A stretch of DNA of 64,000 nucleotides, taken from the NCBI GenBank assembly GCA_016786765.1, contig JAEUUZ010000060.1:1-64000 (forward strand). Direction: 5' to 3'. Positions within the stretch are counted from its first letter, which is position 1, and every line of letters starts with the position of its first letter. The stretch is from Chitinophagales bacterium. GTDB lineage: Bacteria > Bacteroidota > Bacteroidia > Chitinophagales > LD1. Under the pieces are notes generated by a model, which was not told the DNA's origin, searched no databases, and worked only from the letters and a program-made list of their open reading frames with translations. Positions 1-64,000 of this stretch are shown here, in pieces. The position numbers and the translations under genes were made by a program.

Positions 1-3000
1 ATGAACAGCTCTACTCATTGTATCGACACAGCCTGAATCAGACGTAAGGGTAACAGCAACTGTGTAGTTGCCAGAGTTTGTATACTTATGTTTTGCCGGA
101 TTGGAAGTGCTTGTAAAGCCATCGCCAAAATTCCAATTGTAAGCCATAGTGCCACCACCAAGTGTACTTAAGTTGTTGATGAATAAAGTATCGTTCTGAC
201 AGATATTGTTTAAAGTGAAATTGGCATTGGGTTTATAGTTAACACGAATAGTTTTAGTGATGGAATCTCTACATCCCTGTGCAGAAACTACTTTCAGATT
301 TACCGCATAATTTCCTCCGGTAGCATACAAATGGTTTTGTTGATATACATTGGATGTAGATGCATCGCCATACGTCCATGTCCAAGCTAATGCAACATTG
401 CCGGTTGTGTCCGTTGTGTTCAAGAACACTGTACTGTCTTGCTCACAAACTTTAGTTGCAGTGAAATTAGCTGTATATCGTTTGAACATACTCACTGTTC
501 TTGATGTGGTGTCCACACAACCCGAATCGGACGTAAGTGTCAATAAAACGGTATAAGTACCTGCCGTTGCATATGTATGCGAAGGAGCTGCTAAATTGGA
601 ATGCACAGTGCCATCTCCAAAATCATAATCGTAGGTTAAGGTTCCGCTTGAAATGGAACTGCTGTTCACAATTTGTGCTGCTGTTCCTGAACATACATTG
701 GCAATACTGAAATTAGCCACCGGTTTATTGTTAACACGAACAGTTTTTCTGATGGAATCGATACATCCTCCACTGTTAGCGGTTAGTGTTACTGTATATG
801 ACCCACCGGTAGCATATTTGTAATTCGCTTGGAAAGCGGATGTAGTATTCCCATCGCCTAATTTCCAATTCCATGCAATACCATAGCCTCCGTTGGTAGT
901 ATCAGTTAAGTTCGTGAGATTCACACTGTCGGGCATACAGACCGAAGGTGCCGAAAAGTTTGGCGGAAAACGTTTAAGCACGTTAACAGTTCTGACAGCC
1001 GTATCGGTACAACCCGATGGAGTAGAAGCCCTCAAAATAACAGTATAGGTGCCTGCAATTGCATATTTATGTTTCGGGTTTGTCGCTGCCGAATGGGTTG
1101 ATCCATCGCCAAAATCCCAATCGTAGGTTAACGTGGTAACAGGTGTAATCGTTGTTCCGTTCGTAAATACAATACTATCGCCTAAACATGCAGTGCTAGT
1201 GGTAAACGTGGTATTCGGTTTCGCGTCAACGGTTATTGGAATGGTTTTGGTTTCCGTACATCCCTTTAGAGGATTGGTGAACGTAAGCGTTACATTATAA
1301 GTTCCACCATTCGTATAGACATGCACTGCCGATGCGGTATTGAGCGTATTGCCATCCCCGAAGTCCCAAGCCCAGGTGTAGGTTTTATCGGTGGTATCCA
1401 CCTTCGAGAAATTCGTGAACTTAGTTGTATCGCCTAAACACACTATTCCTGCAGTAAATTTTGCTGAATCGTTTTGCACTTTTACGGTATGGAGTTTATC
1501 TCCGGAACAACCAAAATAATTCACATGCACAGAATATGTGGAATCTTTAGTAGGTGTAGTGAGAATCACAGAATCGGTTTGGCCCGTATTCCACAAAATG
1601 GCTGTACCTGATCCATATTTAGGTGGGATTAATGCTTTGAGCTGAATTTGTTGAGGTCGACATAAGAAGGTATCTCCAACAATAAATACAAGCGAATCTG
1701 AAACATCCACAATGCCGGTAACGGTATCGCGTTTACAAGCCCGTTGTTGTTCAAAGATGAATTGTACTGTGAATTTTCCGAAATTGTTGAACACGTGCGA
1801 AGCATTCGCTTGACCAATCACAGGTGGTGTTCCATCGCCAAAATTCCAAGCTTTGTACAATAATCCTGTTGTATCGCCACTAGCGGTGAAATGCACCAAT
1901 TGACCAGGGCAAATGGATGTATCCGGTGAAAATTTTACCGTGTATGGGATGATAATATTACTTCCTGCAGAATAACCATACGATTCGAAACTTCCATAAC
2001 CGTATACAGTGGCTACAATTCCGCAAGGACTAGAAACAGTATGGTCTCCTTGGGTTATATCTAATTGGGCTGTAGAATAGGCCGGATTCGAGGCCACTGT
2101 AGTAAAACTTGCAGCCGGCACAAGGGCTCCATCGAGCGTTACCGTACTTAAACAGGATGTTTTGACAGTGATGTTAAGGTAATAATTGGTGATTACTGCC
2201 GATTGAAATGCATTGAATGTGATGGAACGTAAACTTCGACTCAGCGGACTCAACACAATGTAAAATGGGTCACCGTTTTGATTATCACATGAACCGCCAA
2301 TACTGAATTGGGCCATAGCTATTGGGTTTGTAGCTCTGATGTAATCGCTGGTGGATGAACTGTATTGAAACGACTGTCCTGCATTTAATGTAGCAATCAG
2401 TGTTCCGTTTCGAAACACTTGTGTACCTGCAGTTTTCGATAGGACTTTGATTAAGTCGTTTGCTCTGGTTTTGAGCGGGACGGTTACATAGGCAGTATCC
2501 CAAGCTGAAACAGGGAACATCTCTTCGAATAAGTGATCGCAGGCTGTGCAACCACCGTAGTTGGTACATACATTCCCTGCAAACACCGCAAAATCTTTAC
2601 CATTGGCACCCCACACATGCGAGCCGGTTAAATCGTTGGCATTGGCTTTAACTTGGTACACATCCCCACTATCAAGGGTTACAGTATATGTAGTACCTGC
2701 TCCATGTCCGGTTGCAGCTACGCTTGGACTGATATTTACTTGAGTGCTATTCTCTTTAGCCACTACCAACAATTCAGTTACTCCGTTGATATTTGAGTTC
2801 TCACTTCCGGTAAGTACATAATAATCGTTTTCTATGGCATCAGTAGGTAAAACTACCGTAGCATCAGCAGTATAAGCGTAATAATTTAGTGCAAAAACGT
2901 TTACACATTCCGTTGTCCAAAGGTGAATTCCCTTCCCTGTAATAGCATTATCCACTTGTGTCCAACCTTGTGCAATAGGCACTGTAATTACTGTTGATAC

Positions 3001-3222
3001 ACCCGGTACAACAGTGAAGTTTTGCGACCAACTTTGTTTTGGGATAGAAATTGTTCCTGATGTAGCTACATCGGATGTGATGTATACTTTTAACTCGGGA
3101 GCAGCGCCTAATTGATCCATAAAGCCAAACCAAAAATCTTTTCCTTTGGTAGATTGCGCATTCACAGACAAGGCGCCTGTCAGAATGAACAAAATGAAGA
3201 ACAATTGTAAATTACGTTTCAT
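1..3222 (-). CDS. Large secreted PKD-repeat surface protein with IgGFc-binding-like N-terminal domain (3' end outside window)
   Basis: The frame is open from the ATG at 3222 down to base 1 (1074 codons) with no stop, so the C-terminus lies outside the window. A signal peptide (MKRNLQLFFILFILTGALS, then NAQ) is followed by a domain starting GKDFWFGF that resembles the IgGFc-binding protein N-terminal domain seen in many Bacteroidota surface proteins (about residues 25-400). At least seven PKD-type beta-sandwich repeats follow, each with a (W/Y)xxGDG-like motif, encoded near 1835, 1355, 1105, 855, 615, 365 and 122. A non-PKD unit sits between the first and second. The last five repeats form an alternating two-domain pattern with a period near 490 bp. 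Proteins of this design are usually T9SS-exported and end in a sorting domain, but that part is not visible. Function is inferred as cell-surface adhesion; specificity is unknown. Confidence 0.85.
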   Translation of the reverse strand, partial: MKRNLQLFFILFILTGALSVNAQSTKGKDFWFGFMDQLGAAPELKVYITSDVATSGTISIPKQSWSQNFTVVPGVSTVITVPIAQGWTQVDNAITGKGIHLWTTECVNVFALNYYAYTADATVVLPTDAIENDYYVLTGSENSNINGVTELLVVAKENSTQVNISPSVAATGHGAGTTYTVTLDSGDVYQVKANANDLTGSHVWGANGKDFAVFAGNVCTNYGGCTACDHLFEEMFPVSAWDTAYVTVPLKTRANDLIKVLSKTAGTQVFRNGTLIATLNAGQSFQYSSSTSDYIRATNPIAMAQFSIGGSCDNQNGDPFYIVLSPLSRSLRSITFNAFQSAVITNYYLNITVKTSCLSTVTLDGALVPAASFTTVASNPAYSTAQLDITQGDHTVSSPCGIVATVYGYGSFESYGYSAGSNIIIPYTVKFSPDTSICPGQLVHFTASGDTTGLLYKAWNFGDGTPPVIGQANASHVFNNFGKFTVQFIFEQQRACKRDTVTGIVDVSDSLVFIVGDTFLCRPQQIQLKALIPPKYGSGTAILWNTGQTDSVILTTPTKDSTYSVHVNYFGCSGDKLHTVKVQNDSAKFTAGIVCLGDTTKFTNFSKVDTTDKTYTWAWDFGDGNTLNTASAVHVYTNGGTYNVTLTFTNPLKGCTETKTIPITVDAKPNTTFTTSTACLGDSIVFTNGTTITPVTTLTYDWDFGDGSTHSAATNPKHKYAIAGTYTVILRASTPSGCTDTAVRTVNVLKRFPPNFSAPSVCMPDSVNLTNLTDTTNGGYGIAWNWKLGDGNTTSAFQANYKYATGGSYTVTLTANSGGCIDSIRKTVRVNNKPVANFSIANVCSGTAAQIVNSSSISSGTLTYDYDFGDGTVHSNLAAPSHTYATAGTYTVLLTLTSDSGCVDTTSRTVSMFKRYTANFTATKVCEQDSTVFLNTTDTTGNVALAWTWTYGDASTSNVYQQNHLYATGGNYAVNLKVVSAQGCRDSITKTIRVNYKPNANFTLNNICQNDTLFINNLSTLGGGTMAYNWNFGDGFTSTSNPAKHKYTNSGNYTVAVTLTSDSGCVDTMSRAVH

Positions 3223-3351
3223 AGATGGTTAATAGGTAATAGTGAAACTAAGTTGACTAAATGTATCGAAAAAAAACGGCATAAAACAGGCGTAGCACTG
3301 CATTTGTTCATTTTTTTCGGTCAAATGCAGAATTTAACACATGTAAATTAT

Positions 3352-3374
3352 GCTCCGTTACTTAAGTAAGGAGC
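3352..3374 (-). terminator. Strong hairpin downstream of the FtsE-like gene
   Basis: GCTCC and GGAGC flank the self-complementary core TTACTTAAGTAA with one bulged base, giving a stable stem-loop about 40 bases beyond the stop of the FtsE-like gene. There is no clean T-run on either strand, so it may be an RNA 3'-end stabiliser or a weak terminator rather than a classical intrinsic terminator. Confidence 0.4.
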
Positions 3375-3410
3375 GTAATAAGGGCGAAAACGTTGTTTAA
3401 TGTGGATAAA

Positions 3411-4094
3411 TTACTTGAAAAGTAAGCCTTTTTCCTCGGTAAGCATGCTGTTCTCGCATTTTAAAATACGAGCCGGGTAGCGTTCAATCAATTGATAGTT
3501 ATGGGTAGCCATCAAAATAGCGGTGTTGTGCTCGCGGTTGATTTTGAGTAGAAGTTGCATCACCTCGTTGGAAGTTTCAGGATCTAGGTTTCCTGTTGGC
3601 TCATCAGCAAGTATAAGTGGCGGATTGTTGAGCAATGCACGGGCAATAACTACACGTTGTTGTTCGCCACCTGAAAGTTGCATCGGGTGCTTGGCTTTAA
3701 TATGACCCAATCCCACTTCATTCAACACTTCATCGATGCGTTTTTCTGCCGCTTCTTTTTCCCATCCTGTGGCTTTCAGCACGAGCCATAAATTTTGCAA
3801 AACACTTTGATCGGGCAATAACTGAAAATCTTGAAACACAATACCAATCTTTCTGCGCAAATAGGGAATTTCGGCTGCTTTGAGCTCGCTTAAATTGTAA
3901 TCGCAAACTGTAGCAACGCCTGTGCTGATGCGGTGTGCACCATACAACGATTTGATAAGCGATGATTTTCCGCTGCCTGTTTTTCCTACCAAGTAAATGA
4001 ATTCCCCTTTGTTCAACGCGAACGATGCATCGGCAATAACCGTTGAGCCGTTGATGTCGATGTTTACGTGGTTGTAATTGATAATCGATTCCAT
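3411..4094 (-). CDS. ftsE: ABC transporter ATP-binding protein, FtsE/LolD type
   Basis: A 227-residue stand-alone ABC ATPase. Walker A is GKTGSGKSS (about residues 37-45), the signature is LSGGEQQRVVIARAL (about 140-154), and Walker B with the catalytic glutamate is LILADEPTGNLD (about 160-171), followed by the H-loop in MATHNYQL. Length and the EPTGNLD form are typical of the FtsE/LolD/MacB branch, which works with an FtsX- or LolCE-type permease at the inner membrane. No permease gene is next to it, as is common for ftsE in Bacteroidota. It is downstream of the MATE gene with a 6-base gap, so the two are probably co-transcribed. FtsE is the more likely identity; LolD cannot be excluded. Confidence 0.8.
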   Translation of the reverse strand: MESIINYNHVNIDINGSTVIADASFALNKGEFIYLVGKTGSGKSSLIKSLYGAHRISTGVATVCDYNLSELKAAEIPYLRRKIGIVFQDFQLLPDQSVLQNLWLVLKATGWEKEAAEKRIDEVLNEVGLGHIKAKHPMQLSGGEQQRVVIARALLNNPPLILADEPTGNLDPETSNEVMQLLLKINREHNTAILMATHNYQLIERYPARILKCENSMLTEEKGLLFK

Positions 4095-4100
4095 ATTCTT

Positions 4101-5423
4101 TTATTGAATGATTTTAGTTTGTTTGAGTTTCCACAAGGCGGCCAACAAAATCACCGACCAATAAATCCATTCGGTTGTCCAAGCCAATGAAAGCGTAAGA
4201 TTCGGTATGTGAAACAAGAAATACACATAAAACATATACAACACCATCGATAAACCTTCGATGTATAAGGCATAGCGTGTGCCGCTGGTACTCACCAATC
4301 CGTTGAAGAATGTATTTGAAATAGACATGATGAGCAAGGCCACACAAACAACTAGAATTGGATAAAGCGCAGTTTCGTAGATAACTGTATCGGCCGTGAA
4401 AATTTGTAGAATTGGGATATGGAGAATAATCAACAACGCGCATTGAATGAATGTTGCGCCAAACGAAATCCAATTGATTCGTTTTAATGTAGGATAAACT
4501 TCATCCAACCGTTTTTGTCCGGTGAGGTTACTCACTACAGTGTTGGTTACAGAACCCAAAGCCCAAATCGGAATACCAATCCACATAATGATTTGACGCA
4601 AGATGTTCGACAACGCCAATTGATTTTGCCCCAATTTTTCAACAAAGGTGAAAAACACAAACCAACCTGCATTCGCAATCAACGATTGAAGGACTAATGG
4701 TGTAGATTTTTTGGTCATTACATACACCAATTTCGCTTCAAGCTTAGAATGAAACAAATGAAACTCGTGATGATATTTGCGAATAAATAACCCGCTAATT
4801 AAAATCACTAAACTCACCCATTCGGCAATGCTGGAGGCCAATCCGGAGCCTTTGATACCCATTTCAGGGAAGCCGAATTTGCCGAAAACGAAAACATAGT
4901 TCAATGCTATATTGACAATCGCCATCATGGCTACTGAAAAGGAGAGGAGCTTTGTTTTGCCGATGCCCGAATAAAAAGCAATAAACAAGCAACTCACAAA
5001 ACTAGCCGGAACACCCCAAATACGATAGTCGAGGAAGTCTTGGCAAGCCTGAATAATGTTTTTGTCGTGCAACAACAAATTCAAGAAAAAGCCTTTTACT
5101 AAAAAGATGAGTACACTTAATACGATAGAAGTAATAGCCACGACATACAAGGTGTTATCGAAAATTTTGCCCACTTGTTTTTTATCGCCTTCGCCACAAC
5201 TACGGGCAATCATAATTTGAATGCCTCGCGTGTAACCAAAACCCACCATGAATAAAATCGAATAGAAAATACTCACCGGACCAATGGCAGCCTCTTCCGT
5301 TTTACCGAAATGCCCCATGAATGCTTGATCGGTAATGCCAATCAATGCCCAAGCCATGTTGCCTAACATTAGCGGCAACGCAATATCAATAATCTCTTTA
5401 TATGTTCCTTTTAATCTCGACAT
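4101..5423 (-). CDS. MATE family efflux transporter
   Basis: A 440-residue polytopic membrane protein with about twelve hydrophobic segments in two similar halves, as in the MATE (multidrug and toxic compound extrusion) superfamily. The opening IALPLMLGNMAWALIGITDQ and the following MGHFGKTEEAAIGP match the conserved first two helices of MATE carriers. These proteins export cationic drugs or metabolites across the inner membrane in exchange for Na+ or H+. The gene sits between the thioesterase (7-base gap) and the FtsE-like gene (6-base gap), suggesting a three-gene minus-strand operon. The substrate cannot be told from sequence. Confidence 0.85.
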   Translation of the reverse strand: MSRLKGTYKEIIDIALPLMLGNMAWALIGITDQAFMGHFGKTEEAAIGPVSIFYSILFMVGFGYTRGIQIMIARSCGEGDKKQVGKIFDNTLYVVAITSIVLSVLIFLVKGFFLNLLLHDKNIIQACQDFLDYRIWGVPASFVSCLFIAFYSGIGKTKLLSFSVAMMAIVNIALNYVFVFGKFGFPEMGIKGSGLASSIAEWVSLVILISGLFIRKYHHEFHLFHSKLEAKLVYVMTKKSTPLVLQSLIANAGWFVFFTFVEKLGQNQLALSNILRQIIMWIGIPIWALGSVTNTVVSNLTGQKRLDEVYPTLKRINWISFGATFIQCALLIILHIPILQIFTADTVIYETALYPILVVCVALLIMSISNTFFNGLVSTSGTRYALYIEGLSMVLYMFYVYFLFHIPNLTLSLAWTTEWIYWSVILLAALWKLKQTKIIQ

Positions 5424-5430
5424 TTTACAA

Positions 5431-5853
5431 TTATAGTAACGCCATGGTGGTAGTACATTTCGCTACTGTTATTTTTTTATCGCCTTCGAAGTAGAATAAT
5501 TCCCCTTCGCAAAAATGAAAACGCTTTCCCGCCTTATCAACGCGTCCTTCGGCAAAATATTCTTTACCCATACCGCGGTTGTAATAATTTATTTTCGATT
5601 CCACGGTAAACACCTGTTGGTCTTGCTCCACCAAAGTATAAGCCGCGAAACCGCAGACCATATCTAAGATGGTAGACGTCATTCCCCCATGCAAATAGCC
5701 GTTTTGCTGCTCGTGGAATTCCTGAAATTCGAGTTTACCTATGGTTTTTCCGGGCAGAATATCGGTGAATTCGAAGCCAATGTGCTTCATGAATTTATTC
5801 TTTTCCATCTTGAACTGCGTGTATTCTCTCCATTTCGGGTTTCTTGTCTCCAT
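5431..5853 (-). CDS. PaaI-type hotdog-fold thioesterase
   Basis: A 140-residue protein with the hotdog-fold signature HGGMTSTILDMVCGFAAY, where HGG and the downstream Asp correspond to the active-site region of the PaaI/YigI acyl-CoA thioesterase family. It probably hydrolyses acyl- or phenylacetyl-type CoA esters in the cytoplasm. The ATG at 5853 gives the longest frame, but a TATGTTTG -7 element lies only 4 bases upstream (5858-5865), so either the mRNA is leaderless or translation begins at the internal ATG at 5808 (MEKNKFMKHIGF). The conserved fold starts after that internal Met, so both starts are plausible. First gene of the run with the MATE and FtsE-like genes; divergent from the ABC exporter. 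Confidence 0.8.
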   Translation of the reverse strand: METRNPKWREYTQFKMEKNKFMKHIGFEFTDILPGKTIGKLEFQEFHEQQNGYLHGGMTSTILDMVCGFAAYTLVEQDQQVFTVESKINYYNRGMGKEYFAEGRVDKAGKRFHFCEGELFYFEGDKKITVAKCTTTMALL

Positions 5854-5857
5854 GCTT

Positions 5858-5865
5858 CAAACATA
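5858..5865 (-). promoter_or_regulatory. Candidate -7 promoter element for the thioesterase operon
   Basis: On the minus strand the sequence is TATGTTTG, a full match to the Bacteroidota -7 consensus TAnnTTTG. No clear -33 TTG is seen at the expected distance. It is back-to-back with the promoter of the divergent ABC exporter. Confidence 0.4.
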
Positions 5866-5890
5866 ATACAATCCCTGATTTATTATGCAG

Positions 5891-5920
5891 TTGGAAAGCA
5901 GGGGAATGCGATTAGTTTTG
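5891..5920 (+). promoter_or_regulatory. Bacteroidota-type promoter of the ABC exporter gene
   Basis: TTG at 5891-5893, a 19-base spacer, then TAGTTTTG at 5913-5920, an exact TAnnTTTG -7 element. The expected start of transcription is near 5927, giving a 5' leader of about 10 bases before the ATG at 5937. Confidence 0.6.
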
Positions 5921-5936
5921 CACTCAATTTACGGCA

Positions 5937-7682
5937 ATGAAGATATTATTAGACTATTTGAAGCGCTACCGAAATTGGGTGTTCATCACCTTCTTTTTGG
6001 CAGTAGTGAATCAGCTTTTTTCGCTCCTCGACCCATTTTGTTACGGGAAGTTGATTGATTTAGCAACACGACATAAAGAATTACACAATGCGCAAGATTA
6101 CCTTTTCAGTATATTGAAATGGATTGGCTTAGCGGTTACTGTTGCGATGATAAGCCGTGTAGCGAAAGCGTTTCAAGATTATTTTTTAAGCAAAGTGATT
6201 TTGAAATTCGGGGCTGATGTGTACACCGATGGTTTACGCCACTCGCTACAATTGCCGTTTCAAGAATTTGAAGATCAACGCAGTGGTTCAACGTTGAACA
6301 TTTTACAGCGCGTGCGCACCGACACCGAAAAATTCATGACCAGCTTTTTGAATGTTTTCTTTTTCGGCATTGTGGGTATTGTGTTTGTGTTGGTCTATTC
6401 GTTTTCAGTGTATGGCCCGTTGTCGTTGATTTACTTTGTGGCCTGCTTCTCTTTGTTTGCCGTGATTAAAGTGCTTTCAGAACGTATCAAAGCCGTGCAA
6501 ACGGTGATTGTTTCGAAGACCAACATCTTAGCCGGTGCTACTACCGAGAGTTTGCGAAACATCGAATTGATAAAAAGTTTAGGCTTAATCAATCAAGAAG
6601 TGGAGCGCTTGAACAGTTCTACCAACAAAATTTTGGAGTTGGAATTGCAGAAGGTGAAAAGTATACGCGCTATCGCCTTTATACAAGGTACCATGGTGAA
6701 CATGCTCCGACAAGGGATTCTGTTTGTGTTGCTCTATTTGATTTTCAAGGAATACTTAACATTGGGGCAGTTGACCACATTGCAGATGTACTCGTTTTTT
6801 ATTTTCAATCCGTTGCAAGAAATGGGCAATGTGATTTTGAGTTACCGCGAAGCGGAAGCATCGTTGAATAACTTTAGAACATTGATGTCGAAGGCGGTGG
6901 AAGCTATTCCCCTACATCCGGTATCGCTGGAAAGTATGGATACCATTGCTTTTGAACATGTGCAATTTGCGCATAGGAGTGCGAAAACAAATGCCGTGGA
7001 GCAGATTTCTTTTACCATTAAAAAAGGGGAAACCATTGCCTTTGTTGGTCCATCGGGTTCCGGGAAAACAACCTTGGTGAAATTGTTGGTGGGTTTGTAT
7101 AAACCAAGTGAAGGACAAATTACCATCAACGGACATAATATCAACGACATGGATTTCAACGAGCAGCGCGCGAAGATTGGATTGGTGTCGCAAGATACGC
7201 AGTTGTTTGCGGGTACCATTCGCGAGAATTTGTTGTTTGTGAACCCCAATGCTACCGAAGCACAGTTGATGGATGTATTACAAAAGGCTTCGTGTACCAA
7301 GCTTTTGGCGCGTTCCGATAAAGGATTGGACACCGTAATTGGCGAAGGCGGTATGAAAGTATCGGGTGGAGAAAAACAGCGCTTGTCGATTGCCCGCTCG
7401 TTGTTGCGCAACCCCGATTTGTTGATTTTTGATGAAGCCACATCGGCATTGGATTCGATTACAGAAGATGAGATTACACAAACCATTCGTAATGTCTCGG
7501 CACGTGAAGACCGCATTACCATTATGATTGCGCACCGTTTGTCTACCATTATGCATGCCGATACCATTTATGTGTTGGAGAAAGGAAAGATTATTGAGCA
7601 AGGCAAACACCAAGATTTGCTGGATTTGAAAGGCTTGTATTATGCTATGTGGCGACAGCAGATTGGAGAACGAAAAGCTTAG
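5937..7682 (+). CDS. ABC exporter half-transporter (permease fused to ATPase, MsbA-like)
   Basis: A 581-residue type IV exporter with the usual order: six-helix membrane domain (about residues 10-310), then nucleotide-binding domain (about 335-575). Walker A is GPSGSGKTT, the Q-loop region VSQDTQLFAGTIRENLLF follows, the signature is KVSGGEKQRLSIARSLL, Walker B is LLIFDEATSALD, and the H-loop is in MIAHRLSTI. It should work as a homodimer in the inner membrane, exporting a lipid, peptide or drug. Length is normal for MsbA/LmrA-like proteins. It has its own promoter (5891-5920) and is followed 8 bases later by the SRAP gene. The substrate is not predictable. Confidence 0.88.
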   Translation: MKILLDYLKRYRNWVFITFFLAVVNQLFSLLDPFCYGKLIDLATRHKELHNAQDYLFSILKWIGLAVTVAMISRVAKAFQDYFLSKVILKFGADVYTDGLRHSLQLPFQEFEDQRSGSTLNILQRVRTDTEKFMTSFLNVFFFGIVGIVFVLVYSFSVYGPLSLIYFVACFSLFAVIKVLSERIKAVQTVIVSKTNILAGATTESLRNIELIKSLGLINQEVERLNSSTNKILELELQKVKSIRAIAFIQGTMVNMLRQGILFVLLYLIFKEYLTLGQLTTLQMYSFFIFNPLQEMGNVILSYREAEASLNNFRTLMSKAVEAIPLHPVSLESMDTIAFEHVQFAHRSAKTNAVEQISFTIKKGETIAFVGPSGSGKTTLVKLLVGLYKPSEGQITINGHNINDMDFNEQRAKIGLVSQDTQLFAGTIRENLLFVNPNATEAQLMDVLQKASCTKLLARSDKGLDTVIGEGGMKVSGGEKQRLSIARSLLRNPDLLIFDEATSALDSITEDEITQTIRNVSAREDRITIMIAHRLSTIMHADTIYVLEKGKIIEQGKHQDLLDLKGLYYAMWRQQIGERKA

Positions 7683-7690
7683 TTTATAAG

Positions 7691-8347
7691 ATGTGCTATC
7701 ATTATAAAAACACAACTGAGGCACCTAAAATTGAATCGACATTTAAGGTTACATTCAATCGACAATGGAAAGCCCTACATGCTTATGCCAATGGATTTTC
7801 ACGTCCTGTAATGCCTGTGATTACGAATGAAGCGCCTCATTCGATTTCCGCATTGCAATGGGGTTTAATTCCGAATTGGGTAAAAGATCCCCAACAAGCT
7901 AACGAAATGGCGGCTATGTGTTTAAATGCAAAAATTGAAACGGTGGAAGAGAAACCATCGTTTCGGGAATCGGCTATGCATAAGCGTTGTGTGATTCCGG
8001 CTACTTCGTTTTATGAGTGGAAGTGGTTAGACAGCAAAGGAAAATCGAAACAGAAGTTTGAGATTTCGATGGAAGGCGAGGAGTTGTTTGCCTTTGGTGG
8101 TTTATGGTCGGATTGGACGAACAAAGCCACAGGCGAGGTGATACAAACATTTAGCATTGTTACAACTACTGCAAATACTTTAATGGAAGAAATACACAAC
8201 ATTAAAAAGCGAATGCCTTTGATGTTGAAGCCAAGTGAGGTGGGAGCGTGGCTAGACTATTCTGCGGATTACGATAAATATGCTACACTAGCGCATGCAC
8301 AACAACTTAAGGCGGTGATGGTGGAAGGCGAGCATTTGTTGTTTTAA
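7691..8347 (+). CDS. SOS response-associated (SRAP/YedK/HMCES-type) protein
   Basis: The start is placed at the ATG at 7691 because SRAP proteins need Cys at position 2 after Met removal; this gives MCYHY and a 218-residue product, whereas the longer frame from 7649 would bury the cysteine. Family features are present: Cys2 (forms a thiazolidine crosslink with abasic sites in single-stranded DNA), NAKIETVEEKPSFR, the PATSFYEWKW motif with the catalytic Glu, and HNIKKRMPLML with the conserved His. The protein shields abasic sites in ssDNA and acts as a peptidase-like self-reversing crosslinker. Only 8 bases separate it from the ABC exporter stop, so it is probably co-transcribed. A promoter-terminator unit starts right at its 3' end. 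Confidence 0.88.
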   Translation: MCYHYKNTTEAPKIESTFKVTFNRQWKALHAYANGFSRPVMPVITNEAPHSISALQWGLIPNWVKDPQQANEMAAMCLNAKIETVEEKPSFRESAMHKRCVIPATSFYEWKWLDSKGKSKQKFEISMEGEELFAFGGLWSDWTNKATGEVIQTFSIVTTTANTLMEEIHNIKKRMPLMLKPSEVGAWLDYSADYDKYATLAHAQQLKAVMVEGEHLLF

Positions 8348-8354
8348 ATAAAAA

Positions 8355-8440
8355 CAAATCATTATATTTACAGCGTGAGGGTTGGATACGTCCTTCCACC
8401 GGGTTGGGTTGTCTTAACAGATAGCCCTTTTTTTATGCGG
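8355..8440 (+). ncRNA. Small RNA/terminator repeat, copy 1
   Basis: A promoter-like block (AAATCATTATATTTACA, -7 TATATTTA at 8363-8370, TTG 21 bases upstream) is followed by a hairpin GGA-TACG-TCC and an intrinsic terminator: GGGTTGTCT and AGATAGCCC pair through nine positions with G-U pairs, then a run of T's and ATGCGG. A second complete copy is at 12628-12716 and the terminator part alone is at 12352-12390. The conserved parts are the promoter, the nACG loop and the terminator, while stem sequences differ, which suggests a short transcribed RNA of about 60-70 nt. It could alternatively serve only as the terminator of the SRAP gene. Confidence 0.5.
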
Positions 8441-8641
8441 TAGATTTTACCTATTGTAGTTTAATCTCCGAACCACTTAAGAATTCTCAATTATAAGCTT
8501 AAACACTTACACACAATAGTTACATAGCAAAGCGATATAGCTCTATTGTCAAAGTTCACAGTGGGATGAACTCGTGGTTTATCGAGGTGTAATTTGGTTG
8601 TTTGTATACGTTTCATACTTTCAAGTTCTAAATTAACCTCT

Positions 8642-9400
8642 ATGATTAGACTATTCGCCCTATTGTTTACTATAGCTTTTGCGGGAATCTCAAATGCGCA
8701 AACCATTAGTACAGAAGAAACAGAATATTTTAACCAGTTAATACTGGTAACTAAGAATCCAGCTAAGTATTATAGAAAAGTAAACAGATCTTTGTTGGAG
8801 TATTGTTTTTACGATAGTAAACCCATTGACGATAGTAAAGTTCTCGAAACTATTGAACAACTTAAAGCCAATGATTCACTCCGATATAGATACTATGGAA
8901 TATTACGATATTTCACTAATAACAACGAAAGGATATTGAATAGATTTCTGACCATTGAAATTCGAAAAGGTTCGAAATATATACCGGTATTATCTGCAAC
9001 GGTTAAGCAAAAAATTGCTCAAGTTATCTTAGGTACTTCGTTTAACTATGAACAATACTTGTTACAAGGAATAGATACTACTGAAAAGATATATGAAGCC
9101 CCTTCGGTGAATGCCCAATTTCCCGGAGGCGAACAAAAGTTGTTCATGCACATACAAATGAATTTGGAATACCCTGCTGAGGAGCGCGACAATGATATTC
9201 AAGGAAAAGTTGTTATACAATTTGTTGTAGAAAAGAATGGTGTTCCATCGCATTTCGAAGTGAAACATCAAGTGGCTGAAGGATTAGATAATGAGGCTAT
9301 TCGTGTAATAAAGTTATTACCAAGATTTGAGCCGGCTCGAGAGAATAATCAGCCAGTTCGATCGCATTTTGTTTTGCCGATAATGTTTAAGTTACAATAA
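8642..9400 (+). CDS. Secreted/periplasmic protein with C-terminal TonB domain
   Basis: The ATG at 8642 is preferred over the longer frame from 8594 because it begins a clean signal peptide (MIRLFALLFTIAFAGISNA). The 252-residue product has an unassigned helical middle (residues 30-150) and a C-terminal domain (about 155-250) like the TonB C-terminal domain: QFPGGEQKLFMHI, then YPAEERDNDIQGKVVIQFVV and EAIRVIKLLPRFEPA. In TonB this domain contacts TonB-dependent receptors; stand-alone periplasmic versions are common in Bacteroidota and their partner is usually unknown. There is no N-terminal transmembrane anchor beyond the signal peptide and no proline-rich linker, so it is unlikely to be the energy-transducing TonB itself. 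Confidence 0.75.
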   Translation: MIRLFALLFTIAFAGISNAQTISTEETEYFNQLILVTKNPAKYYRKVNRSLLEYCFYDSKPIDDSKVLETIEQLKANDSLRYRYYGILRYFTNNNERILNRFLTIEIRKGSKYIPVLSATVKQKIAQVILGTSFNYEQYLLQGIDTTEKIYEAPSVNAQFPGGEQKLFMHIQMNLEYPAEERDNDIQGKVVIQFVVEKNGVPSHFEVKHQVAEGLDNEAIRVIKLLPRFEPARENNQPVRSHFVLPIMFKLQ

Positions 9401-9420
9401 GACTTATTGTTTATCTAAAG

Positions 9421-9461
9421 TTGCTACAAATCACTAGCTTCTGGCGGCTAATGGCTCGAAT
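9421..9461. repeat. Short dispersed repeat (AGCCATTAGCCGC-type)
   Basis: The reverse complement reads GAGCCATTAGCCGCCAGAAG. Related words occur at 16770-16790 (AGCCATTAGCTGCTAGAG) and 16962-16991. All are intergenic. They look like decayed copies of a short dispersed repeat; no function is apparent. Confidence 0.3.
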
Positions 9462-9464
9462 ATT

Positions 9465-9683
9465 TTATTTATGTCCTTTAATACCCATGTAAAAAAGTGC
9501 GAAAATAATAGCCAGCAACACCCATTTTGCAATCCTTTCTGAGCGCTCGAATTTTTCCTTGTTATAGTACTTGCTTTTCTTGACCTCGTTTTCCCAATAG
9601 GCTAATCTGCGGTCTGTTTCCGCTTCTTCTTTGGCCACCTCCTCAGCGGAGCGTTTGATAAATCCGTATTTATATTTGGCCAT
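9465..9683 (-). CDS. Small C-tail-anchored membrane protein, unknown function
   Basis: A 72-residue protein starting MAKYKYGFIKRS at 9683; the longer frame to 9854 adds an unlikely N-terminal extension over intergenic sequence. The first 45 residues are highly charged (AEEVAKEEAETDRRLAYWEN), predicted helical or coiled-coil, and a single hydrophobic helix (WVLLAIIFALFYMGI) ends at a basic tail. This is a tail-anchored topology. I do not recognise a named family. It is convergent with the TonB-domain gene and just upstream of, and divergent from, the restriction-modification cassette. Confidence 0.6.
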   Translation of the reverse strand: MAKYKYGFIKRSAEEVAKEEAETDRRLAYWENEVKKSKYYNKEKFERSERIAKWVLLAIIFALFYMGIKGHK

Positions 9684-9877
9684 GTGGAGGTAAGTTGGTT
9701 TGTGGGGTGAAGGTAGGGAATTGTTAGTGAATTTTATTGTTATTACGAATGAACGGAACAGTCTAAGTGTTTCGTTAATTGGTGGTGGAACAACAAGTAG
9801 AAGGCAACTTACGGGTGAATATTTTGTATTGGTGAATTGAATAAACGATAACAAATAATTGTTGTTGAAAACTATTT

Positions 9878-9920
9878 TGGACTTTTTTTGTCCATAAGTG
9901 TTTTATCAATATGTTTGGAC
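9878..9920 (+). promoter_or_regulatory. Promoter and probable operator of the restriction-modification cassette
   Basis: TTTG at 9887-9890, a 19-base spacer, then TATGTTTG at 9910-9917: an exact Bacteroidota promoter, with the ATG 19 bases beyond. An inverted repeat TGGAC-T7-GTCCA (9878-9894) overlaps the -33 box and a further TTTGGAC half-site (9914-9920) overlaps the -7 box. This is the arrangement expected for autoregulation by the HTH protein encoded first in the cassette. Confidence 0.6.
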
Positions 9921-9936
9921 ATAATATGACCAATTT

Positions 9937-10263
9937 ATGACTGTTTTTAATAAGACGAAATCTTTTGGAGAAGAGCTTCGCGTTTTGAGAGAAGAGGCGG
10001 GTTTAACACTTAAGTTTGTTGCAGATGCTATAAATATAGATACTTCTTTGTTAGCTAAAATTGAGCGAAATGAAAGACCTCCTACAAAACAAGTTATTAA
10101 ACTGATTTCAACATTTTTTAATGTTGATGAAAAGGAATTACAGAACAATTTTTTGAGTGATCAAATTGCCTATAAGATTCTTGATGAAGAAGCTGATTTG
10201 AGCATTTTAAAAGTTGCAGAAAAAAAAGTTAAATATTTAAAGACTATACAAAATGGAAAATAG
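9937..10263 (+). CDS. XRE-family HTH regulator, probable R-M controller (C) protein
   Basis: A 108-residue protein with an N-terminal Cro/C1-type helix-turn-helix (about residues 10-66: FGEELRVLREEAGLTLKFVA, then DTSLLAKIERNERPP) and a short helical tail. Its position as first gene of a restriction-modification cassette, overlapping the methyltransferase start by 11 bases, and the inverted repeats over its promoter point to a controller that sets timing of methyltransferase and nuclease expression. Family knowledge: C proteins are small XRE dimers that bind operators upstream of themselves. The tail is longer than in classical C proteins (about 80 residues), so it could also be a repressor of slightly different type. 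Confidence 0.75.
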   Translation: MTVFNKTKSFGEELRVLREEAGLTLKFVADAINIDTSLLAKIERNERPPTKQVIKLISTFFNVDEKELQNNFLSDQIAYKILDEEADLSILKVAEKKVKYLKTIQNGK

Positions 10264-11563
10264 TATTAAAGTCGTAGAATTATTCGCTGGTGTTGGAGGA
10301 TTTAGGTTGGGCTTAGAAGGTTGGAAAGGTAAATCGTCTTCATCAGGGTATAAAAAAAGTATGAAGTCTCAGTACAAAGTTGTATGGAGTAATCAATGGG
10401 AACCATCAACTAAAATACAACATGCTTCGAGTGTATACGAAAATCGTTTTGGCAAAGACGGTCATTCAAATGTAGATATTGCTCAGGTAGAGATTTCTTT
10501 AATTCCAGATCATGATTTGTTGGTTGGTGGCTTTCCATGCCAAGACTACTCTGTTGCGACAACTTTGAAAAACTCGAAAGGACTAATTGGCAAAAAAGGA
10601 GTTTTGTGGTGGAGCATTCACAAGATTATTTCAGAGAAAAAGAAAAAGCCGAAATATTTATTCCTTGAAAACGTTGACAGACTTCTCATTTCCCCATCAG
10701 GACAAAGAGGTCGTGACTTTGCAATTATCTTACAAAGTTTAAATGAATTAGGCTATGCTGTTGAATGGAGAGTAATAAATGCAGCCGATTTTGGAATGCC
10801 TCAAAGAAGAAGAAGGATTTTCATTTTGGCATATCTCAAAGGAACTAATATTTATGAAAGTATTAAAGAAGTCAGAGCAACAGAATGGATTTTAGAAGAA
10901 GGAACACTAGCTGAAGCTTTTCCTGTTACATCAGAAAACGCATTGTTTCCAACAGAATTTAAACTTAAAGGCGATATAGTTTCTATTTCTGAAAATTTCA
11001 ACAAAGGTGGAACAACAGGACTTTTCGAAAATACTGGAATAATGATTAATGGCTTGGTAACAACCCTTAAAACTCAACCCAATTATGAGGGAAATTTCAC
11101 TATTTTGAGAGACCTTATTCAAAATGGAGAAGTGACATCAGAATTTTATATAGACAAAAGCGACCTTGACAAATGGTCGTATTTAAAAGGTCCGAAAAAA
11201 GAAATGCGAACAAACGCCCAAGGTTTTGAATATAATTACAGTGAGGGAGGAATGATATTTCCTGACCCTTTAGACAAACCCTCAAGAACAATTATTACCG
11301 GTGAAGGAGGTAAATCACCATCAAGATTTAAACACGTTATTCAAACGCCAAAAGGGTACAGAAGACTTTCGCCTGTTGAACTAGAACGCCTAAATATGTT
11401 TCCAGATGACCATACAAAGCTTGAAGGAATATCGGACACCAAAAGAGCATTTTTTATGGGTAATGCATTAGTTGTCGGAGTAATTGAAAAAATCGGAATC
11501 TCTCTAGAAAAAAAAATAAATATGTATGAACGAAGTAGAAAAAAAGAGTTGGTTAAAGACTAA
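10253..11563 (+). CDS. DNA (cytosine-5-)-methyltransferase of a type II R-M system
   Basis: A 436-residue m5C methyltransferase. Motif I (SAM binding) is VVELFAGVGGFRLGLEG at the N-terminus; motif IV carries the catalytic Cys96 in GGFPCQDYSVA; motif VI is FLENVDRLL; motif VIII is QRRRRIFIL; motifs IX-X are RRLSPVELERLNMFPDDH and MGNALVVGVIEKIG. The region between VIII and IX is the target recognition domain, whose sequence specificity cannot be read directly. It overlaps the controller upstream (11 bases) and the putative nuclease downstream (38 bases), so the three genes are translationally coupled. The cassette looks more AT-rich than neighbours, consistent with horizontal acquisition. Confidence 0.93.
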   Translation: MENSIKVVELFAGVGGFRLGLEGWKGKSSSSGYKKSMKSQYKVVWSNQWEPSTKIQHASSVYENRFGKDGHSNVDIAQVEISLIPDHDLLVGGFPCQDYSVATTLKNSKGLIGKKGVLWWSIHKIISEKKKKPKYLFLENVDRLLISPSGQRGRDFAIILQSLNELGYAVEWRVINAADFGMPQRRRRIFILAYLKGTNIYESIKEVRATEWILEEGTLAEAFPVTSENALFPTEFKLKGDIVSISENFNKGGTTGLFENTGIMINGLVTTLKTQPNYEGNFTILRDLIQNGEVTSEFYIDKSDLDKWSYLKGPKKEMRTNAQGFEYNYSEGGMIFPDPLDKPSRTIITGEGGKSPSRFKHVIQTPKGYRRLSPVELERLNMFPDDHTKLEGISDTKRAFFMGNALVVGVIEKIGISLEKKINMYERSRKKELVKD

Positions 11564-12302
11564 AAGTCTGAAATTAAAAGTTTCGAAAGAGTATTTTCAC
11601 CATCACTCATTTGAGATTGTAAATACATACAATGAGCTTAAAAAAAACATGTTAGCTTCACTTACTTGTAAAATTTCTATTTCCCCAAGAATAAAACTTA
11701 CAGGAAAGTTTGAAAGTAAAGCAATTAAAGCAGAAGAACTTAACAAGGTTATTCGTGAGCAATTAAAAACGTTTCCTAATAATGAAATTAAGTTTGAGGT
11801 TTATGAAGAAAATGGCGTTTTCTATTTCAGTGAGGAGAATAATACAATAGGAGGTTTTGATTTTGCTATTTTGAACCATTATAACAATATTCTTGCCTTA
11901 CGAAACTTATGTTTTGGAAGTTTGCATTATTCAGATGGAGAAAAAAGATGGACAAAGTTTTTGAAGAAAAATCCTGATTTAGTTGAAATAGCAAATTCAT
12001 TGAAGAGGGTTGATGAAAAGGGAACAAACATTGGAAAAGGCACAATAGAAAATTCTACGCCACTGATAGTAGGAGAGATTCAATTCGGCAATTGGGCTTT
12101 AGCATATCGTGATTTTTTCAAAGTCCTTAAAGCAGATGTGCAAAATTCTGTTGATTGTCTCATTTACATTGTGCCTACAGGTAATTTAGAAAAACTATTA
12201 AGTGATGGTATTGTAACTTTTGACAAAACAAAAAAGATTATGGAGGATTTCTCAAAAGTCATTTCAGTCCCAGTCTGGCTAATCGGAATCGATGTAGAAT
12301 AA
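11526..12302 (+). CDS. Putative type II restriction endonuclease
   Basis: A 258-residue protein whose start overlaps the methyltransferase by 38 bases. Identification rests mainly on position as the third gene of an HTH-methyltransferase cassette. The segment IVGEIQFGNWALAYRDFFK (about residues 180-198) has an E-x-Q element preceded by a hydrophobic strand, similar in form to the variant PD-(D/E)XK active site of BglII/BstYI-type enzymes, and a second hydrophobic strand (DCLIYIVPTGNLEKLL) follows. The upstream acidic residue is Glu rather than Asp in GTIENSTPLIVGE. I cannot assign the recognition site. A terminator hairpin follows at 12352-12390. Confidence 0.65.
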   Translation: MNEVEKKSWLKTKSLKLKVSKEYFHHHSFEIVNTYNELKKNMLASLTCKISISPRIKLTGKFESKAIKAEELNKVIREQLKTFPNNEIKFEVYEENGVFYFSEENNTIGGFDFAILNHYNNILALRNLCFGSLHYSDGEKRWTKFLKKNPDLVEIANSLKRVDEKGTNIGKGTIENSTPLIVGEIQFGNWALAYRDFFKVLKADVQNSVDCLIYIVPTGNLEKLLSDGIVTFDKTKKIMEDFSKVISVPVWLIGIDVE

Positions 12303-12351
12303 ACAGGAGTTAATATTGAAATTTGATTTATTATCATTTTTCAAACGATTT

Positions 12352-12390
12352 TTGGGTTATCGTTACAGATAGCCCTTTTTTTATGCCTAT
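12352..12390 (+). terminator. Terminator of the R-M cassette (repeat copy 3)
   Basis: GGGTTATC pairs with GATAGCCC and is followed by a T-run and ATGC. The right half (ACAGATAGCCC plus T-run) is shared with the small-RNA repeats at 8355-8440 and 12628-12716, but no promoter block or first hairpin is recognised here. Confidence 0.65.
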
Positions 12391-12414
12391 TGTACCGTTT
12401 TAAATATCCACTCC

Positions 12415-12602
12415 TTGAATACAAAAACAATGCTTGAAATTACAACAAGCATACTTTGAATTACAACAAGCATAATTTCAAATACAACTCGCATACTTGG
12501 AATTACAATAAGCGTATTTAGACATACAACACCCATACTTGTAACAACAACGAGCATACTTTGTAATACAAGACCAGCCCGCCAGAATACAACAGCTATC
12601 CG
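12415..12602. repeat. 21-bp tandem repeat array (about nine degenerate units)
   Basis: Units align with a strict 21-bp period: 12435-12455, 12456-12476, 12477-12497, 12498-12518, 12519-12539, 12540-12560, 12561-12581 and 12582-12602, with a 20-bp first unit at 12415-12434. The consensus is TTGAATTACAACAAGCATAC plus T; TAcAA is nearly invariant and the last two units are most diverged. The period is seven codons. On the plus strand units read as (x)xYNxHT with stops in units 6 and 8; on the minus strand a GTG-start frame of 72 codons crosses the array. It lies between two terminator-type repeats. No gene is supported. Confidence 0.75.
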
Positions 12603-12627
12603 CACATTAAATAGTATTGAAGTGTTT

Positions 12628-12716
12628 CATAAATCATTACATTTACACTGGATGATAGGACACGTCCTATTTCCATTTTTGGGTTGTCTTTTTAGATAGC
12701 CCTTTTTTTATGCGGT
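12628..12716 (+). ncRNA. Small RNA/terminator repeat, copy 2
   Basis: The block AAATCATTACATTTACA (-7 TACATTTA at 12638-12645; TTG 18 bases upstream) is followed by a hairpin ATAGGA-CACG-TCCTAT and an intrinsic terminator GGGTTGTCT...AGATAGCCC with a T-run and ATGCGGT. It matches copy 1 (8355-8440) in promoter, loop and terminator, while the first hairpin stem differs but remains paired. No gene abuts it on the same strand, so here it is not simply the terminator of an upstream gene. Confidence 0.55.
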
Positions 12717-12743
12717 TGATTAGCAGGCATGAAAAGGCTTAAT

Positions 12744-12775
12744 TCAAAAAATCTTAAATCCTAAATCTTAAATGC
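12744..12775. repeat. Short AATCTTAAATCCTAAATC repeat
   Basis: CTTAAATCCTAAATCTTAAA just beyond the 3' end of the cupin gene recurs at 14249-14286 just beyond the 3' end of the E1 gene. It is a simple direct repeat of AAATCyTAAAT words in two intergenic gaps. Confidence 0.45.
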
Positions 12776-12787
12776 TTTAATCGTTTT

Positions 12788-13144
12788 TTACATCTGTGCC
12801 GCCACCTCATCATATCCACTTTTGATAACGGTGAGAATCATTTTAAAGCGTCCATCGGGGGTGATATGGTTAGGTGCATGAGCCGGAATAATAATGGATT
12901 GGCCGGTGAGTAACATATTGGGTTTACCGTTAATCACCAGTTCTGCTTTGCCGTCTATTACTTGTGCAAAGGTATCGAATGGAGATGTTTTTTCATTGAG
13001 TCCTTCGCCACTATCTACCGACATTACACTGATATTCCCGGTCGATTTTTTCATAATGGTTTTTATCACTACGGCATTGGGTACGTACTCAATAATTTCT
13101 ACCGTTATATATGCTTTTTCTTTTTCTATATCGCTTTTGTCCAT
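12788..13144 (-). CDS. Cupin-domain protein
   Basis: A 118-residue small-barrel cupin: strands ISVMSVDSGEGLNEK, FAQVIDGKAELVINGK and SIIIPAHAPNHITPDGRFKMILTVIK correspond to the two cupin motifs. Motif 1 lacks the usual HxH pair, while motif 2 keeps two histidines in HAPNH, so metal binding may be altered or absent. Such single-domain cupins are frequent in Bacteroidota, and their substrate is unknown. The ATG at 13144 fits the fold. A hairpin GGTGGAA-GAAT-TTCCACC lies in the upstream region (13182-13199). Confidence 0.75.
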   Translation of the reverse strand: MDKSDIEKEKAYITVEIIEYVPNAVVIKTIMKKSTGNISVMSVDSGEGLNEKTSPFDTFAQVIDGKAELVINGKPNMLLTGQSIIIPAHAPNHITPDGRFKMILTVIKSGYDEVAAQM

Positions 13145-13181
13145 GATGTGTTTAGTTGAATTCCGCTAACTGCGGCAGAGT

Positions 13182-13199
13182 GGTGGAAGAATTTCCACC
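13182..13199. other. Perfect 7-bp hairpin upstream of the cupin gene
   Basis: GGTGGAAGAATTTCCACC is a near-perfect palindrome in the gap between the cupin gene and HigA. It could be part of the cupin 5' leader or an operator. The rest of this 195-base gap holds nothing else recognisable. Confidence 0.4.
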
Positions 13200-13339
13200 C
13201 ACAAGGTAGCATTATTCTAATGGGGATTTTTTTATTATTTCGTTTTGCGGTTTTTACGCTGTGCGTGTGTTTCGGGTGTAAAATTTTAGTTATAACTTAA
13301 AAGGAACTCATTTTTCACCCGCATAGTTCAAAACCACTG

Positions 13340-13639
13340 TTATGCAGCGTTACGCGAGTATTGCTTAATCGCTCCTAACTCCGCTTTTTTCTGGTTTTGT
13401 TCTTCTTCAATGTCAAAGTCGTCTTGCAGTCCTAACCAAAATTTTGCTGAATTCCCAAAATATTTCGATAGCCTAAGAGCCGTGTCAGCAGTAATACGTC
13501 TGTTGCCTCTTACAATTTCTGAAACACGAGTCTGCGGAATACCAATATCTTTTGATAGTCTGTAAGCGCTAATTTCAAGAGGAATCAAAAATTCTTCAAG
13601 TAAAATCTCACCAGGATGGATATTTCTAAGCTTTTTCAT
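13340..13639 (-). CDS. higA: HigA-type antitoxin (HTH XRE family)
   Basis: The start is placed at the ATG at 13639 (MKKLRNIHPGEILLEEFLIP), the typical HigA N-terminus; the frame can be extended to 13663 but that overlaps the toxin stop. The 99-residue protein contains the HTH segment ISAYRLSKDIGIPQTRVSEI followed by GNRRITADTALRLSKYF, and ends KFWLGLQDDFDIEEEQ, all hallmarks of the HigA/VapA family. It binds and neutralises the HigB nuclease and represses the operon. Order toxin then antitoxin, with a 10-base gap, is characteristic of higBA. Confidence 0.9.
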   Translation of the reverse strand: MKKLRNIHPGEILLEEFLIPLEISAYRLSKDIGIPQTRVSEIVRGNRRITADTALRLSKYFGNSAKFWLGLQDDFDIEEEQNQKKAELGAIKQYSRNAA

Positions 13640-13649
13640 GGTTATATAT

Positions 13650-13931
13650 TTAGTGGTAATCAACTATTTTGACATCTTCTGCATTTCCATTATTCCATTT
13701 GAAAATTATGCGCCATTGATTGTTAATTCGAATGGAATAGAATTCTTTAAAGTTTCCTTTCAATTTTTCAAGGCGATTCGAAGGCGGAATCAGTAAGTCA
13801 TTTAGGTCTTGTGAGTTGTTGAGCATTCTTAGTTTTCTCCTCGCAGTTTCTTGTATTTCTGTCGAGAACGCTTTTACTCTTTCACCGTCCCATATTTTCT
13901 TAGTGTCCTTATCTCCAAATGATGTCAGCAT
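13650..13931 (-). CDS. higB: HigB-type toxin (RelE/ParE superfamily)
   Basis: A 93-residue protein: helical N-terminus with TARRKLRMLNNSQDLNDLL, LEKLKGNFKEFYSIRINNQWRIIF and ending VKIVDYH. This is the HigB/RelE-like ribosome-dependent mRNA endoribonuclease pattern, with basic residues in the central strands and the C-terminal Asp-Tyr-His. It precedes the antitoxin, as in other higBA loci. A 23-bp palindrome overlapping an exact -7 box lies just upstream (13946-13968), consistent with autorepression. Confidence 0.9.
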   Translation of the reverse strand: MLTSFGDKDTKKIWDGERVKAFSTEIQETARRKLRMLNNSQDLNDLLIPPSNRLEKLKGNFKEFYSIRINNQWRIIFKWNNGNAEDVKIVDYH

Positions 13932-13945
13932 ACTATCGTTATACG

Positions 13946-13985
13946 TTACTTACGTCAAAAGTAAGTAAATTATCATTAAGACAAA
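13946..13985 (-). promoter_or_regulatory. higBA promoter with palindromic operator
   Basis: TTACTTAC and GTAAGTAA form perfect 8-base arms around a 7-base centre (13946-13968). On the minus strand the -7 element TACTTTTG (13956-13963) sits across the centre, and TTTG (13982-13985) lies 18 bases upstream as -33. The HigA dimer would therefore occlude the promoter when bound. ATG of higB is at 13931. Confidence 0.65.
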
Positions 13986-14120
13986 AATAGTTTATGCAAT
14001 TAATTTTTCGGTTGTATGGTCGAGCAATTCGGTATCATTCGCTTTACAAGGTGATGTGTGGAAGAAAAGTACTTCAATGCTTTCAGTAAGTCAAGAAAAT
14101 AATGTTCAATTACACCGCAA

Positions 14121-14200
14121 TGCCGCGTGCGGGATGGCAGTGGAAATCCTTTTGTGAGGAACGAACAAAAGATTGAAACGGACAGCGCGGTTACACGCCC
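14121..14200 (-). repeat. Dispersed hairpin element, copy A
   Basis: Read on the minus strand: GGGCGTG at one end, then CGCGCTGTCCGTTTCAATC, a stem CTTTTGT...ACAAAAG, GGATTTCCACTGCCATC and CACGCGGCAT at the other end. The same framework with different stem sequences occurs at 16803-16894 (+), 56239-56340 (+) and, more diverged, 58414-58518 (-). The 13.97-14.29 kb gap otherwise holds only the next two repeats and no supportable gene. Confidence 0.6.
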
Positions 14201-14205
14201 AACAC

Positions 14206-14245
14206 AGATTGCTTCTCCAGCTATGAAGCTGAATCGCAATGACGG
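14206..14245. repeat. REP-like palindromic repeat (ATTGCTTC...CGCAATGACG type)
   Basis: ATTGC and GCAAT enclose an inner CAGCT-ATGA-AGCTG hairpin, ending GACGG. A diverged copy with CTGC...GCAG outer arms lies at 17041-17080. The pattern resembles a very widespread class of short palindromic intergenic repeats of bacteria. Confidence 0.55.
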
Positions 14246-14248
14246 ATT

Positions 14249-14286
14249 CAAAAATCTTAAATCCTAAATCAAAAAATCTTAAATCT
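14249..14286. repeat. Short AATCTTAAATCCTAAATC repeat, second copy
   Basis: Two iterations of AAATCTTAAATC separated by CTAAATCAAA. It matches the block at 12744-12775; both abut the 3' end of a minus-strand gene. Confidence 0.45.
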
Positions 14287-14291
14287 CCCCC

Positions 14292-16709
14292 CTAAATGCT
14301 CGGATATTCGCTCGGGTCGACTTCGTTCATCAATTTGTACACCGCCTCGAAAATATCTTCGGCATTGGGTTTGCTGAAATAATCGCCATCGCTGCCAAAG
14401 GATGCGCGGTGGGCCTTAGCCGATAAAGTGACCGGAGCAGCATCTAAATATTGGAAGATGTTTTGCTTTTCGAACACCTGCTGGAACATATACGCAGAAG
14501 CTCCGCCCGGCACATCTTCGTCTAAGAAAATAACGCGGTTGGTTTTTTTGATACTGTCGGCAATACGTCCGTGAATATCAAACGGCAACAAAGTTTGCAC
14601 GTCTATCAACTCCACCGAAATGCCAATTTCGGCAAGGGTTTCGATGGCCTCTTCGGCAATGCGTAGGGTAGAACCGTAGCTTACAATAGTGACATCGGAG
14701 CCTTCGCGAATCACCTCAGGCACGCCTAGCGGTACGGTGAAGGTATCGTAGTTGTTCGGTAATTTTTCTTTCAATCGGTAGCCGTTCAAGCACTCAATCA
14801 CCAGAGCCGGTTCATCGGATTGCAACAAGGTGTTGTACATACCCGCAGCCTGCACCATGTTACGCGGTACACACACATACATACCACGCAGAGCGTTAAT
14901 GATCATGCCCAGCGGAGAGCCCGTGTGCCAAATGCCTTCGAGGCGGTGGCCGCGCGTACGCACAATCATTGGCGCTTTTTGAATGCCTTTGGTGCGGTAG
15001 TGTAGCGTGGCCACATCATCGCTGAGTGGTTGAAGGGCATAGAGCAAATAATCGAGATATTGAATTTCTGTAATTGGGCGAATGCCGCGCAGGGAAAGGC
15101 CGTAGCCTTGTCCGATGATAGTGGCCTCGCGTATGCCCGTATCGAAAATACGTTCTACGCCAAATTTTTCTTGTAAGCCGGCAAAGCCTTGGTTTACATC
15201 GCCAATCATCCCTAAGTCTTCGCCAAAAGCCACCACATTATCGTAGCGATTAAATACACTTTCGAAGGTAGTGTTCAAGATTTCGTAGCCGTTCAATATT
15301 TTCGAATCGGGGGTGAACTCAGGCTTCACTTCCGGCACCAGCAAAGCGTTTTGCGGACTTTCACTGTGTAAATGCGAACTGTACGTATCTTGATATTGTT
15401 GTTGGAAAGCGGTAGTGTAGGAGCGGAGTTGGTTCAGGGATTCGTCTGCAATGCCTTTGTACTGCACCAACACTTTTTTGCAGGCTTTCAGAATGTCTTT
15501 GCGAATAGGATCGATGGTCGATTGCAAGTTAGTTGCCACATGATCGGTGAACGAAGTATCGCCCAAGGCATTGCCTACAGCCCGCAGATAGTCTAACGCC
15601 TGGGCAATTTCGTTTTTGATAGGCTCGGCAAATTTGCGCCAAGCGTCTTTTTTCTCTTCGTTCACTTGCGCTTTCGCATCGGCTTCCAGCGCTAGCAAAT
15701 CTTCAACGGTAGCTAAGTCGTTGCTCAAAATCCATTCTTTGAATTTCACCAAGCAATCGAAATTTTTCTCGAACGCCAAGCGGATTTCATCTTTATAGCG
15801 CTCGTGCGAGCCCGATGTTGAGTGGCCTTGCGGCTGTGTTACTTCGGTAATGTGGAACAAAGCCGGACGGTGGGTTTTACGAATTTTCGCTACGCCTTCC
15901 ATATAGGTTTTCACCAATTTGCCGTAGTTCCAGCCTTCGCACACATAAATATCGATACCCGAATCTTCGCCATTGGCCTGAAAGCCTAGCAAAGCCTCAG
16001 AGATAGAGCTTTTGGTGGTTTGGTATTTCTTGGGTACGGAAATGCCGTAACCATCGTCCCACACCGAAATCGCCAGCGGCACTTGCAACACACCGGCTGC
16101 GTTCACGGTTTCCCAGAAATGGCCTTCGCTGGTAGAGGCGTCACCAATCGACACAAACGACACTTCGTTGCCGGCATTCGAGAAGCCGTCCATATTTTGG
16201 AGCGATGGATTGTGGCGATACATTTTCGATGCCAAGGCCACACCCAATGAGCGCGGCATCTGACAAGCCGTTGGCGATGCATCGGCCGTGGAGTTGTATA
16301 ATTCAGTATGGTTGAGCCATTGTCCGTTTTTATCTTGCAAGCGGGTGGCAAAGTGCGCGTTCATTTGTCGGCCTGCCGAAAAAGGGTCTAATTCCTGATC
16401 GGGATTGGCGTACAGTTGCGAGAAAAATTGTTCAACGGTAAGTTCGCCCAACGCCAGCATCCACGTTTGATCGCGGTAGTAGCCGGAGCGCCAGTCGCCT
16501 TTTTCGAAGGCTTTAGACAGCGCTATTTGCGCCAATTCCTTTCCATCGCCAAAAATCCCAAATTTAGCCTTGCCGGTGAGCACCTCTTTTCGACCCGCCA
16601 AACTCATTTCGCGCGACAGCACAGCCGTTTTATAATCGTTCAAAACCTCAGCTTTGAAATCATCGAAATTCACTTCTTCGTTTCTTTTGGTCATCGCCTT
16701 TGTTTCCAT
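14292..16709 (-). CDS. 2-oxoacid dehydrogenase E1 component, alpha and beta subunits fused
   Basis: An 805-residue thiamine-diphosphate enzyme. The N-terminal half (about residues 30-390) is E1-alpha-like: AGRQMNAHFATR, SFVSIGDASTSEGHFWE and the TPP/Mg segment VWDDGYGIS. The C-terminal half (about 470-800) is E1-beta-like: FGEDLGMIGDVNQGFAGLQ, GIRPITEIQYLDYL, VRTRGHRLEGIWHTGSPLG. Together they decarboxylate a 2-oxoacid (branched-chain keto acid or pyruvate) and reductively acylate lipoyl-E2. Fused alpha/beta E1 of this length is common in Bacteroidota and often labelled 2-oxoisovalerate dehydrogenase. The ATG at 16709 is chosen over a TTG at 16718; a TATATTTG -7 box ends 6 bases upstream, so the mRNA may be leaderless. 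No E2 or E3 gene is adjacent. Confidence 0.9.
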   Translation of the reverse strand: METKAMTKRNEEVNFDDFKAEVLNDYKTAVLSREMSLAGRKEVLTGKAKFGIFGDGKELAQIALSKAFEKGDWRSGYYRDQTWMLALGELTVEQFFSQLYANPDQELDPFSAGRQMNAHFATRLQDKNGQWLNHTELYNSTADASPTACQMPRSLGVALASKMYRHNPSLQNMDGFSNAGNEVSFVSIGDASTSEGHFWETVNAAGVLQVPLAISVWDDGYGISVPKKYQTTKSSISEALLGFQANGEDSGIDIYVCEGWNYGKLVKTYMEGVAKIRKTHRPALFHITEVTQPQGHSTSGSHERYKDEIRLAFEKNFDCLVKFKEWILSNDLATVEDLLALEADAKAQVNEEKKDAWRKFAEPIKNEIAQALDYLRAVGNALGDTSFTDHVATNLQSTIDPIRKDILKACKKVLVQYKGIADESLNQLRSYTTAFQQQYQDTYSSHLHSESPQNALLVPEVKPEFTPDSKILNGYEILNTTFESVFNRYDNVVAFGEDLGMIGDVNQGFAGLQEKFGVERIFDTGIREATIIGQGYGLSLRGIRPITEIQYLDYLLYALQPLSDDVATLHYRTKGIQKAPMIVRTRGHRLEGIWHTGSPLGMIINALRGMYVCVPRNMVQAAGMYNTLLQSDEPALVIECLNGYRLKEKLPNNYDTFTVPLGVPEVIREGSDVTIVSYGSTLRIAEEAIETLAEIGISVELIDVQTLLPFDIHGRIADSIKKTNRVIFLDEDVPGGASAYMFQQVFEKQNIFQYLDAAPVTLSAKAHRASFGSDGDYFSKPNAEDIFEAVYKLMNEVDPSEYPSI

Positions 16710-16715
16710 AATGCC

Positions 16716-16723
16716 CAAATATA
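16716..16723 (-). promoter_or_regulatory. Candidate -7 element for the E1 gene
   Basis: TATATTTG on the minus strand is an exact TAnnTTTG match ending 6 bases before the ATG at 16709. No good -33 TTG is present. If used, transcription would begin at or next to the start codon. Confidence 0.4.
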
Positions 16724-16802
16724 AACAAAGCGGAGAAATTAAGAACTGCGAGGAAGCTATTGGGGGTTAGCCATTAGCTGCTAGAGACAATATATACTTT
16801 TA

Positions 16803-16894
16803 GGCGTGTGCCGCTAAGAAGCGTCACCGGGTTTTTCGCTGCAATCTGCCCCAATGGGAATTGGCGCAGGATTTCCGCTGCAACCCCTCACGCG
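16803..16894 (+). repeat. Dispersed hairpin element, copy C
   Basis: GGCGTGTGCC, then CGCTGCAATCT, stem GCCCCAAT...ATTGGCGC, AGGATTTCCGCTGCAACCCC and CACGCG. The layout is the same as copies at 14121-14200 (-) and 56239-56340 (+), but the paired arms are different in sequence. It occupies part of the 530-base gap between the E1 and AAA genes; the rest of the gap holds degenerate short repeats (16770-16790, 16962-16991, 17041-17080) and no gene. Confidence 0.55.
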
Positions 16895-17040
16895 AAATGG
16901 TGCTTCATTTATAATACTATTCAAATTCAAATAAATGGTGCTAAGCAATTGGAGAAGCCGCTAACTTCTAGCTATTAGGAATTAGTGGCTTACGCGTAAA
17001 AACAGTTGCACAAGATGTATGGAAACAATCGTTAATCTAA

Positions 17041-17080
17041 AGATAGTCTGCTTCTCTGTCTTTGGCCGATCGCAGTGACG
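17041..17080. repeat. REP-like palindromic repeat, diverged copy
   Basis: AGTCTGCTTCTCTGTC, then GGCCGATCGCAGTGACG, matches the 14206-14245 element position by position at its ends, with CTGC...GCAG outer arms. Confidence 0.45.
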
Positions 17081-17171
17081 ATACGTTTAATCACATTCGT
17101 CAAATTGTCATGAAAATGTCAACTTTTTAAAGTAATCCACGCAATTGCCAACTTATTCACAGCACGCAACC

Positions 17172-17201
17172 TTTTGCGGCATAATATTTTCTATATATTG
17201 G
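17172..17201 (+). promoter_or_regulatory. Possible promoter of the AAA ATPase operon
   Basis: TTTTG at 17172-17176 and TATATTGG at 17194-17201 with a 17-base spacer approximate the Bacteroidota promoter, 37 bases before the ATG at 17239. Match to the -7 consensus is imperfect. Confidence 0.35.
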
Positions 17202-17238
17202 GCGAGTATTATTAGTGAATGTTTGAACAAATGCGATT

Positions 17239-19818
17239 ATGAAAAATTACAAATTTAAAACACTGAAAGTGTTTGGCTCCGATGAGTGGTTAGTGAACCG
17301 CACACGCGAGTACAGAACCGTGTATGACGAATCGGAATTAACCTATATCTCGGCCGAATTTGCTTTTTACAATAAGCAATTTGACGAGAAAGATTGGGAA
17401 GCCACCATCTGCATGAAGGCCTTTGCGCATGAAGCCGATAATATGAAACGCGAGTTGTGCTCGCAAGAGGAAAAACGCATCATCACCTCCAACGAAAATG
17501 TGGTGTATGTAAACAAAGGTTGGGGAACCCCTACACCTAACTCGTTTTGGAAATACGGAGAATACAGCTGGGAAGCTTGGATTGATAACGAAATGGTGGG
17601 CAGTAAACGCTTCTTTGTAGAGAAAGCCGGTACGGTTTCGCAAAACAGTAATCCGTTTTTCGATATCCACCAAGTACGTTTCTATGTAGGCGATTTCAAT
17701 GCGGTAAGCGAGGTAGGTAAAGTCTATCTCAAACAAATCAGCAAAGACGATACGCCTTATTTATACATTGAGTTCACGGCTGCCAACAAACTCGATACGC
17801 CTTGGAACTGCGAAATTGTATTCAATTGGTACAATGCTTCAGGTTTATTAAAGGCGCGGATTGAACGTAACCGTAAAATTGGTTCTAAAGAAAACGAGCC
17901 GTTCTTGGTGTTCAACGAAGGCTGGGGCAACGATATGCCGGGCACTTGGCGCGATTCTAACTACCGTTTAGAGGTGGTGTTTATGGATACCGTTATTGCA
18001 GTGTTGCAGTTGCCTACGGGGGATGAGGAAATTGAAGGCGATATTGATCCATCGGAAATTCCGCATGCGTTTATTTCGCAATCGGAGCCGGAAGAGCAAA
18101 CGGTGACTATCGAACAGTTGCTCGCTAAGTTCGATACCCTTGTGGGCATGGACCATCTGCGTAAAGAAATTCACGATCACTTGGATTATATTCAGTTCTT
18201 GAAACTGCGCAAAGAGAAAGGCTTGCAAGATGAAGATCGTATCAACTTGCATGCCGTGTTCACGGGTAATCCGGGTACCGGAAAAACCACGGTGGTGAAG
18301 ATGTTGGGGCAGATTTACAAGTCGATGGGCTTGTTATCGAAAGGCCATGTGAAGGAAGTGGATCGTTCGCATTTGATTGGCGAATACATCGGACAAACAG
18401 CACCGAAAGTAAAGAAAGCCATTGAAGAAGCCCGTGGTGGTATTTTGTTTATTGATGAAGCTTATGCTTTAGCCCGTGAAGGCGATGACAGCAAGGATTT
18501 CGGGAAAGAAGCCATTGAAATTATCATTAAAGAAATGAGCGATGGTCACCCCGATATTGCAGTGATGGTGGCCGGTTATCCGAAGGAAATGGATGTGTTT
18601 TTAAAATCCAATCCGGGGTTGAAATCGCGCTTTGCCAATTACTTCACGTTCGAAGATTACACACCTGAAGAATTGTTAGAAATTGTGATGCGCAATGCCG
18701 GTGATAAACAAGTAACGTTGACTGAAGATGCACAACATTATTTGTATGAGCAGTTAACGGAAGGGTTCAGAACACGCGACCGTTCGTTCGGGAATGCCCG
18801 CTATGCCATTGGTTTATTGAGCGAAGCAAAAATGAATATGGGCTTGCGTTTGATGAAAAGCGAGAATTTGAAAGACCTCTCGCCCGATGAGTTATCGACC
18901 GTGCACAAAGAAGATATTGAGCGCATTTTTGTGGCGAAAGACAAGAAGAAAGTCCACTTACAAGTGAACGAAAAATTGTTGCAAAGCGCTATGGCCGATT
19001 TGGATAAATTAGCCGGTGTCAACAACATCAAAAACGAAGTAAACGAGTTAGTGAAATTAGTGCGTTTCTACAACGAAACGGGTAAAGATGTGTTGAATAA
19101 GTTTTCTTTACACACCGTGTTTTTAGGTAATCCGGGAACAGGTAAAACAACGGTGGCGCGTATTTTCGGTAAACTGTTCAAAGCCTTGGGATTATTGGAA
19201 CGTGGCCACATGGTGGAATTAGATAAGCAAGGTTTAGTTTCCGGTTATGTGGGACAAACAGCCATTAAAACCGATGAGCGAATTCAAGAGGCGAAAGGTG
19301 GCGTATTGTTTATTGACGAGGCGTACAGCTTGATGGATGGTACATACGGACAAGAAGCCGTGGAGATTTTGTTGAAACGTATGGAAGACATGCGAGGCGA
19401 ATTTGCAGTAATTGTGGCCGGTTATACAGAACCAATGAAACGTTTCTTGGAAATGAATCCGGGTTTGAAATCGCGTTTCGATAGAACCTTCTTCTTTGAA
19501 GATTACAACGAAACAGAGTTGTGGACGATTACCGTTTCGATGGTCACCGATGAAAAAGTGAAGCTGAATGAAGACGCAGAAACGTTTTTGAAAAAACATA
19601 TTGCTGAATTGTATCAATCGCGCGATAAGAATTTCGGCAATGCACGTGTAATTCGTAAGTTAGTACAAGATATCGTACATCATCAAAATATACGTTTGGC
19701 GTCTTTACCAAAAGAAGAACGAACAAAGGATATGTTAGACACCATTACGCTTGACGATTTACAACATTTGAACAAAGAAGACGAAACGAAACGCAAAGGT
19801 TTAGGCTTCAAATATTAA
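17239..19818 (+). CDS. Tandem AAA+ ATPase of the CbxX/CfqX (SpoVK-like) family
   Basis: An 859-residue protein. Residues 1-270 form a beta-rich, aromatic-rich region of unknown fold with two internally similar parts (WGTPTPNSFWKYGEYSWEAW and WGNDMPGTWRDSNYRLEVVF). Two CbxX/CfqX AAA+ modules follow: Walker A GNPGTGKTTVVK near residue 343 with Walker B GGILFIDEAYAL near 402, and Walker A GNPGTGKTTVARIF near 630 with GGVLFIDEAYSL near 690. Both keep the GYPKEM/GYTEPM and NPGLKSRF segments of the family. Such ATPases remodel protein partners (Rubisco activase CbbX, EccA of type VII secretion), but the client here is unknown. First gene of a tight operon with Nudix, sdaA and SDR genes. Confidence 0.85.
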   Translation: MKNYKFKTLKVFGSDEWLVNRTREYRTVYDESELTYISAEFAFYNKQFDEKDWEATICMKAFAHEADNMKRELCSQEEKRIITSNENVVYVNKGWGTPTPNSFWKYGEYSWEAWIDNEMVGSKRFFVEKAGTVSQNSNPFFDIHQVRFYVGDFNAVSEVGKVYLKQISKDDTPYLYIEFTAANKLDTPWNCEIVFNWYNASGLLKARIERNRKIGSKENEPFLVFNEGWGNDMPGTWRDSNYRLEVVFMDTVIAVLQLPTGDEEIEGDIDPSEIPHAFISQSEPEEQTVTIEQLLAKFDTLVGMDHLRKEIHDHLDYIQFLKLRKEKGLQDEDRINLHAVFTGNPGTGKTTVVKMLGQIYKSMGLLSKGHVKEVDRSHLIGEYIGQTAPKVKKAIEEARGGILFIDEAYALAREGDDSKDFGKEAIEIIIKEMSDGHPDIAVMVAGYPKEMDVFLKSNPGLKSRFANYFTFEDYTPEELLEIVMRNAGDKQVTLTEDAQHYLYEQLTEGFRTRDRSFGNARYAIGLLSEAKMNMGLRLMKSENLKDLSPDELSTVHKEDIERIFVAKDKKKVHLQVNEKLLQSAMADLDKLAGVNNIKNEVNELVKLVRFYNETGKDVLNKFSLHTVFLGNPGTGKTTVARIFGKLFKALGLLERGHMVELDKQGLVSGYVGQTAIKTDERIQEAKGGVLFIDEAYSLMDGTYGQEAVEILLKRMEDMRGEFAVIVAGYTEPMKRFLEMNPGLKSRFDRTFFFEDYNETELWTITVSMVTDEKVKLNEDAETFLKKHIAELYQSRDKNFGNARVIRKLVQDIVHHQNIRLASLPKEERTKDMLDTITLDDLQHLNKEDETKRKGLGFKY

Positions 19819-19832
19819 TACTAGGTTTAACT

Positions 19833-20318
19833 ATGCTAAGACGATTCAATGTACGTGTTTACGGAATTCTGATGAATGAAAACGATCAGATTTTATTATC
19901 GGATGAATTGATAAAAGAACGCTATGTCACCAAGTTTCCCGGAGGAGGAGTGGAGTTGGGGGAAGGTTTGCGCGATGCGTTAATCCGTGAGTTCAAAGAA
20001 GAATGTGGTATCGAAGTTTCGGTATTAGAGCACTTCTATACCACCGATTTTTTTGTGCAATCGCAGTTTGATTCGGAAAGTCAGGTATTATCGATGTATT
20101 ATATCGTAGCTTGCGAAAACTGGCGATTAATTGAAACGTCCGGCAAGAAGTTTGATTTTCCTGTGGTTCGTGGCATAGATGCCGAATCGAAGCGTTGGGT
20201 AGATTTATCGCAAATCGATAAAGAAGCTGATATTGTGTTGCCTGTAGATAAAGTGGTGGCGGAAATTTTAGCGAATAAATTTCCCAAAGTAGGATTCCGT
20301 TTACCTTCAAAGGGTTAG
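19833..20318 (+). CDS. Nudix hydrolase
   Basis: A 161-residue protein with a full Nudix box, [18 protein letters not shown] then KEECGIEV (about residues 36-62), which binds Mg2+ and hydrolyses nucleoside-diphosphate-linked compounds. Start [22 protein letters not shown] is the usual first strand of the fold. It lies 14 bases after the AAA gene and ends 1 base before sdaA, so it is co-transcribed. The substrate (house-cleaning NTP, NDP-sugar, dinucleotide) cannot be determined. Confidence 0.88.
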
Positions 20319-20319
20319 T

Positions 20320-21741
20320 ATGAGCAAAAAAGAGGCTTTAAGTATTTTCGATATGTTTAAGATAGGGGTGGGGCCATCGAGTTCACACACCTTGGGCCCA
20401 TGGAAAGCGGCTTTGCAATTTGTGCAAAGTATAAACGAATTGAATACGGTAACTAAAGTGGTTATTGATTTGTATGGTTCATTGGCCAAAACAGGCAAAG
20501 GACACGGAACGGATATTGCTGTTCAAATAGGTTTGATGGGGGAGCTGCCTGAGACCTTTGATACGTCTTCACTATCTCGATTAATTGAAGGTATAAAGAC
20601 CAATGAAAAGTTAGTGTTGAATAAAACACATGCTGTTGCTTTTCAACCGGAATTGGATATTGTCTTTCATATGAAAGAGTCGTTGCCATTTCACCCGAAT
20701 GCATTGCGTTTTACCGCATTCAGTGGAGAAACTGTTGTTTCAACAGACGTGTATTACAGTATTGGCGGTGGTTTTGTGGTGCGTGAGGCTGAAAATGCAG
20801 CGACATCGGTGCCATTGAAAATATTGAACTACGGCAATCACGATTCGGATGATTTGTTGGAGAATTGCATGTTGGCCGGAAAAAGTATTTCGAGTATTGT
20901 ATTAGAAAACGAACGTGAATGGCGCAGCGATGAAGAAACATTAGCCGGCATTCAGCGCATTTGGGAGGTAATGGAAGACTGCATTTACAGAGGTTGCAAC
21001 ACTTCGGGTATTTTACCTGGTGGATTGTTTGTGAAGCGCAGAGCCTTCGATATTCATCGCAAAATGGTAAATGGTAAAACCTTCGCTTCTATTCCTGAAT
21101 GGAAAGCTTACATCAAAACATTACCGGCTACTTTTCCCCAAATTTTAAATTGGGTGAGTTGTTTTGCATTGGCAGTGAATGAAGAAAATGCAGCTTTCGG
21201 GCGTGTTGTTACAGCGCCTACCAATGGTGCAGCAGGTGTAATTCCGGCTGTATTGATGTATCAGCAATTATTTACAGATAGCAAAGAAATTGATATTGTA
21301 ACCTTTTTGGCAACAGCAGCTGAGATTGGTATGTTGTTTAAAAAGGGAGCAACCATTTCGGCTGCGATGGGCGGTTGTCAGGCCGAGATAGGCGTTTCTT
21401 CGGCCATGGCTGCAGGTGCGTTGACCGAATGTATTGGTGGTTCACCACAACAAGTATTACAAGCTGCTGAAATTGCGATGGAGCATCATTTAGGTTTAAC
21501 CTGTGATCCTATTGGTGGTTTGGTGCAAATTCCATGTATTGAGCGCAACACCATGGGAGCGGTGAAAGCCATTACTGCCGCGCATTTGGCGATGCAAGGC
21601 GACCCTGATTTTGCGAAGGTAAGTTTAGATACGGTGATTAAGACCATGTGGGATACCGCATTAGATATGAACAGCAAATATAAAGAAACAGCCGATGGGG
21701 GATTGGCGGTGAATATCCCTATTTCATTACCAGAATGTTAG
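20320..21741 (+). CDS. sdaA: L-serine ammonia-lyase (iron-sulfur dependent, single chain)
   Basis: A 473-residue enzyme converting L-serine to pyruvate and ammonia. The N-terminal beta domain starts [20 protein letters not shown]; the alpha domain carries [14 protein letters not shown], the cysteine in [19 protein letters not shown] and the pair [12 protein letters not shown] that together ligate the [4Fe-4S] cluster. Length and fusion of both domains match the single-chain SdaA/TdcG type of Gram-negative bacteria. It is third gene of the AAA-Nudix-sdaA-SDR operon, with gaps of 1 and 3 bases. Confidence 0.95.
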
Positions 21742-21744
21742 ACC

Positions 21745-22518
21745 ATGAGTGATTTAGCGAATACATATGCATTGATAACGGGAGCCACATCCGGTATTGG
21801 AAAGGCAACAGCGTACAAGTTTGCAGCGAATAAAGTGAATTTGATTTTGTGCGCAAGACGACAAGAACGCATGGAAGACATTGCAACCGATATCACTTCT
21901 CGTTTTGGGGTTGAAGTGTTGATTCATGTTACGGATGTACGCAATAAGCAAGAAGTTGAGGCCTTTCATGCCTATGTACAATCGCAAAATATTGTGCCTT
22001 CGGTGTTGGTGAACAATGCAGGATTAGCGTCAGGAAAAGATAAGCTACAAGCGGGCAGTGTTGATGATTGGGAACAAATGATTGATACCAATATTAAAGG
22101 CTTGTTGTATGTAACGCGTACATTCCTGCCCGATATGATTGCAAAAAACAATGGTCATGTTATCAATATTGGAAGTACGGCCGGCCATTTGGTCTATCCC
22201 GAAGGGAATGTCTATAACGCAACAAAATATGCCGTAAAAGCATTGAATGAAGGCATCAACTTAGATTTAGTAGGAACGAATTTACGTTGTTGTTCCATCG
22301 ATCCGGGAGCTTGCGAAACCGAGTTTTCGGTAGTGCGTTTTCATGGCGATGAAAGCAAAGCCAAAAAAGTGTATGAAGGCTTCGAACCACTTCACCCGGA
22401 AGATATTGCTGATGCGATTTGGTATGTGTGTAATGCGCCAAAGCATGTGAATATTACCAATATGGTGGTGTATCCAACAGCGCAACGGAATGTGTTTGTG
22501 ATGGATAGAAAGGTGTAG
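21745..22518 (+). CDS. Short-chain dehydrogenase/reductase (YdfG-like)
   Basis: A 257-residue classical SDR. The cofactor motif is ITGATSGIGKATAYKFA, with RRQER downstream suggesting NADP preference; NNAGLASGK is the NNAG element; catalytic Ser is in INIGSTAGHLVYPEGNVYNA and the Tyr/Lys pair in YNATKYAVKAL. The C-terminal segment HPEDIADAIWYVCNAPKHVN is typical of the YdfG/3-hydroxy acid dehydrogenase group, which can oxidise serine and related 3-hydroxy acids. Being 3 bases after the serine deaminase gene makes a serine-related role plausible but unproven. Confidence 0.88.
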   Translation: MSDLANTYALITGATSGIGKATAYKFAANKVNLILCARRQERMEDIATDITSRFGVEVLIHVTDVRNKQEVEAFHAYVQSQNIVPSVLVNNAGLASGKDKLQAGSVDDWEQMIDTNIKGLLYVTRTFLPDMIAKNNGHVINIGSTAGHLVYPEGNVYNATKYAVKALNEGINLDLVGTNLRCCSIDPGACETEFSVVRFHGDESKAKKVYEGFEPLHPEDIADAIWYVCNAPKHVNITNMVVYPTAQRNVFVMDRKV

Positions 22519-23076
22519 TTAATTCACCAAATCCGCCAACTTATTGATTTTAAAATCTACAAGTAAAGATTCAACAATGTCCGAATCTTCTTTGTCGGAC
22601 ACGAATACAGTGTACATCCCAGCATTTCGGCCAAATTGCATATCTGTTATAGAATCGCCAACGATTACTGATTTTGCAAAATCGATTTCAGGAAAATCTT
22701 CTTGCGCTTGCATAGCCATGCCAATCTTGGGTTTGCGCAAACCGAACTCGTCTTTACTTTCAAGGCTTGTTGCAGCATAAATAGAATCGATTCGACCACC
22801 GGCCGCTTCAATTTCAACCATCATGTTGGTATGAATATTCTGTAGGGTTTCTTCGGTCATTTTTCCTTTGCCAACACCTTGTTGATTGGTGACTACAACA
22901 ATTTTTCCAAACTGTTTCGTTAGCTGTTTGATCGCATCAATAGCACCTTCTAAAAAGAAAAACTCGTTCCATGTTTTCACATAATCTTTCGGGAAATGGA
23001 GATTGATTACCCCATCTCTGTCGAGAAATAAAGTCCAGCTTTTATCTACTTTTAGTTGTTCCAGAATGTTCATCAA
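22519..23076 (-). CDS. gmhB: D-glycero-D-manno-heptose 1,7-bisphosphate phosphatase-like HAD protein
   Basis: A 185-residue HAD-superfamily phosphatase. The nucleophile motif is LFLDRDGVIN, motif II is VVVTNQQGVGKGKM, and motif IV is VIVGDSITDMQFGRNAGM. These and the overlap (4 bases) with hddC and closeness to gmhA identify it as GmhB, which removes the 7-phosphate in the ADP- or GDP-heptose pathway. Unusually, the protein contains no cysteine: the Zn-binding loop of classical GmhB is replaced by YAATSLESKDEFGLRKPKIG, so it lacks the Cys/His zinc site. Last gene of the minus-strand gmhA-hddC-gmhB run. Confidence 0.85.
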   Translation of the reverse strand: MMNILEQLKVDKSWTLFLDRDGVINLHFPKDYVKTWNEFFFLEGAIDAIKQLTKQFGKIVVVTNQQGVGKGKMTEETLQNIHTNMMVEIEAAGGRIDSIYAATSLESKDEFGLRKPKIGMAMQAQEDFPEIDFAKSVIVGDSITDMQFGRNAGMYTVFVSDKEDSDIVESLLVDFKINKLADLVN

Positions 23077-23771
23077 TACAGTAATTTAGGTAAATCTTCG
23101 TTGGCTTTGTAATAGTCTTCCGGAATACCAATGTCAATAAAATAGCCATCTGCACAATAGCCGTTCACATGCAAACTATCGAGGTGGCGTTCTAAAAAAT
23201 CTTTTTCTAACGAAAATTGCTCCGGTAAATCGAAGCGGTTTAGCAGAGCCGCTGAGGTAAGGTAAACGCCTCCGTTAATCCAACCGTCTTTCGTATAGGC
23301 CTTCTCTTGAAAGCCTTTCACACGGCTGTTTTCAAGAGCAATTGTACCGTAGCGATCAAATTCCGTTAGGTGCTTCAAACTCATCGAGAAATCAGCATTC
23401 GTATTATTATGAAAAGCATCTAGTTCTGTTAAATTCACATCAAAAAAAGTATCGCCATTCAATACAAATGCATTGTTTTCGATTAACTCAAATGCTTTTT
23501 TGATACCACCTCCTGTGCCTAGCGGTTTTTCTTCAACACAATAACGTACTTTAATTCCCAAGTATTCATTCTTGAAATAATCTTCAATCACTTCATGCAA
23601 ATAACCAACAGAGAGTAAGACTTCCTGAATGTAATATTGTTGTAAATACAAAAAGACATAATGCAGGAAAGGCTTACCCTGAATGGGGGCCATAGGTTTA
23701 GGTACATCGTTTACTACTTTTTGCAAACGTGTTCCAAAGCCCCCGGCTAATATGATGGCAGATGTTGTCAA
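23073..23771 (-). CDS. hddC: Heptose-1-phosphate nucleotidyltransferase
   Basis: A 232-residue nucleotidyltransferase with AIILAGGFGTRLQKVVNDVPKP at the N-terminus (nucleotide binding), the LGTGGGIKKAF loop and NGDTFFDVNL carrying the metal-binding Asp. Flanked by gmhA and gmhB, it most likely makes GDP-D-glycero-alpha-D-manno-heptose (HddC type). Substrate assignment depends on the neighbours, since the fold is shared with many sugar-1-phosphate transferases. Co-transcribed with both. Confidence 0.85.
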   Translation of the reverse strand: MTTSAIILAGGFGTRLQKVVNDVPKPMAPIQGKPFLHYVFLYLQQYYIQEVLLSVGYLHEVIEDYFKNEYLGIKVRYCVEEKPLGTGGGIKKAFELIENNAFVLNGDTFFDVNLTELDAFHNNTNADFSMSLKHLTEFDRYGTIALENSRVKGFQEKAYTKDGWINGGVYLTSAALLNRFDLPEQFSLEKDFLERHLDSLHVNGYCADGYFIDIGIPEDYYKANEDLPKLLY

Positions 23772-23780
23772 GACAATAAA

Positions 23781-24365
23781 TTAAAAGAACATATTTTCTT
23801 CCACCAATTCGCAGATGATATGTCCGATAAGGATATGCGACTCTTGTATACGCGGGGTATCGGAGCTGGGTACATTAAATAAAATGTCGCACGAGTCTTT
23901 CATTTTACCACCTGTTTCACCCGTTAATGAAATCACATACATTCCTTTTCTTTTGGCTTCTTCCTGCGCTAGCACTACATTTTTTGAATTCCCAGAAGTA
24001 GAAATGCCGAAGAATACATCACCTGCTCTGCCTTGTGCTTTTATCATTCGTTGATAGACTTCGTCATACGAATAATCATTCGCCACTGCGGTTAAAAACG
24101 AAGTATTCACGTGCAAAGCCTCTGCCGGCAAAGGGTCGCGGTCTTTATAGAAGCGTCCGGTGAATTCTGCCGCTAAATGTTGCGCATCGGCTGCACTTCC
24201 GCCATTTCCTGCAAAATAAATTCGGCAACCGTTTTGAAAACTTTTTACCACTTGTAACGCAGCTTCCTCGATACGGTGATGCATTGTAGCATCATCTAAG
24301 ATTTTTGCTTTTACATCGATAGAGGCTTGAATAACCGATTTTATTTTTGATTGCATACTGTTCAT
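23781..24365 (-). CDS. gmhA: Sedoheptulose-7-phosphate isomerase (SIS domain)
   Basis: Start ATG at 24365 (MNSMQSKIKSV) is chosen; an upstream extension to 24395 is possible, and 24356 is also a candidate. The 194-residue protein has the SIS-domain phosphosugar site: IYFAGNGGSAADAQHLAAEFTGRF, the catalytic-region DVFFGISTSGNSKNVV and the C-terminal RIQESHILIGHIICELVE. GmhA converts sedoheptulose 7-phosphate to D-glycero-D-manno-heptose 7-phosphate. First gene of the run with hddC and gmhB; the heptose-7-phosphate kinase (HddA or HldE) needed between them is not in the window. Confidence 0.92.
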   Translation of the reverse strand: MNSMQSKIKSVIQASIDVKAKILDDATMHHRIEEAALQVVKSFQNGCRIYFAGNGGSAADAQHLAAEFTGRFYKDRDPLPAEALHVNTSFLTAVANDYSYDEVYQRMIKAQGRAGDVFFGISTSGNSKNVVLAQEEAKRKGMYVISLTGETGGKMKDSCDILFNVPSSDTPRIQESHILIGHIICELVEENMFF

Positions 24366-24510
24366 GTCGTTTAAGGCTTCGAAAATATAAAACAATCGTA
24401 TTTGTTTTATGGAAATTTATTTAAACTAGGTAAGCTGATGTTTTTCTATTCATTGGCTAATAAATTGTTTTTCAGAATAATAGTTTATTATCGTAGCTCA
24501 ATTCAAGAAT

Positions 24511-24726
24511 ATGGAAAACATAACAGAAGTTGTTGGATATGCTGCCAGTTTGGGCGTATTACTTTCTTTCCTGATGAAAGATTTGAAGACACTCCGTATT
24601 GTAAACTCAATCGGCTGTTTATTGTTTGTGCTCTATGGTGTTATGCTGCATTATTCTTATCCTATAATTCTTACCAATGTGAGTATTATAGGTATCAATT
24701 TGTACTATTTGACACGTAAGCCTTGA
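24511..24726 (+). CDS. Small YgjV-like membrane protein
   Basis: A 71-residue protein made almost entirely of three hydrophobic helices (EVVGYAASLGVLLSFLM, IVNSIGCLLFVLYGVML, SYPIILTNVSIIGINLYYL). The order and the SIGCLLFVLYG segment resemble the repeat unit of the YgjV-type inner-membrane family, which is normally longer. It could be a minimal, possibly oligomerising, version. No function can be assigned. Divergent from gmhA and followed by a structured leader region before the histidine kinase. Confidence 0.6.
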   Translation: MENITEVVGYAASLGVLLSFLMKDLKTLRIVNSIGCLLFVLYGVMLHYSYPIILTNVSIIGINLYYLTRKP

Positions 24727-24789
24727 TTTTTTTCTGTTCGATTAACAAAGTATAGATAAAAATAATGTGTTTTTTGTTGTGTGTTAATG

Positions 24790-24880
24790 TTATCTGGCAA
24801 AATTTTCATTTGGAAATGCTTGCAGATAAGTCCTTTAGCGAAAACAACAAGCGATAAGAGTTGCTTATCTCTTTTTTTTT
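24790..24880 (+). promoter_or_regulatory. Two-hairpin leader or small RNA ending in a terminator
   Basis: Hairpin 1 (24790-24829) pairs TTATCT/AGATAA, GCAA/TTGC and CATT/AATG in nested order. Hairpin 2 pairs GATAAG (24853-24858) with CTTATC (24864-24869) and is followed by a T-run to 24880, making an intrinsic terminator. The unit lies 70 bases before the histidine kinase start. It could be an attenuator-type leader for the kinase gene or an independent small RNA; the sequence AGATAAG at the base of hairpin 1 could also pair with CTTATCT of hairpin 2, allowing alternative folds. Confidence 0.45.
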
Positions 24881-24949
24881 ATCGATATTTAGGATGAACA
24901 ATTGTCTTTAGTAATTTTAGAATAGGTTTCTCATCACCCCTTGGTATTT

Positions 24950-27763
24950 ATGTTGAGAAATTGGAAAATGAAAATCATGGACAGTATCGAATTATACAAA
25001 GCTTTTTTTGACGCCTCTCCCGATGGAATTGTTTTAGTAGATGTTCATGGTAAAATAATTTTGGGCAACAAGTTGGCTTGTTCTATGTTCGGCTATTCAA
25101 AAGAGGAGCTTGCAGGTTTGAACATTGAGCAATTGATACCTGTTCGTTATCGAGAGCAGTATGATGCACTCTTTCAAGATTTTCTTAAACAACCCGTACA
25201 ACGTGCTTTAGGCGATGGAAAGGAATTGTTGGGGTTAAAGAAAGACCAAAGCGAGTTTACAATAGAAATTCGACCGAATCCTTTAGTGTTTAGGGGAGAT
25301 ACATTTTTCTATGCCACGTTAAAAGATATTTCGGAACCCACTCGTGCCGCGAGAATTCTAAAAGAAAACGAAGAGCGCTATCGCATTTTGGTCGAAAATG
25401 CACCCGAAGCCCTTGTGGTATTTGATATTGAGATTGGAAAGTTTGTAGATGTAAGTCAAACGGCTTTAGACTTGTTCAAGATGACTCGTGAACAATTGCT
25501 TTCTATTGGAGTAGCCGAAATTAGTCCAACGTATCAACCCGATGGAAGATTATCGAGCGAGGCGGCCAAGGAGAAAAATTGGGAAGCCCAAAATGGTGGT
25601 AAACCTGTTTTTGAGTGGATACATCTTAATAGCGAAGGACAATCGATTCCTTGCGAAGTCCGTTTAATTCGTTTGCCTGCCGAGAATAAAGTGTTGATTC
25701 GAGGCAGTATTAGTGACATATCGGAACGCAAGAAAGTCGAGGCTTATGCTAAAGAGCGCTCCATACAGTTACAAATTTTGAGCGATAATTTACCGAATGT
25801 ATTTATGTATCAAGTGTACTGTTCATCGGATCGAAAAATGAAGTTTTCTTACCTCAGTAAAAGTGTCTCAAAACTAACCGGTACATCACCAGAGGCCATC
25901 ATTCAAGATCCTTCATTGATGTATAATATTGTTGTTGAAGAAGATCGTGAAGCTTTGGCAGAGGCGGAAGAATTATCGTATAGAAATTTGTCGCCTTTTT
26001 ATGCCGATATGCGTTGCCAAAATCATAAGGGTGAAATACGATGGGTACACCTATCTTCTGTTCCACGCAAAGCAGAAAATGGCATTGTGATTTGGGATGG
26101 GGTGTTAATAGATATTACAGAACTCAAGAATGCAGATGAAACACTCCGCAACACAAAAGAGAAGTATCGAAGTTTGTTGAATAAACTCGATGCTGCCATT
26201 GTTTTGCACGCACCTGATACATCGATTATTAACAGTAATCCAAAGGCTGTAGAGTTGTTAGGTTTGAGCGAAGAGCAGTTAAAAGGCAAAATGGCTATAG
26301 ATCCGGAGTGGAAATTTATGCGTGTCGATCATAGCACCATGCCTTTTGAAGAGTATCCGGTGAATGTGATTTTAACCACCCAAAAAGGTATCCGCAATTT
26401 AACCATAGGAATTTATCGTCCGCTTACTAAAGACACTATTTGGGCTATGGTTACAGGCTATCCGGTGTTTAATGCAAATAATAATATTGTTGAGGTAGTA
26501 ATCAGTTTTATCGATATTAGTGAACGAAAGCGAGCTGAAGAAGAAATTTCCGCCAGCGAAGAAAAGTACCGATCGTTGGTAGAACATGCTACAGATGCCA
26601 TTTTTATTGTTGATGGGGAAGGTCGGTTTATTATGGTGAATTCGAGTATGTGCCGCATGTCGGGGTACTCGGAAGAAGAGTTAAAACATTTGACCATCTA
26701 TGATTTTGCATTACAAGATGATTTGAAAAAAAATCCGTTTCATTTCGATGAATTAAAGCAAGGTAAGACCGTTGTTACTGAACGAATCATGCGCGGGAAA
26801 AACGAGAAATTACTTTCTGTAGAAATAAAGGCAAAGTTGCTATCCGATGAACGTTTATTGATTTTTGTGCGCGACATTTCTCGTCAGAAAGAAGATGAAC
26901 AAGCTATTATAGCCGCAAAGGAAAGAGCAGAGGCCAGTGAGCGCGATTTACTAGTTAGTAATATGGAATATGAAGCCATCAACAAAAAATTGATTCAAAC
27001 CAATAAAGAATTAATAGAGGCTTCGTTGGATATTCGAGAACGAAAGATTACGGAGGCTGAGTTAAAACGAAAATCGGAAGAGCTCGTACGCGCCAATCAA
27101 GAATTGGAACAATTTGCTTATGCTGCATCTCACGATTTACAGGAGCCGTTGCGAACTATTTCAAATTTCACAGGCTTATTGAATAAGCGAAGCTCTGCTA
27201 AAACTGAAGAAGAGGAACACTATATTCAATTTATTCTCAAAGCTACCATCAAAATGCAAAATTTGGTGAAGGCGCTTCTTGATTTTTCTCGGATTGGTCG
27301 AAAAGTTTCCACCGATAAGGTAGATTGTAATGAAGTATTGAGAGAGGTATTAGCCAACTTAAAAGCGTCTATTACTGAAAGTGATGCAAATATAGTTACC
27401 GGTACATTACCACATGTGATAGGCAACGAAATTGAGCTAAAACAATTGTTTCAAAACTTGATAAGTAATGCCATTAAGTTTCGAAAACGAACTGAACCTG
27501 TTCGCATCGACATACTTTCAGAAGAACGAGAAGGTGATTATCTATTTACGTTTAAAGATAATGGAATTGGTATTGACAAAAAGTATCAAGATAAGGTGTT
27601 TATCATCTTCCAACGATTACATACGGATGCCGAGTATCAAGGCACAGGAATTGGTTTGGCTACTTGTAATAAAATTGTTTCCCAACACAACGGAAAAATT
27701 TGGGTGGAATCACAATTAGGAGAAGGCAGTACGTTCTACTTTACCATTGCTAAAGAGAATTAA
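24950..27763 (+). CDS. Sensor histidine kinase with five PAS domains
   Basis: A 937-residue soluble-looking kinase with no transmembrane helix. Five PAS/PAC modules are read at about residues 10-125, 128-255, 260-390, 395-525 and 528-650, each starting like LYKAFFDASPDGIVLVD or YRSLVEHATDAIFIVDGEGR. A coiled-coil linker (650-715) leads to the H-box QFAYAASHDLQEPLRTISNF (His near residue 728), N-box NLISNAIKF, G1 DNGIGIDKKYQDKVF and G2 GTGIGLATCNKIV. The ATG at 24950 is preferred over a TTG at 24941. The F-box form (IFQRLH) places it with the phytochrome-like/HWE-neighbouring kinases. No response regulator gene is adjacent, so it is an orphan sensor; its signal is unknown. Confidence 0.9.
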   Translation: MLRNWKMKIMDSIELYKAFFDASPDGIVLVDVHGKIILGNKLACSMFGYSKEELAGLNIEQLIPVRYREQYDALFQDFLKQPVQRALGDGKELLGLKKDQSEFTIEIRPNPLVFRGDTFFYATLKDISEPTRAARILKENEERYRILVENAPEALVVFDIEIGKFVDVSQTALDLFKMTREQLLSIGVAEISPTYQPDGRLSSEAAKEKNWEAQNGGKPVFEWIHLNSEGQSIPCEVRLIRLPAENKVLIRGSISDISERKKVEAYAKERSIQLQILSDNLPNVFMYQVYCSSDRKMKFSYLSKSVSKLTGTSPEAIIQDPSLMYNIVVEEDREALAEAEELSYRNLSPFYADMRCQNHKGEIRWVHLSSVPRKAENGIVIWDGVLIDITELKNADETLRNTKEKYRSLLNKLDAAIVLHAPDTSIINSNPKAVELLGLSEEQLKGKMAIDPEWKFMRVDHSTMPFEEYPVNVILTTQKGIRNLTIGIYRPLTKDTIWAMVTGYPVFNANNNIVEVVISFIDISERKRAEEEISASEEKYRSLVEHATDAIFIVDGEGRFIMVNSSMCRMSGYSEEELKHLTIYDFALQDDLKKNPFHFDELKQGKTVVTERIMRGKNEKLLSVEIKAKLLSDERLLIFVRDISRQKEDEQAIIAAKERAEASERDLLVSNMEYEAINKKLIQTNKELIEASLDIRERKITEAELKRKSEELVRANQELEQFAYAASHDLQEPLRTISNFTGLLNKRSSAKTEEEEHYIQFILKATIKMQNLVKALLDFSRIGRKVSTDKVDCNEVLREVLANLKASITESDANIVTGTLPHVIGNEIELKQLFQNLISNAIKFRKRTEPVRIDILSEEREGDYLFTFKDNGIGIDKKYQDKVFIIFQRLHTDAEYQGTGIGLATCNKIVSQHNGKIWVESQLGEGSTFYFTIAKEN

Positions 27764-27771
27764 GAATATAC

Positions 27772-30201
27772 TTAATGCCTATCTCTGTTTTTCTGCTTGA
27801 AACTGAAATCAATTCGATAATAGAATAGTGGTAAAAATCCCAATTGATAGACTTCACGCGGCTGTGCTTGCGCATCTACATACTGCAATCGCAAAATGTT
27901 TTTCTGGAATGTAATGTTTACTAAATCTATACCCACTTCTTGGGTAACGTGTTTCTTCCCATTCCACATGTAATTCAGCTTAACATCGAAACGGAAATAA
28001 GGCTTGAATTGATACTTGTTACGCTCTTTATCTTGCACTACAGGATCTTCCGAATACTTCGAAAGTAAAGTATCGTAAGGGGTGTAGCGTTGTCCTCCGC
28101 CCACAGTTAACTTTCCGCCAATGCCAATGGTATTCAACCGTTTTTTGCCCCATTTAAATTCTTTGGTTCCCAAAATGTTTACAATGTAGTTACCATTGTA
28201 AGATGTGTTATACCATAGTCCATCGCTGGCTTTGAATTTCGAATCGTATACAGAACCGGAAAACATTAAGAACCAATTATGGGTAAAGAATTTTTCGAGT
28301 GTTACTTCTAATCCAACGTTTCTGCCCAGTCCTTTATTCTCTAGCTTTCCCGGAAAGAAACGGTCAAAACTTGCACCTTCATTGATTACACTATAAGAAG
28401 AAGGCGATTTGTCGATGGGTACACCCCAGAGGTATTGGAAATAGGCTTCTACTTTCATGCGTATATCTTGTTTGAAGAATATATCGTAGGCGCCTACCAA
28501 ATGAAACGAACGTGAAAAATCTAAGTTTTTATTGCGCAGTCCATATTCAGGGTGTAGTACATTGTCGTTTTGGAAATATAAATATGCCGGTTGTAACTGG
28601 CTGTGTAAGCCAGTGCCCAATGCCACACTCTGATTGCGTTTGAATTGATACTTTACTGCCAAACGGGGCTCTAAACTCCACGATTTATTGAGTGTGAACA
28701 GTTGTCCGTGTAAACCGGCATTCAACGTTACCTTTTCACTTATACTCCAGCGCCATTGTACATAGGGTTGAAACACAAAATGAGCCCCTTTGTAGGATAG
28801 ACGCTTCTCCCAAATATTGGTTTGCTCATTTAAAATACTATCGGAATAGCGATACACATTCAGTTCAGTATTCATGCCAAAACGCACAATATGTCGGTTG
28901 TTGAGCTTGTAATTTCGATAGAAGTTAGCACTGAATTTTGCTTCCATGAAATTGAAAAACATCTTGTCGTATGTATTGTCGACCACATAATCTCCGGATA
29001 CCGGATCAACATGACGAACAATACGCACAAAGTGGTTTCTGAGCGATTGTGCGGATGCCGCAAAGGTAATGTGTGAATAGCATTTTTCGTTAATAGGACG
29101 CGTATAATTGATACCTACCACGCCCATACCGGTACGTAAAAATTCGTCTATATCTTTTGAAGCATAAATGTCGCGTTCCGGTTTTTTATCGGTGCTGGTC
29201 ATTAAATTTACCAAGCTATAGCCGCCTAATCCAAAGAACGATAAGTTGGCTCCATTCTTCAACGGAAAGTTAAGTTTGAACTGTAAATCTTGATATTTCG
29301 GTATGGCTTTGGTGCCAATGTCGATGCCCGCTTTTACCAACAAATCGAGTGTTGCATAACGGTAGTTGACTACGTAAGAGGCTTTTGTTTTTTTGTTCAG
29401 TGGTCCTTCAGCAAATGCTTGGGCACCCATCAATCCAAACTCTACACCAAATTCATGTTTTTCATCGTTTCCGTTTTTGAAGCGAACATCAAATACTCCG
29501 GCTAATGCATTGCCATATTCTGCCGGAAATGCACCCGATAAAAAATCGGAGTTAGATAATACTCTGTTATTGAGCATGCCTACCGGCCCCCCGGTAGTTC
29601 CTGCAATGGCAAAATGCGAAGGGTTGGGAATATTCACATTTTCCAAACGCCACTGTACCACAAACGGTGAATTTCCGCGCACTACAATATCATTTCGGGA
29701 ATCATCGGTGCCCGAAACACCTGCAAAATTTGATGCCATCCGCGCAGGGTCGTTTCTACTTCCGGCATAACGGGCCGCTTCATCTACACTAAATGCTCTT
29801 GCACTCAAAGTAGTCATTTCATTCAACGCTTCGCCTTTGCGTTTTCCTCCGGTTACTTCTACTTCCTTCATTTCTTGAACAGCGGGCTCTAATTCAACAT
29901 TTGTTACCATTTCTTTGGCTGAAGTGAGTTGAATGTTCGGAATTGTACTTTTCTTATAGCCTAAATAACTTACCGTAAGTTCAATTCTTGCAATTGGCAA
30001 TTGGTCAATTCGATAATATCCGTTTTCATCCGTCTGTGCTCCTCCCAATAATTTCCCATTTAAAAAAGCAGCTACGTTTACACCCATTAACGGCATCGTG
30101 TTTTCGCGATCAATTACACGCCCTCGGAGCGTTTGTGTGGCTTGTTGTGCAAAGGAAAAACAGGAATATAGCAATAGCGTTAGAAGTAGAACTTTCTTCA
30201 T
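27772..30201 (-). CDS. TonB-dependent outer-membrane receptor
   Basis: An 809-residue outer-membrane beta-barrel protein. A signal peptide (MKKVLLLTLLLYSCFSFAQ) is followed by a carboxypeptidase-regulatory-like domain (about residues 22-110: LRGRVIDRENTMPLMGVNVA), a plug domain (about 115-240, with MLNNRVLSNSDFLSGAFPAEYGNALAGVFDV) and a barrel ending YYRIDFSFKQK. The plug and barrel are characteristic of Bacteroidota TonB-dependent receptors that lack a partner SusD. The ligand (metal chelate, vitamin or carbohydrate) cannot be inferred. It is 38 bases downstream of a small membrane protein gene. Confidence 0.9.
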   Translation of the reverse strand: MKKVLLLTLLLYSCFSFAQQATQTLRGRVIDRENTMPLMGVNVAAFLNGKLLGGAQTDENGYYRIDQLPIARIELTVSYLGYKKSTIPNIQLTSAKEMVTNVELEPAVQEMKEVEVTGGKRKGEALNEMTTLSARAFSVDEAARYAGSRNDPARMASNFAGVSGTDDSRNDIVVRGNSPFVVQWRLENVNIPNPSHFAIAGTTGGPVGMLNNRVLSNSDFLSGAFPAEYGNALAGVFDVRFKNGNDEKHEFGVEFGLMGAQAFAEGPLNKKTKASYVVNYRYATLDLLVKAGIDIGTKAIPKYQDLQFKLNFPLKNGANLSFFGLGGYSLVNLMTSTDKKPERDIYASKDIDEFLRTGMGVVGINYTRPINEKCYSHITFAASAQSLRNHFVRIVRHVDPVSGDYVVDNTYDKMFFNFMEAKFSANFYRNYKLNNRHIVRFGMNTELNVYRYSDSILNEQTNIWEKRLSYKGAHFVFQPYVQWRWSISEKVTLNAGLHGQLFTLNKSWSLEPRLAVKYQFKRNQSVALGTGLHSQLQPAYLYFQNDNVLHPEYGLRNKNLDFSRSFHLVGAYDIFFKQDIRMKVEAYFQYLWGVPIDKSPSSYSVINEGASFDRFFPGKLENKGLGRNVGLEVTLEKFFTHNWFLMFSGSVYDSKFKASDGLWYNTSYNGNYIVNILGTKEFKWGKKRLNTIGIGGKLTVGGGQRYTPYDTLLSKYSEDPVVQDKERNKYQFKPYFRFDVKLNYMWNGKKHVTQEVGIDLVNITFQKNILRLQYVDAQAQPREVYQLGFLPLFYYRIDFSFKQKNRDRH

Positions 30202-30239
30202 AACAGTAAGTGGTTTGGTTTGGAACTTTGGTGTTGAGT

Positions 30240-30599
30240 TTATTCGATAACGGTTACTTCATCAACGAAGTAAGGCGTTTCTCCTTGCCAGAAAAACTGG
30301 TGCATAATTTGCTTATAGTGTAATTGAACCTTTTTTCCTTCCATGCCTTCTAAGGTCTTAGCAATTTCAGCATCTTTTACCGAAAAATCCCAAAAATTAT
30401 TGATGAGGGTATTGTTTTGAGCCGAAACGCCACCTAGGTTTAACTGACCTTCGTGCGTTTTAAACACATAGCCTTTGGTAGAAAATTTCAATAAAATGCC
30501 AGCTCTGGTTCCTTCACTATATGTGTATTGCGTGTAGGCAAAATAGCCTCCCAACACCAATAATAAAACGGCTACAATAATGCCAATAACTTTTCCCAT
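30240..30599 (-). CDS. Small conserved single-pass membrane protein, unknown function
   Basis: Start MGKVIGIIVAVLLLVLGGYFAY at 30599 gives 119 residues; the frame extends to 30713 but that part is intergenic-like. One N-terminal transmembrane helix is followed by a periplasmic-facing domain with TYSEGTRAGILLKFSTKGYVFKT and TLEGMEGKKVQLHY. I recall this pattern from conserved Bacteroidota proteins that have been mislabelled as 6-phosphogluconate dehydrogenase; no dehydrogenase motif is present here. Divergent from the ferredoxin-NADP reductase gene. Confidence 0.75.
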   Translation of the reverse strand: MGKVIGIIVAVLLLVLGGYFAYTQYTYSEGTRAGILLKFSTKGYVFKTHEGQLNLGGVSAQNNTLINNFWDFSVKDAEIAKTLEGMEGKKVQLHYKQIMHQFFWQGETPYFVDEVTVIE

Positions 30600-30752
30600 A
30601 ATCCTTGAATTTGAACGGCAATATAGGAAAATGAAACTGTATTTAAATGTTTTAGCCTTTCCCTTTGAATGGTTTGCCATGATATTAATCAACATTTGTA
30701 TGTATATTTTCAATTGGAAAATGAAGTTGCAAACGCTACATTCGCACCCGTT

Positions 30753-31760
30753 ATGATTGAAACAGATATATTAATTATTGGCGCAGGTCCTGTTGGACTG
30801 TTTACCGTGTTTGAAGCCGGTTTGTTGAAATTGAAATGCCATTTGGTGGATGTATTACCGCAACCCGGTGGACAATTAGAAGAAGTGTATCCTAAGAAAC
30901 CGATTTACGATATTCCGGGTTACCCTTCGGTACTGGCCGGTGATTTAATCAAAAACCTGATGGAACAAATTGCTCCATTCAAACCGGGATTCACTTTTGG
31001 TGAACGTATTGATAAAATCGAAAAGCAGGAAGACGGGAAATTTGTTTTAAAAGGAAGTAAAGGCACTGAATTTAAATGCGCTGCCATTTTTATTGCTGCC
31101 GGTTTAGGTTGCTTTGAACCGAAACGACCACCAATTGAAAATATTCGCGATTTCGAAGAAAAGGGAGTGGATTATGTAATTCGCGACCCCGAGAAATACA
31201 GAGGTAAAACGGTTGTGATTTCCGGTGGAGGAGATTCGGCATTGGATTGGACAATTTTCTTAGCAGATGTGGCAAAGAAGGTAACTATGGTGCACCGCAG
31301 AGATAGTTTCCGTGGGCATTTGGATTCTGTAGAAAAAGTAATGGCTTTGGCCAAAGCAGGGAAAATAGATGTGGTATTAGAATCGGAAATTGTAGGCGTT
31401 GACGGTGGTGAGCATTTAACCAAAGTACATCTGAAAACGAATGCAGGAGTGGAGTCTACCCTCGAAACTGAATATTGGATGCCTCTTTATGGATTATCGC
31501 CCATGTTAGGTCCAATTGCAGAATGGGGTTTGAATTTGGATAAGAAATCGATTTTGGTCAATACTGAAGATTACAGCACAAATATAAAAGGTATTTATGC
31601 TGTGGGTGATATCAACGAATATCCCGGTAAATTGAAATTAATTCTTTGTGGTTTCCACGAAGCCACTTTGGCTGTACAATCGGCATTTGCCATTTGCTAT
31701 CCGGATAAAAAACGACAGTTCAAATACACTACTGTAGCCGGTGTAGAAGCTTTTGAATAG
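30753..31760 (+). CDS. Ferredoxin--NADP(+) reductase, thioredoxin-reductase-like type
   Basis: The ATG at 30753 (MIETDILIIGAGPVGLFTVF) gives a 335-residue flavoprotein; upstream in-frame codons lack family similarity. FAD is bound by GAGPVG near the N-terminus and NADP(H) by VVISGGGDSALDW mid-protein; the C-terminal GIYAVGDINEYPGKLKLILCGFHEA closes the FAD site. The redox-active CxxC of thioredoxin reductase is absent, and PGGQLEEVYPKKPIYDIPG is typical of the Bacillus YumC-type ferredoxin-NADP reductases. It supplies or removes electrons from ferredoxin in the cytoplasm. Followed by a strong terminator. Confidence 0.9.
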   Translation: MIETDILIIGAGPVGLFTVFEAGLLKLKCHLVDVLPQPGGQLEEVYPKKPIYDIPGYPSVLAGDLIKNLMEQIAPFKPGFTFGERIDKIEKQEDGKFVLKGSKGTEFKCAAIFIAAGLGCFEPKRPPIENIRDFEEKGVDYVIRDPEKYRGKTVVISGGGDSALDWTIFLADVAKKVTMVHRRDSFRGHLDSVEKVMALAKAGKIDVVLESEIVGVDGGEHLTKVHLKTNAGVESTLETEYWMPLYGLSPMLGPIAEWGLNLDKKSILVNTEDYSTNIKGIYAVGDINEYPGKLKLILCGFHEATLAVQSAFAICYPDKKRQFKYTTVAGVEAFE

Positions 31761-31781
31761 CATTCAAGTGAATAAATTTTT

Positions 31782-31814
31782 AATGCATCGGATGTTTACC
31801 CGGTGCATTTTTTT
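31782..31814 (+). terminator. Intrinsic terminator after the ferredoxin-NADP reductase gene
   Basis: AATGCATCGG and CCGGTGCATT form a 10-bp stem (one G-U pair) with an 8-base loop, followed by a run of T's. Confidence 0.85.
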
Positions 31815-31896
31815 TGCGTTAATTTTTGTTGATACGATTTTAATCAGCTATGACTAAGTTGTTTTTAGTTAGGTTTAATTATAAGAAGAACACATT

Positions 31897-32475
31897 ATGC
31901 AAAAAGTACTCATCATCAATGGACATCCTAATCCCGATAGTTTCAATTACGGCATAGCCGCAGCCTATAAACAAGGTGCGTTAACTGCCGGAGCCGAGGT
32001 GAAAGAGATTGTTGTAGCCGATTTAATTTTTAATCTGAATCTAAAATACGGTTATCAAAAGCGCTCCGATTTGGAACCTGATTTACTCGATGCTTTAGAG
32101 AAATTAAAATGGTGCGATCATATGGTGTGGATTCATCCTGTGTGGTGGGGTGGTTTGCCGGCTATCTTAAAGGGCTTTATCGATAGAATATTTCTGCCCG
32201 GTTTTGTTTTCCAATATCGTGAAAACTCGGTGTGGTGGGATAAGTTACTCATAGGCAAATCTGCACGCATCATAACTACACTCGATCAACCGAGTTGGTA
32301 TTATTGGCTGATGTTTGGTCGACCAAGCGTTAATCAGTTAAAGAAATCTACACTCGAGTTTTGTGGTGTGAAGCCGGTGAAGGTCAGCTATATAGGTCCT
32401 ATACGTAATTCAACAGCCGAATTTAGAGAAAAGCAGATAAAGAAGATTTCGCAATTAGGAGCCGATTTGAAATAA
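31897..32475 (+). CDS. NAD(P)H-dependent flavodoxin-fold oxidoreductase (NQO1/KefF-like)
   Basis: A 192-residue protein of the flavodoxin-like quinone reductase family. LIINGHPNPDSFNYGIAAAY is the FMN/FAD phosphate-binding start; HMVWIHPVWWGGLPAILKGF and DRIFLPGFVFQY are the conserved isoalloxazine-contacting segments. It should reduce quinones or nitroaromatics with two electrons. It appears monocistronic, between the terminator at 31782 and a lipoprotein gene. Confidence 0.88.
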   Translation: MQKVLIINGHPNPDSFNYGIAAAYKQGALTAGAEVKEIVVADLIFNLNLKYGYQKRSDLEPDLLDALEKLKWCDHMVWIHPVWWGGLPAILKGFIDRIFLPGFVFQYRENSVWWDKLLIGKSARIITTLDQPSWYYWLMFGRPSVNQLKKSTLEFCGVKPVKVSYIGPIRNSTAEFREKQIKKISQLGADLK

Positions 32476-32558
32476 CACACCGCATTTGATTGTCAGAATT
32501 TCGTCATTTGTTTTAAAATAACAGTGGGTAGAAAAAATTATCGTATCTTAGGAATACG

Positions 32559-33281
32559 ATGAAAGCCCATTACCTCATATTATTTGTCCTCTTGGCCTAT
32601 TATCTAAGCGCCTGCAAGAAGTCGGACGATATTACAGTTACTGAATCCAAACCAGTATTGGTGAAATCGTTTCAAAAGATAGGCGATACTTGTGTTACCT
32701 ATTGTACTTACGATAATAAACAACGATTACTTTCAGCCATACAGTGTACTATTACCGAGTCCTTTGAATATTATACCGATTCCATTATATATACTCGAAT
32801 GGTTGCCGGCTCTATGGATTATCAATACATCTATTACTTGAATGCCGATGGATTAGCCACTCGCTACAAACGCATTGGAAATAATGGGAGCGAGATATAT
32901 TATTCGTATACTTACGATGTAAATCGATACAGAACATTTATGGTACAAGAGGATGACACAAGTAACTATAAAACCTATTCCATCAATAACGGTAATGTGG
33001 TGTATGAAACCAGTCAGTCTCCAATTTCAACGGGCAATTACGCCATTACCTCTATCTATTTCACCGATAAAACAAACACACTCTCTAACGATAACTATGG
33101 AAGGTCTTTTCTGGGTAAATCAACAAAGAACTTACGAAAAGCAGAAGATTGGGTAACCCCCAGTGGCAATTTCAGCCAACAATTCTTTTATGCATATGAT
33201 ACGGAAGGAAGAGTAGTGAAGCGCGTTACAACCCTAAATGGCGAAGATACTTCCGATGTAAGAGTCTATTCCTACTATTGA
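32559..33281 (+). CDS. Lipoprotein with YD-repeat-like motifs, unknown function
   Basis: A 240-residue protein with a lipoprotein signal (MKAHYLILFVLLAYYLSAC; Cys19 lipidation in LSAC). The mature part is beta-rich with short motifs YDNKQRLLSA, YDVNRYRTFM and YDTEGRVVKRV that resemble YD repeats, as in several Bacteroidota outer-membrane lipoproteins. It probably forms a small beta-sheet structure on the periplasmic or surface side of the outer membrane. No enzyme motif was seen. Confidence 0.7.
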   Translation: MKAHYLILFVLLAYYLSACKKSDDITVTESKPVLVKSFQKIGDTCVTYCTYDNKQRLLSAIQCTITESFEYYTDSIIYTRMVAGSMDYQYIYYLNADGLATRYKRIGNNGSEIYYSYTYDVNRYRTFMVQEDDTSNYKTYSINNGNVVYETSQSPISTGNYAITSIYFTDKTNTLSNDNYGRSFLGKSTKNLRKAEDWVTPSGNFSQQFFYAYDTEGRVVKRVTTLNGEDTSDVRVYSYY

Positions 33282-33341
33282 GTTTAATGAATTCCCTTTC
33301 TGTTTTATTTCCTTTAGTTTTAGAAAAATTATTTACTGGTT

Positions 33342-34475
33342 ATGCTCAGCTATTGGGAGAAGTCTTCTTTTTTGAATTATGATGTGATTATTATTGGCTC
33401 TGGGATTGTTGGTCTGTCTACAGCCATATCTTTAAAAGAGAAACAACCTTCGTTATCAGTAGCCATATTGGAGCGCGCCATATTGCCTTCCGGAGCAAGT
33501 ACGAAGAATGCCGGTTTTGCTTGTATAGGCAGCTTAACGGAGATCTTAGACGATTTAAAATCAATGACAGAAGCAGAAGTTTTGGAACTGGTTCAATTGC
33601 GAAAAAACGGATTAACACGTTTACGCAATAGACTTGGCGATAATGCGATGTGTTACTGCGCCAACGGCAGTCATGAATTGATTTTCGAGAAAGATATTGA
33701 CGCACTTAACCAACTGGAAGCCGTTAACAACATGTTGTTCCCTTTGTTACAAGATAATGCATTTGCATTGGCGAACAGTAAGTTGGAGACCTTTCGCTTT
33801 CAGGGTGTTTCAGCATTAATAGAAAACCGATTGGAAGGCGAAATCGATTCCGGGAAAACAATGCGTGCGTTAATGGACAAAGCACTGTTGTTGGGCATAC
33901 AATTACTCACCGGTTGTTTTGTAGAAACATTTGAAGAAGAAACCAAAGGTGTTGCTGTTTTTGTTAAGCATGGTGTATTAAATGAAGTTATTCGCTTTCA
34001 TGCAAAGCAATTGGTCGTATGTACGAATGCATTTGCCAAAACATTTTTTCCGGAAGAAGATATTCGTCCGGGTAGAGGACAGATTTTAATCACAAAACCC
34101 ATCGATAACTTAAAATTGAAAGGAGTTTTTCATTTCGATGAAGGGTATTATTATTTCAGAGAAGTTAATGGGAGAGTACTTTTTGGAGGCGGACGAAATA
34201 TGGATTTTAACGAAGAAGAAACAACAGAATTTGAGTACAACGAAACTATTTTGGACAACTTAGTTGAAAAACTACATACCATAATTTTACCGCAAACACC
34301 ATTTGAAATTGATTATGCTTGGACAGGCATTATGGCCTTTGGTGATACCAAATATCCAATCATCAAACGCGTATCGGAACATGTATATGCGGGAGTTCGC
34401 ATGGGAGGAATGGGCGTGGCGATAGGAAGTGAAGTAGGAGAGGTATTAGCCGAAAAAATAGTTGCAGGCTTATAA
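33342..34475 (+). CDS. FAD-dependent oxidoreductase (DAO/glycine-oxidase family)
   Basis: A 377-residue flavoenzyme. The dinucleotide-binding motif is YDVIIIGSGIVGLSTAISLK near residue 13, ILERAILPSGASTKNAGFA binds the adenosine and flavin, and the C-terminal AGVRMGGMGVAIGSEVGEVL completes the FAD site. This is the D-amino-acid oxidase/glycine oxidase/glycerol-3-phosphate dehydrogenase superfamily; GASTKNAGFACIGS is typical of small amine or amino-acid oxidases. Substrate unknown. It is 65 bases upstream of a T9SS-secreted protein gene. Confidence 0.85.
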   Translation: MLSYWEKSSFLNYDVIIIGSGIVGLSTAISLKEKQPSLSVAILERAILPSGASTKNAGFACIGSLTEILDDLKSMTEAEVLELVQLRKNGLTRLRNRLGDNAMCYCANGSHELIFEKDIDALNQLEAVNNMLFPLLQDNAFALANSKLETFRFQGVSALIENRLEGEIDSGKTMRALMDKALLLGIQLLTGCFVETFEEETKGVAVFVKHGVLNEVIRFHAKQLVVCTNAFAKTFFPEEDIRPGRGQILITKPIDNLKLKGVFHFDEGYYYFREVNGRVLFGGGRNMDFNEEETTEFEYNETILDNLVEKLHTIILPQTPFEIDYAWTGIMAFGDTKYPIIKRVSEHVYAGVRMGGMGVAIGSEVGEVLAEKIVAGL

Positions 34476-34540
34476 CTTTATTTGTATATTGTATGGAAAA
34501 TGAAGCATACACACATCTCATTACTATTAAATCAAAAATT

Positions 34541-35335
34541 ATGAGAACATTAATCCTCTTATTCACCATTATTGCCTTACAGGCATCTGCTACATCGCCT
34601 ACTTTGCAAATCTTAAATGCTAAAGAACTTAAACAGTTGGATCTAACCGGTAAGTTTGCAGGCAAACGTTTCCAATATACAGCCGATCAAAAGAATGTTA
34701 TGCAAACGTTCATTTATGAATTCAATTTAAAACAAGATGGAAATATTATTAGTGGAACTTCTACAATTATTAATGACAATGGCGACTATGCCGATATGTT
34801 GTTGCGCGGTTCTATTGTAGGCGATAAAGTGTACTTCGAAGAATACAGTATTAAAAGCGAGATAAAGCCTGATGCAAAGGTATGGTGCTTTAAGAGTGGT
34901 GCTTTGAACATTCGTAAAGATGAATTCGGTAATATTAAATTGATAGGTGCAACGCCAAGTTTAATTCCTGAATATTACTACACTTGTACCGGTGGATATA
35001 CTGATTTAACGCGTAGTGAAAGTGCAGAAACAGTTGCTGCTATTAGCGATGAGAATCGTTTGCAAAATGCTGACGAGATGCGTTTTACTGTTTTCCCTAA
35101 TCCTTTTTTAGAAAAAACTTCAGTACAATACAAACTTAATGCTGATGCAAAGGTGTCGTTAGAAATCTTAGATATTTTAGGTCAACGCATTGCATTGTTA
35201 GAGAACAATGTTTCAAAAGCTGCAGGAGATTATACAGTTGGCTATCAGAAAAATGAGGTGAATGCGGGAATTTACATCGCAAAACTTACCGTAAATGGAG
35301 AAGTGTTTTCACAACAAATTGTACAGGTGAAGTAA
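34541..35335 (+). CDS. Secreted protein with T9SS type A sorting domain
   Basis: Start at 34541 (MRTLILLFTIIALQASATS, signal peptide), rather than at 34493, gives 264 residues. The N-terminal 165 residues form an uncharacterised beta-rich domain (LDLTGKFAGKRFQYTAD). The last 80 residues are a T9SS type A domain: FTVFPNPFLEKTSVQYKL, VSLEILDILGQRI, NAGIYIAKLTVNGEVFSQQI. It is therefore exported across the outer membrane by the type IX system and probably surface-attached. Confidence 0.85.
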   Translation: MRTLILLFTIIALQASATSPTLQILNAKELKQLDLTGKFAGKRFQYTADQKNVMQTFIYEFNLKQDGNIISGTSTIINDNGDYADMLLRGSIVGDKVYFEEYSIKSEIKPDAKVWCFKSGALNIRKDEFGNIKLIGATPSLIPEYYYTCTGGYTDLTRSESAETVAAISDENRLQNADEMRFTVFPNPFLEKTSVQYKLNADAKVSLEILDILGQRIALLENNVSKAAGDYTVGYQKNEVNAGIYIAKLTVNGEVFSQQIVQVK

Positions 35336-35375
35336 ACTCTGATTTTCTACAAATACCTTAGCGCATTAAATTTTC

Positions 35376-36650
35376 ATGGAATTACTCAATCGGTTGGTCT
35401 CTCTTTTTGCTATGCCACAACAACCAATTGATGAATCATTTATTGCAGGTAGTAGACATTTTTGTATGATGCCATTTGTGCATATACATATTACGCAATA
35501 TGGTACGGTTACCCCTTGTTGTCAAACGCCTTGGCAAGAAAACCAGGCATTCGGCAATATCAATACACAAACAATTGCTGAAATATGGCAAGGAAAGGCA
35601 ATTCAAGATTTTCGTTCAACAATGCGACAAGATTTGCCGGATGCACGATGTGCTCGATGCTATGGTAAAGAAGAAGCCGGACTTTACAGTTTGCGTAAGT
35701 CGGCTAATACCGATTACTTGCATCATATACAGCGTGTAAATCAAGTCAGTGTTCCATATTCTCCTGTTTACTTCGATGTTCGATTTTCTAATTTTTGTAA
35801 TTTTCGATGTCGAATTTGCGGCCCTTGGTCGAGCAGTAAGTGGTTTAATGAAGCAGAAGAACTAGGTCTATCTGGGAAAGGACTTCGTTTATCGACTGCC
35901 ATTAACGATGAGCCGGCTTTTTTCAAAGATTTTGAACAGTACATTGGAAGTGTAGAGGAAATTTATTTTGCAGGAGGAGAACCTTTGTTAATGGAACAGC
36001 ACTATACTTTGTTAGATTTATTATTGGCACATAGAAAAACAGACGTATTGCTGCGTTACAATACTAATTTCTCCACGTTTAGCTATAAAGGGAAATCAAT
36101 ATTCGATTATTGGAAGAAGTTCACTAATGTTTTTATCTGCGCTAGTTTAGATGGAACAGATAAGCGTGGCGAATATCAACGCAAAGAACAAGTATGGAGT
36201 GAAGTGGTTAAACATATACAAACCATTCGTGCGGAATGTCCGTATATCGATTTTATGATAGCGCCCACTGTAAATGTATTCAGCGCCTTTCATCTTCCTG
36301 ATTTTCATCGTGAATGGGTAGAAAAGGGCTGGATTGATGTAAGCGAGTTTTTTCCGAGTGTATTGGAAGAACCTAAAATGTATAACATTAAGATTTTTCC
36401 AACCGCATTGAAAGCCAAGCTGGCAATAAAGTATCGAGAGCACATACAGTGGGTCGCAGCTCAAACGACAACCGATCAAAGAGCCAAAACACTAATTTTG
36501 TCTGAGTTTGAGAGTTGTGTGCAATTTATGTTACAAGAAGATTTTTCTAGTGAAATCGAGTCGTTTAAGCAAACTACCTTCAAATTGGATGCCATGCGAA
36601 ACGAGTCGGTTGTAGAGGTGTTTCCGGAATTGAAACCCTTACTTGATTAA
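35376..36650 (+). CDS. Radical SAM protein with twitch/SPASM-like cysteine region
   Basis: A 424-residue enzyme. The radical SAM cluster is ligated by CxxxCxxC in SNFCNFRCRICGPWSSSKW (about residues 141-159). Before it lies an N-terminal auxiliary segment with TPCCQTPWQE and DARCARCYGKEE, resembling the twitch half of a SPASM domain placed at the N-terminus. Further radical SAM strands are EIYFAGGEPLLMEQHY and FICASLDGTDKRGEYQ. Family knowledge: twitch radical SAM enzymes modify peptides or nucleotidic/sugar substrates. No precursor-peptide gene was recognised nearby, so the substrate is unknown. Confidence 0.88.
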   Translation: MELLNRLVSLFAMPQQPIDESFIAGSRHFCMMPFVHIHITQYGTVTPCCQTPWQENQAFGNINTQTIAEIWQGKAIQDFRSTMRQDLPDARCARCYGKEEAGLYSLRKSANTDYLHHIQRVNQVSVPYSPVYFDVRFSNFCNFRCRICGPWSSSKWFNEAEELGLSGKGLRLSTAINDEPAFFKDFEQYIGSVEEIYFAGGEPLLMEQHYTLLDLLLAHRKTDVLLRYNTNFSTFSYKGKSIFDYWKKFTNVFICASLDGTDKRGEYQRKEQVWSEVVKHIQTIRAECPYIDFMIAPTVNVFSAFHLPDFHREWVEKGWIDVSEFFPSVLEEPKMYNIKIFPTALKAKLAIKYREHIQWVAAQTTTDQRAKTLILSEFESCVQFMLQEDFSSEIESFKQTTFKLDAMRNESVVEVFPELKPLLD

Positions 36651-38185
36651 AGTTTCAAGGCACATGCAATGCCGTCCATCGCAGCACTTACAATACCTCC
36701 TGCATAGCCTGCGCCTTCTCCACATGGAAAAAGGTTTTTGATTTGCGGATGGCGCAACGTTTCTTTATCGCGCGGAATACGTACCGGACTACTGGTTCTG
36801 CTTTCAACACCTACTACAATGGCTTCATTGGTTCTGTAGCCACGCATTTTTTTGCCAAAATCAATAAATCCTTCCCGCAATGTGTCGCTTACAAACTTAG
36901 GTAATACGGTGTTTAAATCGTAGGAAGTAAGTCCGGGTACATACGATGATTTGGGTAAATGCAACGATGTTTTCTTTTGAATAAAATCTTCCAAACGCTG
37001 TGCAGGTGCTTGTATCGAACCAACAACATTAAATGCCTTTTGCTCAATTTCGCTTTGAAAAGCTAATGCAGCTAACGGACCTTCTGCTTCATATTGTTGC
37101 CAGTTTTCCGGTTGAACTTGAACAACAATACCGCTGTTCGAAAACGGACCATTTCGAGCACTTGAACTCCAACCATTCACCACCGTTTCATGGTTGGCTG
37201 TTCCTGCGGGTGCAATTACACCCCCAGGGCACATACAAAACGAAAATACACCACGGCCTTTCACCTGAGATACCAAGCTATATGATGCAGGAGGTAAGAA
37301 TTTTCCACGCGATTCGCATTTGTATTGGATGCTGTCGATTAACTCTTGTGTATGCTCTACACGCACACCTAAAGCGAATGGCTTTGCTTCAATCAAAATA
37401 TTTTTGCGGTGCAGCAACTCAAAAATATCTCGGGCAGAGTGGCCTGTGGCGAGTATCACATCCTGACAAGGATATTCACTGCCATCGGTACATTGAATTA
37501 TTTTAATTTCATTATCCTTTAATACAAAATCACTCACTCGTTTTTCAAAATGAACTTCACCGCCAAATTCAATTATGGTTTTACGCATGTTTTCGATGAT
37601 ACGTGGCAATTTGTTGGTGCCTATATGCGGATGCGCTTCAATACCAATCTTTGCATCTGCTCCATGCTGAATGAAAATATTCAGCACCTTTTTGATGTCG
37701 CCCCGTTTACTGCTTCGGGTGTATAGTTTTCCATCGCTGTAGGTGCCTGCACCGCCTTCCCCAAAACAATAATTGCTGTCGGGGTCTATTTGTAGGGTTT
37801 TGTGAATGGCTGAAATATCAGAAATTCGATCTTTCACCGCCTTCCCACGTTCTAAAACTATTGGTTTTATACCTTGTTCCAAACATTGCAGTGCTGCAAA
37901 AATACCCGCAGGGCCAAAGCCAATGATATGGCATGTTTTAGCGCTATTGGGTTGTGTATAGTGAATGTTTTTATCGGCAGCAGTAACTGTTTCAGTGGCT
38001 TGAAAAACCCTTACCTTCAACAAAAAAACAATGGGATGTTTTCGGGCATCTAGCGATTTACGGAGTATTTCAACATGTTGTATTGATTCCGCAGTTATAT
38101 CTGATTGCTGGATTATTGCTTTGTGAATGGCATCTAAAGAATCCACTGATTCCGGTGTAATGCGGAGTTCGAGTTCTACTGGCAT
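36647..38185 (-). CDS. FAD-dependent dehydrogenase (COG2509-like)
   Basis: A 512-residue flavoprotein. The FAD motif is CHIIGFGPAGIFAALQCLEQG near residue 86, with CFGEGGAGTYSDGKLYTRS and the final LFPCGEGAGYAGGIVSAAMDGI. This exact set is characteristic of the uncharacterised FAD-dependent dehydrogenases of COG2509, widespread in bacteria and of unknown substrate. The N-terminal 80 residues (MPVELELRITPESVDSL) form a small leading domain also typical of the family. It overlaps the stop of the radical SAM gene by 4 bases in convergent orientation. Confidence 0.88.
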   Translation of the reverse strand: MPVELELRITPESVDSLDAIHKAIIQQSDITAESIQHVEILRKSLDARKHPIVFLLKVRVFQATETVTAADKNIHYTQPNSAKTCHIIGFGPAGIFAALQCLEQGIKPIVLERGKAVKDRISDISAIHKTLQIDPDSNYCFGEGGAGTYSDGKLYTRSSKRGDIKKVLNIFIQHGADAKIGIEAHPHIGTNKLPRIIENMRKTIIEFGGEVHFEKRVSDFVLKDNEIKIIQCTDGSEYPCQDVILATGHSARDIFELLHRKNILIEAKPFALGVRVEHTQELIDSIQYKCESRGKFLPPASYSLVSQVKGRGVFSFCMCPGGVIAPAGTANHETVVNGWSSSARNGPFSNSGIVVQVQPENWQQYEAEGPLAALAFQSEIEQKAFNVVGSIQAPAQRLEDFIQKKTSLHLPKSSYVPGLTSYDLNTVLPKFVSDTLREGFIDFGKKMRGYRTNEAIVVGVESRTSSPVRIPRDKETLRHPQIKNLFPCGEGAGYAGGIVSAAMDGIACALKL

Positions 38186-38244
38186 AATGTTAGGTTTTTA
38201 TCCTAAGAATAAACCGAAAGTAATGGATTTTTGGGAGACAATCT

Positions 38245-39332
38245 TTAAAATTTCAAACGATGCATATAGATGTTCGTTTTGCCGAGCTGCCCGCGTATCC
38301 AGTTTTTTGGATGTTTCGGATTGGAAGAATAATTAAACACGGCATATTCTTTTACACCTGTTTGCACAATACCGGCATAAGCATTATCTCCGGTGCTCGG
38401 GAAATCTAAAATAAGGTCGATGCGTTTATTCTCTTTATTGATTTTATAGAGCGATGTACATTTTCTAGTAAAGGAATAGCGAATCAGATTTCTGTTTCTA
38501 CTTTTAAAGCGGTTGGCTTTCCCATCTATATTTCTTCGGGCTATTAGATAGGTATCGTCACCTTCATTAAACAATAATGCACTGTCGTATTTATAATCAG
38601 TACGATAGAAAACCCATTTTGCCCAATTGTTCTTTTCTGCATGAAACAATGCGCCACCAAAGCCTTCAAATCTAATGTTCCCCATAGTTCACCATTAGAG
38701 TCGGCTATAAACTCGCCTTCTTCCGCAAAGTCTAAGTTACATTGCGCAGAGTCGGAGAGGGGTTTCCATTGCAATCCATTATCGCTTGTAAATAAGCGTA
38801 AATCGGAATGGTGCTCTTTGTTATACAAGTTTACTCCATAATAAGCCGACAAATAAAACGTTCCATTTATATTGCGCACTCGCCATGGCACATAGCCATC
38901 GAGTTCTTGATCGATGGGAGCTGTCCATACCGTAGAAGAAGTTTTTACCAATGCCCAAATTTTCTTGGGTTCAAACTTGAGTTTTTTTGAACCACCTTCA
39001 AAGAAGTAAAGGAACAGCGAATCTCCTTTTACACAAAATCGATGTTCACGAATATCGTTGCCAATACTAAGCGTGGTGTCTATATTGTAATCTTTTAAAT
39101 TGTTGGTTTTTAAAATAATGAGCCTTGTTTTTTTAGAGGCAAAATGGCTTGGTGCAGTTCTGAATGCTAAGTAATATTCGTTGTTGAAGGCTACTGCATC
39201 TAAGTTGTTATTCGCTTTTTGAACAGCAAGTGCAGGATTAGGATGGGCAATAATAGTGGTTGTTTCCGTAATTTTTTGCGCATAGTTGCTGAATGCGAGT
39301 AGTGAGCAAAAAAGCAAATAGTAGATTCTCAT
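38245..39332 (-). pseudogene. Secreted beta-propeller (sialidase-like) protein gene, interrupted by a frameshift
   Basis: Two frames together make one protein of about 362 residues. Frame 1 runs from 39332 (MRIYYLLFCSLLAFSNYAQK, signal peptide) through EHHSDLRLFTSDNGLQWKPL, an Asp-box-like segment, to GELWGT near 38680. Frame 2 begins directly there (RFEGFGGALFHAEKNNWAKW) and runs to 38245, ending NIYMHRLKF. One missing base around 38672-38682 restores continuity. Repeated aromatic/beta segments suggest a sialidase- or glycosidase-type propeller, but no catalytic set is certain. It is either a recent pseudogene, a sequencing or assembly error, or a programmed frameshift; the context GGAACATTAG offers no slippery run, making the last unlikely. 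Confidence 0.7.
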
Positions 39333-39345
39333 TTTCTAAAAAAAC

Positions 39346-39374
39346 AAAAAGCCAACAAGAATTTGTTGGCTTTT
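39346..39374 (-). terminator. Intrinsic terminator of the M43 protease gene
   Basis: AAAAGCCAACAA and TTGTTGGCTTTT pair around a short loop; read on the minus strand the stem is followed by a long T-run. It lies between the protease stop at 39396 and the start of the next minus-strand gene at 39332. Confidence 0.8.
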
Positions 39375-39395
39375 CAATTAAAGGCTAAAAGTTGA

Positions 39396-41519
39396 TTACT
39401 TAATAACGGTAAGTTTCTTTTGCGTAACAGAACCGTTTTCTTTTACACGAACAAAGTATATACCACTCGCATCAAACATTGTATTGTTTAACGCGATTTT
39501 AAATTCATTGTTGGTAACTACGCCATTGTATAGATTCTCAACCAATTTTCCGTCCATTGTATAAACAGCAACTTCAACTGTTTTTCCACTCATGTCTGCA
39601 ATAAACAAGGTAGAAGCAGTTTGCATAGGATTTGGAAACAAGGTAACTTGTTGAGATAAGTCAGTATTGTTTTCAATTCCTGTTGTATAGCCACCTACGT
39701 TCCAATTGTCTAGGTAAAAATTATTCGTTCTATCCGCTGCTTTTACCCAAATTTTAAACTGTACACCTGCTGTTTGAAATCCTGAAGTTAGTGGGAAAGA
39801 AATGCTTTTCCAGTATTCTGATGTAGTCCCTGGTGTATAAGGAGCACCTTCTAAAATCCCTGCATTGACAATGGTTGGTCCACCTCTTCTTAAAACAGGC
39901 GTCCATGTTAATCCGCAGTTTTTGCTAGCGTAAACTACAATTGAATCTCGTCTTGCATCGCTAGTTTCTGTAAGATAATTCGTATTCATTGTTGCCAAAG
40001 AATAGTCAAACGAAATGGTTTGTGTAGATGAAGACGTTAAATCCATCACAGGTGTAATTACCTCGTCAATATCACCCGGAAGTGATTTGTATAACTCCAA
40101 TTTCATACAGCCATTTCCTCCTTTTCCGGTATTGGCTGCATAGCTCCATTTCGAGTTGTTTCTATCGTAGTTAAATCCAATCCAGTCATTCACTACGCTT
40201 GGACTATTGAATGCTTCAAAATAGGGTCCTTCAGGTAAAGCATCACCTGACTGAATATAAACTGCCTCAGTAGAAGTATACGAATTCGATCCATTAGCAT
40301 TTTCAGCTTTAAGGGTAATGGTTTTCCAGCCCGGAGTGCTGAAAGTAACTGTCGGATCTTTCAAGTTTGACGTAGAAATGTCTGCATCAGCAGGAAATGT
40401 CCACGTATAATCGATAAGGTCAGAATTATAAGAAGCGTTAATGAATTTAACAGCATCTCCAACACAAGCTACATGACGCAAAGTGCCAAACATAGCTATA
40501 GGAACTGTAAGAGGTGGATTCGGATCATCAACTCCGGTTAGCGTTTGGTTAGCCTCCGACCATAGATTATTTCTTCCGGCAATAGGACTAGTAATTGCAG
40601 CCTCTGTTCTTCCTTGTTGATCAGTCGTAAACATCATACTGCAATAAGAATATTCCATGAAGTTTTGAATGTTTTCAATCACACCTGTTTGGCAAATTTT
40701 ACCCGGTTTTTGACTGCATGATAAATGGCCTTGCGTTATAGGGGTATCATCCACATTGTCATCGCCACAAGCCACTTCCGGGTTATTGTCAAATCCCCAA
40801 GTGTGCGGAAGGTTGAGCCAGTGACCTACCTCGTGTGTTAGGGCTCTACTTCTTGTTCCATTTGAAGTACCAATGCTTCCAATATAATCATCCAAAATGA
40901 TAATGCCATCCATTGCATAATTGGCTTGTTCTACTGCAACAGAACTTGGGAAGTAAGCATATCCTGCCACTCCATCGCGCATTCTTGAAACAACCCAAAC
41001 ATTCAAATATTGTTCGCGTGGCCAGCGGTTTAACTTCGACCAATCAGTACCTGCATTCGTTTGAACAGAATAGATGTGTTCGATACCCGTTGTAGGATTG
41101 CCTTGGGGATCCTTTTTGGCCAAACGGAATTCAATTTTCATATCAGCAATCATATTTTTAAATGCTGGATGAACAGCTGAAGTATCCGGATTAGAACGAC
41201 TGTAATCTAAGTTCAAAATTCGCATTTGATCCAATACCTGGGCATCGGTAATGTTTTCGCTCCCTAGATTGTGGATAATATGGAAAACAATAGGTATGAT
41301 ATAAGGATAAGGTGCTGTTCTTGAATTTTTACCTGCTTTTTTTGCGGCAATAAAATCTCTAGTATACTGCTCAAACATTTGTTCTGTTTGCAGAATAGAG
41401 GGGTTTTCTTGAATCAAACGCTGGCGTTGGATATGTTGTCCACATGTAAATTCCGATTGTGCCGAAATTTTTCCGATGAAGAAACTAAAAACCGCAAGAG
41501 CAATTGTAATTTTTTTCAT
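39396..41519 (-). CDS. M43-type (cytophagalysin-like) zinc metalloprotease with T9SS sorting domain
   Basis: A 707-residue secreted protease. After the signal peptide (MKKITIALAVFSFFIGKISAQ) and a propeptide comes the catalytic domain with the zinc motif HEVGHWLNLPHTWG (HExxHxxxxxH) and a Met-turn region MEYSYCSMMFT, as in M43 pappalysins. A PKD domain (about residues 345-425, YTWTFPADADIST), a galactose-binding/MAM-like beta region (430-620, NFYLDNWNVGGYTTG) and a T9SS type A domain (VTLFPNPMQTASTLF, YFVRVKENGSVTQKKLTVIK) follow. It is therefore exported by the type IX system and should degrade extracellular protein. Downstream of a small Cys-rich lipoprotein gene. Confidence 0.92.
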   Translation of the reverse strand: MKKITIALAVFSFFIGKISAQSEFTCGQHIQRQRLIQENPSILQTEQMFEQYTRDFIAAKKAGKNSRTAPYPYIIPIVFHIIHNLGSENITDAQVLDQMRILNLDYSRSNPDTSAVHPAFKNMIADMKIEFRLAKKDPQGNPTTGIEHIYSVQTNAGTDWSKLNRWPREQYLNVWVVSRMRDGVAGYAYFPSSVAVEQANYAMDGIIILDDYIGSIGTSNGTRSRALTHEVGHWLNLPHTWGFDNNPEVACGDDNVDDTPITQGHLSCSQKPGKICQTGVIENIQNFMEYSYCSMMFTTDQQGRTEAAITSPIAGRNNLWSEANQTLTGVDDPNPPLTVPIAMFGTLRHVACVGDAVKFINASYNSDLIDYTWTFPADADISTSNLKDPTVTFSTPGWKTITLKAENANGSNSYTSTEAVYIQSGDALPEGPYFEAFNSPSVVNDWIGFNYDRNNSKWSYAANTGKGGNGCMKLELYKSLPGDIDEVITPVMDLTSSSTQTISFDYSLATMNTNYLTETSDARRDSIVVYASKNCGLTWTPVLRRGGPTIVNAGILEGAPYTPGTTSEYWKSISFPLTSGFQTAGVQFKIWVKAADRTNNFYLDNWNVGGYTTGIENNTDLSQQVTLFPNPMQTASTLFIADMSGKTVEVAVYTMDGKLVENLYNGVVTNNEFKIALNNTMFDASGIYFVRVKENGSVTQKKLTVIK

Positions 41520-41548
41520 TTTTGCTGAGTTAAGTTTAAACGTTAAAA

Positions 41549-41773
41549 TTATTTAGAAGTACAAGTGTAGCCATTGTCTTCATATGATTTTATAGCAATG
41601 TTATTTAACGCGCCATTTCCTTCTTTACCATTATTGCAGGCATCAAAACTGAACGATTGAGTAGTGTCAACTCCATTCACTGTAATAGTATTCTGTTTTG
41701 TGCATACATAGCATTTTTTACAAGAACTGAATACAAGCAAAAAAGCAACAAGACCGGTCAATAAAATTCTCAT
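41549..41773 (-). CDS. Small cysteine-rich lipoprotein
   Basis: A 74-residue protein with signal MRILLTGLVAFLLVFSSC (lipidated Cys18) followed by KKCYVCTKQN and two more cysteines (FDACNNG, GYTCTSK). Small lipoproteins starting SCKKCYxC are frequent in Bacteroidota; four cysteines could form two disulfides. Function unknown. It is 29 bases upstream of the M43 protease on the same strand, so they may be co-expressed. Confidence 0.8.
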   Translation of the reverse strand: MRILLTGLVAFLLVFSSCKKCYVCTKQNTITVNGVDTTQSFSFDACNNGKEGNGALNNIAIKSYEDNGYTCTSK

Positions 41774-41927
41774 GAGACTGATTATTTGAATGTTTAAGGT
41801 TAAAAATTTGCTGATAAATATAGGCTTTTTTTTTCGATAATGCTATTTTGAATTTAAAAAACAACCAAACCAACAATTTTGTTCTAAATTAAACAATTAG
41901 TATAGGGGAAATCAATATTTTAGCCAC

Positions 41928-43652
41928 ATGGAAATGAAACACATTCGATTGATTTTTGCGCTATTTTGCTTTTTTCTCTTCGGACAAACAAAGGCAGGAA
42001 CCGATTATCAGCGATTTCAACACAGTTCGGGTTTGTATGTGTTACAACATACTGAAACTACTCAATCGTCCTCAATACAACTTTACTTTAGAATAGGAAC
42101 TGCTTTTGAAACCGACTCATTTTTAGGCTATAGTCTTCTTTTTTCTGAAATGATATACAGAAAGCTTTTGCTTAATGGATCAGGATTAAATATTAATCAA
42201 ATTATTGAGCCGGAAATGGTGGGCTTTACATTTAACGTTGAACAAGATAAAATTGCACAAACACTTGCGTTAATTCAAGATGTTGTTTTTAATTTGTCGA
42301 TGAGTGAAGTTGATTTAACGGCTCTACAACAAGAGCATTCGGCAGCACTTCTTGAACCTTATAGCGGTATTGTATTGCAAAGGTTATGGGGAAAGGATTA
42401 CAATAAAGTAAATTCATTTTCGAATCCCATCCCTACTGTTGTTAGCGTTTCTGCATTACAAGCATTCTACAAAAAGTATTTTGCCGCTTCTAATACCGTT
42501 TTATGTATCAACTCCGGTTTAGTTAAAACGCAAATCATTGAATTATTGGAGAAAAATTTTAGCCGCAAAGGAATAGTACAATTTAATCCGGAACGAATCA
42601 CACATGTATTGGAATTTAAACCAATTGTGAATAATACCCATTTGATATTGAAAAGCCCTACTGAAAAAGAAGAGGTGTGTATCGTTTTTCAAAACCCCGG
42701 GGCCCGTTACGATAGAAGAGGTTCTTATTGTGCTTATTTATTAAATCAAATACTCGAGAACGAGGGAAAAGCAAATCACTTGAATGCCACCTATAAATCC
42801 AATAATTACTTCGGTACTTTTTCAATGACGAAGGAGGTGGTTGGACATAATTATAAAGCATCTTTAGATCAGCTTACAGAAGTAGTTGGTAAAATTCAAC
42901 GTATGGAGTTCATTACTGCTGATAAGTTGAATAAAGCAAAAGATTTGGTGATTAATCAATATAAAAATTTAGCGCTATCCGGTCCGGTTTTTTTTATGAA
43001 AGAAATGGCTTTTTATCGATTTAATAACGATGAAAATTTTATACTCTCATTTGCTGATAGTTTAACCAACATTTCAGAACAGGATATGCAATGGTATATT
43101 AACGATTACTTTATCAATCGAGCAGGGGTAATGTATACTTTAGCAAATTCGAATCCCGAATTGGTTTCCGATTCTTCCCAACGTGTTTATAACCTCGATG
43201 GGGATTTTTCTGCAATTAAATGTGTATATGAACTGAATAAAACTGATTTATATGGTGATACGAATTGGGCAAATGTGTATCGTGTCATTCGTTGGTTGCA
43301 AATTAATTCCGATGCACATGTTCAAATTAACGGTTTTGCTGATGAAGGAGAATATAATCGCGTAAAGGATGTTGCTTTGCAAACATTTATAGATTCTATC
43401 CCTACGTTCAAAAAAGCAATGCCCGATTTTATCAAAACAGGCTATATGCGTCCGGAATCTATGCGGTCGCTAAAACTCATGAAGGTGTTTTATGAAAACG
43501 GTATTGATTTAAATCGGATTACCGGAACAAGTATGCTTTATACATCCGATTCAAAGGAAAAAGCAGCAGAAAATAGAAAGTGTACTTTTGTTGTAGAAAA
43601 AATTAAGCCAACAATATCGCTACGGGAGTATCATTACAAAGCAAAAAATTAA
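41928..43652 (+). CDS. Catalytically degenerate M16-like protein fused to OmpA-like domain
   Basis: A 574-residue protein with signal peptide (MKHIRLIFALFCFFLFGQTKA). Residues about 25-430 have the M16 (pitrilysin/insulinase) layout: GLYVLQHTETTQSSSIQLYF, then GTAFETDSFLGYSLLFSEM, where the HxxEH zinc motif should be but no His is present, so it cannot be an active zinc peptidase. The C-terminal 140 residues resemble an OmpA-like peptidoglycan-binding domain: VQINGFADEGEY, LKLMKVFYENGIDLNRITG, AAENRKCTFVVEK. Inactive M16 chains commonly pair with active ones or act as scaffolds; here it may be anchored to the cell wall. It precedes HPPD by 19 bases. Confidence 0.75.
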   Translation: MEMKHIRLIFALFCFFLFGQTKAGTDYQRFQHSSGLYVLQHTETTQSSSIQLYFRIGTAFETDSFLGYSLLFSEMIYRKLLLNGSGLNINQIIEPEMVGFTFNVEQDKIAQTLALIQDVVFNLSMSEVDLTALQQEHSAALLEPYSGIVLQRLWGKDYNKVNSFSNPIPTVVSVSALQAFYKKYFAASNTVLCINSGLVKTQIIELLEKNFSRKGIVQFNPERITHVLEFKPIVNNTHLILKSPTEKEEVCIVFQNPGARYDRRGSYCAYLLNQILENEGKANHLNATYKSNNYFGTFSMTKEVVGHNYKASLDQLTEVVGKIQRMEFITADKLNKAKDLVINQYKNLALSGPVFFMKEMAFYRFNNDENFILSFADSLTNISEQDMQWYINDYFINRAGVMYTLANSNPELVSDSSQRVYNLDGDFSAIKCVYELNKTDLYGDTNWANVYRVIRWLQINSDAHVQINGFADEGEYNRVKDVALQTFIDSIPTFKKAMPDFIKTGYMRPESMRSLKLMKVFYENGIDLNRITGTSMLYTSDSKEKAAENRKCTFVVEKIKPTISLREYHYKAKN

Positions 43653-43671
43653 ATAGTATTAATCTCAATCA

Positions 43672-44799
43672 ATGGAATCTACTTTAATAGAAAAGTCAAC
43701 ATTGGAAGCGAAAGATTTTCTTCCATTAAATGGAACAGATCATATCGAATTTTATGTAGGCAATGCAAAGCAATCGGCCTATTACTATCAAGCGGCTTGG
43801 GGTTACGAATTAATCGCCTATGCCGGTCCTGAAACGGGGATAAGAGAATATGCCTCTTATGTTTTGCAGCAAGGGAAAATTCGTATTGTACTCACTTCTG
43901 CATTTTCGGCAACACATCCTATAGCCCAACATCAATTGGTTCATGGCGATGGTGTTAAGGTTTTGGCACTTTGGGTGGATGATGCAAAAGCAGCCTATGA
44001 AGCAACAATAAGTCGAGGTGCAAAGTCGGCAATTCCTCCAACTGATGCTAAAGATGAATTTGGCGAAGTGGTAATAGCCGCAATTGAAACGTATGGTGAA
44101 ACCATTCATAAGTTTGTTGAGCGAAAAAATTACAACGGAGCATTCTTACCGGGTTATAAAACTGCAAAAAGCAACTTTTCGGTAAAATCGGTTGGATTAA
44201 AACATGTCGACCATTGTGTAGGCAATGTGGAGTTGGGTGCCATGAATCAATGGGTGAAATTTTATGAAGATGTGATGGGCTTTAAGTTGTTGCTGACTTT
44301 TGATGATGAAGATATTTCAACAGAATACTCTGCATTGATGAGTAAAGTGGTGTCAAATGGTAATGGGTACGTTAAGTTTCCAATCAATGAACCGGCAAGC
44401 GGTAAAAAGAAGTCGCAAATCGAAGAGTATTTGGATTTCTATAAATCAGCAGGTGTTCAACACATTGCAGTGGCCACCGATGATATTATTGCTACTGTAA
44501 CTGAACTTAGAGCGAGAGGTATTGAGTTTTTATATGTGCCAGATGCTTATTACGATGATTTGACGGCACGAGTAGGTGCAATAAATGAAGACATTGCTAA
44601 AATCAAAGCATTAAATATTCTTGTTGATCGCGATGATGAAGGTTATCTATTGCAGTTGTTCACTAAACCTGTTCAAGATCGTCCAACGCTCTTCTATGAA
44701 ATTATTCAACGCAACGGTGCAAAATCGTTCGGCAAAGGTAACTTTAAAGCCTTGTTCGAATCGATTGAGCGTGAACAAGAACTTAGAGGGAATTTATAA
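43672..44799 (+). CDS. hppD: 4-hydroxyphenylpyruvate dioxygenase
   Basis: A 375-residue Fe(II) dioxygenase of the vicinal-oxygen-chelate fold converting 4-hydroxyphenylpyruvate to homogentisate in tyrosine degradation. The three iron ligands are seen in GLKHVDHCVGNV, GVQHIAVATDDI and GYLLQLFTKP (His, His, Glu order), with FFEIIQR-like FYEIIQRNGAKSFGKGNFKALFE at the C-terminus. Length is typical of bacterial HPPD. The rest of the homogentisate pathway is not in the window. A strong terminator follows immediately. Confidence 0.95.
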   Translation: MESTLIEKSTLEAKDFLPLNGTDHIEFYVGNAKQSAYYYQAAWGYELIAYAGPETGIREYASYVLQQGKIRIVLTSAFSATHPIAQHQLVHGDGVKVLALWVDDAKAAYEATISRGAKSAIPPTDAKDEFGEVVIAAIETYGETIHKFVERKNYNGAFLPGYKTAKSNFSVKSVGLKHVDHCVGNVELGAMNQWVKFYEDVMGFKLLLTFDDEDISTEYSALMSKVVSNGNGYVKFPINEPASGKKKSQIEEYLDFYKSAGVQHIAVATDDIIATVTELRARGIEFLYVPDAYYDDLTARVGAINEDIAKIKALNILVDRDDEGYLLQLFTKPVQDRPTLFYEIIQRNGAKSFGKGNFKALFESIEREQELRGNL

Positions 44800-44807
44800 A
44801 TTGAATT

Positions 44808-44836
44808 TGCCGGAATACTAGGTTCCGGCATTTTTT
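44808..44836 (+). terminator. Intrinsic terminator touching the next start codon
   Basis: TGCCGGAA and TTCCGGCA pair over 8 bp around a 7-base loop and are followed by six T's, which end directly at the ATG of the sterol-desaturase-like gene (44837). Confidence 0.8.
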
Positions 44837-45721
44837 ATGCTGAATAACATCATTCAATATTGTTGGCAAAAGTTTTTGAGTATTACTCATTACAACCATT
44901 TTCAATGGAGCGATTTTGTATTGTTTTTGGCTGTACCTATAGGTTGTTTAATTGTTGAAGCATTTATTATTGGTTACAGTTCATCGTCTTTAAAAAAGCT
45001 GCTGACATGGAACGCTTCGGCACAAAACGATTTTTTTTGTTTCCTCACACACGCCTTTAATCTTTATCAAATTATTGGTATTGCATTAACATTTGGCTTG
45101 TTTTATTTTGCTTATGGTGTAATTCAAAAGCATTTTTGTTTGCATTTAATCGATTACATCACTAATCCTTTTCTGCAATTTGGGTTGATGTTGTTTGTAG
45201 GTGATTTTAAAAACTATGTCAGGCATTACCTTTTACACCGATTTGGTTGGTCGTGGGAATTGCACAAGTTACATCATTCGGCAACTGACTTTACTATGTT
45301 AACATATTTGCGAAGTCATGCAGCTGAAACCATTCTCACTAATTTTATTGATTTGTTTCCTTTTATCATTTTTGGTGCCGGTTTTCAAAGTTTTGTTTGG
45401 GTGTATGTATTTCGTGAAGCGCATCAATATTTCATCCATTCCCAAATCAAAAGCGATTGGGGCTGGTTAGGAAAATATATTCTTGTGTCGCCACTAGCGC
45501 ATCGGATTCATCATTCCATCAATCCGGTTCACTACGGTAAAAATTTTGGAAACACCTTTATAATATGGGATCGATTGTTCGGTACTTATTGTGAAGCCAA
45601 TCCGGAAACGGTTGATGTTTTAGGAATACCGGAGAATCCCTACAATCAAAATGGTTTTTTACATGATTACCTTTTCTGTTACGTTCGTTCTATTCAATCG
45701 GTATTTAATTTCAAAAGTTGA
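44837..45721 (+). CDS. Sterol desaturase / fatty acid hydroxylase family membrane protein
   Basis: A 294-residue integral membrane di-iron enzyme with several hydrophobic segments and the histidine boxes of the family: HYLLHRFGWSWELHKLHHSA (HxxxH and HxxHH), HQYFIHSQ and HRIHHSINPVHYGKN. Members hydroxylate or desaturate lipids such as sterols, sphingoid bases or carotenoids; the exact lipid is unknown. The ATG directly follows the T-run of the HPPD terminator, leaving no room for a separate promoter or leader. Its stop overlaps the start of the SGNH gene by 4 bases (TTGA). Confidence 0.82.
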   Translation: MLNNIIQYCWQKFLSITHYNHFQWSDFVLFLAVPIGCLIVEAFIIGYSSSSLKKLLTWNASAQNDFFCFLTHAFNLYQIIGIALTFGLFYFAYGVIQKHFCLHLIDYITNPFLQFGLMLFVGDFKNYVRHYLLHRFGWSWELHKLHHSATDFTMLTYLRSHAAETILTNFIDLFPFIIFGAGFQSFVWVYVFREAHQYFIHSQIKSDWGWLGKYILVSPLAHRIHHSINPVHYGKNFGNTFIIWDRLFGTYCEANPETVDVLGIPENPYNQNGFLHDYLFCYVRSIQSVFNFKS

Positions 45722-46872
45722 AAGGCAAAATTCTACTTGTTTGTGTTGGGGTAATGACTGCATTATGTATTGCGGAAATTGTACTGCGTGTAGTTGCAAA
45801 ATTTAATCCTCCCGGACGATTTATTTATGCGCCTAATCATACCTATTATTTTTATCCTGATTCATCTATTTTAGTTGGAATTCACGGTGAAAAGAAATTC
45901 AAAACCAATGCCCAAGGGTTTCGTGGCGATGAAGATTTTACTGATACCACTTACAATGTTCTATGTGTTGGTGGAAGTACAACCGAATGTAACTATCTCG
46001 ACAATAGCGAAACATGGTATAGTTTGTTGAATCAATCGCCAGCAATTGCACGATTAATGGGTGCCGGTAAAAAGCACGTAGTTATTGCTTCTGTGGGTTT
46101 GAGCGGACAAACATCTTTTGAAAATTATTTTATGTTGAACGAGTTGTTGCAGAAACATAAAAATATTCATCAAGTAATATTGATGTGTGGCATCAACGAC
46201 TTCGTAAAAGTATTAGCTAAACCATCTTTAAATATATCAGTCGTTAAACAAAAGGATTCATTGTCTCTAGCACATAGTATCTCCCGCTATTGGTATATAC
46301 CGGGCAGAATTAACGATACCACTTGGACAGGGCATTCGGCTTTGTTTCATGCCCTGCGAACAAAATTCTTTACTCCGCCTTCAAAAAATACTGTTGATCG
46401 AAAAGGGGATATTATAAAACAGTGGAGAGTAAATTATAGCAGCCGTTCCAATTTGTTGGATACGCTTCCCGACTTAACTGCCTCATTAGATGTTTTCAGT
46501 CAAAATTTAAAACAGATATTCACTTTATGTGCAGCACATCGAGTGAAATTAGTTTGTATTAATCAGGCCACACTATGGCACGATACACTACCTGAAAATC
46601 TTTCGAATTTACTTTGGATGGGCGGTATAGGAAAGTACCAAACGCAAGAAGGTGGCGTTTATTACTCGCCCAAAGCATTGCAAAGTGGGATGGAGATGTA
46701 TAATGCAACGTTAGCTAAAACTGCAAAAGCGAATAACATTTTATGTATTGATATTGCTCATTCGCTTTCGAAAGATACATCTGTGTATTACGATGACTGT
46801 CATTTCAACACTTCAGGTGCAAGAAAAGTAGCCGATGAGCTAGTCCGTCAGTTGAAATCAGTTAACCCATAA
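45718..46872 (+). CDS. SGNH/GDSL-family hydrolase, membrane anchored
   Basis: A 384-residue protein starting with TTG at 45718, which overlaps the stop of the sterol-desaturase-like gene (TTGA); the next in-frame ATG is at 45754, inside the N-terminal membrane helix (KILLVCVGVMTALCIAEIVL). Block I is VLCVGGSTTECNYLDNSETW (nucleophile Ser), block III is MCGINDFVK (Asn) and block V is DDCHFNTSGARKVADEL (Asp and His). It should be an esterase/lipase or acetyl-esterase acting outside the cytoplasm. Co-transcription with the lipid hydroxylase suggests a lipid or acyl substrate. Converges on the TPR gene with a 25-base overlap. Confidence 0.82.
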   Translation: MKGKILLVCVGVMTALCIAEIVLRVVAKFNPPGRFIYAPNHTYYFYPDSSILVGIHGEKKFKTNAQGFRGDEDFTDTTYNVLCVGGSTTECNYLDNSETWYSLLNQSPAIARLMGAGKKHVVIASVGLSGQTSFENYFMLNELLQKHKNIHQVILMCGINDFVKVLAKPSLNISVVKQKDSLSLAHSISRYWYIPGRINDTTWTGHSALFHALRTKFFTPPSKNTVDRKGDIIKQWRVNYSSRSNLLDTLPDLTASLDVFSQNLKQIFTLCAAHRVKLVCINQATLWHDTLPENLSNLLWMGGIGKYQTQEGGVYYSPKALQSGMEMYNATLAKTAKANNILCIDIAHSLSKDTSVYYDDCHFNTSGARKVADELVRQLKSVNP

Positions 46873-48284
46873 TTTTCAAGCAAAAGCATCACCGCATCGT
46901 CTTCGGTTAGCATAGGATTCATGTCAAAAATAAGCGATAAGTCTTTAGCGTCAATATTGATGGCCTTCTCCAAGGTGGCTAATGCTTCTTTTCGTTGTCC
47001 GATTTGAAAAAGGAAGACTGTTTTGATATAGAGGATATCTGTTGCATTGGGGAATAACGAATAGCAAAGGTCTAGCGTATCTATGCTGTTTTGAAAATCT
47101 TCAGCACTAAAATATCCATTAGCTAAATTGATATAATGCGATTTTACATTCGGCTCCAAATCGATAGACTTTCCAAAAAAACTTAATGCGGTGTCAATAT
47201 CATCATTAAGCATATGGGCATTGCCTAAAGCAATCAGAAATGAAGTATTTTCAGGCGAAATCTTTACAGCACGCTCATAGGCCTGAACAGCTTGTGTATA
47301 ATTGTTTTCAGCTAAATACGTTTCCCCGATTTTATAAAACGCGTCATCGTATGTTGCATCAATATTGGTCGCCTTTCGCAAATAATAGCGACTATTTTTA
47401 AAATCGTTTAACAGCTCGTAGCATTCAGCAATTTTGAAATACGTTTCTTTTCTCGGTTTTCCGATTTTAGACGCATCCATATATTTTTCCACGGCTTTGC
47501 CATAGGCTTCTTTCTCGAACCATACATCCCCCAAGAATATATGTGCCGGTTCAAAATCTTCTTGTATAGCCACTACAAATTCAAATGCTTCAATAGCATC
47601 ATCAAAGCGCTGTAAATAATACAGCGCATGCCCTAAGTTAAACCAAGCAAAATGATTATAAGGGTTGCTCACCGTTAAATCGCGATGGAAGGACTCGCTG
47701 CGTTCAAAGGCTTCCGTAATTTCAACGGCAAAACCTAATCGACTTAATGCTTCTTCCGAATAAGGATCTGCTTTTATAGCTTCTTCTAATGCGTCCATTA
47801 CCTCCAAATACTGCTCTAAATCCTCATATATATCGGCTTTCAGCAGATATATATCAGTGTAATCGTCTTTTTCAGATGCCAATGGTAGGGCAAAATTCAA
47901 CTGCTCCAACGCTTTGTTATGTTGCGAAGTCCACAAATAAATGTCGGCACGAATGAGGTAAATGGTTATTTCATTCGCATCTAACGTTTCAGCAATTTCT
48001 AAAACGTTCAACGCTTCAGTAAATTGATTTTGTTCCGCTAATACTTCCGCTTTTAATATGAAAAAGGTAGGAGAGTAGGGATATTGCTCCAATGCTGTTT
48101 CTGTAACAGAAAGTGCTCGTTTAAATTCGCGATTTTCTTGATAAAATAAGATGATACGCTCGTAGCTGTCTTCATCAAAAAATAACGGCTTACTGCTTTG
48201 CTGCGATTGTTCAAATTGCTGCACTAGACCCATTAAATCGCTCAGCGACATATCTTCTTGCTCCTCATCCATCCAATCTTCCAT
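46848..48284 (-). CDS. Tetratricopeptide-repeat protein
   Basis: A 478-residue soluble protein with no signal peptide. After an acidic start (MEDWMDEEQEDMSLSDLMGL) it consists of about twelve degenerate TPR units of 34 residues, for example FEPAHIFLGDVWFEKEAYGK, TYDDAFYKIGETYLAENNYT and KSHYINLANGYFSAEDFQNS. It should serve as a cytoplasmic protein-protein interaction scaffold. Proteins of this sort are conserved in Bacteroidota without assigned function. A TAATTTTG -7 box ends 4 bases upstream of the ATG (48289-48296). Confidence 0.88.
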   Translation of the reverse strand: MEDWMDEEQEDMSLSDLMGLVQQFEQSQQSSKPLFFDEDSYERIILFYQENREFKRALSVTETALEQYPYSPTFFILKAEVLAEQNQFTEALNVLEIAETLDANEITIYLIRADIYLWTSQHNKALEQLNFALPLASEKDDYTDIYLLKADIYEDLEQYLEVMDALEEAIKADPYSEEALSRLGFAVEITEAFERSESFHRDLTVSNPYNHFAWFNLGHALYYLQRFDDAIEAFEFVVAIQEDFEPAHIFLGDVWFEKEAYGKAVEKYMDASKIGKPRKETYFKIAECYELLNDFKNSRYYLRKATNIDATYDDAFYKIGETYLAENNYTQAVQAYERAVKISPENTSFLIALGNAHMLNDDIDTALSFFGKSIDLEPNVKSHYINLANGYFSAEDFQNSIDTLDLCYSLFPNATDILYIKTVFLFQIGQRKEALATLEKAINIDAKDLSLIFDMNPMLTEDDAVMLLLENYGLTDFN

Positions 48285-48288
48285 AATG

Positions 48289-48296
48289 CAAAATTA
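48289..48296 (-). promoter_or_regulatory. Candidate -7 element for the TPR gene
   Basis: TAATTTTG on the minus strand, an exact TAnnTTTG, ends 4 bases before the ATG at 48284. No -33 TTG is seen. If used, the transcript would start at the codon itself. Confidence 0.35.
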
Positions 48297-48408
48297 TAGC
48301 TTTTAACGCAGAATTTGCTTGAATTTGTTGTTATACTAAGTTAATGAAGTAAAAGGTGGAAGCGCAAAATACTTTTCCACAGTGCTCTAATTCCGAATAA
48401 ACAAGGAC

Positions 48409-50064
48409 TTATGCCTTTATTTTATCTTGAACAATAGCCAAAATTTTGGCCTCAAGCGCAATAGCCGTATTCAATAAGTGTTGTCCTTCCTCAATTTTTT
48501 GAGCCGCATATCCTTTATCGTCCAGCCCGGCTGCATTAATCTGTACGTTCAGGAATGCTCCATAAACGGCCGTTCTAGCACATAAAGCACCTACACCGGC
48601 ATCGGTTACTGAGTTTGGATTGCCAATACTGGCCATTTGTTCAATCACAGTCATGCTTTCAAATGAAAGTTGCATTACTTTGAAAGGAACTTCTATAGCA
48701 TATTTTGTGGCATCTTGAATCGCTTGCTTGCGTTGCTTTTTCTCTTCATCTGTGCCTTTAGGAAGGGTAAATGCCGACATGATTTTATTGAAAGCAGCAG
48801 TATCCTCATCCACCAATGTCAATAATTCATCTTTCAGCTTTTGTCCTTTCTCGGCCCAATCCGAAAATTCTTTCCAACGACTATCCCAACCGGGTTTGTG
48901 TGAAGAGAGATTGGCCACCATTGTTGCTAATGAAACACCTAAAGCACCAACATAGGCTGAAATTGAACCTCCTCCCGGAGCAGGCGATTCGCTGGCCGTT
49001 TCATTGGCAAAGGCGGTCAACGTCATTGTTGTCAATTTTGCAGCACTAGCATCGCGTAGTAAGTATTCGATGATGCGTTCTTTGGGGTTAAACGGACTTA
49101 ATTCATCCAATCCCATTGATTTCACTGCAATTTTAATGAGCTCATCTTCGCTTACGCCTGTTGAACGCTGTTGTTTTTCCAAGAAATATTTCCCGGCATC
49201 TAACATCGATTGCAATGGAATAAGTCCAATCAATTCAGAACCGGTAACACGCATACCTCTCGTGTAAGCACTTTTTACACACTCGTCAAAAGCCTTATGA
49301 ATAGGTGTTTGCATGATATCTGTTAAGTTCATCGAAACCTGGGCTACTCCATATTCTTCAATAAACCATCCTATTCCTTTAACGGCTTTACAAGTACCCG
49401 GTTGATGTACTTCTTCTCCTTTTTCGTTTTTTACTTTTCTTCCTGCCTCACGAACGTCAAACGCAACAGAATTTGCTCTTCTGGTTGAAGTGGTATTCAA
49501 ATTTACGTTATAGGCAATCAAAATGTTCCGCGCTCCAATAGCAATATTTCCGCTTCTTTCGTTGAATTCGGCTTTGCCGTAATCGGGAGTCCATTCCGAT
49601 AATTTAATCTTATCGGCAATACCTTCATATTCACCGGCTCTTACACTTGCTAAATTTCTTCGGTGTTCTGCTGAAGCGGCAAATTCATAGAGATATACCG
49701 GTATGTTGAGCTCACGGCCAACACGCTCTCCAAGTTTTTTCGCGCAAGCAATACAATCTTCCATAGTGGCATTGGCAATGGGTATAAACGGACAAACATC
49801 CGTTGCGCCAAAACGAGGGTGCTCACCTTTATGTTTGCGCATATCAATCAGTTCTTGTGCTTTTCGGATGGCCTGAAATGCCCCTTCCACAATACTTTCC
49901 TCGTCTCCAACAAAAGTAATAACAGTTCTGTTGGTCGCTTTTCCCGGATCTACATTCAGTAGTTTAACTCCCGGAACGGCTTTAATGCTGTCACAAATTT
50001 TTTCAATGATACCGGTATCATTTCCTTCGCTGAAGTTCGGTACACACTCAATGATTTTTTTCAT
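48409..50064 (-). CDS. ftcD: Bifunctional glutamate formimidoyltransferase / formimidoyltetrahydrofolate cyclodeaminase
   Basis: A 551-residue fusion. The N-terminal formiminotransferase half (about residues 1-325) starts KKIIECVPNFSEGNDTGIIE and contains HPRFGATDVCPFIP, with the catalytic His region; the C-terminal cyclodeaminase half (about 340-550) contains SESPAPGGGSISAYVGALG and MASIGNPNSVTDAGVGALCA. It transfers the formimino group from N-formiminoglutamate to tetrahydrofolate and releases ammonia, in histidine degradation. Other hut genes are not in the window. It is 11 bases downstream of a TPR lipoprotein gene. Confidence 0.95.
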   Translation of the reverse strand: MKKIIECVPNFSEGNDTGIIEKICDSIKAVPGVKLLNVDPGKATNRTVITFVGDEESIVEGAFQAIRKAQELIDMRKHKGEHPRFGATDVCPFIPIANATMEDCIACAKKLGERVGRELNIPVYLYEFAASAEHRRNLASVRAGEYEGIADKIKLSEWTPDYGKAEFNERSGNIAIGARNILIAYNVNLNTTSTRRANSVAFDVREAGRKVKNEKGEEVHQPGTCKAVKGIGWFIEEYGVAQVSMNLTDIMQTPIHKAFDECVKSAYTRGMRVTGSELIGLIPLQSMLDAGKYFLEKQQRSTGVSEDELIKIAVKSMGLDELSPFNPKERIIEYLLRDASAAKLTTMTLTAFANETASESPAPGGGSISAYVGALGVSLATMVANLSSHKPGWDSRWKEFSDWAEKGQKLKDELLTLVDEDTAAFNKIMSAFTLPKGTDEEKKQRKQAIQDATKYAIEVPFKVMQLSFESMTVIEQMASIGNPNSVTDAGVGALCARTAVYGAFLNVQINAAGLDDKGYAAQKIEEGQHLLNTAIALEAKILAIVQDKIKA

Positions 50065-50075
50065 CGATTCACTAT

Positions 50076-51125
50076 TTATTTACTTAAACGTTTTAATGCT
50101 TTTTGTGCCAATTCATATTTCGAATTAATGTTCAAACACTGTTGGTACAAAGATTTGGCTTCTTCGATTCGTTTTAACTGCTCGGCACATACTCCTTTTT
50201 TATAATACGCTTCATGATACGTTGGATCGATTTTAATGGCTAAATCGAAGTTCTTATACGCTTGCGGAATCGAATCCATCATTAAATAGCTATATCCAAT
50301 AGCGTAGAGGGCTTCTTCATTTTTATAATCACGTTCAATAATTTGTCGGAAGGTAACAATCGACTGCTCATATTGCTTTGCATCTTGCTCGCCATATCCT
50401 TTGGCATACAAGGCATCCACCGCTTTAGGATTGGCTTTAACGGCATTGTCTAAATATTTTTGCGCCATTTTATCTTTTTTGGTTTGCAACAACAAACCTA
50501 TTTGTAAAAAGGCATCGGCATTTTTGGGATCTTGTTCAACGCAGGTTTGGAAAGACGATAAGGCTTTTGTGGTGTCTCCTTTTTCTTTGTACACCATTCC
50601 TTTGTAATAATAAGTTTCAGGCGCAAACATGTCTTTCTCGATGGCACGGTTGAAGTACTTTAATGCGCCATCATAATCTTTTACAAAGAAGGCATATTTG
50701 CCGGCATAAATGTAAAACGGAATATAGGATGAGTCTAATATTATGGCCTGATTCATTAGCATTATAGCGCGTTTGGGTTCATTGCTTTTAATGAATAGCT
50801 CCGAACTGTACGTGTAGTAATCGTGATTCAACGAGTCGAGGGTTATAGCGATAAACATGTCGGTGAGAGCCGATTTTAAATCGTTTTCGGCTTCATGAAT
50901 TTTGGCGCGTTTGAAATACAACATCGGATTGATCGAATCCTTTTTAATTGCTGCATTCATATCACGAATAGGTTTTGAAATGCTGGTATCAACTACTTCA
51001 TCGGTATTCACCTTCGATGAGTTACATTGCTTACATCCATTACTGCATAGCAATACGAGAAAAGTGATGAAAAGCAAAGTGGTTGTTTTTATCAATATGG
51101 CCGATGGACGATTCATTATCTTCAT
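50076..51125 (-). CDS. TPR-repeat lipoprotein
   Basis: A 349-residue protein. The N-terminus (IKTTTLLFITFLVLLCSNGC) is a lipoprotein signal with the lipidated Cys in SNGC, followed by KQCNSSK. About eight TPR units follow, such as NPMLYFKRAKIHEAENDLKS, APETYYYKGMVYKEKGDTTK and TYHEAYYKKGVCAEQLKRIE. The start may be MKIMNRPS (51125) or the second Met (51116). It is probably an outer- or inner-membrane-attached scaffold. A TATTTTTG -7 box lies at 51134-51141, back-to-back with the promoter of the structured RNA candidate. Confidence 0.85.
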   Translation of the reverse strand: MKIMNRPSAILIKTTTLLFITFLVLLCSNGCKQCNSSKVNTDEVVDTSISKPIRDMNAAIKKDSINPMLYFKRAKIHEAENDLKSALTDMFIAITLDSLNHDYYTYSSELFIKSNEPKRAIMLMNQAIILDSSYIPFYIYAGKYAFFVKDYDGALKYFNRAIEKDMFAPETYYYKGMVYKEKGDTTKALSSFQTCVEQDPKNADAFLQIGLLLQTKKDKMAQKYLDNAVKANPKAVDALYAKGYGEQDAKQYEQSIVTFRQIIERDYKNEEALYAIGYSYLMMDSIPQAYKNFDLAIKIDPTYHEAYYKKGVCAEQLKRIEEAKSLYQQCLNINSKYELAQKALKRLSK

Positions 51126-51133
51126 TTAAATGT

Positions 51134-51141
51134 CAAAAATA
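51134..51141 (-). promoter_or_regulatory. Candidate -7 element for the TPR lipoprotein operon
   Basis: TATTTTTG on the minus strand is an exact TAnnTTTG match, 8 bases before the ATG at 51125. The -33 region is not convincing. Confidence 0.4.
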
Positions 51142-51150
51142 GAATTCTGT

Positions 51151-51182
51151 TTTGGAAAATTGAGGGAACTAGCGTAATATTG
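51151..51182 (+). promoter_or_regulatory. Promoter of the structured RNA candidate
   Basis: TTTG at 51151-51154, a 20-base spacer, then TAATATTG at 51175-51182, one base off TAnnTTTG. Predicted transcription start is near 51189, just before the long closing stem at 51206. Confidence 0.5.
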
Positions 51183-51188
51183 ATCATC

Positions 51189-51411
51189 GTTCTTCGAAAA
51201 CTTCTCCCATACAGAACAGATGCGATAGCTGGATAATTTAATCTAATACCGGACTATAATGCACTACCAATGGCGGGCTGCAATATCGGTTTTCCGATAT
51301 CCTCGTCCACAAAACAGGTTAACAGCAGATTACAGCGATAGTGTACAGTCCAAATCCTGACATGAGGCAGCTTATTCGTCAGGCGTTCTGTATGGGTTTT
51401 TTATTTTTTTT
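51189..51411 (+). ncRNA. Structured RNA candidate of about 210 nt (6S-like architecture)
   Basis: No gene covers this gap. CCCATACAGAAC (51206-51217) is perfectly complementary to GTTCTGTATGGG (51385-51396), which is followed directly by TTTTTTATTTTTTTT. Inside, GGACU...GCACUA pairs with UAGUGU...AGUCC, the tip is a perfect AUAUCGG-UUUU-CCGAUAU hairpin, and the 3' side of the large internal bubble carries CCUGAC...GUCAGG. A closing stem, a wide central bubble with a small 3'-side hairpin and a long apical hairpin resemble 6S RNA, though I recognise no conserved 6S sequence. A G-U pair that would be A-C on the other strand supports plus-strand transcription. A mobile palindromic element is the alternative. 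Confidence 0.5.
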
Positions 51412-52705
51412 GGAGTTCGCTGGCAGGAATAGTGAGTGTTCTTTTTAATTTGCCTCCTACACTATACACTTCAATTTTAGCTATTCGGTTACCCTTTTCT
51501 CCGGTAATAGAAATTTTACCAAAATTCTTTTTGGCATAATCTGATTCCAACACTCTATCGGCATTGTCATAGGCCCCTAACAATTTTCGGGGTAGGGCAG
51601 GTGTTGTAATCGGGGAACAGGTAAAATCATATACCGGGTAATCATTAATTACTCGTTTGCATACTTCGCTGTAATGCTTATCACCGGTAAGAAATATAAC
51701 GCCTTTGATGTTATTCAATGTAATAAAATCGATTAAATCGTTGTGCTCTTTTTTGTATTGTTCATACGATTCACCAAAACCGTTGGCATTCAATACTTGC
51801 GTTCCAATGGCAATAAATTTAAAGGTGGCATCGGAAATCTGTAATTTGTTTTTCAACCACACCAATTGAGTTTCGCCTAAAAATGCACAGGTGTCACAGG
51901 GCTCATCTCTAAAGCTACGGTTATCCATCATAAAGAACTCAGCATCGTGTTGCTGAAAAGAAAAATAGTTTCCATTCAACTGTTCCTTATGCGGATAGGT
52001 ATTGGGCCAAAAATGTTTGAAAACGAGTAAGGCAGTATCTTTTTTTACCCAATCTTTGCCACTGTCGTTCGGTCCGTAATCATGATCATCCCAAATCGCA
52101 TATTGTGGGGTTGAAGAAAGAAAATGGCTTAAACGACTGAATTTAGCGCGAATATTCATGTTGCGCGCGAACATCTTTTCGTACGATACATAATCGCGCT
52201 TGAAGTAATAGAGATTATCGCCCAACCAGACCATGAAACTAGGACGAGCTTTTTCCATGCTGCAAAATATCCTAGACGAGCCCCCCGGGAATGCACCTCT
52301 TAAAATTCCTGTTTCCAATAAAGCACAGGATCCCAGGGTAAACGAAAAATCGCGAATGCCTGAATCCGGTAATGTGCTGAAGGATGCCATAGCATTCTTT
52401 TTCCCTTTTTCAATCGATGCTACAACAAAATATTTTCGGTTGGGGACTAATTGTGTGAAATGAGCAACAGCAGCTCTATGCTCCTTTTTTGATTTAATTT
52501 CAGTAACTGAAGAAGGATAAAAAATTCGATTTGAAATGGTGTCGGTTAATACTAAAATTTGCTTTCCACGACCGAAGTATCCAATCCAAACTTTCGCTGA
52601 ATTATTAGTGACTGAGCCAACAATTGGTCCTGAAAAAATGCGTGCTTTTTGACCGAAAGACAGTAAACAAGCAAAAAGAAGCGCAAAGGCAAATTTAAAT
52701 TTCAA
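51401..52705 (-). CDS. PhoD-like alkaline phosphatase/phosphodiesterase family protein
   Basis: A 434-residue secreted metallophosphoesterase with signal peptide MKFKFAFALLFACLLSFGQ. An N-terminal Ig-like domain (GPIVGSVTNNSAKVWIGYFG) precedes the catalytic domain: GSCALLETG, MVWLGDNLYYFKRDYVSYEK, PQYAIWDDHDYGPNDSGKDW and FLTGDKHYSEV contain the metal-binding Asp, Asn and His residues of the PhoD family. It hydrolyses phosphomono- or diesters outside the cytoplasm. Its stop codon lies within the T-run of the RNA candidate on the other strand. It is 9 bases downstream of the pseudokinase gene and may belong to that transcript. Confidence 0.88.
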   Translation of the reverse strand: MKFKFAFALLFACLLSFGQKARIFSGPIVGSVTNNSAKVWIGYFGRGKQILVLTDTISNRIFYPSSVTEIKSKKEHRAAVAHFTQLVPNRKYFVVASIEKGKKNAMASFSTLPDSGIRDFSFTLGSCALLETGILRGAFPGGSSRIFCSMEKARPSFMVWLGDNLYYFKRDYVSYEKMFARNMNIRAKFSRLSHFLSSTPQYAIWDDHDYGPNDSGKDWVKKDTALLVFKHFWPNTYPHKEQLNGNYFSFQQHDAEFFMMDNRSFRDEPCDTCAFLGETQLVWLKNKLQISDATFKFIAIGTQVLNANGFGESYEQYKKEHNDLIDFITLNNIKGVIFLTGDKHYSEVCKRVINDYPVYDFTCSPITTPALPRKLLGAYDNADRVLESDYAKKNFGKISITGEKGNRIAKIEVYSVGGKLKRTLTIPASELQKK

Positions 52706-52714
52706 TGGATGTAA

Positions 52715-54661
52715 TTAATAGGGTGAAACAGTTACATAGATCTCATTCACTTGAAGTGTACTTCCTTTCGCATCAGACGCTCGTATACGGTCGAAAACAA
52801 TTTTTTGTCCGGGTTTTGCTTCTCGTATTTTATCCATCATTTCTTGTTGAAAAAGACTGGAGTTGCTGGTAGCTTCAAAAGGCACTTCTGCATTATCGAT
52901 GCGCATTCTGAAACTGGTAATGCGAATAGAAGGGTCTTGTGGAGACACTAACTGTAATCCTTGTTTGGCTAAAATTAGATTTTTGGGTGCATTCGTGTTT
53001 CTCAAATCGTTACCCACATAGGCTTTGGGGTCTGGTCGCGTACTCACGTTATACGTTCTACTGTCTATCGTCTCATTGGTCAGTTTATCTTTGAAAACAA
53101 GTGTAATTGGGCCTGTTTCGTTGGGTTTCACTAAATATAAGTTTCTACCTATTTCTTTAATTTGTGCACGTTGGTATAAACACTCCAACGTTGCAGGGTT
53201 AGCAGAACGGTATTTATTACCTAAGTCGATCGGATAAACTTGCTCATAGACCATATCAATTGCTGGTAGATACAACGATTCAGTAGTTGGCGGAGAAACA
53301 TTTGTTGCGACCGTTGCAATAGTTTCAGGTTTAACTACAGTAGAACCTAAAATATTGGAAGGCGATATTGATGTTGTGTATGTTGGTGTAGCAATTGTTT
53401 TTAAACTTAAAACAGATGAAGAGTCGTTACTTAATGGTACAGAATCACTCAATACCGTCAGTGCTGCAGCAATTGTGTTTTGCACATTCGTTTTTGTACT
53501 AATGGTCTTATTTGTAGTATCTGTGCTAAAAAATAAGGTTAAAGAGAAAATCAGCAGCAATAATGTTCCTAAAATTGGAAGCGAGGCTTTTTTGATAAAG
53601 CGAATGAACGATGATTGTTCGTTCTTAGCCTCCTCCATTTCAGGTTGTTGTTCCTCTAAGAAAGGCGTACCAAGTACAGCAGAAGCGTCTTCTTTTTCGA
53701 TTTCTTGTTCAGTCAATTGTTGTTGAACGACAGGGCGCAATTCGAGTTTCTCAATAACCGGTATTAAAATGGCATTATTTACCGGAGCTACTTGTTGAAA
53801 GGCAATGTTATCAACCGAAGGATTTTGCAATAACGCAATAATTTCTTCGGCACTTTCCGGACGGTGTTTGGCATTGCGTTGTAAGATTTTTTCCAATACC
53901 GAACGCAGATGTAAATCGCTAATTACACTAAAATCAATTCGCTCAAACGCAATACATTGAATGATTTGTTCCATGCGCTTCGAAGCATCGAAAAATAATG
54001 GTTTCCCGGAAATTAACTCGTACATAATTACCCCAAACGACCAAAAATCAGCCTTTTTGAGTAATTCACTATCGTTGGTTTCTTTAAAAAGTTCAGGTGC
54101 TTTGTAACAAGTGTTTTGCGCATCGAATTGCGATATAATACTTTTCGCGTTTACATTCAATGGCAAATAGTCGGCTATCTTTGGCGTCTTTTCAGCAGTA
54201 TTGTTCTTAATGAAAATATTACCGGGATGTAAATTTAAATGGTACGTATTATGTTCATGTAAGTATTGTACCCCCTTTAAAATGCCGGTTAAAAGTTTTA
54301 CTTGCTCTTCCTTCGAATCAAATAACGACATGCACTGTTTGAGTGCGCCACCCTCAATAAACTCAGAAACAACTACAATCGAGTTATGCGTTATACCAAA
54401 AGCATCGGTATTCGATTGTTCTAAGGTATCGTAGTACGAACATAAATTTGGATGAAAGAACAGAATTGCCTTTTTGGCGGCTTCAGTAAGCAAGTCGCTT
54501 TCATCTTTCCCTACCTGAAAAATGCGTAAACAAATAGAACGTTGCAGCAGTTTATCTTGCGAAATATACGTAGACACCCCTGCCCGTTTCGATAACAGGT
54601 TTTGTTCAGGATTAAACTCGTATCTTTCTTTAATGTTCAATGCATTCCTTTTTATACCCAA
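52715..54661 (-). CDS. Membrane-spanning pseudokinase fused to GldM-like periplasmic domains
   Basis: A protein of up to 648 residues. Residues 15-285 have a Ser/Thr kinase fold (VVVSEFIEGGALKQCM, YHLNLHPGNIFIKN, KIADYLPL, CYKAPELF, FWSFGVIMYELISGKPLF). However, the glycine loop is missing, the beta-3 Lys is Arg46, HRD is HLN (Asn143), and DFG is DYL with only the Asp (164) kept, so it is predicted inactive. One transmembrane helix (ILGTLLLLIFSLTLFF, about 352-367) is followed by a linker and two Ig-like units resembling the end of GldM: VYEQVYPIDLGNKYR, STRPDPKAYVG, ITSFRMRIDNAEVPFE and EAKPGQKIVFDRIRASDAKG. Starts are TTG at 54661 or 54640, both overlapping the upstream gene. It may bind T9SS/gliding-type motor parts. 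Confidence 0.75.
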   Translation of the reverse strand: MGIKRNALNIKERYEFNPEQNLLSKRAGVSTYISQDKLLQRSICLRIFQVGKDESDLLTEAAKKAILFFHPNLCSYYDTLEQSNTDAFGITHNSIVVVSEFIEGGALKQCMSLFDSKEEQVKLLTGILKGVQYLHEHNTYHLNLHPGNIFIKNNTAEKTPKIADYLPLNVNAKSIISQFDAQNTCYKAPELFKETNDSELLKKADFWSFGVIMYELISGKPLFFDASKRMEQIIQCIAFERIDFSVISDLHLRSVLEKILQRNAKHRPESAEEIIALLQNPSVDNIAFQQVAPVNNAILIPVIEKLELRPVVQQQLTEQEIEKEDASAVLGTPFLEEQQPEMEEAKNEQSSFIRFIKKASLPILGTLLLLIFSLTLFFSTDTTNKTISTKTNVQNTIAAALTVLSDSVPLSNDSSSVLSLKTIATPTYTTSISPSNILGSTVVKPETIATVATNVSPPTTESLYLPAIDMVYEQVYPIDLGNKYRSANPATLECLYQRAQIKEIGRNLYLVKPNETGPITLVFKDKLTNETIDSRTYNVSTRPDPKAYVGNDLRNTNAPKNLILAKQGLQLVSPQDPSIRITSFRMRIDNAEVPFEATSNSSLFQQEMMDKIREAKPGQKIVFDRIRASDAKGSTLQVNEIYVTVSPY

Positions 54662-56045
54662 ATAAATGTTTCTCCGTAATCAGCTCAGCTACCTTTTCAG
54701 GCACAGCCGCTTTCCAAGTATCATCACCGGCTTGAATAGAGGTAATAATTTTGTCGGAGAAAATGTTCAATAAATCGGGGTGGGAATTTTCAGAGTCCAC
54801 TATGAGGTTGTTGGATATTAAATGATGGTAGATATGGCTTAAACTCTCGTCTACGCGAAGGGTTGTTGTATCTACTACTTTCTGTTCTGATTTTGAATAA
54901 TACGGATAGGCAATCATAACCGTTTCGCCACGGAAAATACCGCCAAAGTAGGAGAGTAGTTCACTAGGAGCGCTGTAATAATTCTCTTTTTTAAATAACT
55001 CAATCAAGTTCATTACCCCTACAATAATGCCAATTTTCTTGGTTTTGCAACGGGTAAAGAAATCAATCAATTTATCGTGCTTATCGCAATTCGATACCAA
55101 AACAGTATGTCCTAATTGACACAATAATTCAGCTCTATCTAAGAAATCAGTAGGATCGTGGTCTTCATCACCCATCAAATTGTTGAGGGTCAATTCTGAA
55201 AGCGAAATAAATTGTTCGTCATCCGCCAAACGATGTTGGAACGTTAATTCCCCGCTTTTTTGCATGTCTTCGCTCAGCAAAGTGTATGGACGAAACCTAC
55301 TGCGTAAACACAACACATTCTTCTTGTATAAGAAGTCTTTCGGTTGATAAACTTCTCGTTTGCTGCCGAAAATAGTAGCATCCGTATAGCCTTTCTTTAC
55401 TAGTTTCAAAGCTACTAAGCGGTTATCGATATCAAAGTTTTCGCCATTAATACGCACTAAATCAATCTCAATTTGATCTACGCTTAAATTGTCCATTAAC
55501 GAATCAATAAAAGCATTGATATCGGTGGAATACCAAAAACAAGCAAAAATCAAATTCACGCCAACACCACCAATCACACGCTGTTGCAACAACGCATCGT
55601 TGTCTTTCAAACGAATATGCACAATCACATCGTTATAGCCACCACCCGGAGTAAGCTGAAACCGAAGTCCCATCCAACAATGCGGGTCGTTGGTTTTCGT
55701 ATAATTTAAAATGGAACAAGTATTGGCATACGCAAAAAAACGTTTGCCTTCGTATTCATCGCCCACTAAGCGTTCGCCCAACAATTCATACTCATGTGTA
55801 AGCATTTTGTTAAGACGCGATTCGCTTACATAACGACCGCTTTCTTCTTCGCCATAAATAGAATCTGAAAAGGCCATATCGTAGGCCGACATGGTCTTAG
55901 CCACTGTGCCCGAAGCGCCACCTACCTGAAAGAAGGTTCGGGCAACTTCCTGACCTGCACCAATTTCAGCGAAAGTCCCGTAAATAGAACCTTCCAAATT
56001 GATACGTAGCGCTTTCCGCTTGATGGATATAACTTCTCTGCTCAT
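54630..56045 (-). CDS. Conserved Bacteroidota cytoplasmic protein of unknown function
   Basis: Start MSREVISIKRKALRINLEGS at 56045 gives 471 residues. The sequence IYGTFAEIGAGQEVARTFFQ and GGASGTVAKTMSAYDMAFSD is very characteristic of a conserved family that, as I recall, is often misannotated as TonB-dependent receptor or nicotinate-nucleotide adenylyltransferase; there is no signal peptide, beta-barrel or nucleotidyltransferase HxGH motif. The Rossmann-like segments HTVLVSNCDKHDKLIDFF and KKIGIIVGVMNLIELF suggest an alpha/beta enzyme. It overlaps the pseudokinase start by 11-32 bases, so the two are translationally coupled and probably act together. Confidence 0.8.
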   Translation of the reverse strand: MSREVISIKRKALRINLEGSIYGTFAEIGAGQEVARTFFQVGGASGTVAKTMSAYDMAFSDSIYGEEESGRYVSESRLNKMLTHEYELLGERLVGDEYEGKRFFAYANTCSILNYTKTNDPHCWMGLRFQLTPGGGYNDVIVHIRLKDNDALLQQRVIGGVGVNLIFACFWYSTDINAFIDSLMDNLSVDQIEIDLVRINGENFDIDNRLVALKLVKKGYTDATIFGSKREVYQPKDFLYKKNVLCLRSRFRPYTLLSEDMQKSGELTFQHRLADDEQFISLSELTLNNLMGDEDHDPTDFLDRAELLCQLGHTVLVSNCDKHDKLIDFFTRCKTKKIGIIVGVMNLIELFKKENYYSAPSELLSYFGGIFRGETVMIAYPYYSKSEQKVVDTTTLRVDESLSHIYHHLISNNLIVDSENSHPDLLNIFSDKIITSIQAGDDTWKAAVPEKVAELITEKHLFGYKKECIEH

Positions 56046-56238
56046 TTTCTCTAAACTTGGCGAAATTAACAATGAATCGGTTAATTTAAAACATAATCGC
56101 TGTTAACTTATCACAGTCTATACGTATTTTTAAGAGAAACAGATACATAAAATACGTTATAAATTGGTAACAGCGCATTTTACTCCTCGGGTTGGTGTTC
56201 CTCTACCAACCAAAATTTTGTAAAGAATTGTTGATTTT

Positions 56239-56340
56239 GGGCGAGTTCCTCTGGGAATCGGAACCGCGCTGTACGTTTCAATCTTTATCCCGCTGTGAAG
56301 CGGGAAAAGGATTTTCACTTCCATCGCTCTCGCGGGCATA
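56239..56340 (+). repeat. Dispersed hairpin element, copy B
   Basis: GGGCGAGTTCC, CCGCGCTGTACGTTTCAATC, stem TCCCGCT-GTGA-AGCGGGA, AAAAGGATTTTCACTTCCATC and CTCGCGGGCAT. It shares its framework with 14121-14200 (-) and 16803-16894 (+). An additional hairpin GGTTGGT...ACCAACC upstream (56192-56213) may belong to the same element. The 430-base gap between the conserved protein and the toxin-antitoxin pair holds no gene. Confidence 0.6.
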
Positions 56341-56426
56341 GTGCACGGAAGGTAGTTTTGTTGTTATAACGAATTATCTGTAGACAGCATCAACCAAACG
56401 GAAAAAATTGGCAAAAGAATATCGAA

Positions 56427-56455
56427 TTGAAAATAATGTAGTTTTATTATCTTTA
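56427..56455 (+). promoter_or_regulatory. Possible promoter of the RelE-type toxin-antitoxin pair
   Basis: TTG at 56427-56429, an 18-base spacer, then TATCTTTA at 56448-56455, one base off TAnnTTTG. The ATG is at 56475. Confidence 0.35.
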
Positions 56456-56474
56456 CTTTAACTAATTCAACGCT

Positions 56475-56708
56475 ATGTTTAGGGAAGATTCCACCGCAAA
56501 ACTAATAGACTATATACAAACCTTGCCAAAGCAGGAACGGAAACGTATTGCCCAAATGATTGTTGAACCCAAAGCCAAAACAAACAAAAAGGACAACGCA
56601 AAACAAAAAGTACTTAAATCAGTAAAAAACGGATTGCTTGAAATAAAAGAAGCAAAACGCACCGGTAAGAAATTGAAAACCTTATCTGAATTTTTGAATG
56701 AAGCCTAG
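56475..56708 (+). CDS. Probable antitoxin of a RelE-type toxin-antitoxin pair
   Basis: A 77-residue, very lysine-rich, helical protein (MFREDSTAKLIDYIQTLPKQ at the start, KRTGKKLKTLSEFLNEA at the end). The C-terminal LKTLSEFLNEA is a form common in small antitoxins that wrap around RelE-like toxins. Identification comes mostly from its 11-base overlap with the downstream toxin gene. I do not recognise a DNA-binding domain, so autoregulation is uncertain. Confidence 0.6.
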   Translation: MFREDSTAKLIDYIQTLPKQERKRIAQMIVEPKAKTNKKDNAKQKVLKSVKNGLLEIKEAKRTGKKLKTLSEFLNEA

Positions 56709-57060
56709 GGTATTAATACAACTTACCAAGTCGTTTGAAAAGGAATTTAAGCGATTGCTCAAAAAATACCCATCGCTGAAAACCGACCTCACTAAACTTT
56801 CAGAAACGCTACTTTCCGACCCTAAAACAGGCACACCGCTTGGCAATAACACTTTCAAAATCCGTTTAGCTGTTAAGAGTAAAGGAAAAGGAAAGAGTGG
56901 AGGAGCGCGAATTATATCTCATTTAGAAACTGAAATTATTGGCATTGTTGAAAATAATATCCTAACCCTTCTTTCTATTTACGATAAATCCGAGGTGTCA
57001 ACTATATCGAAAGAAGATATTGAACGTTTGGTATTTGAACTTCAGCAAAAGAAAAGTTAG
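56698..57060 (+). CDS. RelE/ParE-superfamily toxin
   Basis: A 120-residue protein: SFEKEFKRLLKKYPSLKTDL (N-terminal helices), GTPLGNNTFKIRLAVKSKGKGKSGGARII (central strands, with the conserved FKIRLAxxGKGKSGGxR) and NNILTLLSIYDKSEVSTISK. This fits the RelE-like group of mRNA interferases. ATG overlaps the antitoxin stop (ATGAAGCCTAG). Order antitoxin then toxin is opposite to that of the higBA pair in the same window. Confidence 0.8.
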   Translation: MKPRVLIQLTKSFEKEFKRLLKKYPSLKTDLTKLSETLLSDPKTGTPLGNNTFKIRLAVKSKGKGKSGGARIISHLETEIIGIVENNILTLLSIYDKSEVSTISKEDIERLVFELQQKKS

Positions 57061-57139
57061 ATGCTCACTGACAGTCCAGATTATTGCGGTAAGAAAGGAT
57101 GTATTGAGATAATATTAATAGAATGATTATTACATTAGT

Positions 57140-57183
57140 GGCACAAGAACCCTACGCAAAGCGCCTTGCTGCATTCTTGCGCC
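57140..57183. repeat. Palindromic 44-48-bp repeat, copy 1
   Basis: GGCACAAGAA and TTCTTGCGCC are terminal inverted repeats around CCCTACGCAAAGCGCCTTGC. Related copies lie at 57749-57793 and, inverted, at 58330-58375. All are intergenic in the 57.0-58.4 kb accessory region. Confidence 0.6.
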
Positions 57184-57250
57184 AGATAGGATGGACAAAG
57201 AAAAGAGATGCTCAAAAATATTATTGACAATTTTAAAAATCAGAATATAA

Positions 57251-57730
57251 ATGACATCATTAAAAAATAAACTCCTTTTTGCGTTTTTGCTTTTACTTTT
57301 ATCAACGTCAATTGCTCAACAAAGCAATAACGTGACTATTAAAACGTTACAAACAAAATGCAAAATAGAAGAGAAGTATTTACTTTCTTTTGAGAAAGGT
57401 ATTGATACTTTTTATGAAAAAGGACTTCACTTTTATCCAGTAATAAGAATACCTAATCTTAATTTTTTGAACGATACTTTATTTGTCTTTGCAAATAAAA
57501 AGCTAATCTATTGTGGAGCAGATAGTTCTTTAACTTTTATTACTTTGAAGTTGAATAGTAAAAGGAAAAATACTTTGTCGGTTTTTAGAGTTAGAGCCAA
57601 ACGAATGATAAAAGTCAATCTTGATTCGCAATTTAATATTATCCAGTTATATGTTGTTGAAGATGAGGACTACAAAAGGGATATTTGGTATATTTTATTC
57701 AAAAGTTCAATTAACCCTTATCCTCACTAA
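57251..57730 (+). CDS. Small secreted protein, unknown function
   Basis: A 159-residue protein with signal peptide KNKLLFAFLLLLLSTSIAQ. The mature part is beta-rich (FYPVIRIPNLNFLNDTLFVF, NIIQLYVVEDEDYKRDIWYI). I do not recognise a family. It lies in an AT-rich accessory stretch between repeat copies and may be a remnant cargo gene. Confidence 0.6.
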   Translation: MTSLKNKLLFAFLLLLLSTSIAQQSNNVTIKTLQTKCKIEEKYLLSFEKGIDTFYEKGLHFYPVIRIPNLNFLNDTLFVFANKKLIYCGADSSLTFITLKLNSKRKNTLSVFRVRAKRMIKVNLDSQFNIIQLYVVEDEDYKRDIWYILFKSSINPYPH

Positions 57731-57748
57731 AATCCATCCGATACATCT

Positions 57749-57793
57749 GGCATAATAACCCTACGCAAAGAACCTTTCCGCATTCTTGTGCTA
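57749..57793. repeat. Palindromic 44-48-bp repeat, copy 2
   Basis: GGCATAATAACCCTACGCAA, then CTTTCCGCATTCTTGTGCTA. It has the same central words as copy 1 (CCCTACGCAAAG, GCATTCTTG) with weaker left arm. Confidence 0.55.
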
Positions 57794-57836
57794 GATTAAT
57801 TAGAACGAGTCAAAAACACTCGCGCTATTGGGGGCT

Positions 57837-57869
57837 GGTCAGTTTAAATCGGTCGAGGGGGGTCAGTTT
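57837..57869. mobile_element. Possible insertion-sequence end remnant (two GGTCAGTTT motifs)
   Basis: GGTCAGTTT occurs at 57837-57845 and 57861-57869, 24 bases apart, within GGGGGCTGGTCAGTTT and GAGGGGGGTCAGTTT. Iterated motifs of this type sit at the ends of some IS21-family elements. No transposase gene is present in the window, so if real it is a solo end. Confidence 0.3.
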
Positions 57870-57884
57870 CACCTGAGTTTGCAG

Positions 57885-58274
57885 TCAATGCATGAGTTTA
57901 GTTGCTTTTAAAACTGTAAATCTATAATCCCAATCGTCTTTTAATATATAATCATCACAGATAAAAGTTCTAGGAAGATTCAGTTCCCGTTTTTCAGTTT
58001 TAGGCTCCCTTCGCAATTGAAATAGGTATCGCCTGTTTACCTTTAGGGATGATTCACAAGAAGTAAACCAATTAAAAACAACTACCTGTTTACAAATGTT
58101 AGGATTCTTCTCTGTGAATACTAACAGTAATTTTAATTTGTTAGGAAGGAAAGATCCTTGATTACATATTGTTGTATCAATAAATATTAACTTACCTTTT
58201 ACAAGAAATGTATCTTGTGCAGATACAAGATTTACGAAAAGGATAGCAATTAATACTGGTATCAAATTTTTCAT
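57885..58274 (-). CDS. Small secreted protein, unknown function
   Basis: A 129-residue protein with signal peptide MKNLIPVLIAILFVNLVSAQ. The mature part has four cysteines (TTICNQG, NICKQV, SCESSL, FICDDY), likely two disulfides, in a beta-rich context (LKLLLVFTEK, RYLFQLRREP). No family is recognised. It converges on the 57251 gene and is flanked by repeat copies. Confidence 0.6.
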   Translation of the reverse strand: MKNLIPVLIAILFVNLVSAQDTFLVKGKLIFIDTTICNQGSFLPNKLKLLLVFTEKNPNICKQVVVFNWFTSCESSLKVNRRYLFQLRREPKTEKRELNLPRTFICDDYILKDDWDYRFTVLKATKLMH

Positions 58275-58329
58275 AGTTACTTTATTACACGTGTTACTTC
58301 ATTTGCGTTTCTAACCAAAGGAGCCCAAC

Positions 58330-58375
58330 TAGCGCAAGAATGCAGGGCTGGTCTTAGGTTTGGGTTCTTGTGCTA
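58330..58375. repeat. Palindromic 44-48-bp repeat, copy 3 (inverted)
   Basis: TAGCGCAAGAATGCAGGGC, then GGTTTGGGTTCTTGTGCTA. Reverse complement aligns with copies 1 and 2 at both arms. Confidence 0.55.
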
Positions 58376-58413
58376 AGATAAAATTATTACAGCAATTTTT
58401 CTTTTTACCGAAA

Positions 58414-58518
58414 TGCCCGCGTTAAGGATGCGAAAGGCTTGGTGCAGAACGCAGTGGAGCACGGGAGCGCAGCGCACCCTGTAGCAGCCTGACCGGAGTG
58501 CAACGGAGGGAACGCCCT
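58414..58518 (-). repeat. Dispersed hairpin element, copy D (diverged)
   Basis: On the minus strand: TAGGGCGTTCCCTCCG, GGTCAGGCTGC, GGGTGCGCTGCGCTCC, then CGCATCCTTAACGCGGGCAT. The two ends match the ends of copies A-C (GGGCGt and aCGCGGGCAT), but the middle is different and GC-rich. Confidence 0.45.
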
Positions 58519-58566
58519 AAATGTTATTATTATAAATGGAATAAAAACTATGCTGATTTCCAGTCA

Positions 58567-58597
58567 CAAAAAAAGCCGTCAAATCTGACAGCTTTTA
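58567..58597 (-). terminator. Terminator of tRNA-Arg
   Basis: On the minus strand AGCTGTCA-GATT-TGACGGCT forms an 8-bp stem followed by a T-run, just beyond the CCA end of the tRNA. Confidence 0.85.
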
Positions 58598-58598
58598 G

Positions 58599-58675
58599 TG
58601 GTGATCCCGACAGGATTCGAACCTGTGACCCACAGATTAGAAATCTGTTGCTCTATCCAGCTGAGCTACGGGACC
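58599..58675 (-). tRNA. tRNA-Arg (anticodon UCU), CCA encoded
   Basis: Minus-strand sequence starts GGTCCCGTAGCTCAGCTGGA and folds as a cloverleaf: acceptor GGTCCCG/CGGGATC, D-arm GCTCAGCTGGATAGAGC, anticodon stem ACAGA/TCTGT with loop TTTCTAA (anticodon TCT), T-arm CAGGTTCGAATCCTG, and encoded ACCA. It decodes AGA (and AGG). Length is 74 nt plus CCA. A terminator follows. Confidence 0.97.
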
Positions 58676-58780
58676 GTTTTACGGAGCGCAAATATATAAT
58701 TCTTTACATTTTTTCATAGCTTTTTAAACCGCTGTAATTTCATTTTTCTATTTTGGCTGTGTAACCGCTCAAGTAATTGT

Positions 58781-59452
58781 ATGTCTGTAGCCATTGAAGA
58801 AAGCTGGAAAAAAGAACTCCACAGCGAGTTCGAGAAACCGTATTTCGGGAAAATAAAGGAATTTATTGTTGCTGAAAAAGCAAAAGGGAAAACTGTTTTC
58901 CCGCCCGGTCCGCTTATTTTCAATGCGTTTAATTTAACGCCATTTCAGGATGTCAAAGTCGTGATTTTGGGTCAGGATCCCTACCATGGCAAGGGACAGG
59001 CGCACGGATTGAGCTTCTCTGTGCCTTTCGGCATTACTGCTCCGCCTTCGCTCAAAAACATTTACAAAGAATTGGATAGCGACTTAGGCTTAAAAGCCCC
59101 TAACCACGGTAATTTGGAGGCATGGACGAAACAAGGTGTGTTTTTGCTCAACGCTTTTTTAACGGTGAATGAAGGCGAACCGGCATCGCACAAAAATGCC
59201 GGATGGGAGGTGTTCACGAATGCAGTGATTAAAGCCATTTCGCGTAATCGAGAACATGTGGTGTTTATGTTGTGGGGCAAATTTGCACAACAGAAAGAGG
59301 TGTTGATTGATACGCAGAAGCATCTGATTCTTCGGGCTGCCCATCCTTCGCCATTGGCCGGTGGTGCGTTTTTCGGTTGCAAGCACTTTTCGAAAGCCAA
59401 CAAATACCTCGAATCGAAAAATATAGCGCCAATAAATTGGAGTTTAGCCTAA
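58781..59452 (+). CDS. ung: Uracil-DNA glycosylase
   Basis: A 223-residue family-1 UDG removing uracil from DNA. The water-activating motif is GQDPYHGKGQAHGLSFSV, with the uracil-binding LLNAFLTV and FMLWGKFAQQK, and the minor-groove intercalation loop HPSPLAGGAFFGCKHF. Length and motifs are all canonical. Upstream is the divergent tRNA-Arg; no operon partner is evident. Confidence 0.96.
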   Translation: MSVAIEESWKKELHSEFEKPYFGKIKEFIVAEKAKGKTVFPPGPLIFNAFNLTPFQDVKVVILGQDPYHGKGQAHGLSFSVPFGITAPPSLKNIYKELDSDLGLKAPNHGNLEAWTKQGVFLLNAFLTVNEGEPASHKNAGWEVFTNAVIKAISRNREHVVFMLWGKFAQQKEVLIDTQKHLILRAAHPSPLAGGAFFGCKHFSKANKYLESKNIAPINWSLA

Positions 59453-59653
59453 GAAAAAATAAATTAGAGCATGCGAAACAGCTTTTTTCAATATTATCCC
59501 GTCTGGGTTCGAGTCAGTGCTTAGTCACACAACGCCTTTTAATATTGGCCTTTAAGGCTTTTATTTCTTTTTATTTTTAAACCACAAGCGAAATAATATT
59601 TTCGCAACACTATTCGGCCATACGGAACGAGTAGCGAATCAAACAATATAGCT

Positions 59654-62293
59654 ATGATGGACTCTAAATATACACCGCAAGACAAAGAAGATAAATGGTA
59701 TAAGTACTGGATGGACAATAAGTTCTTCCGCTCTGTACCCGATGAACGTGAACCCTACACCATTGTAATTCCTCCGCCAAACGTAACAGGCGTGCTGCAC
59801 ATGGGGCACATGTTGAACAATACCATTCAAGATATTTTGATTCGAAAGGCGCGTATGCAAGGCAAAAATGCATGTTGGGTGCCGGGAACGGATCACGCTT
59901 CGATTGCCACAGAAGCCAAAGTGGTGCAGATGTTGCGCGAACGTGGTATTAAGAAAGCCGATATTTCTCGCGAAGAATTTTTGAAATATGCTTTCGAATG
60001 GAAAGATAAATACGGGGGCATTATCCTCGAACAATTGAAAAAGTTAGGCGCTTCTTGCGATTGGGATAGAACGCGTTTCACTATGGAAGATTCGCTGAGT
60101 GATGCGGTGTTAGACTCGTTTATCGATTTATACAACCAAGGGTTGGTGTATCGCGATTTGAAAATGATTAACTGGGATCCGGAAGCAAAAACGGTGTTGA
60201 GTAACGAAGAGGTATTGCACTCCGAAGAAAATTCGAAGTTGTATTACATCAAATATATGTTGAAGGACAGCGATGCCTTTTTAACGGTGGCAACTGTTCG
60301 TCCGGAGACGATTATGGGCGATGTGGCCATTGCTGTAAACCCGAAAGATGAGCGCTATCAGGCGTTGATTGGCAAAACAGTGATTGTTCCTTTTGTGAAT
60401 CGCGAAGTGAACATTATTGCCGATGATTATGTGGATTTGGAATTCGGAACAGGTTGTTTGAAAGTAACTCCGGCTCACGATGTGAATGACTATGAAATCG
60501 GTAAACGCCATAATTTAGAGGTGATCGACTGTTTCAACGAAGATGGAACGATTAGCGAAGCGGGGATTTGTTTCGTAGGGCTCGATCGTTTCAAAGCCAG
60601 AAAAGAAGCGGTAAAGGAATTGGAGGAGAAGGGCTTGTTGGTGAAAACGGAAGACATTCAAAACAAAGTGGGGCGCAGCGAAAGAACCAATGCGGTAATT
60701 GAACCGCGTTTATCGTTGCAATGGTTTGTGGATATGAAGAAATTCTTCGCTAAAAATCCACAGGTGTTAGACGATGTGATGAATGATGACATTAAATTCT
60801 ATCCTTCTAAATTCAAGAACAGCTACAAAAACTGGATTGATAATATCCGCGATTGGTGTATTAGTCGGCAGTTGTGGTGGGGACAGCGTATTCCGGCTTG
60901 GTATGACGAGAAAGGCACATTGGTAGCGGTTTGCAAAACACGCGAAGAAGCTTTAGCAAAAGCGAAAGTTGCTAATCCATCCATTACAGCTGAGCAATTG
61001 CGACAAGAAGACGATGTATTGGATACCTGGTTTTCATCGTGGTTATGGCCGATTTCGGTGTTCGATGGCTTTAAAGACAAGGACAATGCCGATATCAAGT
61101 ATTACTACCCAACCAACGATCTAGTAACTGCACCCGAGATTATGTTCTTCTGGGTAATGCGTATGATTATGGCGGGCTACGAATGGAGAGGAGAGAAGCC
61201 GTTCAAAAATGTGTATTACACGGGCATTGTACGCGATAAGCTACGCAGAAAGATGAGTAAGTCGCTGGGCAATTCACCGAATCCACTTGATTTGATTGCG
61301 CAATACGGGGCTGATGGCGTGCGTATGGGCATGATGTTGTGTTCGCCTGCCGGTAACGATATTTTATTTGACGAAAAGCAATGCGAACAAGGTCGAAATT
61401 TCTCAAATAAATTATGGAATGCACTTCGCTTAATAAAAGGCTGGGAAACTTCGGAAGCAGCTCAGCCAAAGGTGAATGCTGTGGCCGGTCAGTGGTTTGA
61501 AGCCCGTTTTAATCAAACGGTAATTGATATCGAAAATTGCTTTGCCGATTTCAGAATCAGTGAGGCATTGATGACTTTGTATAAATTGATTTGGGACGAT
61601 TTCTGTTCGTGGTATTTGGAAATGATTAAACCGGAATATCAACAACCGATTGATCAAACTACATTGAACCAAAGTATTGATTTCTTCGAGCGATTGATGC
61701 AGTTGTTGCATCCTTTTATGCCATTTATAACAGAGGAAATTTGGCATACGGTGCGTGAGCGAGGCGATAAGGAATCTATTTGTATCAGTAGTTATCCGGC
61801 ATTGAAACCACTTACTCCAGCACAAGAGCAATTAATTGAAGAGTCGCAATTGGCGTTTGAAATCGTTACGGCTATTCGCGAAATTCGAGCAAAAGCACAA
61901 AAGAAAAATCACGAAATGGTGGATTGTTTCTATAAATCGGAGGGGCAAATTACTTTCGGATTGTTTAGCGATACCATTGCTAAATTAGCGAAACTCAATG
62001 CTTTTGGCGCTTTAACGGATTCACAAAGCGGCTTCTCGCGTTCTATGGTAGTTCGTGGGTACGAGTTTTTGGTATTCACGGGTGAGGTTGAAAAAGCACA
62101 AGATAATGAGCAATTACTAAAAGATTTAGAATACACCAAAGGCTTTTTGGAAAGCGTAGAAAAGAAATTGGCGAACGAAAAGTTTGTGGCCAACGCGAAA
62201 CCGGATGTATTGGCTAACGAGCAGAAGAAAAGAGACGATGCGATTGCCAAAATAAAAGCGATTTCAGAAAGTTTAGGTAATATTAAAGAATAA
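59654..62293 (+). CDS. valS: Valyl-tRNA synthetase
   Basis: An 879-residue class Ia synthetase. The HIGH signature is in PPPNVTGVLHMGHMLNNT (about residues 37-54), the editing (CP1) domain contains TVRPETIMGDVAIAV, and KMSKS is in RRKMSKSLGNSPNPLD. The anticodon-binding domain and a C-terminal coiled coil (LLKDLEYTKGFLESVEKKLA) follow. It charges tRNA-Val with valine and edits mischarged threonine. The first of two consecutive ATGs (59654 or 59657) is used. The 200-base gap upstream has no recognisable gene. Confidence 0.97.
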   Translation: MMDSKYTPQDKEDKWYKYWMDNKFFRSVPDEREPYTIVIPPPNVTGVLHMGHMLNNTIQDILIRKARMQGKNACWVPGTDHASIATEAKVVQMLRERGIKKADISREEFLKYAFEWKDKYGGIILEQLKKLGASCDWDRTRFTMEDSLSDAVLDSFIDLYNQGLVYRDLKMINWDPEAKTVLSNEEVLHSEENSKLYYIKYMLKDSDAFLTVATVRPETIMGDVAIAVNPKDERYQALIGKTVIVPFVNREVNIIADDYVDLEFGTGCLKVTPAHDVNDYEIGKRHNLEVIDCFNEDGTISEAGICFVGLDRFKARKEAVKELEEKGLLVKTEDIQNKVGRSERTNAVIEPRLSLQWFVDMKKFFAKNPQVLDDVMNDDIKFYPSKFKNSYKNWIDNIRDWCISRQLWWGQRIPAWYDEKGTLVAVCKTREEALAKAKVANPSITAEQLRQEDDVLDTWFSSWLWPISVFDGFKDKDNADIKYYYPTNDLVTAPEIMFFWVMRMIMAGYEWRGEKPFKNVYYTGIVRDKLRRKMSKSLGNSPNPLDLIAQYGADGVRMGMMLCSPAGNDILFDEKQCEQGRNFSNKLWNALRLIKGWETSEAAQPKVNAVAGQWFEARFNQTVIDIENCFADFRISEALMTLYKLIWDDFCSWYLEMIKPEYQQPIDQTTLNQSIDFFERLMQLLHPFMPFITEEIWHTVRERGDKESICISSYPALKPLTPAQEQLIEESQLAFEIVTAIREIRAKAQKKNHEMVDCFYKSEGQITFGLFSDTIAKLAKLNAFGALTDSQSGFSRSMVVRGYEFLVFTGEVEKAQDNEQLLKDLEYTKGFLESVEKKLANEKFVANAKPDVLANEQKKRDDAIAKIKAISESLGNIKE

Positions 62294-62325
62294 TGTAAAT
62301 TCGTCATCCAACCAAAACAGGAAAT

Positions 62326-62691
62326 ATGAGTGATTTTTACCCAAGACATCAACAAGCACAGCGAAAGCAAATGCATTATTCTCCGAATCTATTGACTACC
62401 GTGCAGAATGCAATTGATAATTCGTTGTTATCAACCATTGAGTACGATTCGCGTGAAAAAGGAATAACCATTCGTGATGTTGAGCCTTTGGCGGTGGTGT
62501 ACAAAGACAGAAGAAGAAATTTAGTAGCGTTTTGTCATTTACGTAACGAGTATAGAGCATTTCGTTTAGATCGTTTGAATATGATTAAAGTGACAAAGCA
62601 GGCTTTTGCGCACCGCGATGACTTCAATATCGATGAATTTCAAGATGATCCGAGTATGGGTGGTGGTGAAGTGTTTGAAGAAGAAGATTAA
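62326..62691 (+). CDS. Stand-alone WYL-domain-like protein
   Basis: A 121-residue protein. Residues about 35-95 (STIEYDSREKGITIRDVEPL, AVVYKDRRRNLVAFCHLRNE, YRAFRLDRLNMIKVTKQAF) match the WYL fold, a small Sm-like beta barrel that senses nucleic acid or nucleotide ligands in regulators of the CRISPR, phage-defence and DNA-damage type. Unlike most WYL proteins it has no N-terminal helix-turn-helix, only a short extension, and an acidic tail (GGGEVFEEED). It could bind nucleic acid or ligands on its own. It is 32 bases downstream of valS and is followed by a terminator. Confidence 0.65.
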   Translation: MSDFYPRHQQAQRKQMHYSPNLLTTVQNAIDNSLLSTIEYDSREKGITIRDVEPLAVVYKDRRRNLVAFCHLRNEYRAFRLDRLNMIKVTKQAFAHRDDFNIDEFQDDPSMGGGEVFEEED

Positions 62692-62710
62692 TTTCAATAA
62701 TTACAAGAAA

Positions 62711-62744
62711 AAGTCCTGCTCCATTTTTGGGCAGGATTTTTTTT
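62711..62744 (+). terminator. Intrinsic terminator after the WYL-domain gene
   Basis: TCCTGC pairs with GCAGGA around a 11-base loop and is followed by a T8 run. Confidence 0.8.
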
Positions 62745-62758
62745 AATACTAGGATGAC

Positions 62759-63046
62759 ATGATAAAGCGTTTGGTAAAAATGACGTTCAAGCCTTCTTCG
62801 GTTGAATTGTTCAAAGCCGTGTTTGCTTCAAAAAAAGCCTTGATAGGTGCTTTCCCCGGCTGTAAAGGTGTGGAGCTATTGCAATCAACAGCCGATGAAA
62901 GAATCTTCTTCACGAGTTCGGTGTGGGAACGCGAAGAAGACTTGGAGCATTATCGTGTATCGCCATTATTCACCGAAACATGGGCAACAGTAAAACCGCA
63001 TTTTGATGATAGGCCGGAGGCGTGGACGTTAACATTGGTGGAGTAA
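62759..63046 (+). CDS. Antibiotic biosynthesis monooxygenase (ABM)-like small protein
   Basis: A 95-residue protein of the dimeric alpha-beta barrel type: MIKRLVKMTFKPSSVELFKA, GCKGVELLQSTADERIFFTS and EREEDLEHYRVSPLFTETWA match the ABM/YgiN layout. Members act as monooxygenases or heme-degrading or putative quinol enzymes; small versions are often of unknown role. No catalytic residue is certain. Confidence 0.75.
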   Translation: MIKRLVKMTFKPSSVELFKAVFASKKALIGAFPGCKGVELLQSTADERIFFTSSVWEREEDLEHYRVSPLFTETWATVKPHFDDRPEAWTLTLVE

Positions 63047-63089
63047 AAAAACTTTGATATATTACAATAGTTTTTGAATACTATATAAG

Positions 63090-64000
63090 ATGAAAAAGAG
63101 TACAACCCAAATTTTAGCTTTAATCCTCATAGGGATTGTTTTTTTAGTTGGTTGTAAAAAGGATGAAAAAACCGAATGGGATACCGAGTTATTGACACCA
63201 ATCGGAAGAACAACTCTTTCCATCGATAATCTCATCAAAGATAGCTTAGCTAAAGCCAATGGTGATAATACCGTTAACTTAACCTATCGTTCTACTATAT
63301 ACGAGTTAAGTTTGGCTGATCAATTTATTAAAATACCCGATACAAGTATTCAGCAAAACATTAGTGTAAGTTCTTTAGCCCTTTCGCAAACATCTATCGA
63401 TATTAAAAACTCTTTAGGTTCATTAGCCCAAAATTTACAAGCCAGTAGTGATCCTTCACAACAGTTTTTGGGCGGTTTCTTAATTAGTAATAACAATAAA
63501 AATGTGGCCATTCCGGCCTTAAACGGATATAACACACCCCCTTTTGTTTTTGATGGTTCAGCTTATTTTCAAATGATTGAGATTGAGAAAGGGAGCTTAG
63601 ATTTTTGGGTGGTAAATCATATGCCAATTCCCATTACGAATGTTGCTTTCGAAATCAAAAATCACACCACCGGAACTGTTATTTTAACAGATGTTATACC
63701 TTACATCTCCCCCTACGATTCTGTTTATAAAATCTATGATATTTCAGGAAAAACAGTTGATGGAGCTTTAGATTTTAGAATTTCTAATTTCAATTCACCA
63801 GGTAGTGGCGGGGTACCGGTTTTGATTGATACGAACGACTATATCCGAGTATGGGGGAGAATTTTTAATGTTGTCGCTAAACGTGCTATAGCTCGTTTCC
63901 CTTCACAAGATTTAATTTCATCGGATCAAGAAATTACGCAAACCATTGGCGAGCGAAAGTTTACGTATGTTGATTGTAAATCAGGAGAGTTAGGCGTTGA
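63090..64000 (+). CDS. Lipoprotein of unknown function (3' end outside window)
   Basis: ATG at 63090, open to the window end (303 codons). The signal MKKSTTQILALILIGIVFLV is followed by a lipobox ending in GC (Cys22) and KKDEKTEWDTELLTPIG. The mature part is beta-rich with segments such as GSLDFWVVNHMPIPITNVAF and HTTGTVILTDVIPYISPYDS. Such LTPI-starting lipoproteins are common in Bacteroidota, and their function is unknown. The C-terminus is not visible. Confidence 0.8.
   Translation, partial: MKKSTTQILALILIGIVFLVGCKKDEKTEWDTELLTPIGRTTLSIDNLIKDSLAKANGDNTVNLTYRSTIYELSLADQFIKIPDTSIQQNISVSSLALSQTSIDIKNSLGSLAQNLQASSDPSQQFLGGFLISNNNKNVAIPALNGYNTPPFVFDGSAYFQMIEIEKGSLDFWVVNHMPIPITNVAFEIKNHTTGTVILTDVIPYISPYDSVYKIYDISGKTVDGALDFRISNFNSPGSGGVPVLIDTNDYIRVWGRIFNVVAKRAIARFPSQDLISSDQEITQTIGERKFTYVDCKSGELGV

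Follow-up and report, generated by a model that had tools for sequence, protein, structure and literature searches.

The window, meaning the whole stretch of 64,000 nt that was analysed, carries on its minus strand a gene (52715..54640) for a 641-aa protein in which a kinase-like fold is followed by one transmembrane (TM) helix and a periplasmic end of the PorM/GldM type. The longest version of the same open reading frame (ORF; 52715-54661, minus strand) starts at TTG 54661, encodes 648 aa and is used for numbering here, while the start is most likely TTG 54640 (MNIKERYE...), as homologues begin with MNSREFKERY and the sequence AAGGA stands just upstream. The frame is intact, and both minus-strand ORFs lie where an earlier, sequence-only reading of the DNA had placed them; the motifs that it quoted, namely Arg46 (ICLRIF), Asn143 (HLNLHPGN), STRPDPKAYVG, ITSFRMRIDN and AKPGQKIVFDRIRASDAKG, are all present in the protein. 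The domain order is real, and a chimeric or mis-assembled ORF was ruled out by the same architecture in five other genomes.

The gene is closely flanked on both sides. As the earlier reading had stated, the upstream gene (54630..56045, minus strand; 471 aa) overlaps its start, by 11 nt from TTG 54640 or by 32 nt from TTG 54661. Its product has no Pfam match and is predicted to consist of a CinA/PncC-like part (1-177) and an NMNAT/NadD-like part (240-465). In an AlphaFold2 (AF2) model with a mean pLDDT of 88, residues 4-177 match CinA/PncC-type proteins (Z 16.7) and residues 240-464 match NMN/NaMN adenylyltransferases (Z 16.2). In the second part, the HxGH motif that is usual for such proteins seems to be replaced (FRPxTxVN in the consensus), which makes activity uncertain. 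On the other side, a gene for a PhoD-like phosphatase with a signal peptide (51401..52705, minus strand) starts 9 nt after the pseudokinase stop and probably belongs to the same operon. It was not found next to homologous fusions (5 loci), and none of the window neighbours of the pseudokinase adjoins any of these five. The window also contains two matches to the Flavo-1 RNA (Rfam RF01705), one at 56258-56341 (minus strand), about 200 nt upstream of the pseudokinase operon, and one at 14117-14196 (plus strand).

Catalytic state and distribution of the kinase domain

The cytoplasmic Hanks-type kinase domain spans residues 8-280 (53822..54640, minus strand), as delimited by Pfam PF00069 and alignments. 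The Pkinase match (residues 55-273; E 4.1e-25) scores 89.1 bits, far above the Pfam gathering cut-off of 31.7. A general kinase-like false positive was ruled out, with 2,399 distinct PDB sequences matched by the kinase-domain profile. Alignment confirmed the losses that had been read from the sequence: the glycine loop is gone (region 54554-54598, minus strand), the β3 VAIK Lys is replaced by Arg46 and the HRD Asp by Asn143 (HLN), and the catalytic-loop Lys has also become His. The catalytic-loop Asn147, the DFG Asp (D163), APE, DxW and the HPN scaffold motif are kept. Judged by these residues, the window protein has the Hanks-type fold but is not an active kinase of that type; it is a true pseudokinase.

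One sister genus has full-length relatives of the fusion in five of its seven genomes, and the two without are 73-77% complete. Elsewhere, the architecture was not found among roughly 770 different Bacteroidota genomes, a sample rather than an exhaustive set; a D3-D4 profile was searched against 398 genomes from the order and 392 from the phylum, and the whole fusion protein against 392 plus 100 genomes, with overlap between samples. The only other genome of the window’s own genus (87% complete) has no fusion; the kinase that it encodes is an ordinary one in which the canonical motifs are present. A tree built on 34 kinase domains unites the six fusions in a single group (support 100/98), which therefore has one origin. 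Around this group stand other kinases of the order, whose extracytoplasmic parts are diverse; a formylglycine-generating enzyme (FGE)-like domain is one of them. The window copy has a branch length of 3.37, compared with 0.04-0.32 for the other fusions, and such long branches make its exact place in the tree unsure.

All five sister-genus copies (ICIK, HLDIKPGN, D[FC]L) keep the Lys, Asp, Asn and DFG Asp, while their HRD Arg and DFG Gly are lost and their glycine loop reads AEGTYSRV. Nearly all other kinase relatives examined retain HRD and DFG. The sequence-only reading had been staked on homologues without active kinase residues, and this holds by half: the sister copies are loosened in their motifs and yet retain the residues named above. 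Since they do so, catalytic loss appears to be late and local, with the fusion clade loosening first and the window lineage going further. In the sister genus, the copies may retain kinase activity.

No active phospho-signalling set was found in the window genome by a survey of Pkinase, PP2C_2 and FHA, with SpoIIE-type phosphatases lying outside the search. The pseudokinase is the only Pkinase match above the Pfam cut-off, and neither PP2C_2 nor FHA has any match. This makes a non-catalytic role of the pseudokinase likely.

The membrane segment and the D3-D4 module

Between the kinase domain and the membrane lies a Glu/Gln-rich cytoplasmic juxtamembrane segment (residues 281-358; 53588..53821, minus strand), which terminates in RFIKK directly ahead of the helix, in agreement with the positive-inside pattern. 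Hydropathy places the single TM helix at residues 359-378 (53528..53587, minus strand). It is followed by an 86-aa Ser/Thr-rich periplasmic linker (residues 379-464; 53270..53527, minus strand), which is probably flexible, and by two domains that resemble the end of PorM/GldM: a D3-like Ig domain (residues 465-541; 53039..53269, minus strand), assigned by profile against PorM 6ey5/6ey6/7cmg, AF2 and fold search, and a D4-like domain (residues 542-648; 52718..53038, minus strand), assigned in the same ways and by GldM_4th (PF12080).

The assignment to PorM/GldM D3-D4 holds over both domains. GldM_4th is matched with an E of 1.6e-8 and 35.6 bits (Pfam cut-off 24.6). A D3-D4 profile built from the six fusion proteins only, and thus free of any GldM, finds PorM as the sole significant entry in the PDB (6ey5 2.7e-7, 6ey6 3.1e-7, 7cmg 8.2e-7), with both domains covered. 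The AF2 model of D3-D4 (184 residues, 20 sequences) has a mean pLDDT of 86 and a pTM of 0.63; Foldseek places PorM and GldM at the top (E 1.3e-11 to 7e-9, then 1.5e-4), and the VIA-align Z values are 15.3 for 7cmg, 15.0 for 6ey6, 14.6 for 6ey5 and 13.7 for 6ey4, the next row falling to 8.5. Because GldM rows were present in the alignment behind this model, the fold match is not free of that choice; the profile search of the PDB is. When the fusion D3-D4 is compared directly by BLAST with GldM of the same genome, no match results (E 1.9), and profiles are therefore needed to see the link. The earlier proposal of a kinase-like fold, one TM helix and two C-terminal Ig-like units of GldM type is thereby backed by Pfam profiles for both halves, by a predicted fold that matches PorM/GldM and by homologues. 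The full-length GldM family, with its N-terminal TM, D1 and D2, does not include this protein: TIGR03517 (NCBIfam) reaches only 22.7 bits (E 3.6e-5) against a cut-off of 180, and over residues 501-642 only.

Two smaller proteins carry parts of the same module. In the window genome, a 123-aa signal-peptide protein (L148:8676-9047, minus strand) consists of GldM D4 alone (TIGR03517 E 1.2e-7), and another genome of the family (L164) encodes a secreted D3-D4 protein of ~221 aa.

Known systems and the type IX machinery

Compared with PorM/GldM (6ey4, 6ey5, 6ey6, 7cmg; TIGR03517), the pseudokinase has D3 and D4 in the same order and a single membrane anchor, and its D4 is of the type that binds PorN in PorM. 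Unlike PorM/GldM, it lacks the D1 helical bundle, D2 and the PorL-binding N-terminal helix, and in their place it has a kinase fold in the cytoplasm and a long linker. In its overall layout it resembles EssB/YukC (6Z0F), a single-pass pseudokinase that serves as an interaction hub of type VIIb secretion (PMC9600267, PMC12599244). Both have an N-terminal cytoplasmic pseudokinase, one TM and an extracytoplasmic domain (organisation per PMC9600267), and in both the glycine loop and catalytic motifs are degraded. However, the extracytoplasmic fold and the secretion system differ, and the EssB family profiles (Pfam, NCBIfam) give no match to the window protein at E up to 1. The shared organisation is an analogy, by which EssB/YukC is the closest functional analogue.

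A kinase domain, a single TM and a modular extracytoplasmic part are likewise found in PknB/Stk1-type Ser/Thr kinases (NF033483), from which the window protein differs in having no PASTA repeats and in its lost catalysis (NF033483 61 bits vs a cut-off of 450). Also similar is a kinase-TM-FGE protein of genome G033 (L149:8008-10302, minus strand), whose related kinase domain is about 32% identical and is also followed by a single TM. In contrast to the window protein, it has canonical catalytic residues, an FGE-like periplasmic domain and a PP2C-like phosphatase nearby. Its FGE-like domain is a fold used also by PorK/GldK, and the gene is adjoined by the PP2C-like gene and by a second FGE-like protein. 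No mention of a GldM-kinase fusion, or of GldM-like domains outside GldM, was found in the literature, the coverage of which is incomplete, and GldM goes unmentioned in a recent review that covers the pseudokinase families of bacteria (PMC12599244). The window protein is of a known transmembrane (pseudo)kinase kind, and its periplasmic module is new to that kind.

In published work, PorM D4 alone suffices for PorN binding in two-hybrid tests (PMC5790014), and PorM S460 cross-links to PorN A241 (PMC12421860); the equivalent of S460 in the window protein is in the hairpin around residues 587-593. Given these contacts, a protein with D4 at its end could extend to the GldKN ring and make contact with it, and docking of the pseudokinase there, as suggested in the sequence-only reading, is plausible by analogy with PorM. 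The window genome has a porP-gldK-gldL-gldM-gldN operon elsewhere, and no synteny was found between fusion genes and genes of the type IX secretion system (T9SS). The gldM gene co-occurs with the fusion in 6/6 genomes; this carries little weight, as many members of the order have a T9SS. Between the window genome and the sister genus, identity is 89-96% for gldK, 75-77% for gldN and 64-69% for GldM D3-D4, and only 27-29% for the fusion D3-D4. This fast divergence argues against an unchanged GldN interface, as an interface kept for the same partner should be better conserved.

Possible roles of the fusion

The reading preferred here, with a probability of roughly 40%, is that the D3-D4 tip binds the type IX machinery and that the kinase fold relays or scaffolds without phosphorylation. 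The protein would then be a single-pass inner-membrane pseudokinase that works as a trans-envelope adaptor. Its tip, on the ~86-residue flexible linker, would bind the T9SS, and the contact would most likely be with the GldKN ring on its GldN face, or with GldM through pairing of D3 domains. Inside the cell, the kinase fold would relay or scaffold this periplasmic contact to cytoplasmic proteins, as EssB/YukC does in type VII secretion. A more specific version is more doubtful: a dedicated T9SS pseudokinase, the counterpart of EssB/YukC, would touch the GldKN ring with its copy of the GldM tip and report the state of the ring to, or recruit, cytoplasmic proteins, and the transition from kinase to pseudokinase would be visible between two genera.

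Nearly as likely as binding to the ring or motor is that the protein is a transmembrane receptor kinase of the common bacterial type with a sensor borrowed from GldM, the ligand of which has since changed and is something in the periplasm other than the GldKN ring; it would be a pseudokinase here and may still phosphorylate in the sister genus. This agrees with the position of the clade among kinases with varied extracytoplasmic parts, with the catalytic residues kept in the sister copies, with the low identity of the fusion D3-D4 beside GldM D3-D4 from the same genomes, and with the secreted solo D4 and D3-D4 proteins, which show the module in use apart from the motor. However, the D3-D4 order is exactly that of PorM, beyond the needs of a generic Ig sensor, and the window genome has no visible phospho-signalling set (Pkinase, PP2C_2, FHA). 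It is rather improbable that the gene is a relic, drifting after loss of function in the window lineage. The very long branch, the survival of just the Asn and the DFG Asp among the key catalytic residues, and the lack of a fusion in the one other genome of this genus (87% complete) fit such drift, but the 648-aa frame is intact, start and stop lie 9-11 nt from the neighbours in an operon-like manner, and the kinase scaffold motifs, the TM helix and both periplasmic domains are kept. Very unlikely is the earlier proposal that the overlapping upstream gene encodes the cytoplasmic partner of the pseudokinase. Although the 11-32 nt overlap and probable co-transcription speak for a pair, the upstream family is common across the Bacteroidota, with matches in at least 592 stretches of other genomes and a fusion-type kinase in the flanks of none of 80 fetched loci, the upstream gene lies beside none of the five homologous fusions, and its model has the fold of enzymes of NAD metabolism. 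No conserved two-gene system is thus seen, and the upstream product is most likely, from its model, an NAD-metabolism-like neighbour with no reason for partner status.

If the preferred reading of a T9SS-binding adaptor holds, its value would lie in a connection. The power of the T9SS and its cytoplasmic control have to date been poorly connected, the link described in the literature covered being the binding of PorX to PorL (PMC5005315), and a kinase fold inside with a ring-contacting motor tip outside would give a direct physical route between both. An inner half that is a kinase without its catalytic residues and an outer half that copies the GldM tip are a rare combination, which may link the cell interior to the T9SS. 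The fusion is also a compact case of the change from kinase to pseudokinase inside one architecture, and it shows the PorM tip to be a portable module. Within the order, a second and apparently independent pseudokinase (L047) carries the motifs HGNLQPQN and GFAL.
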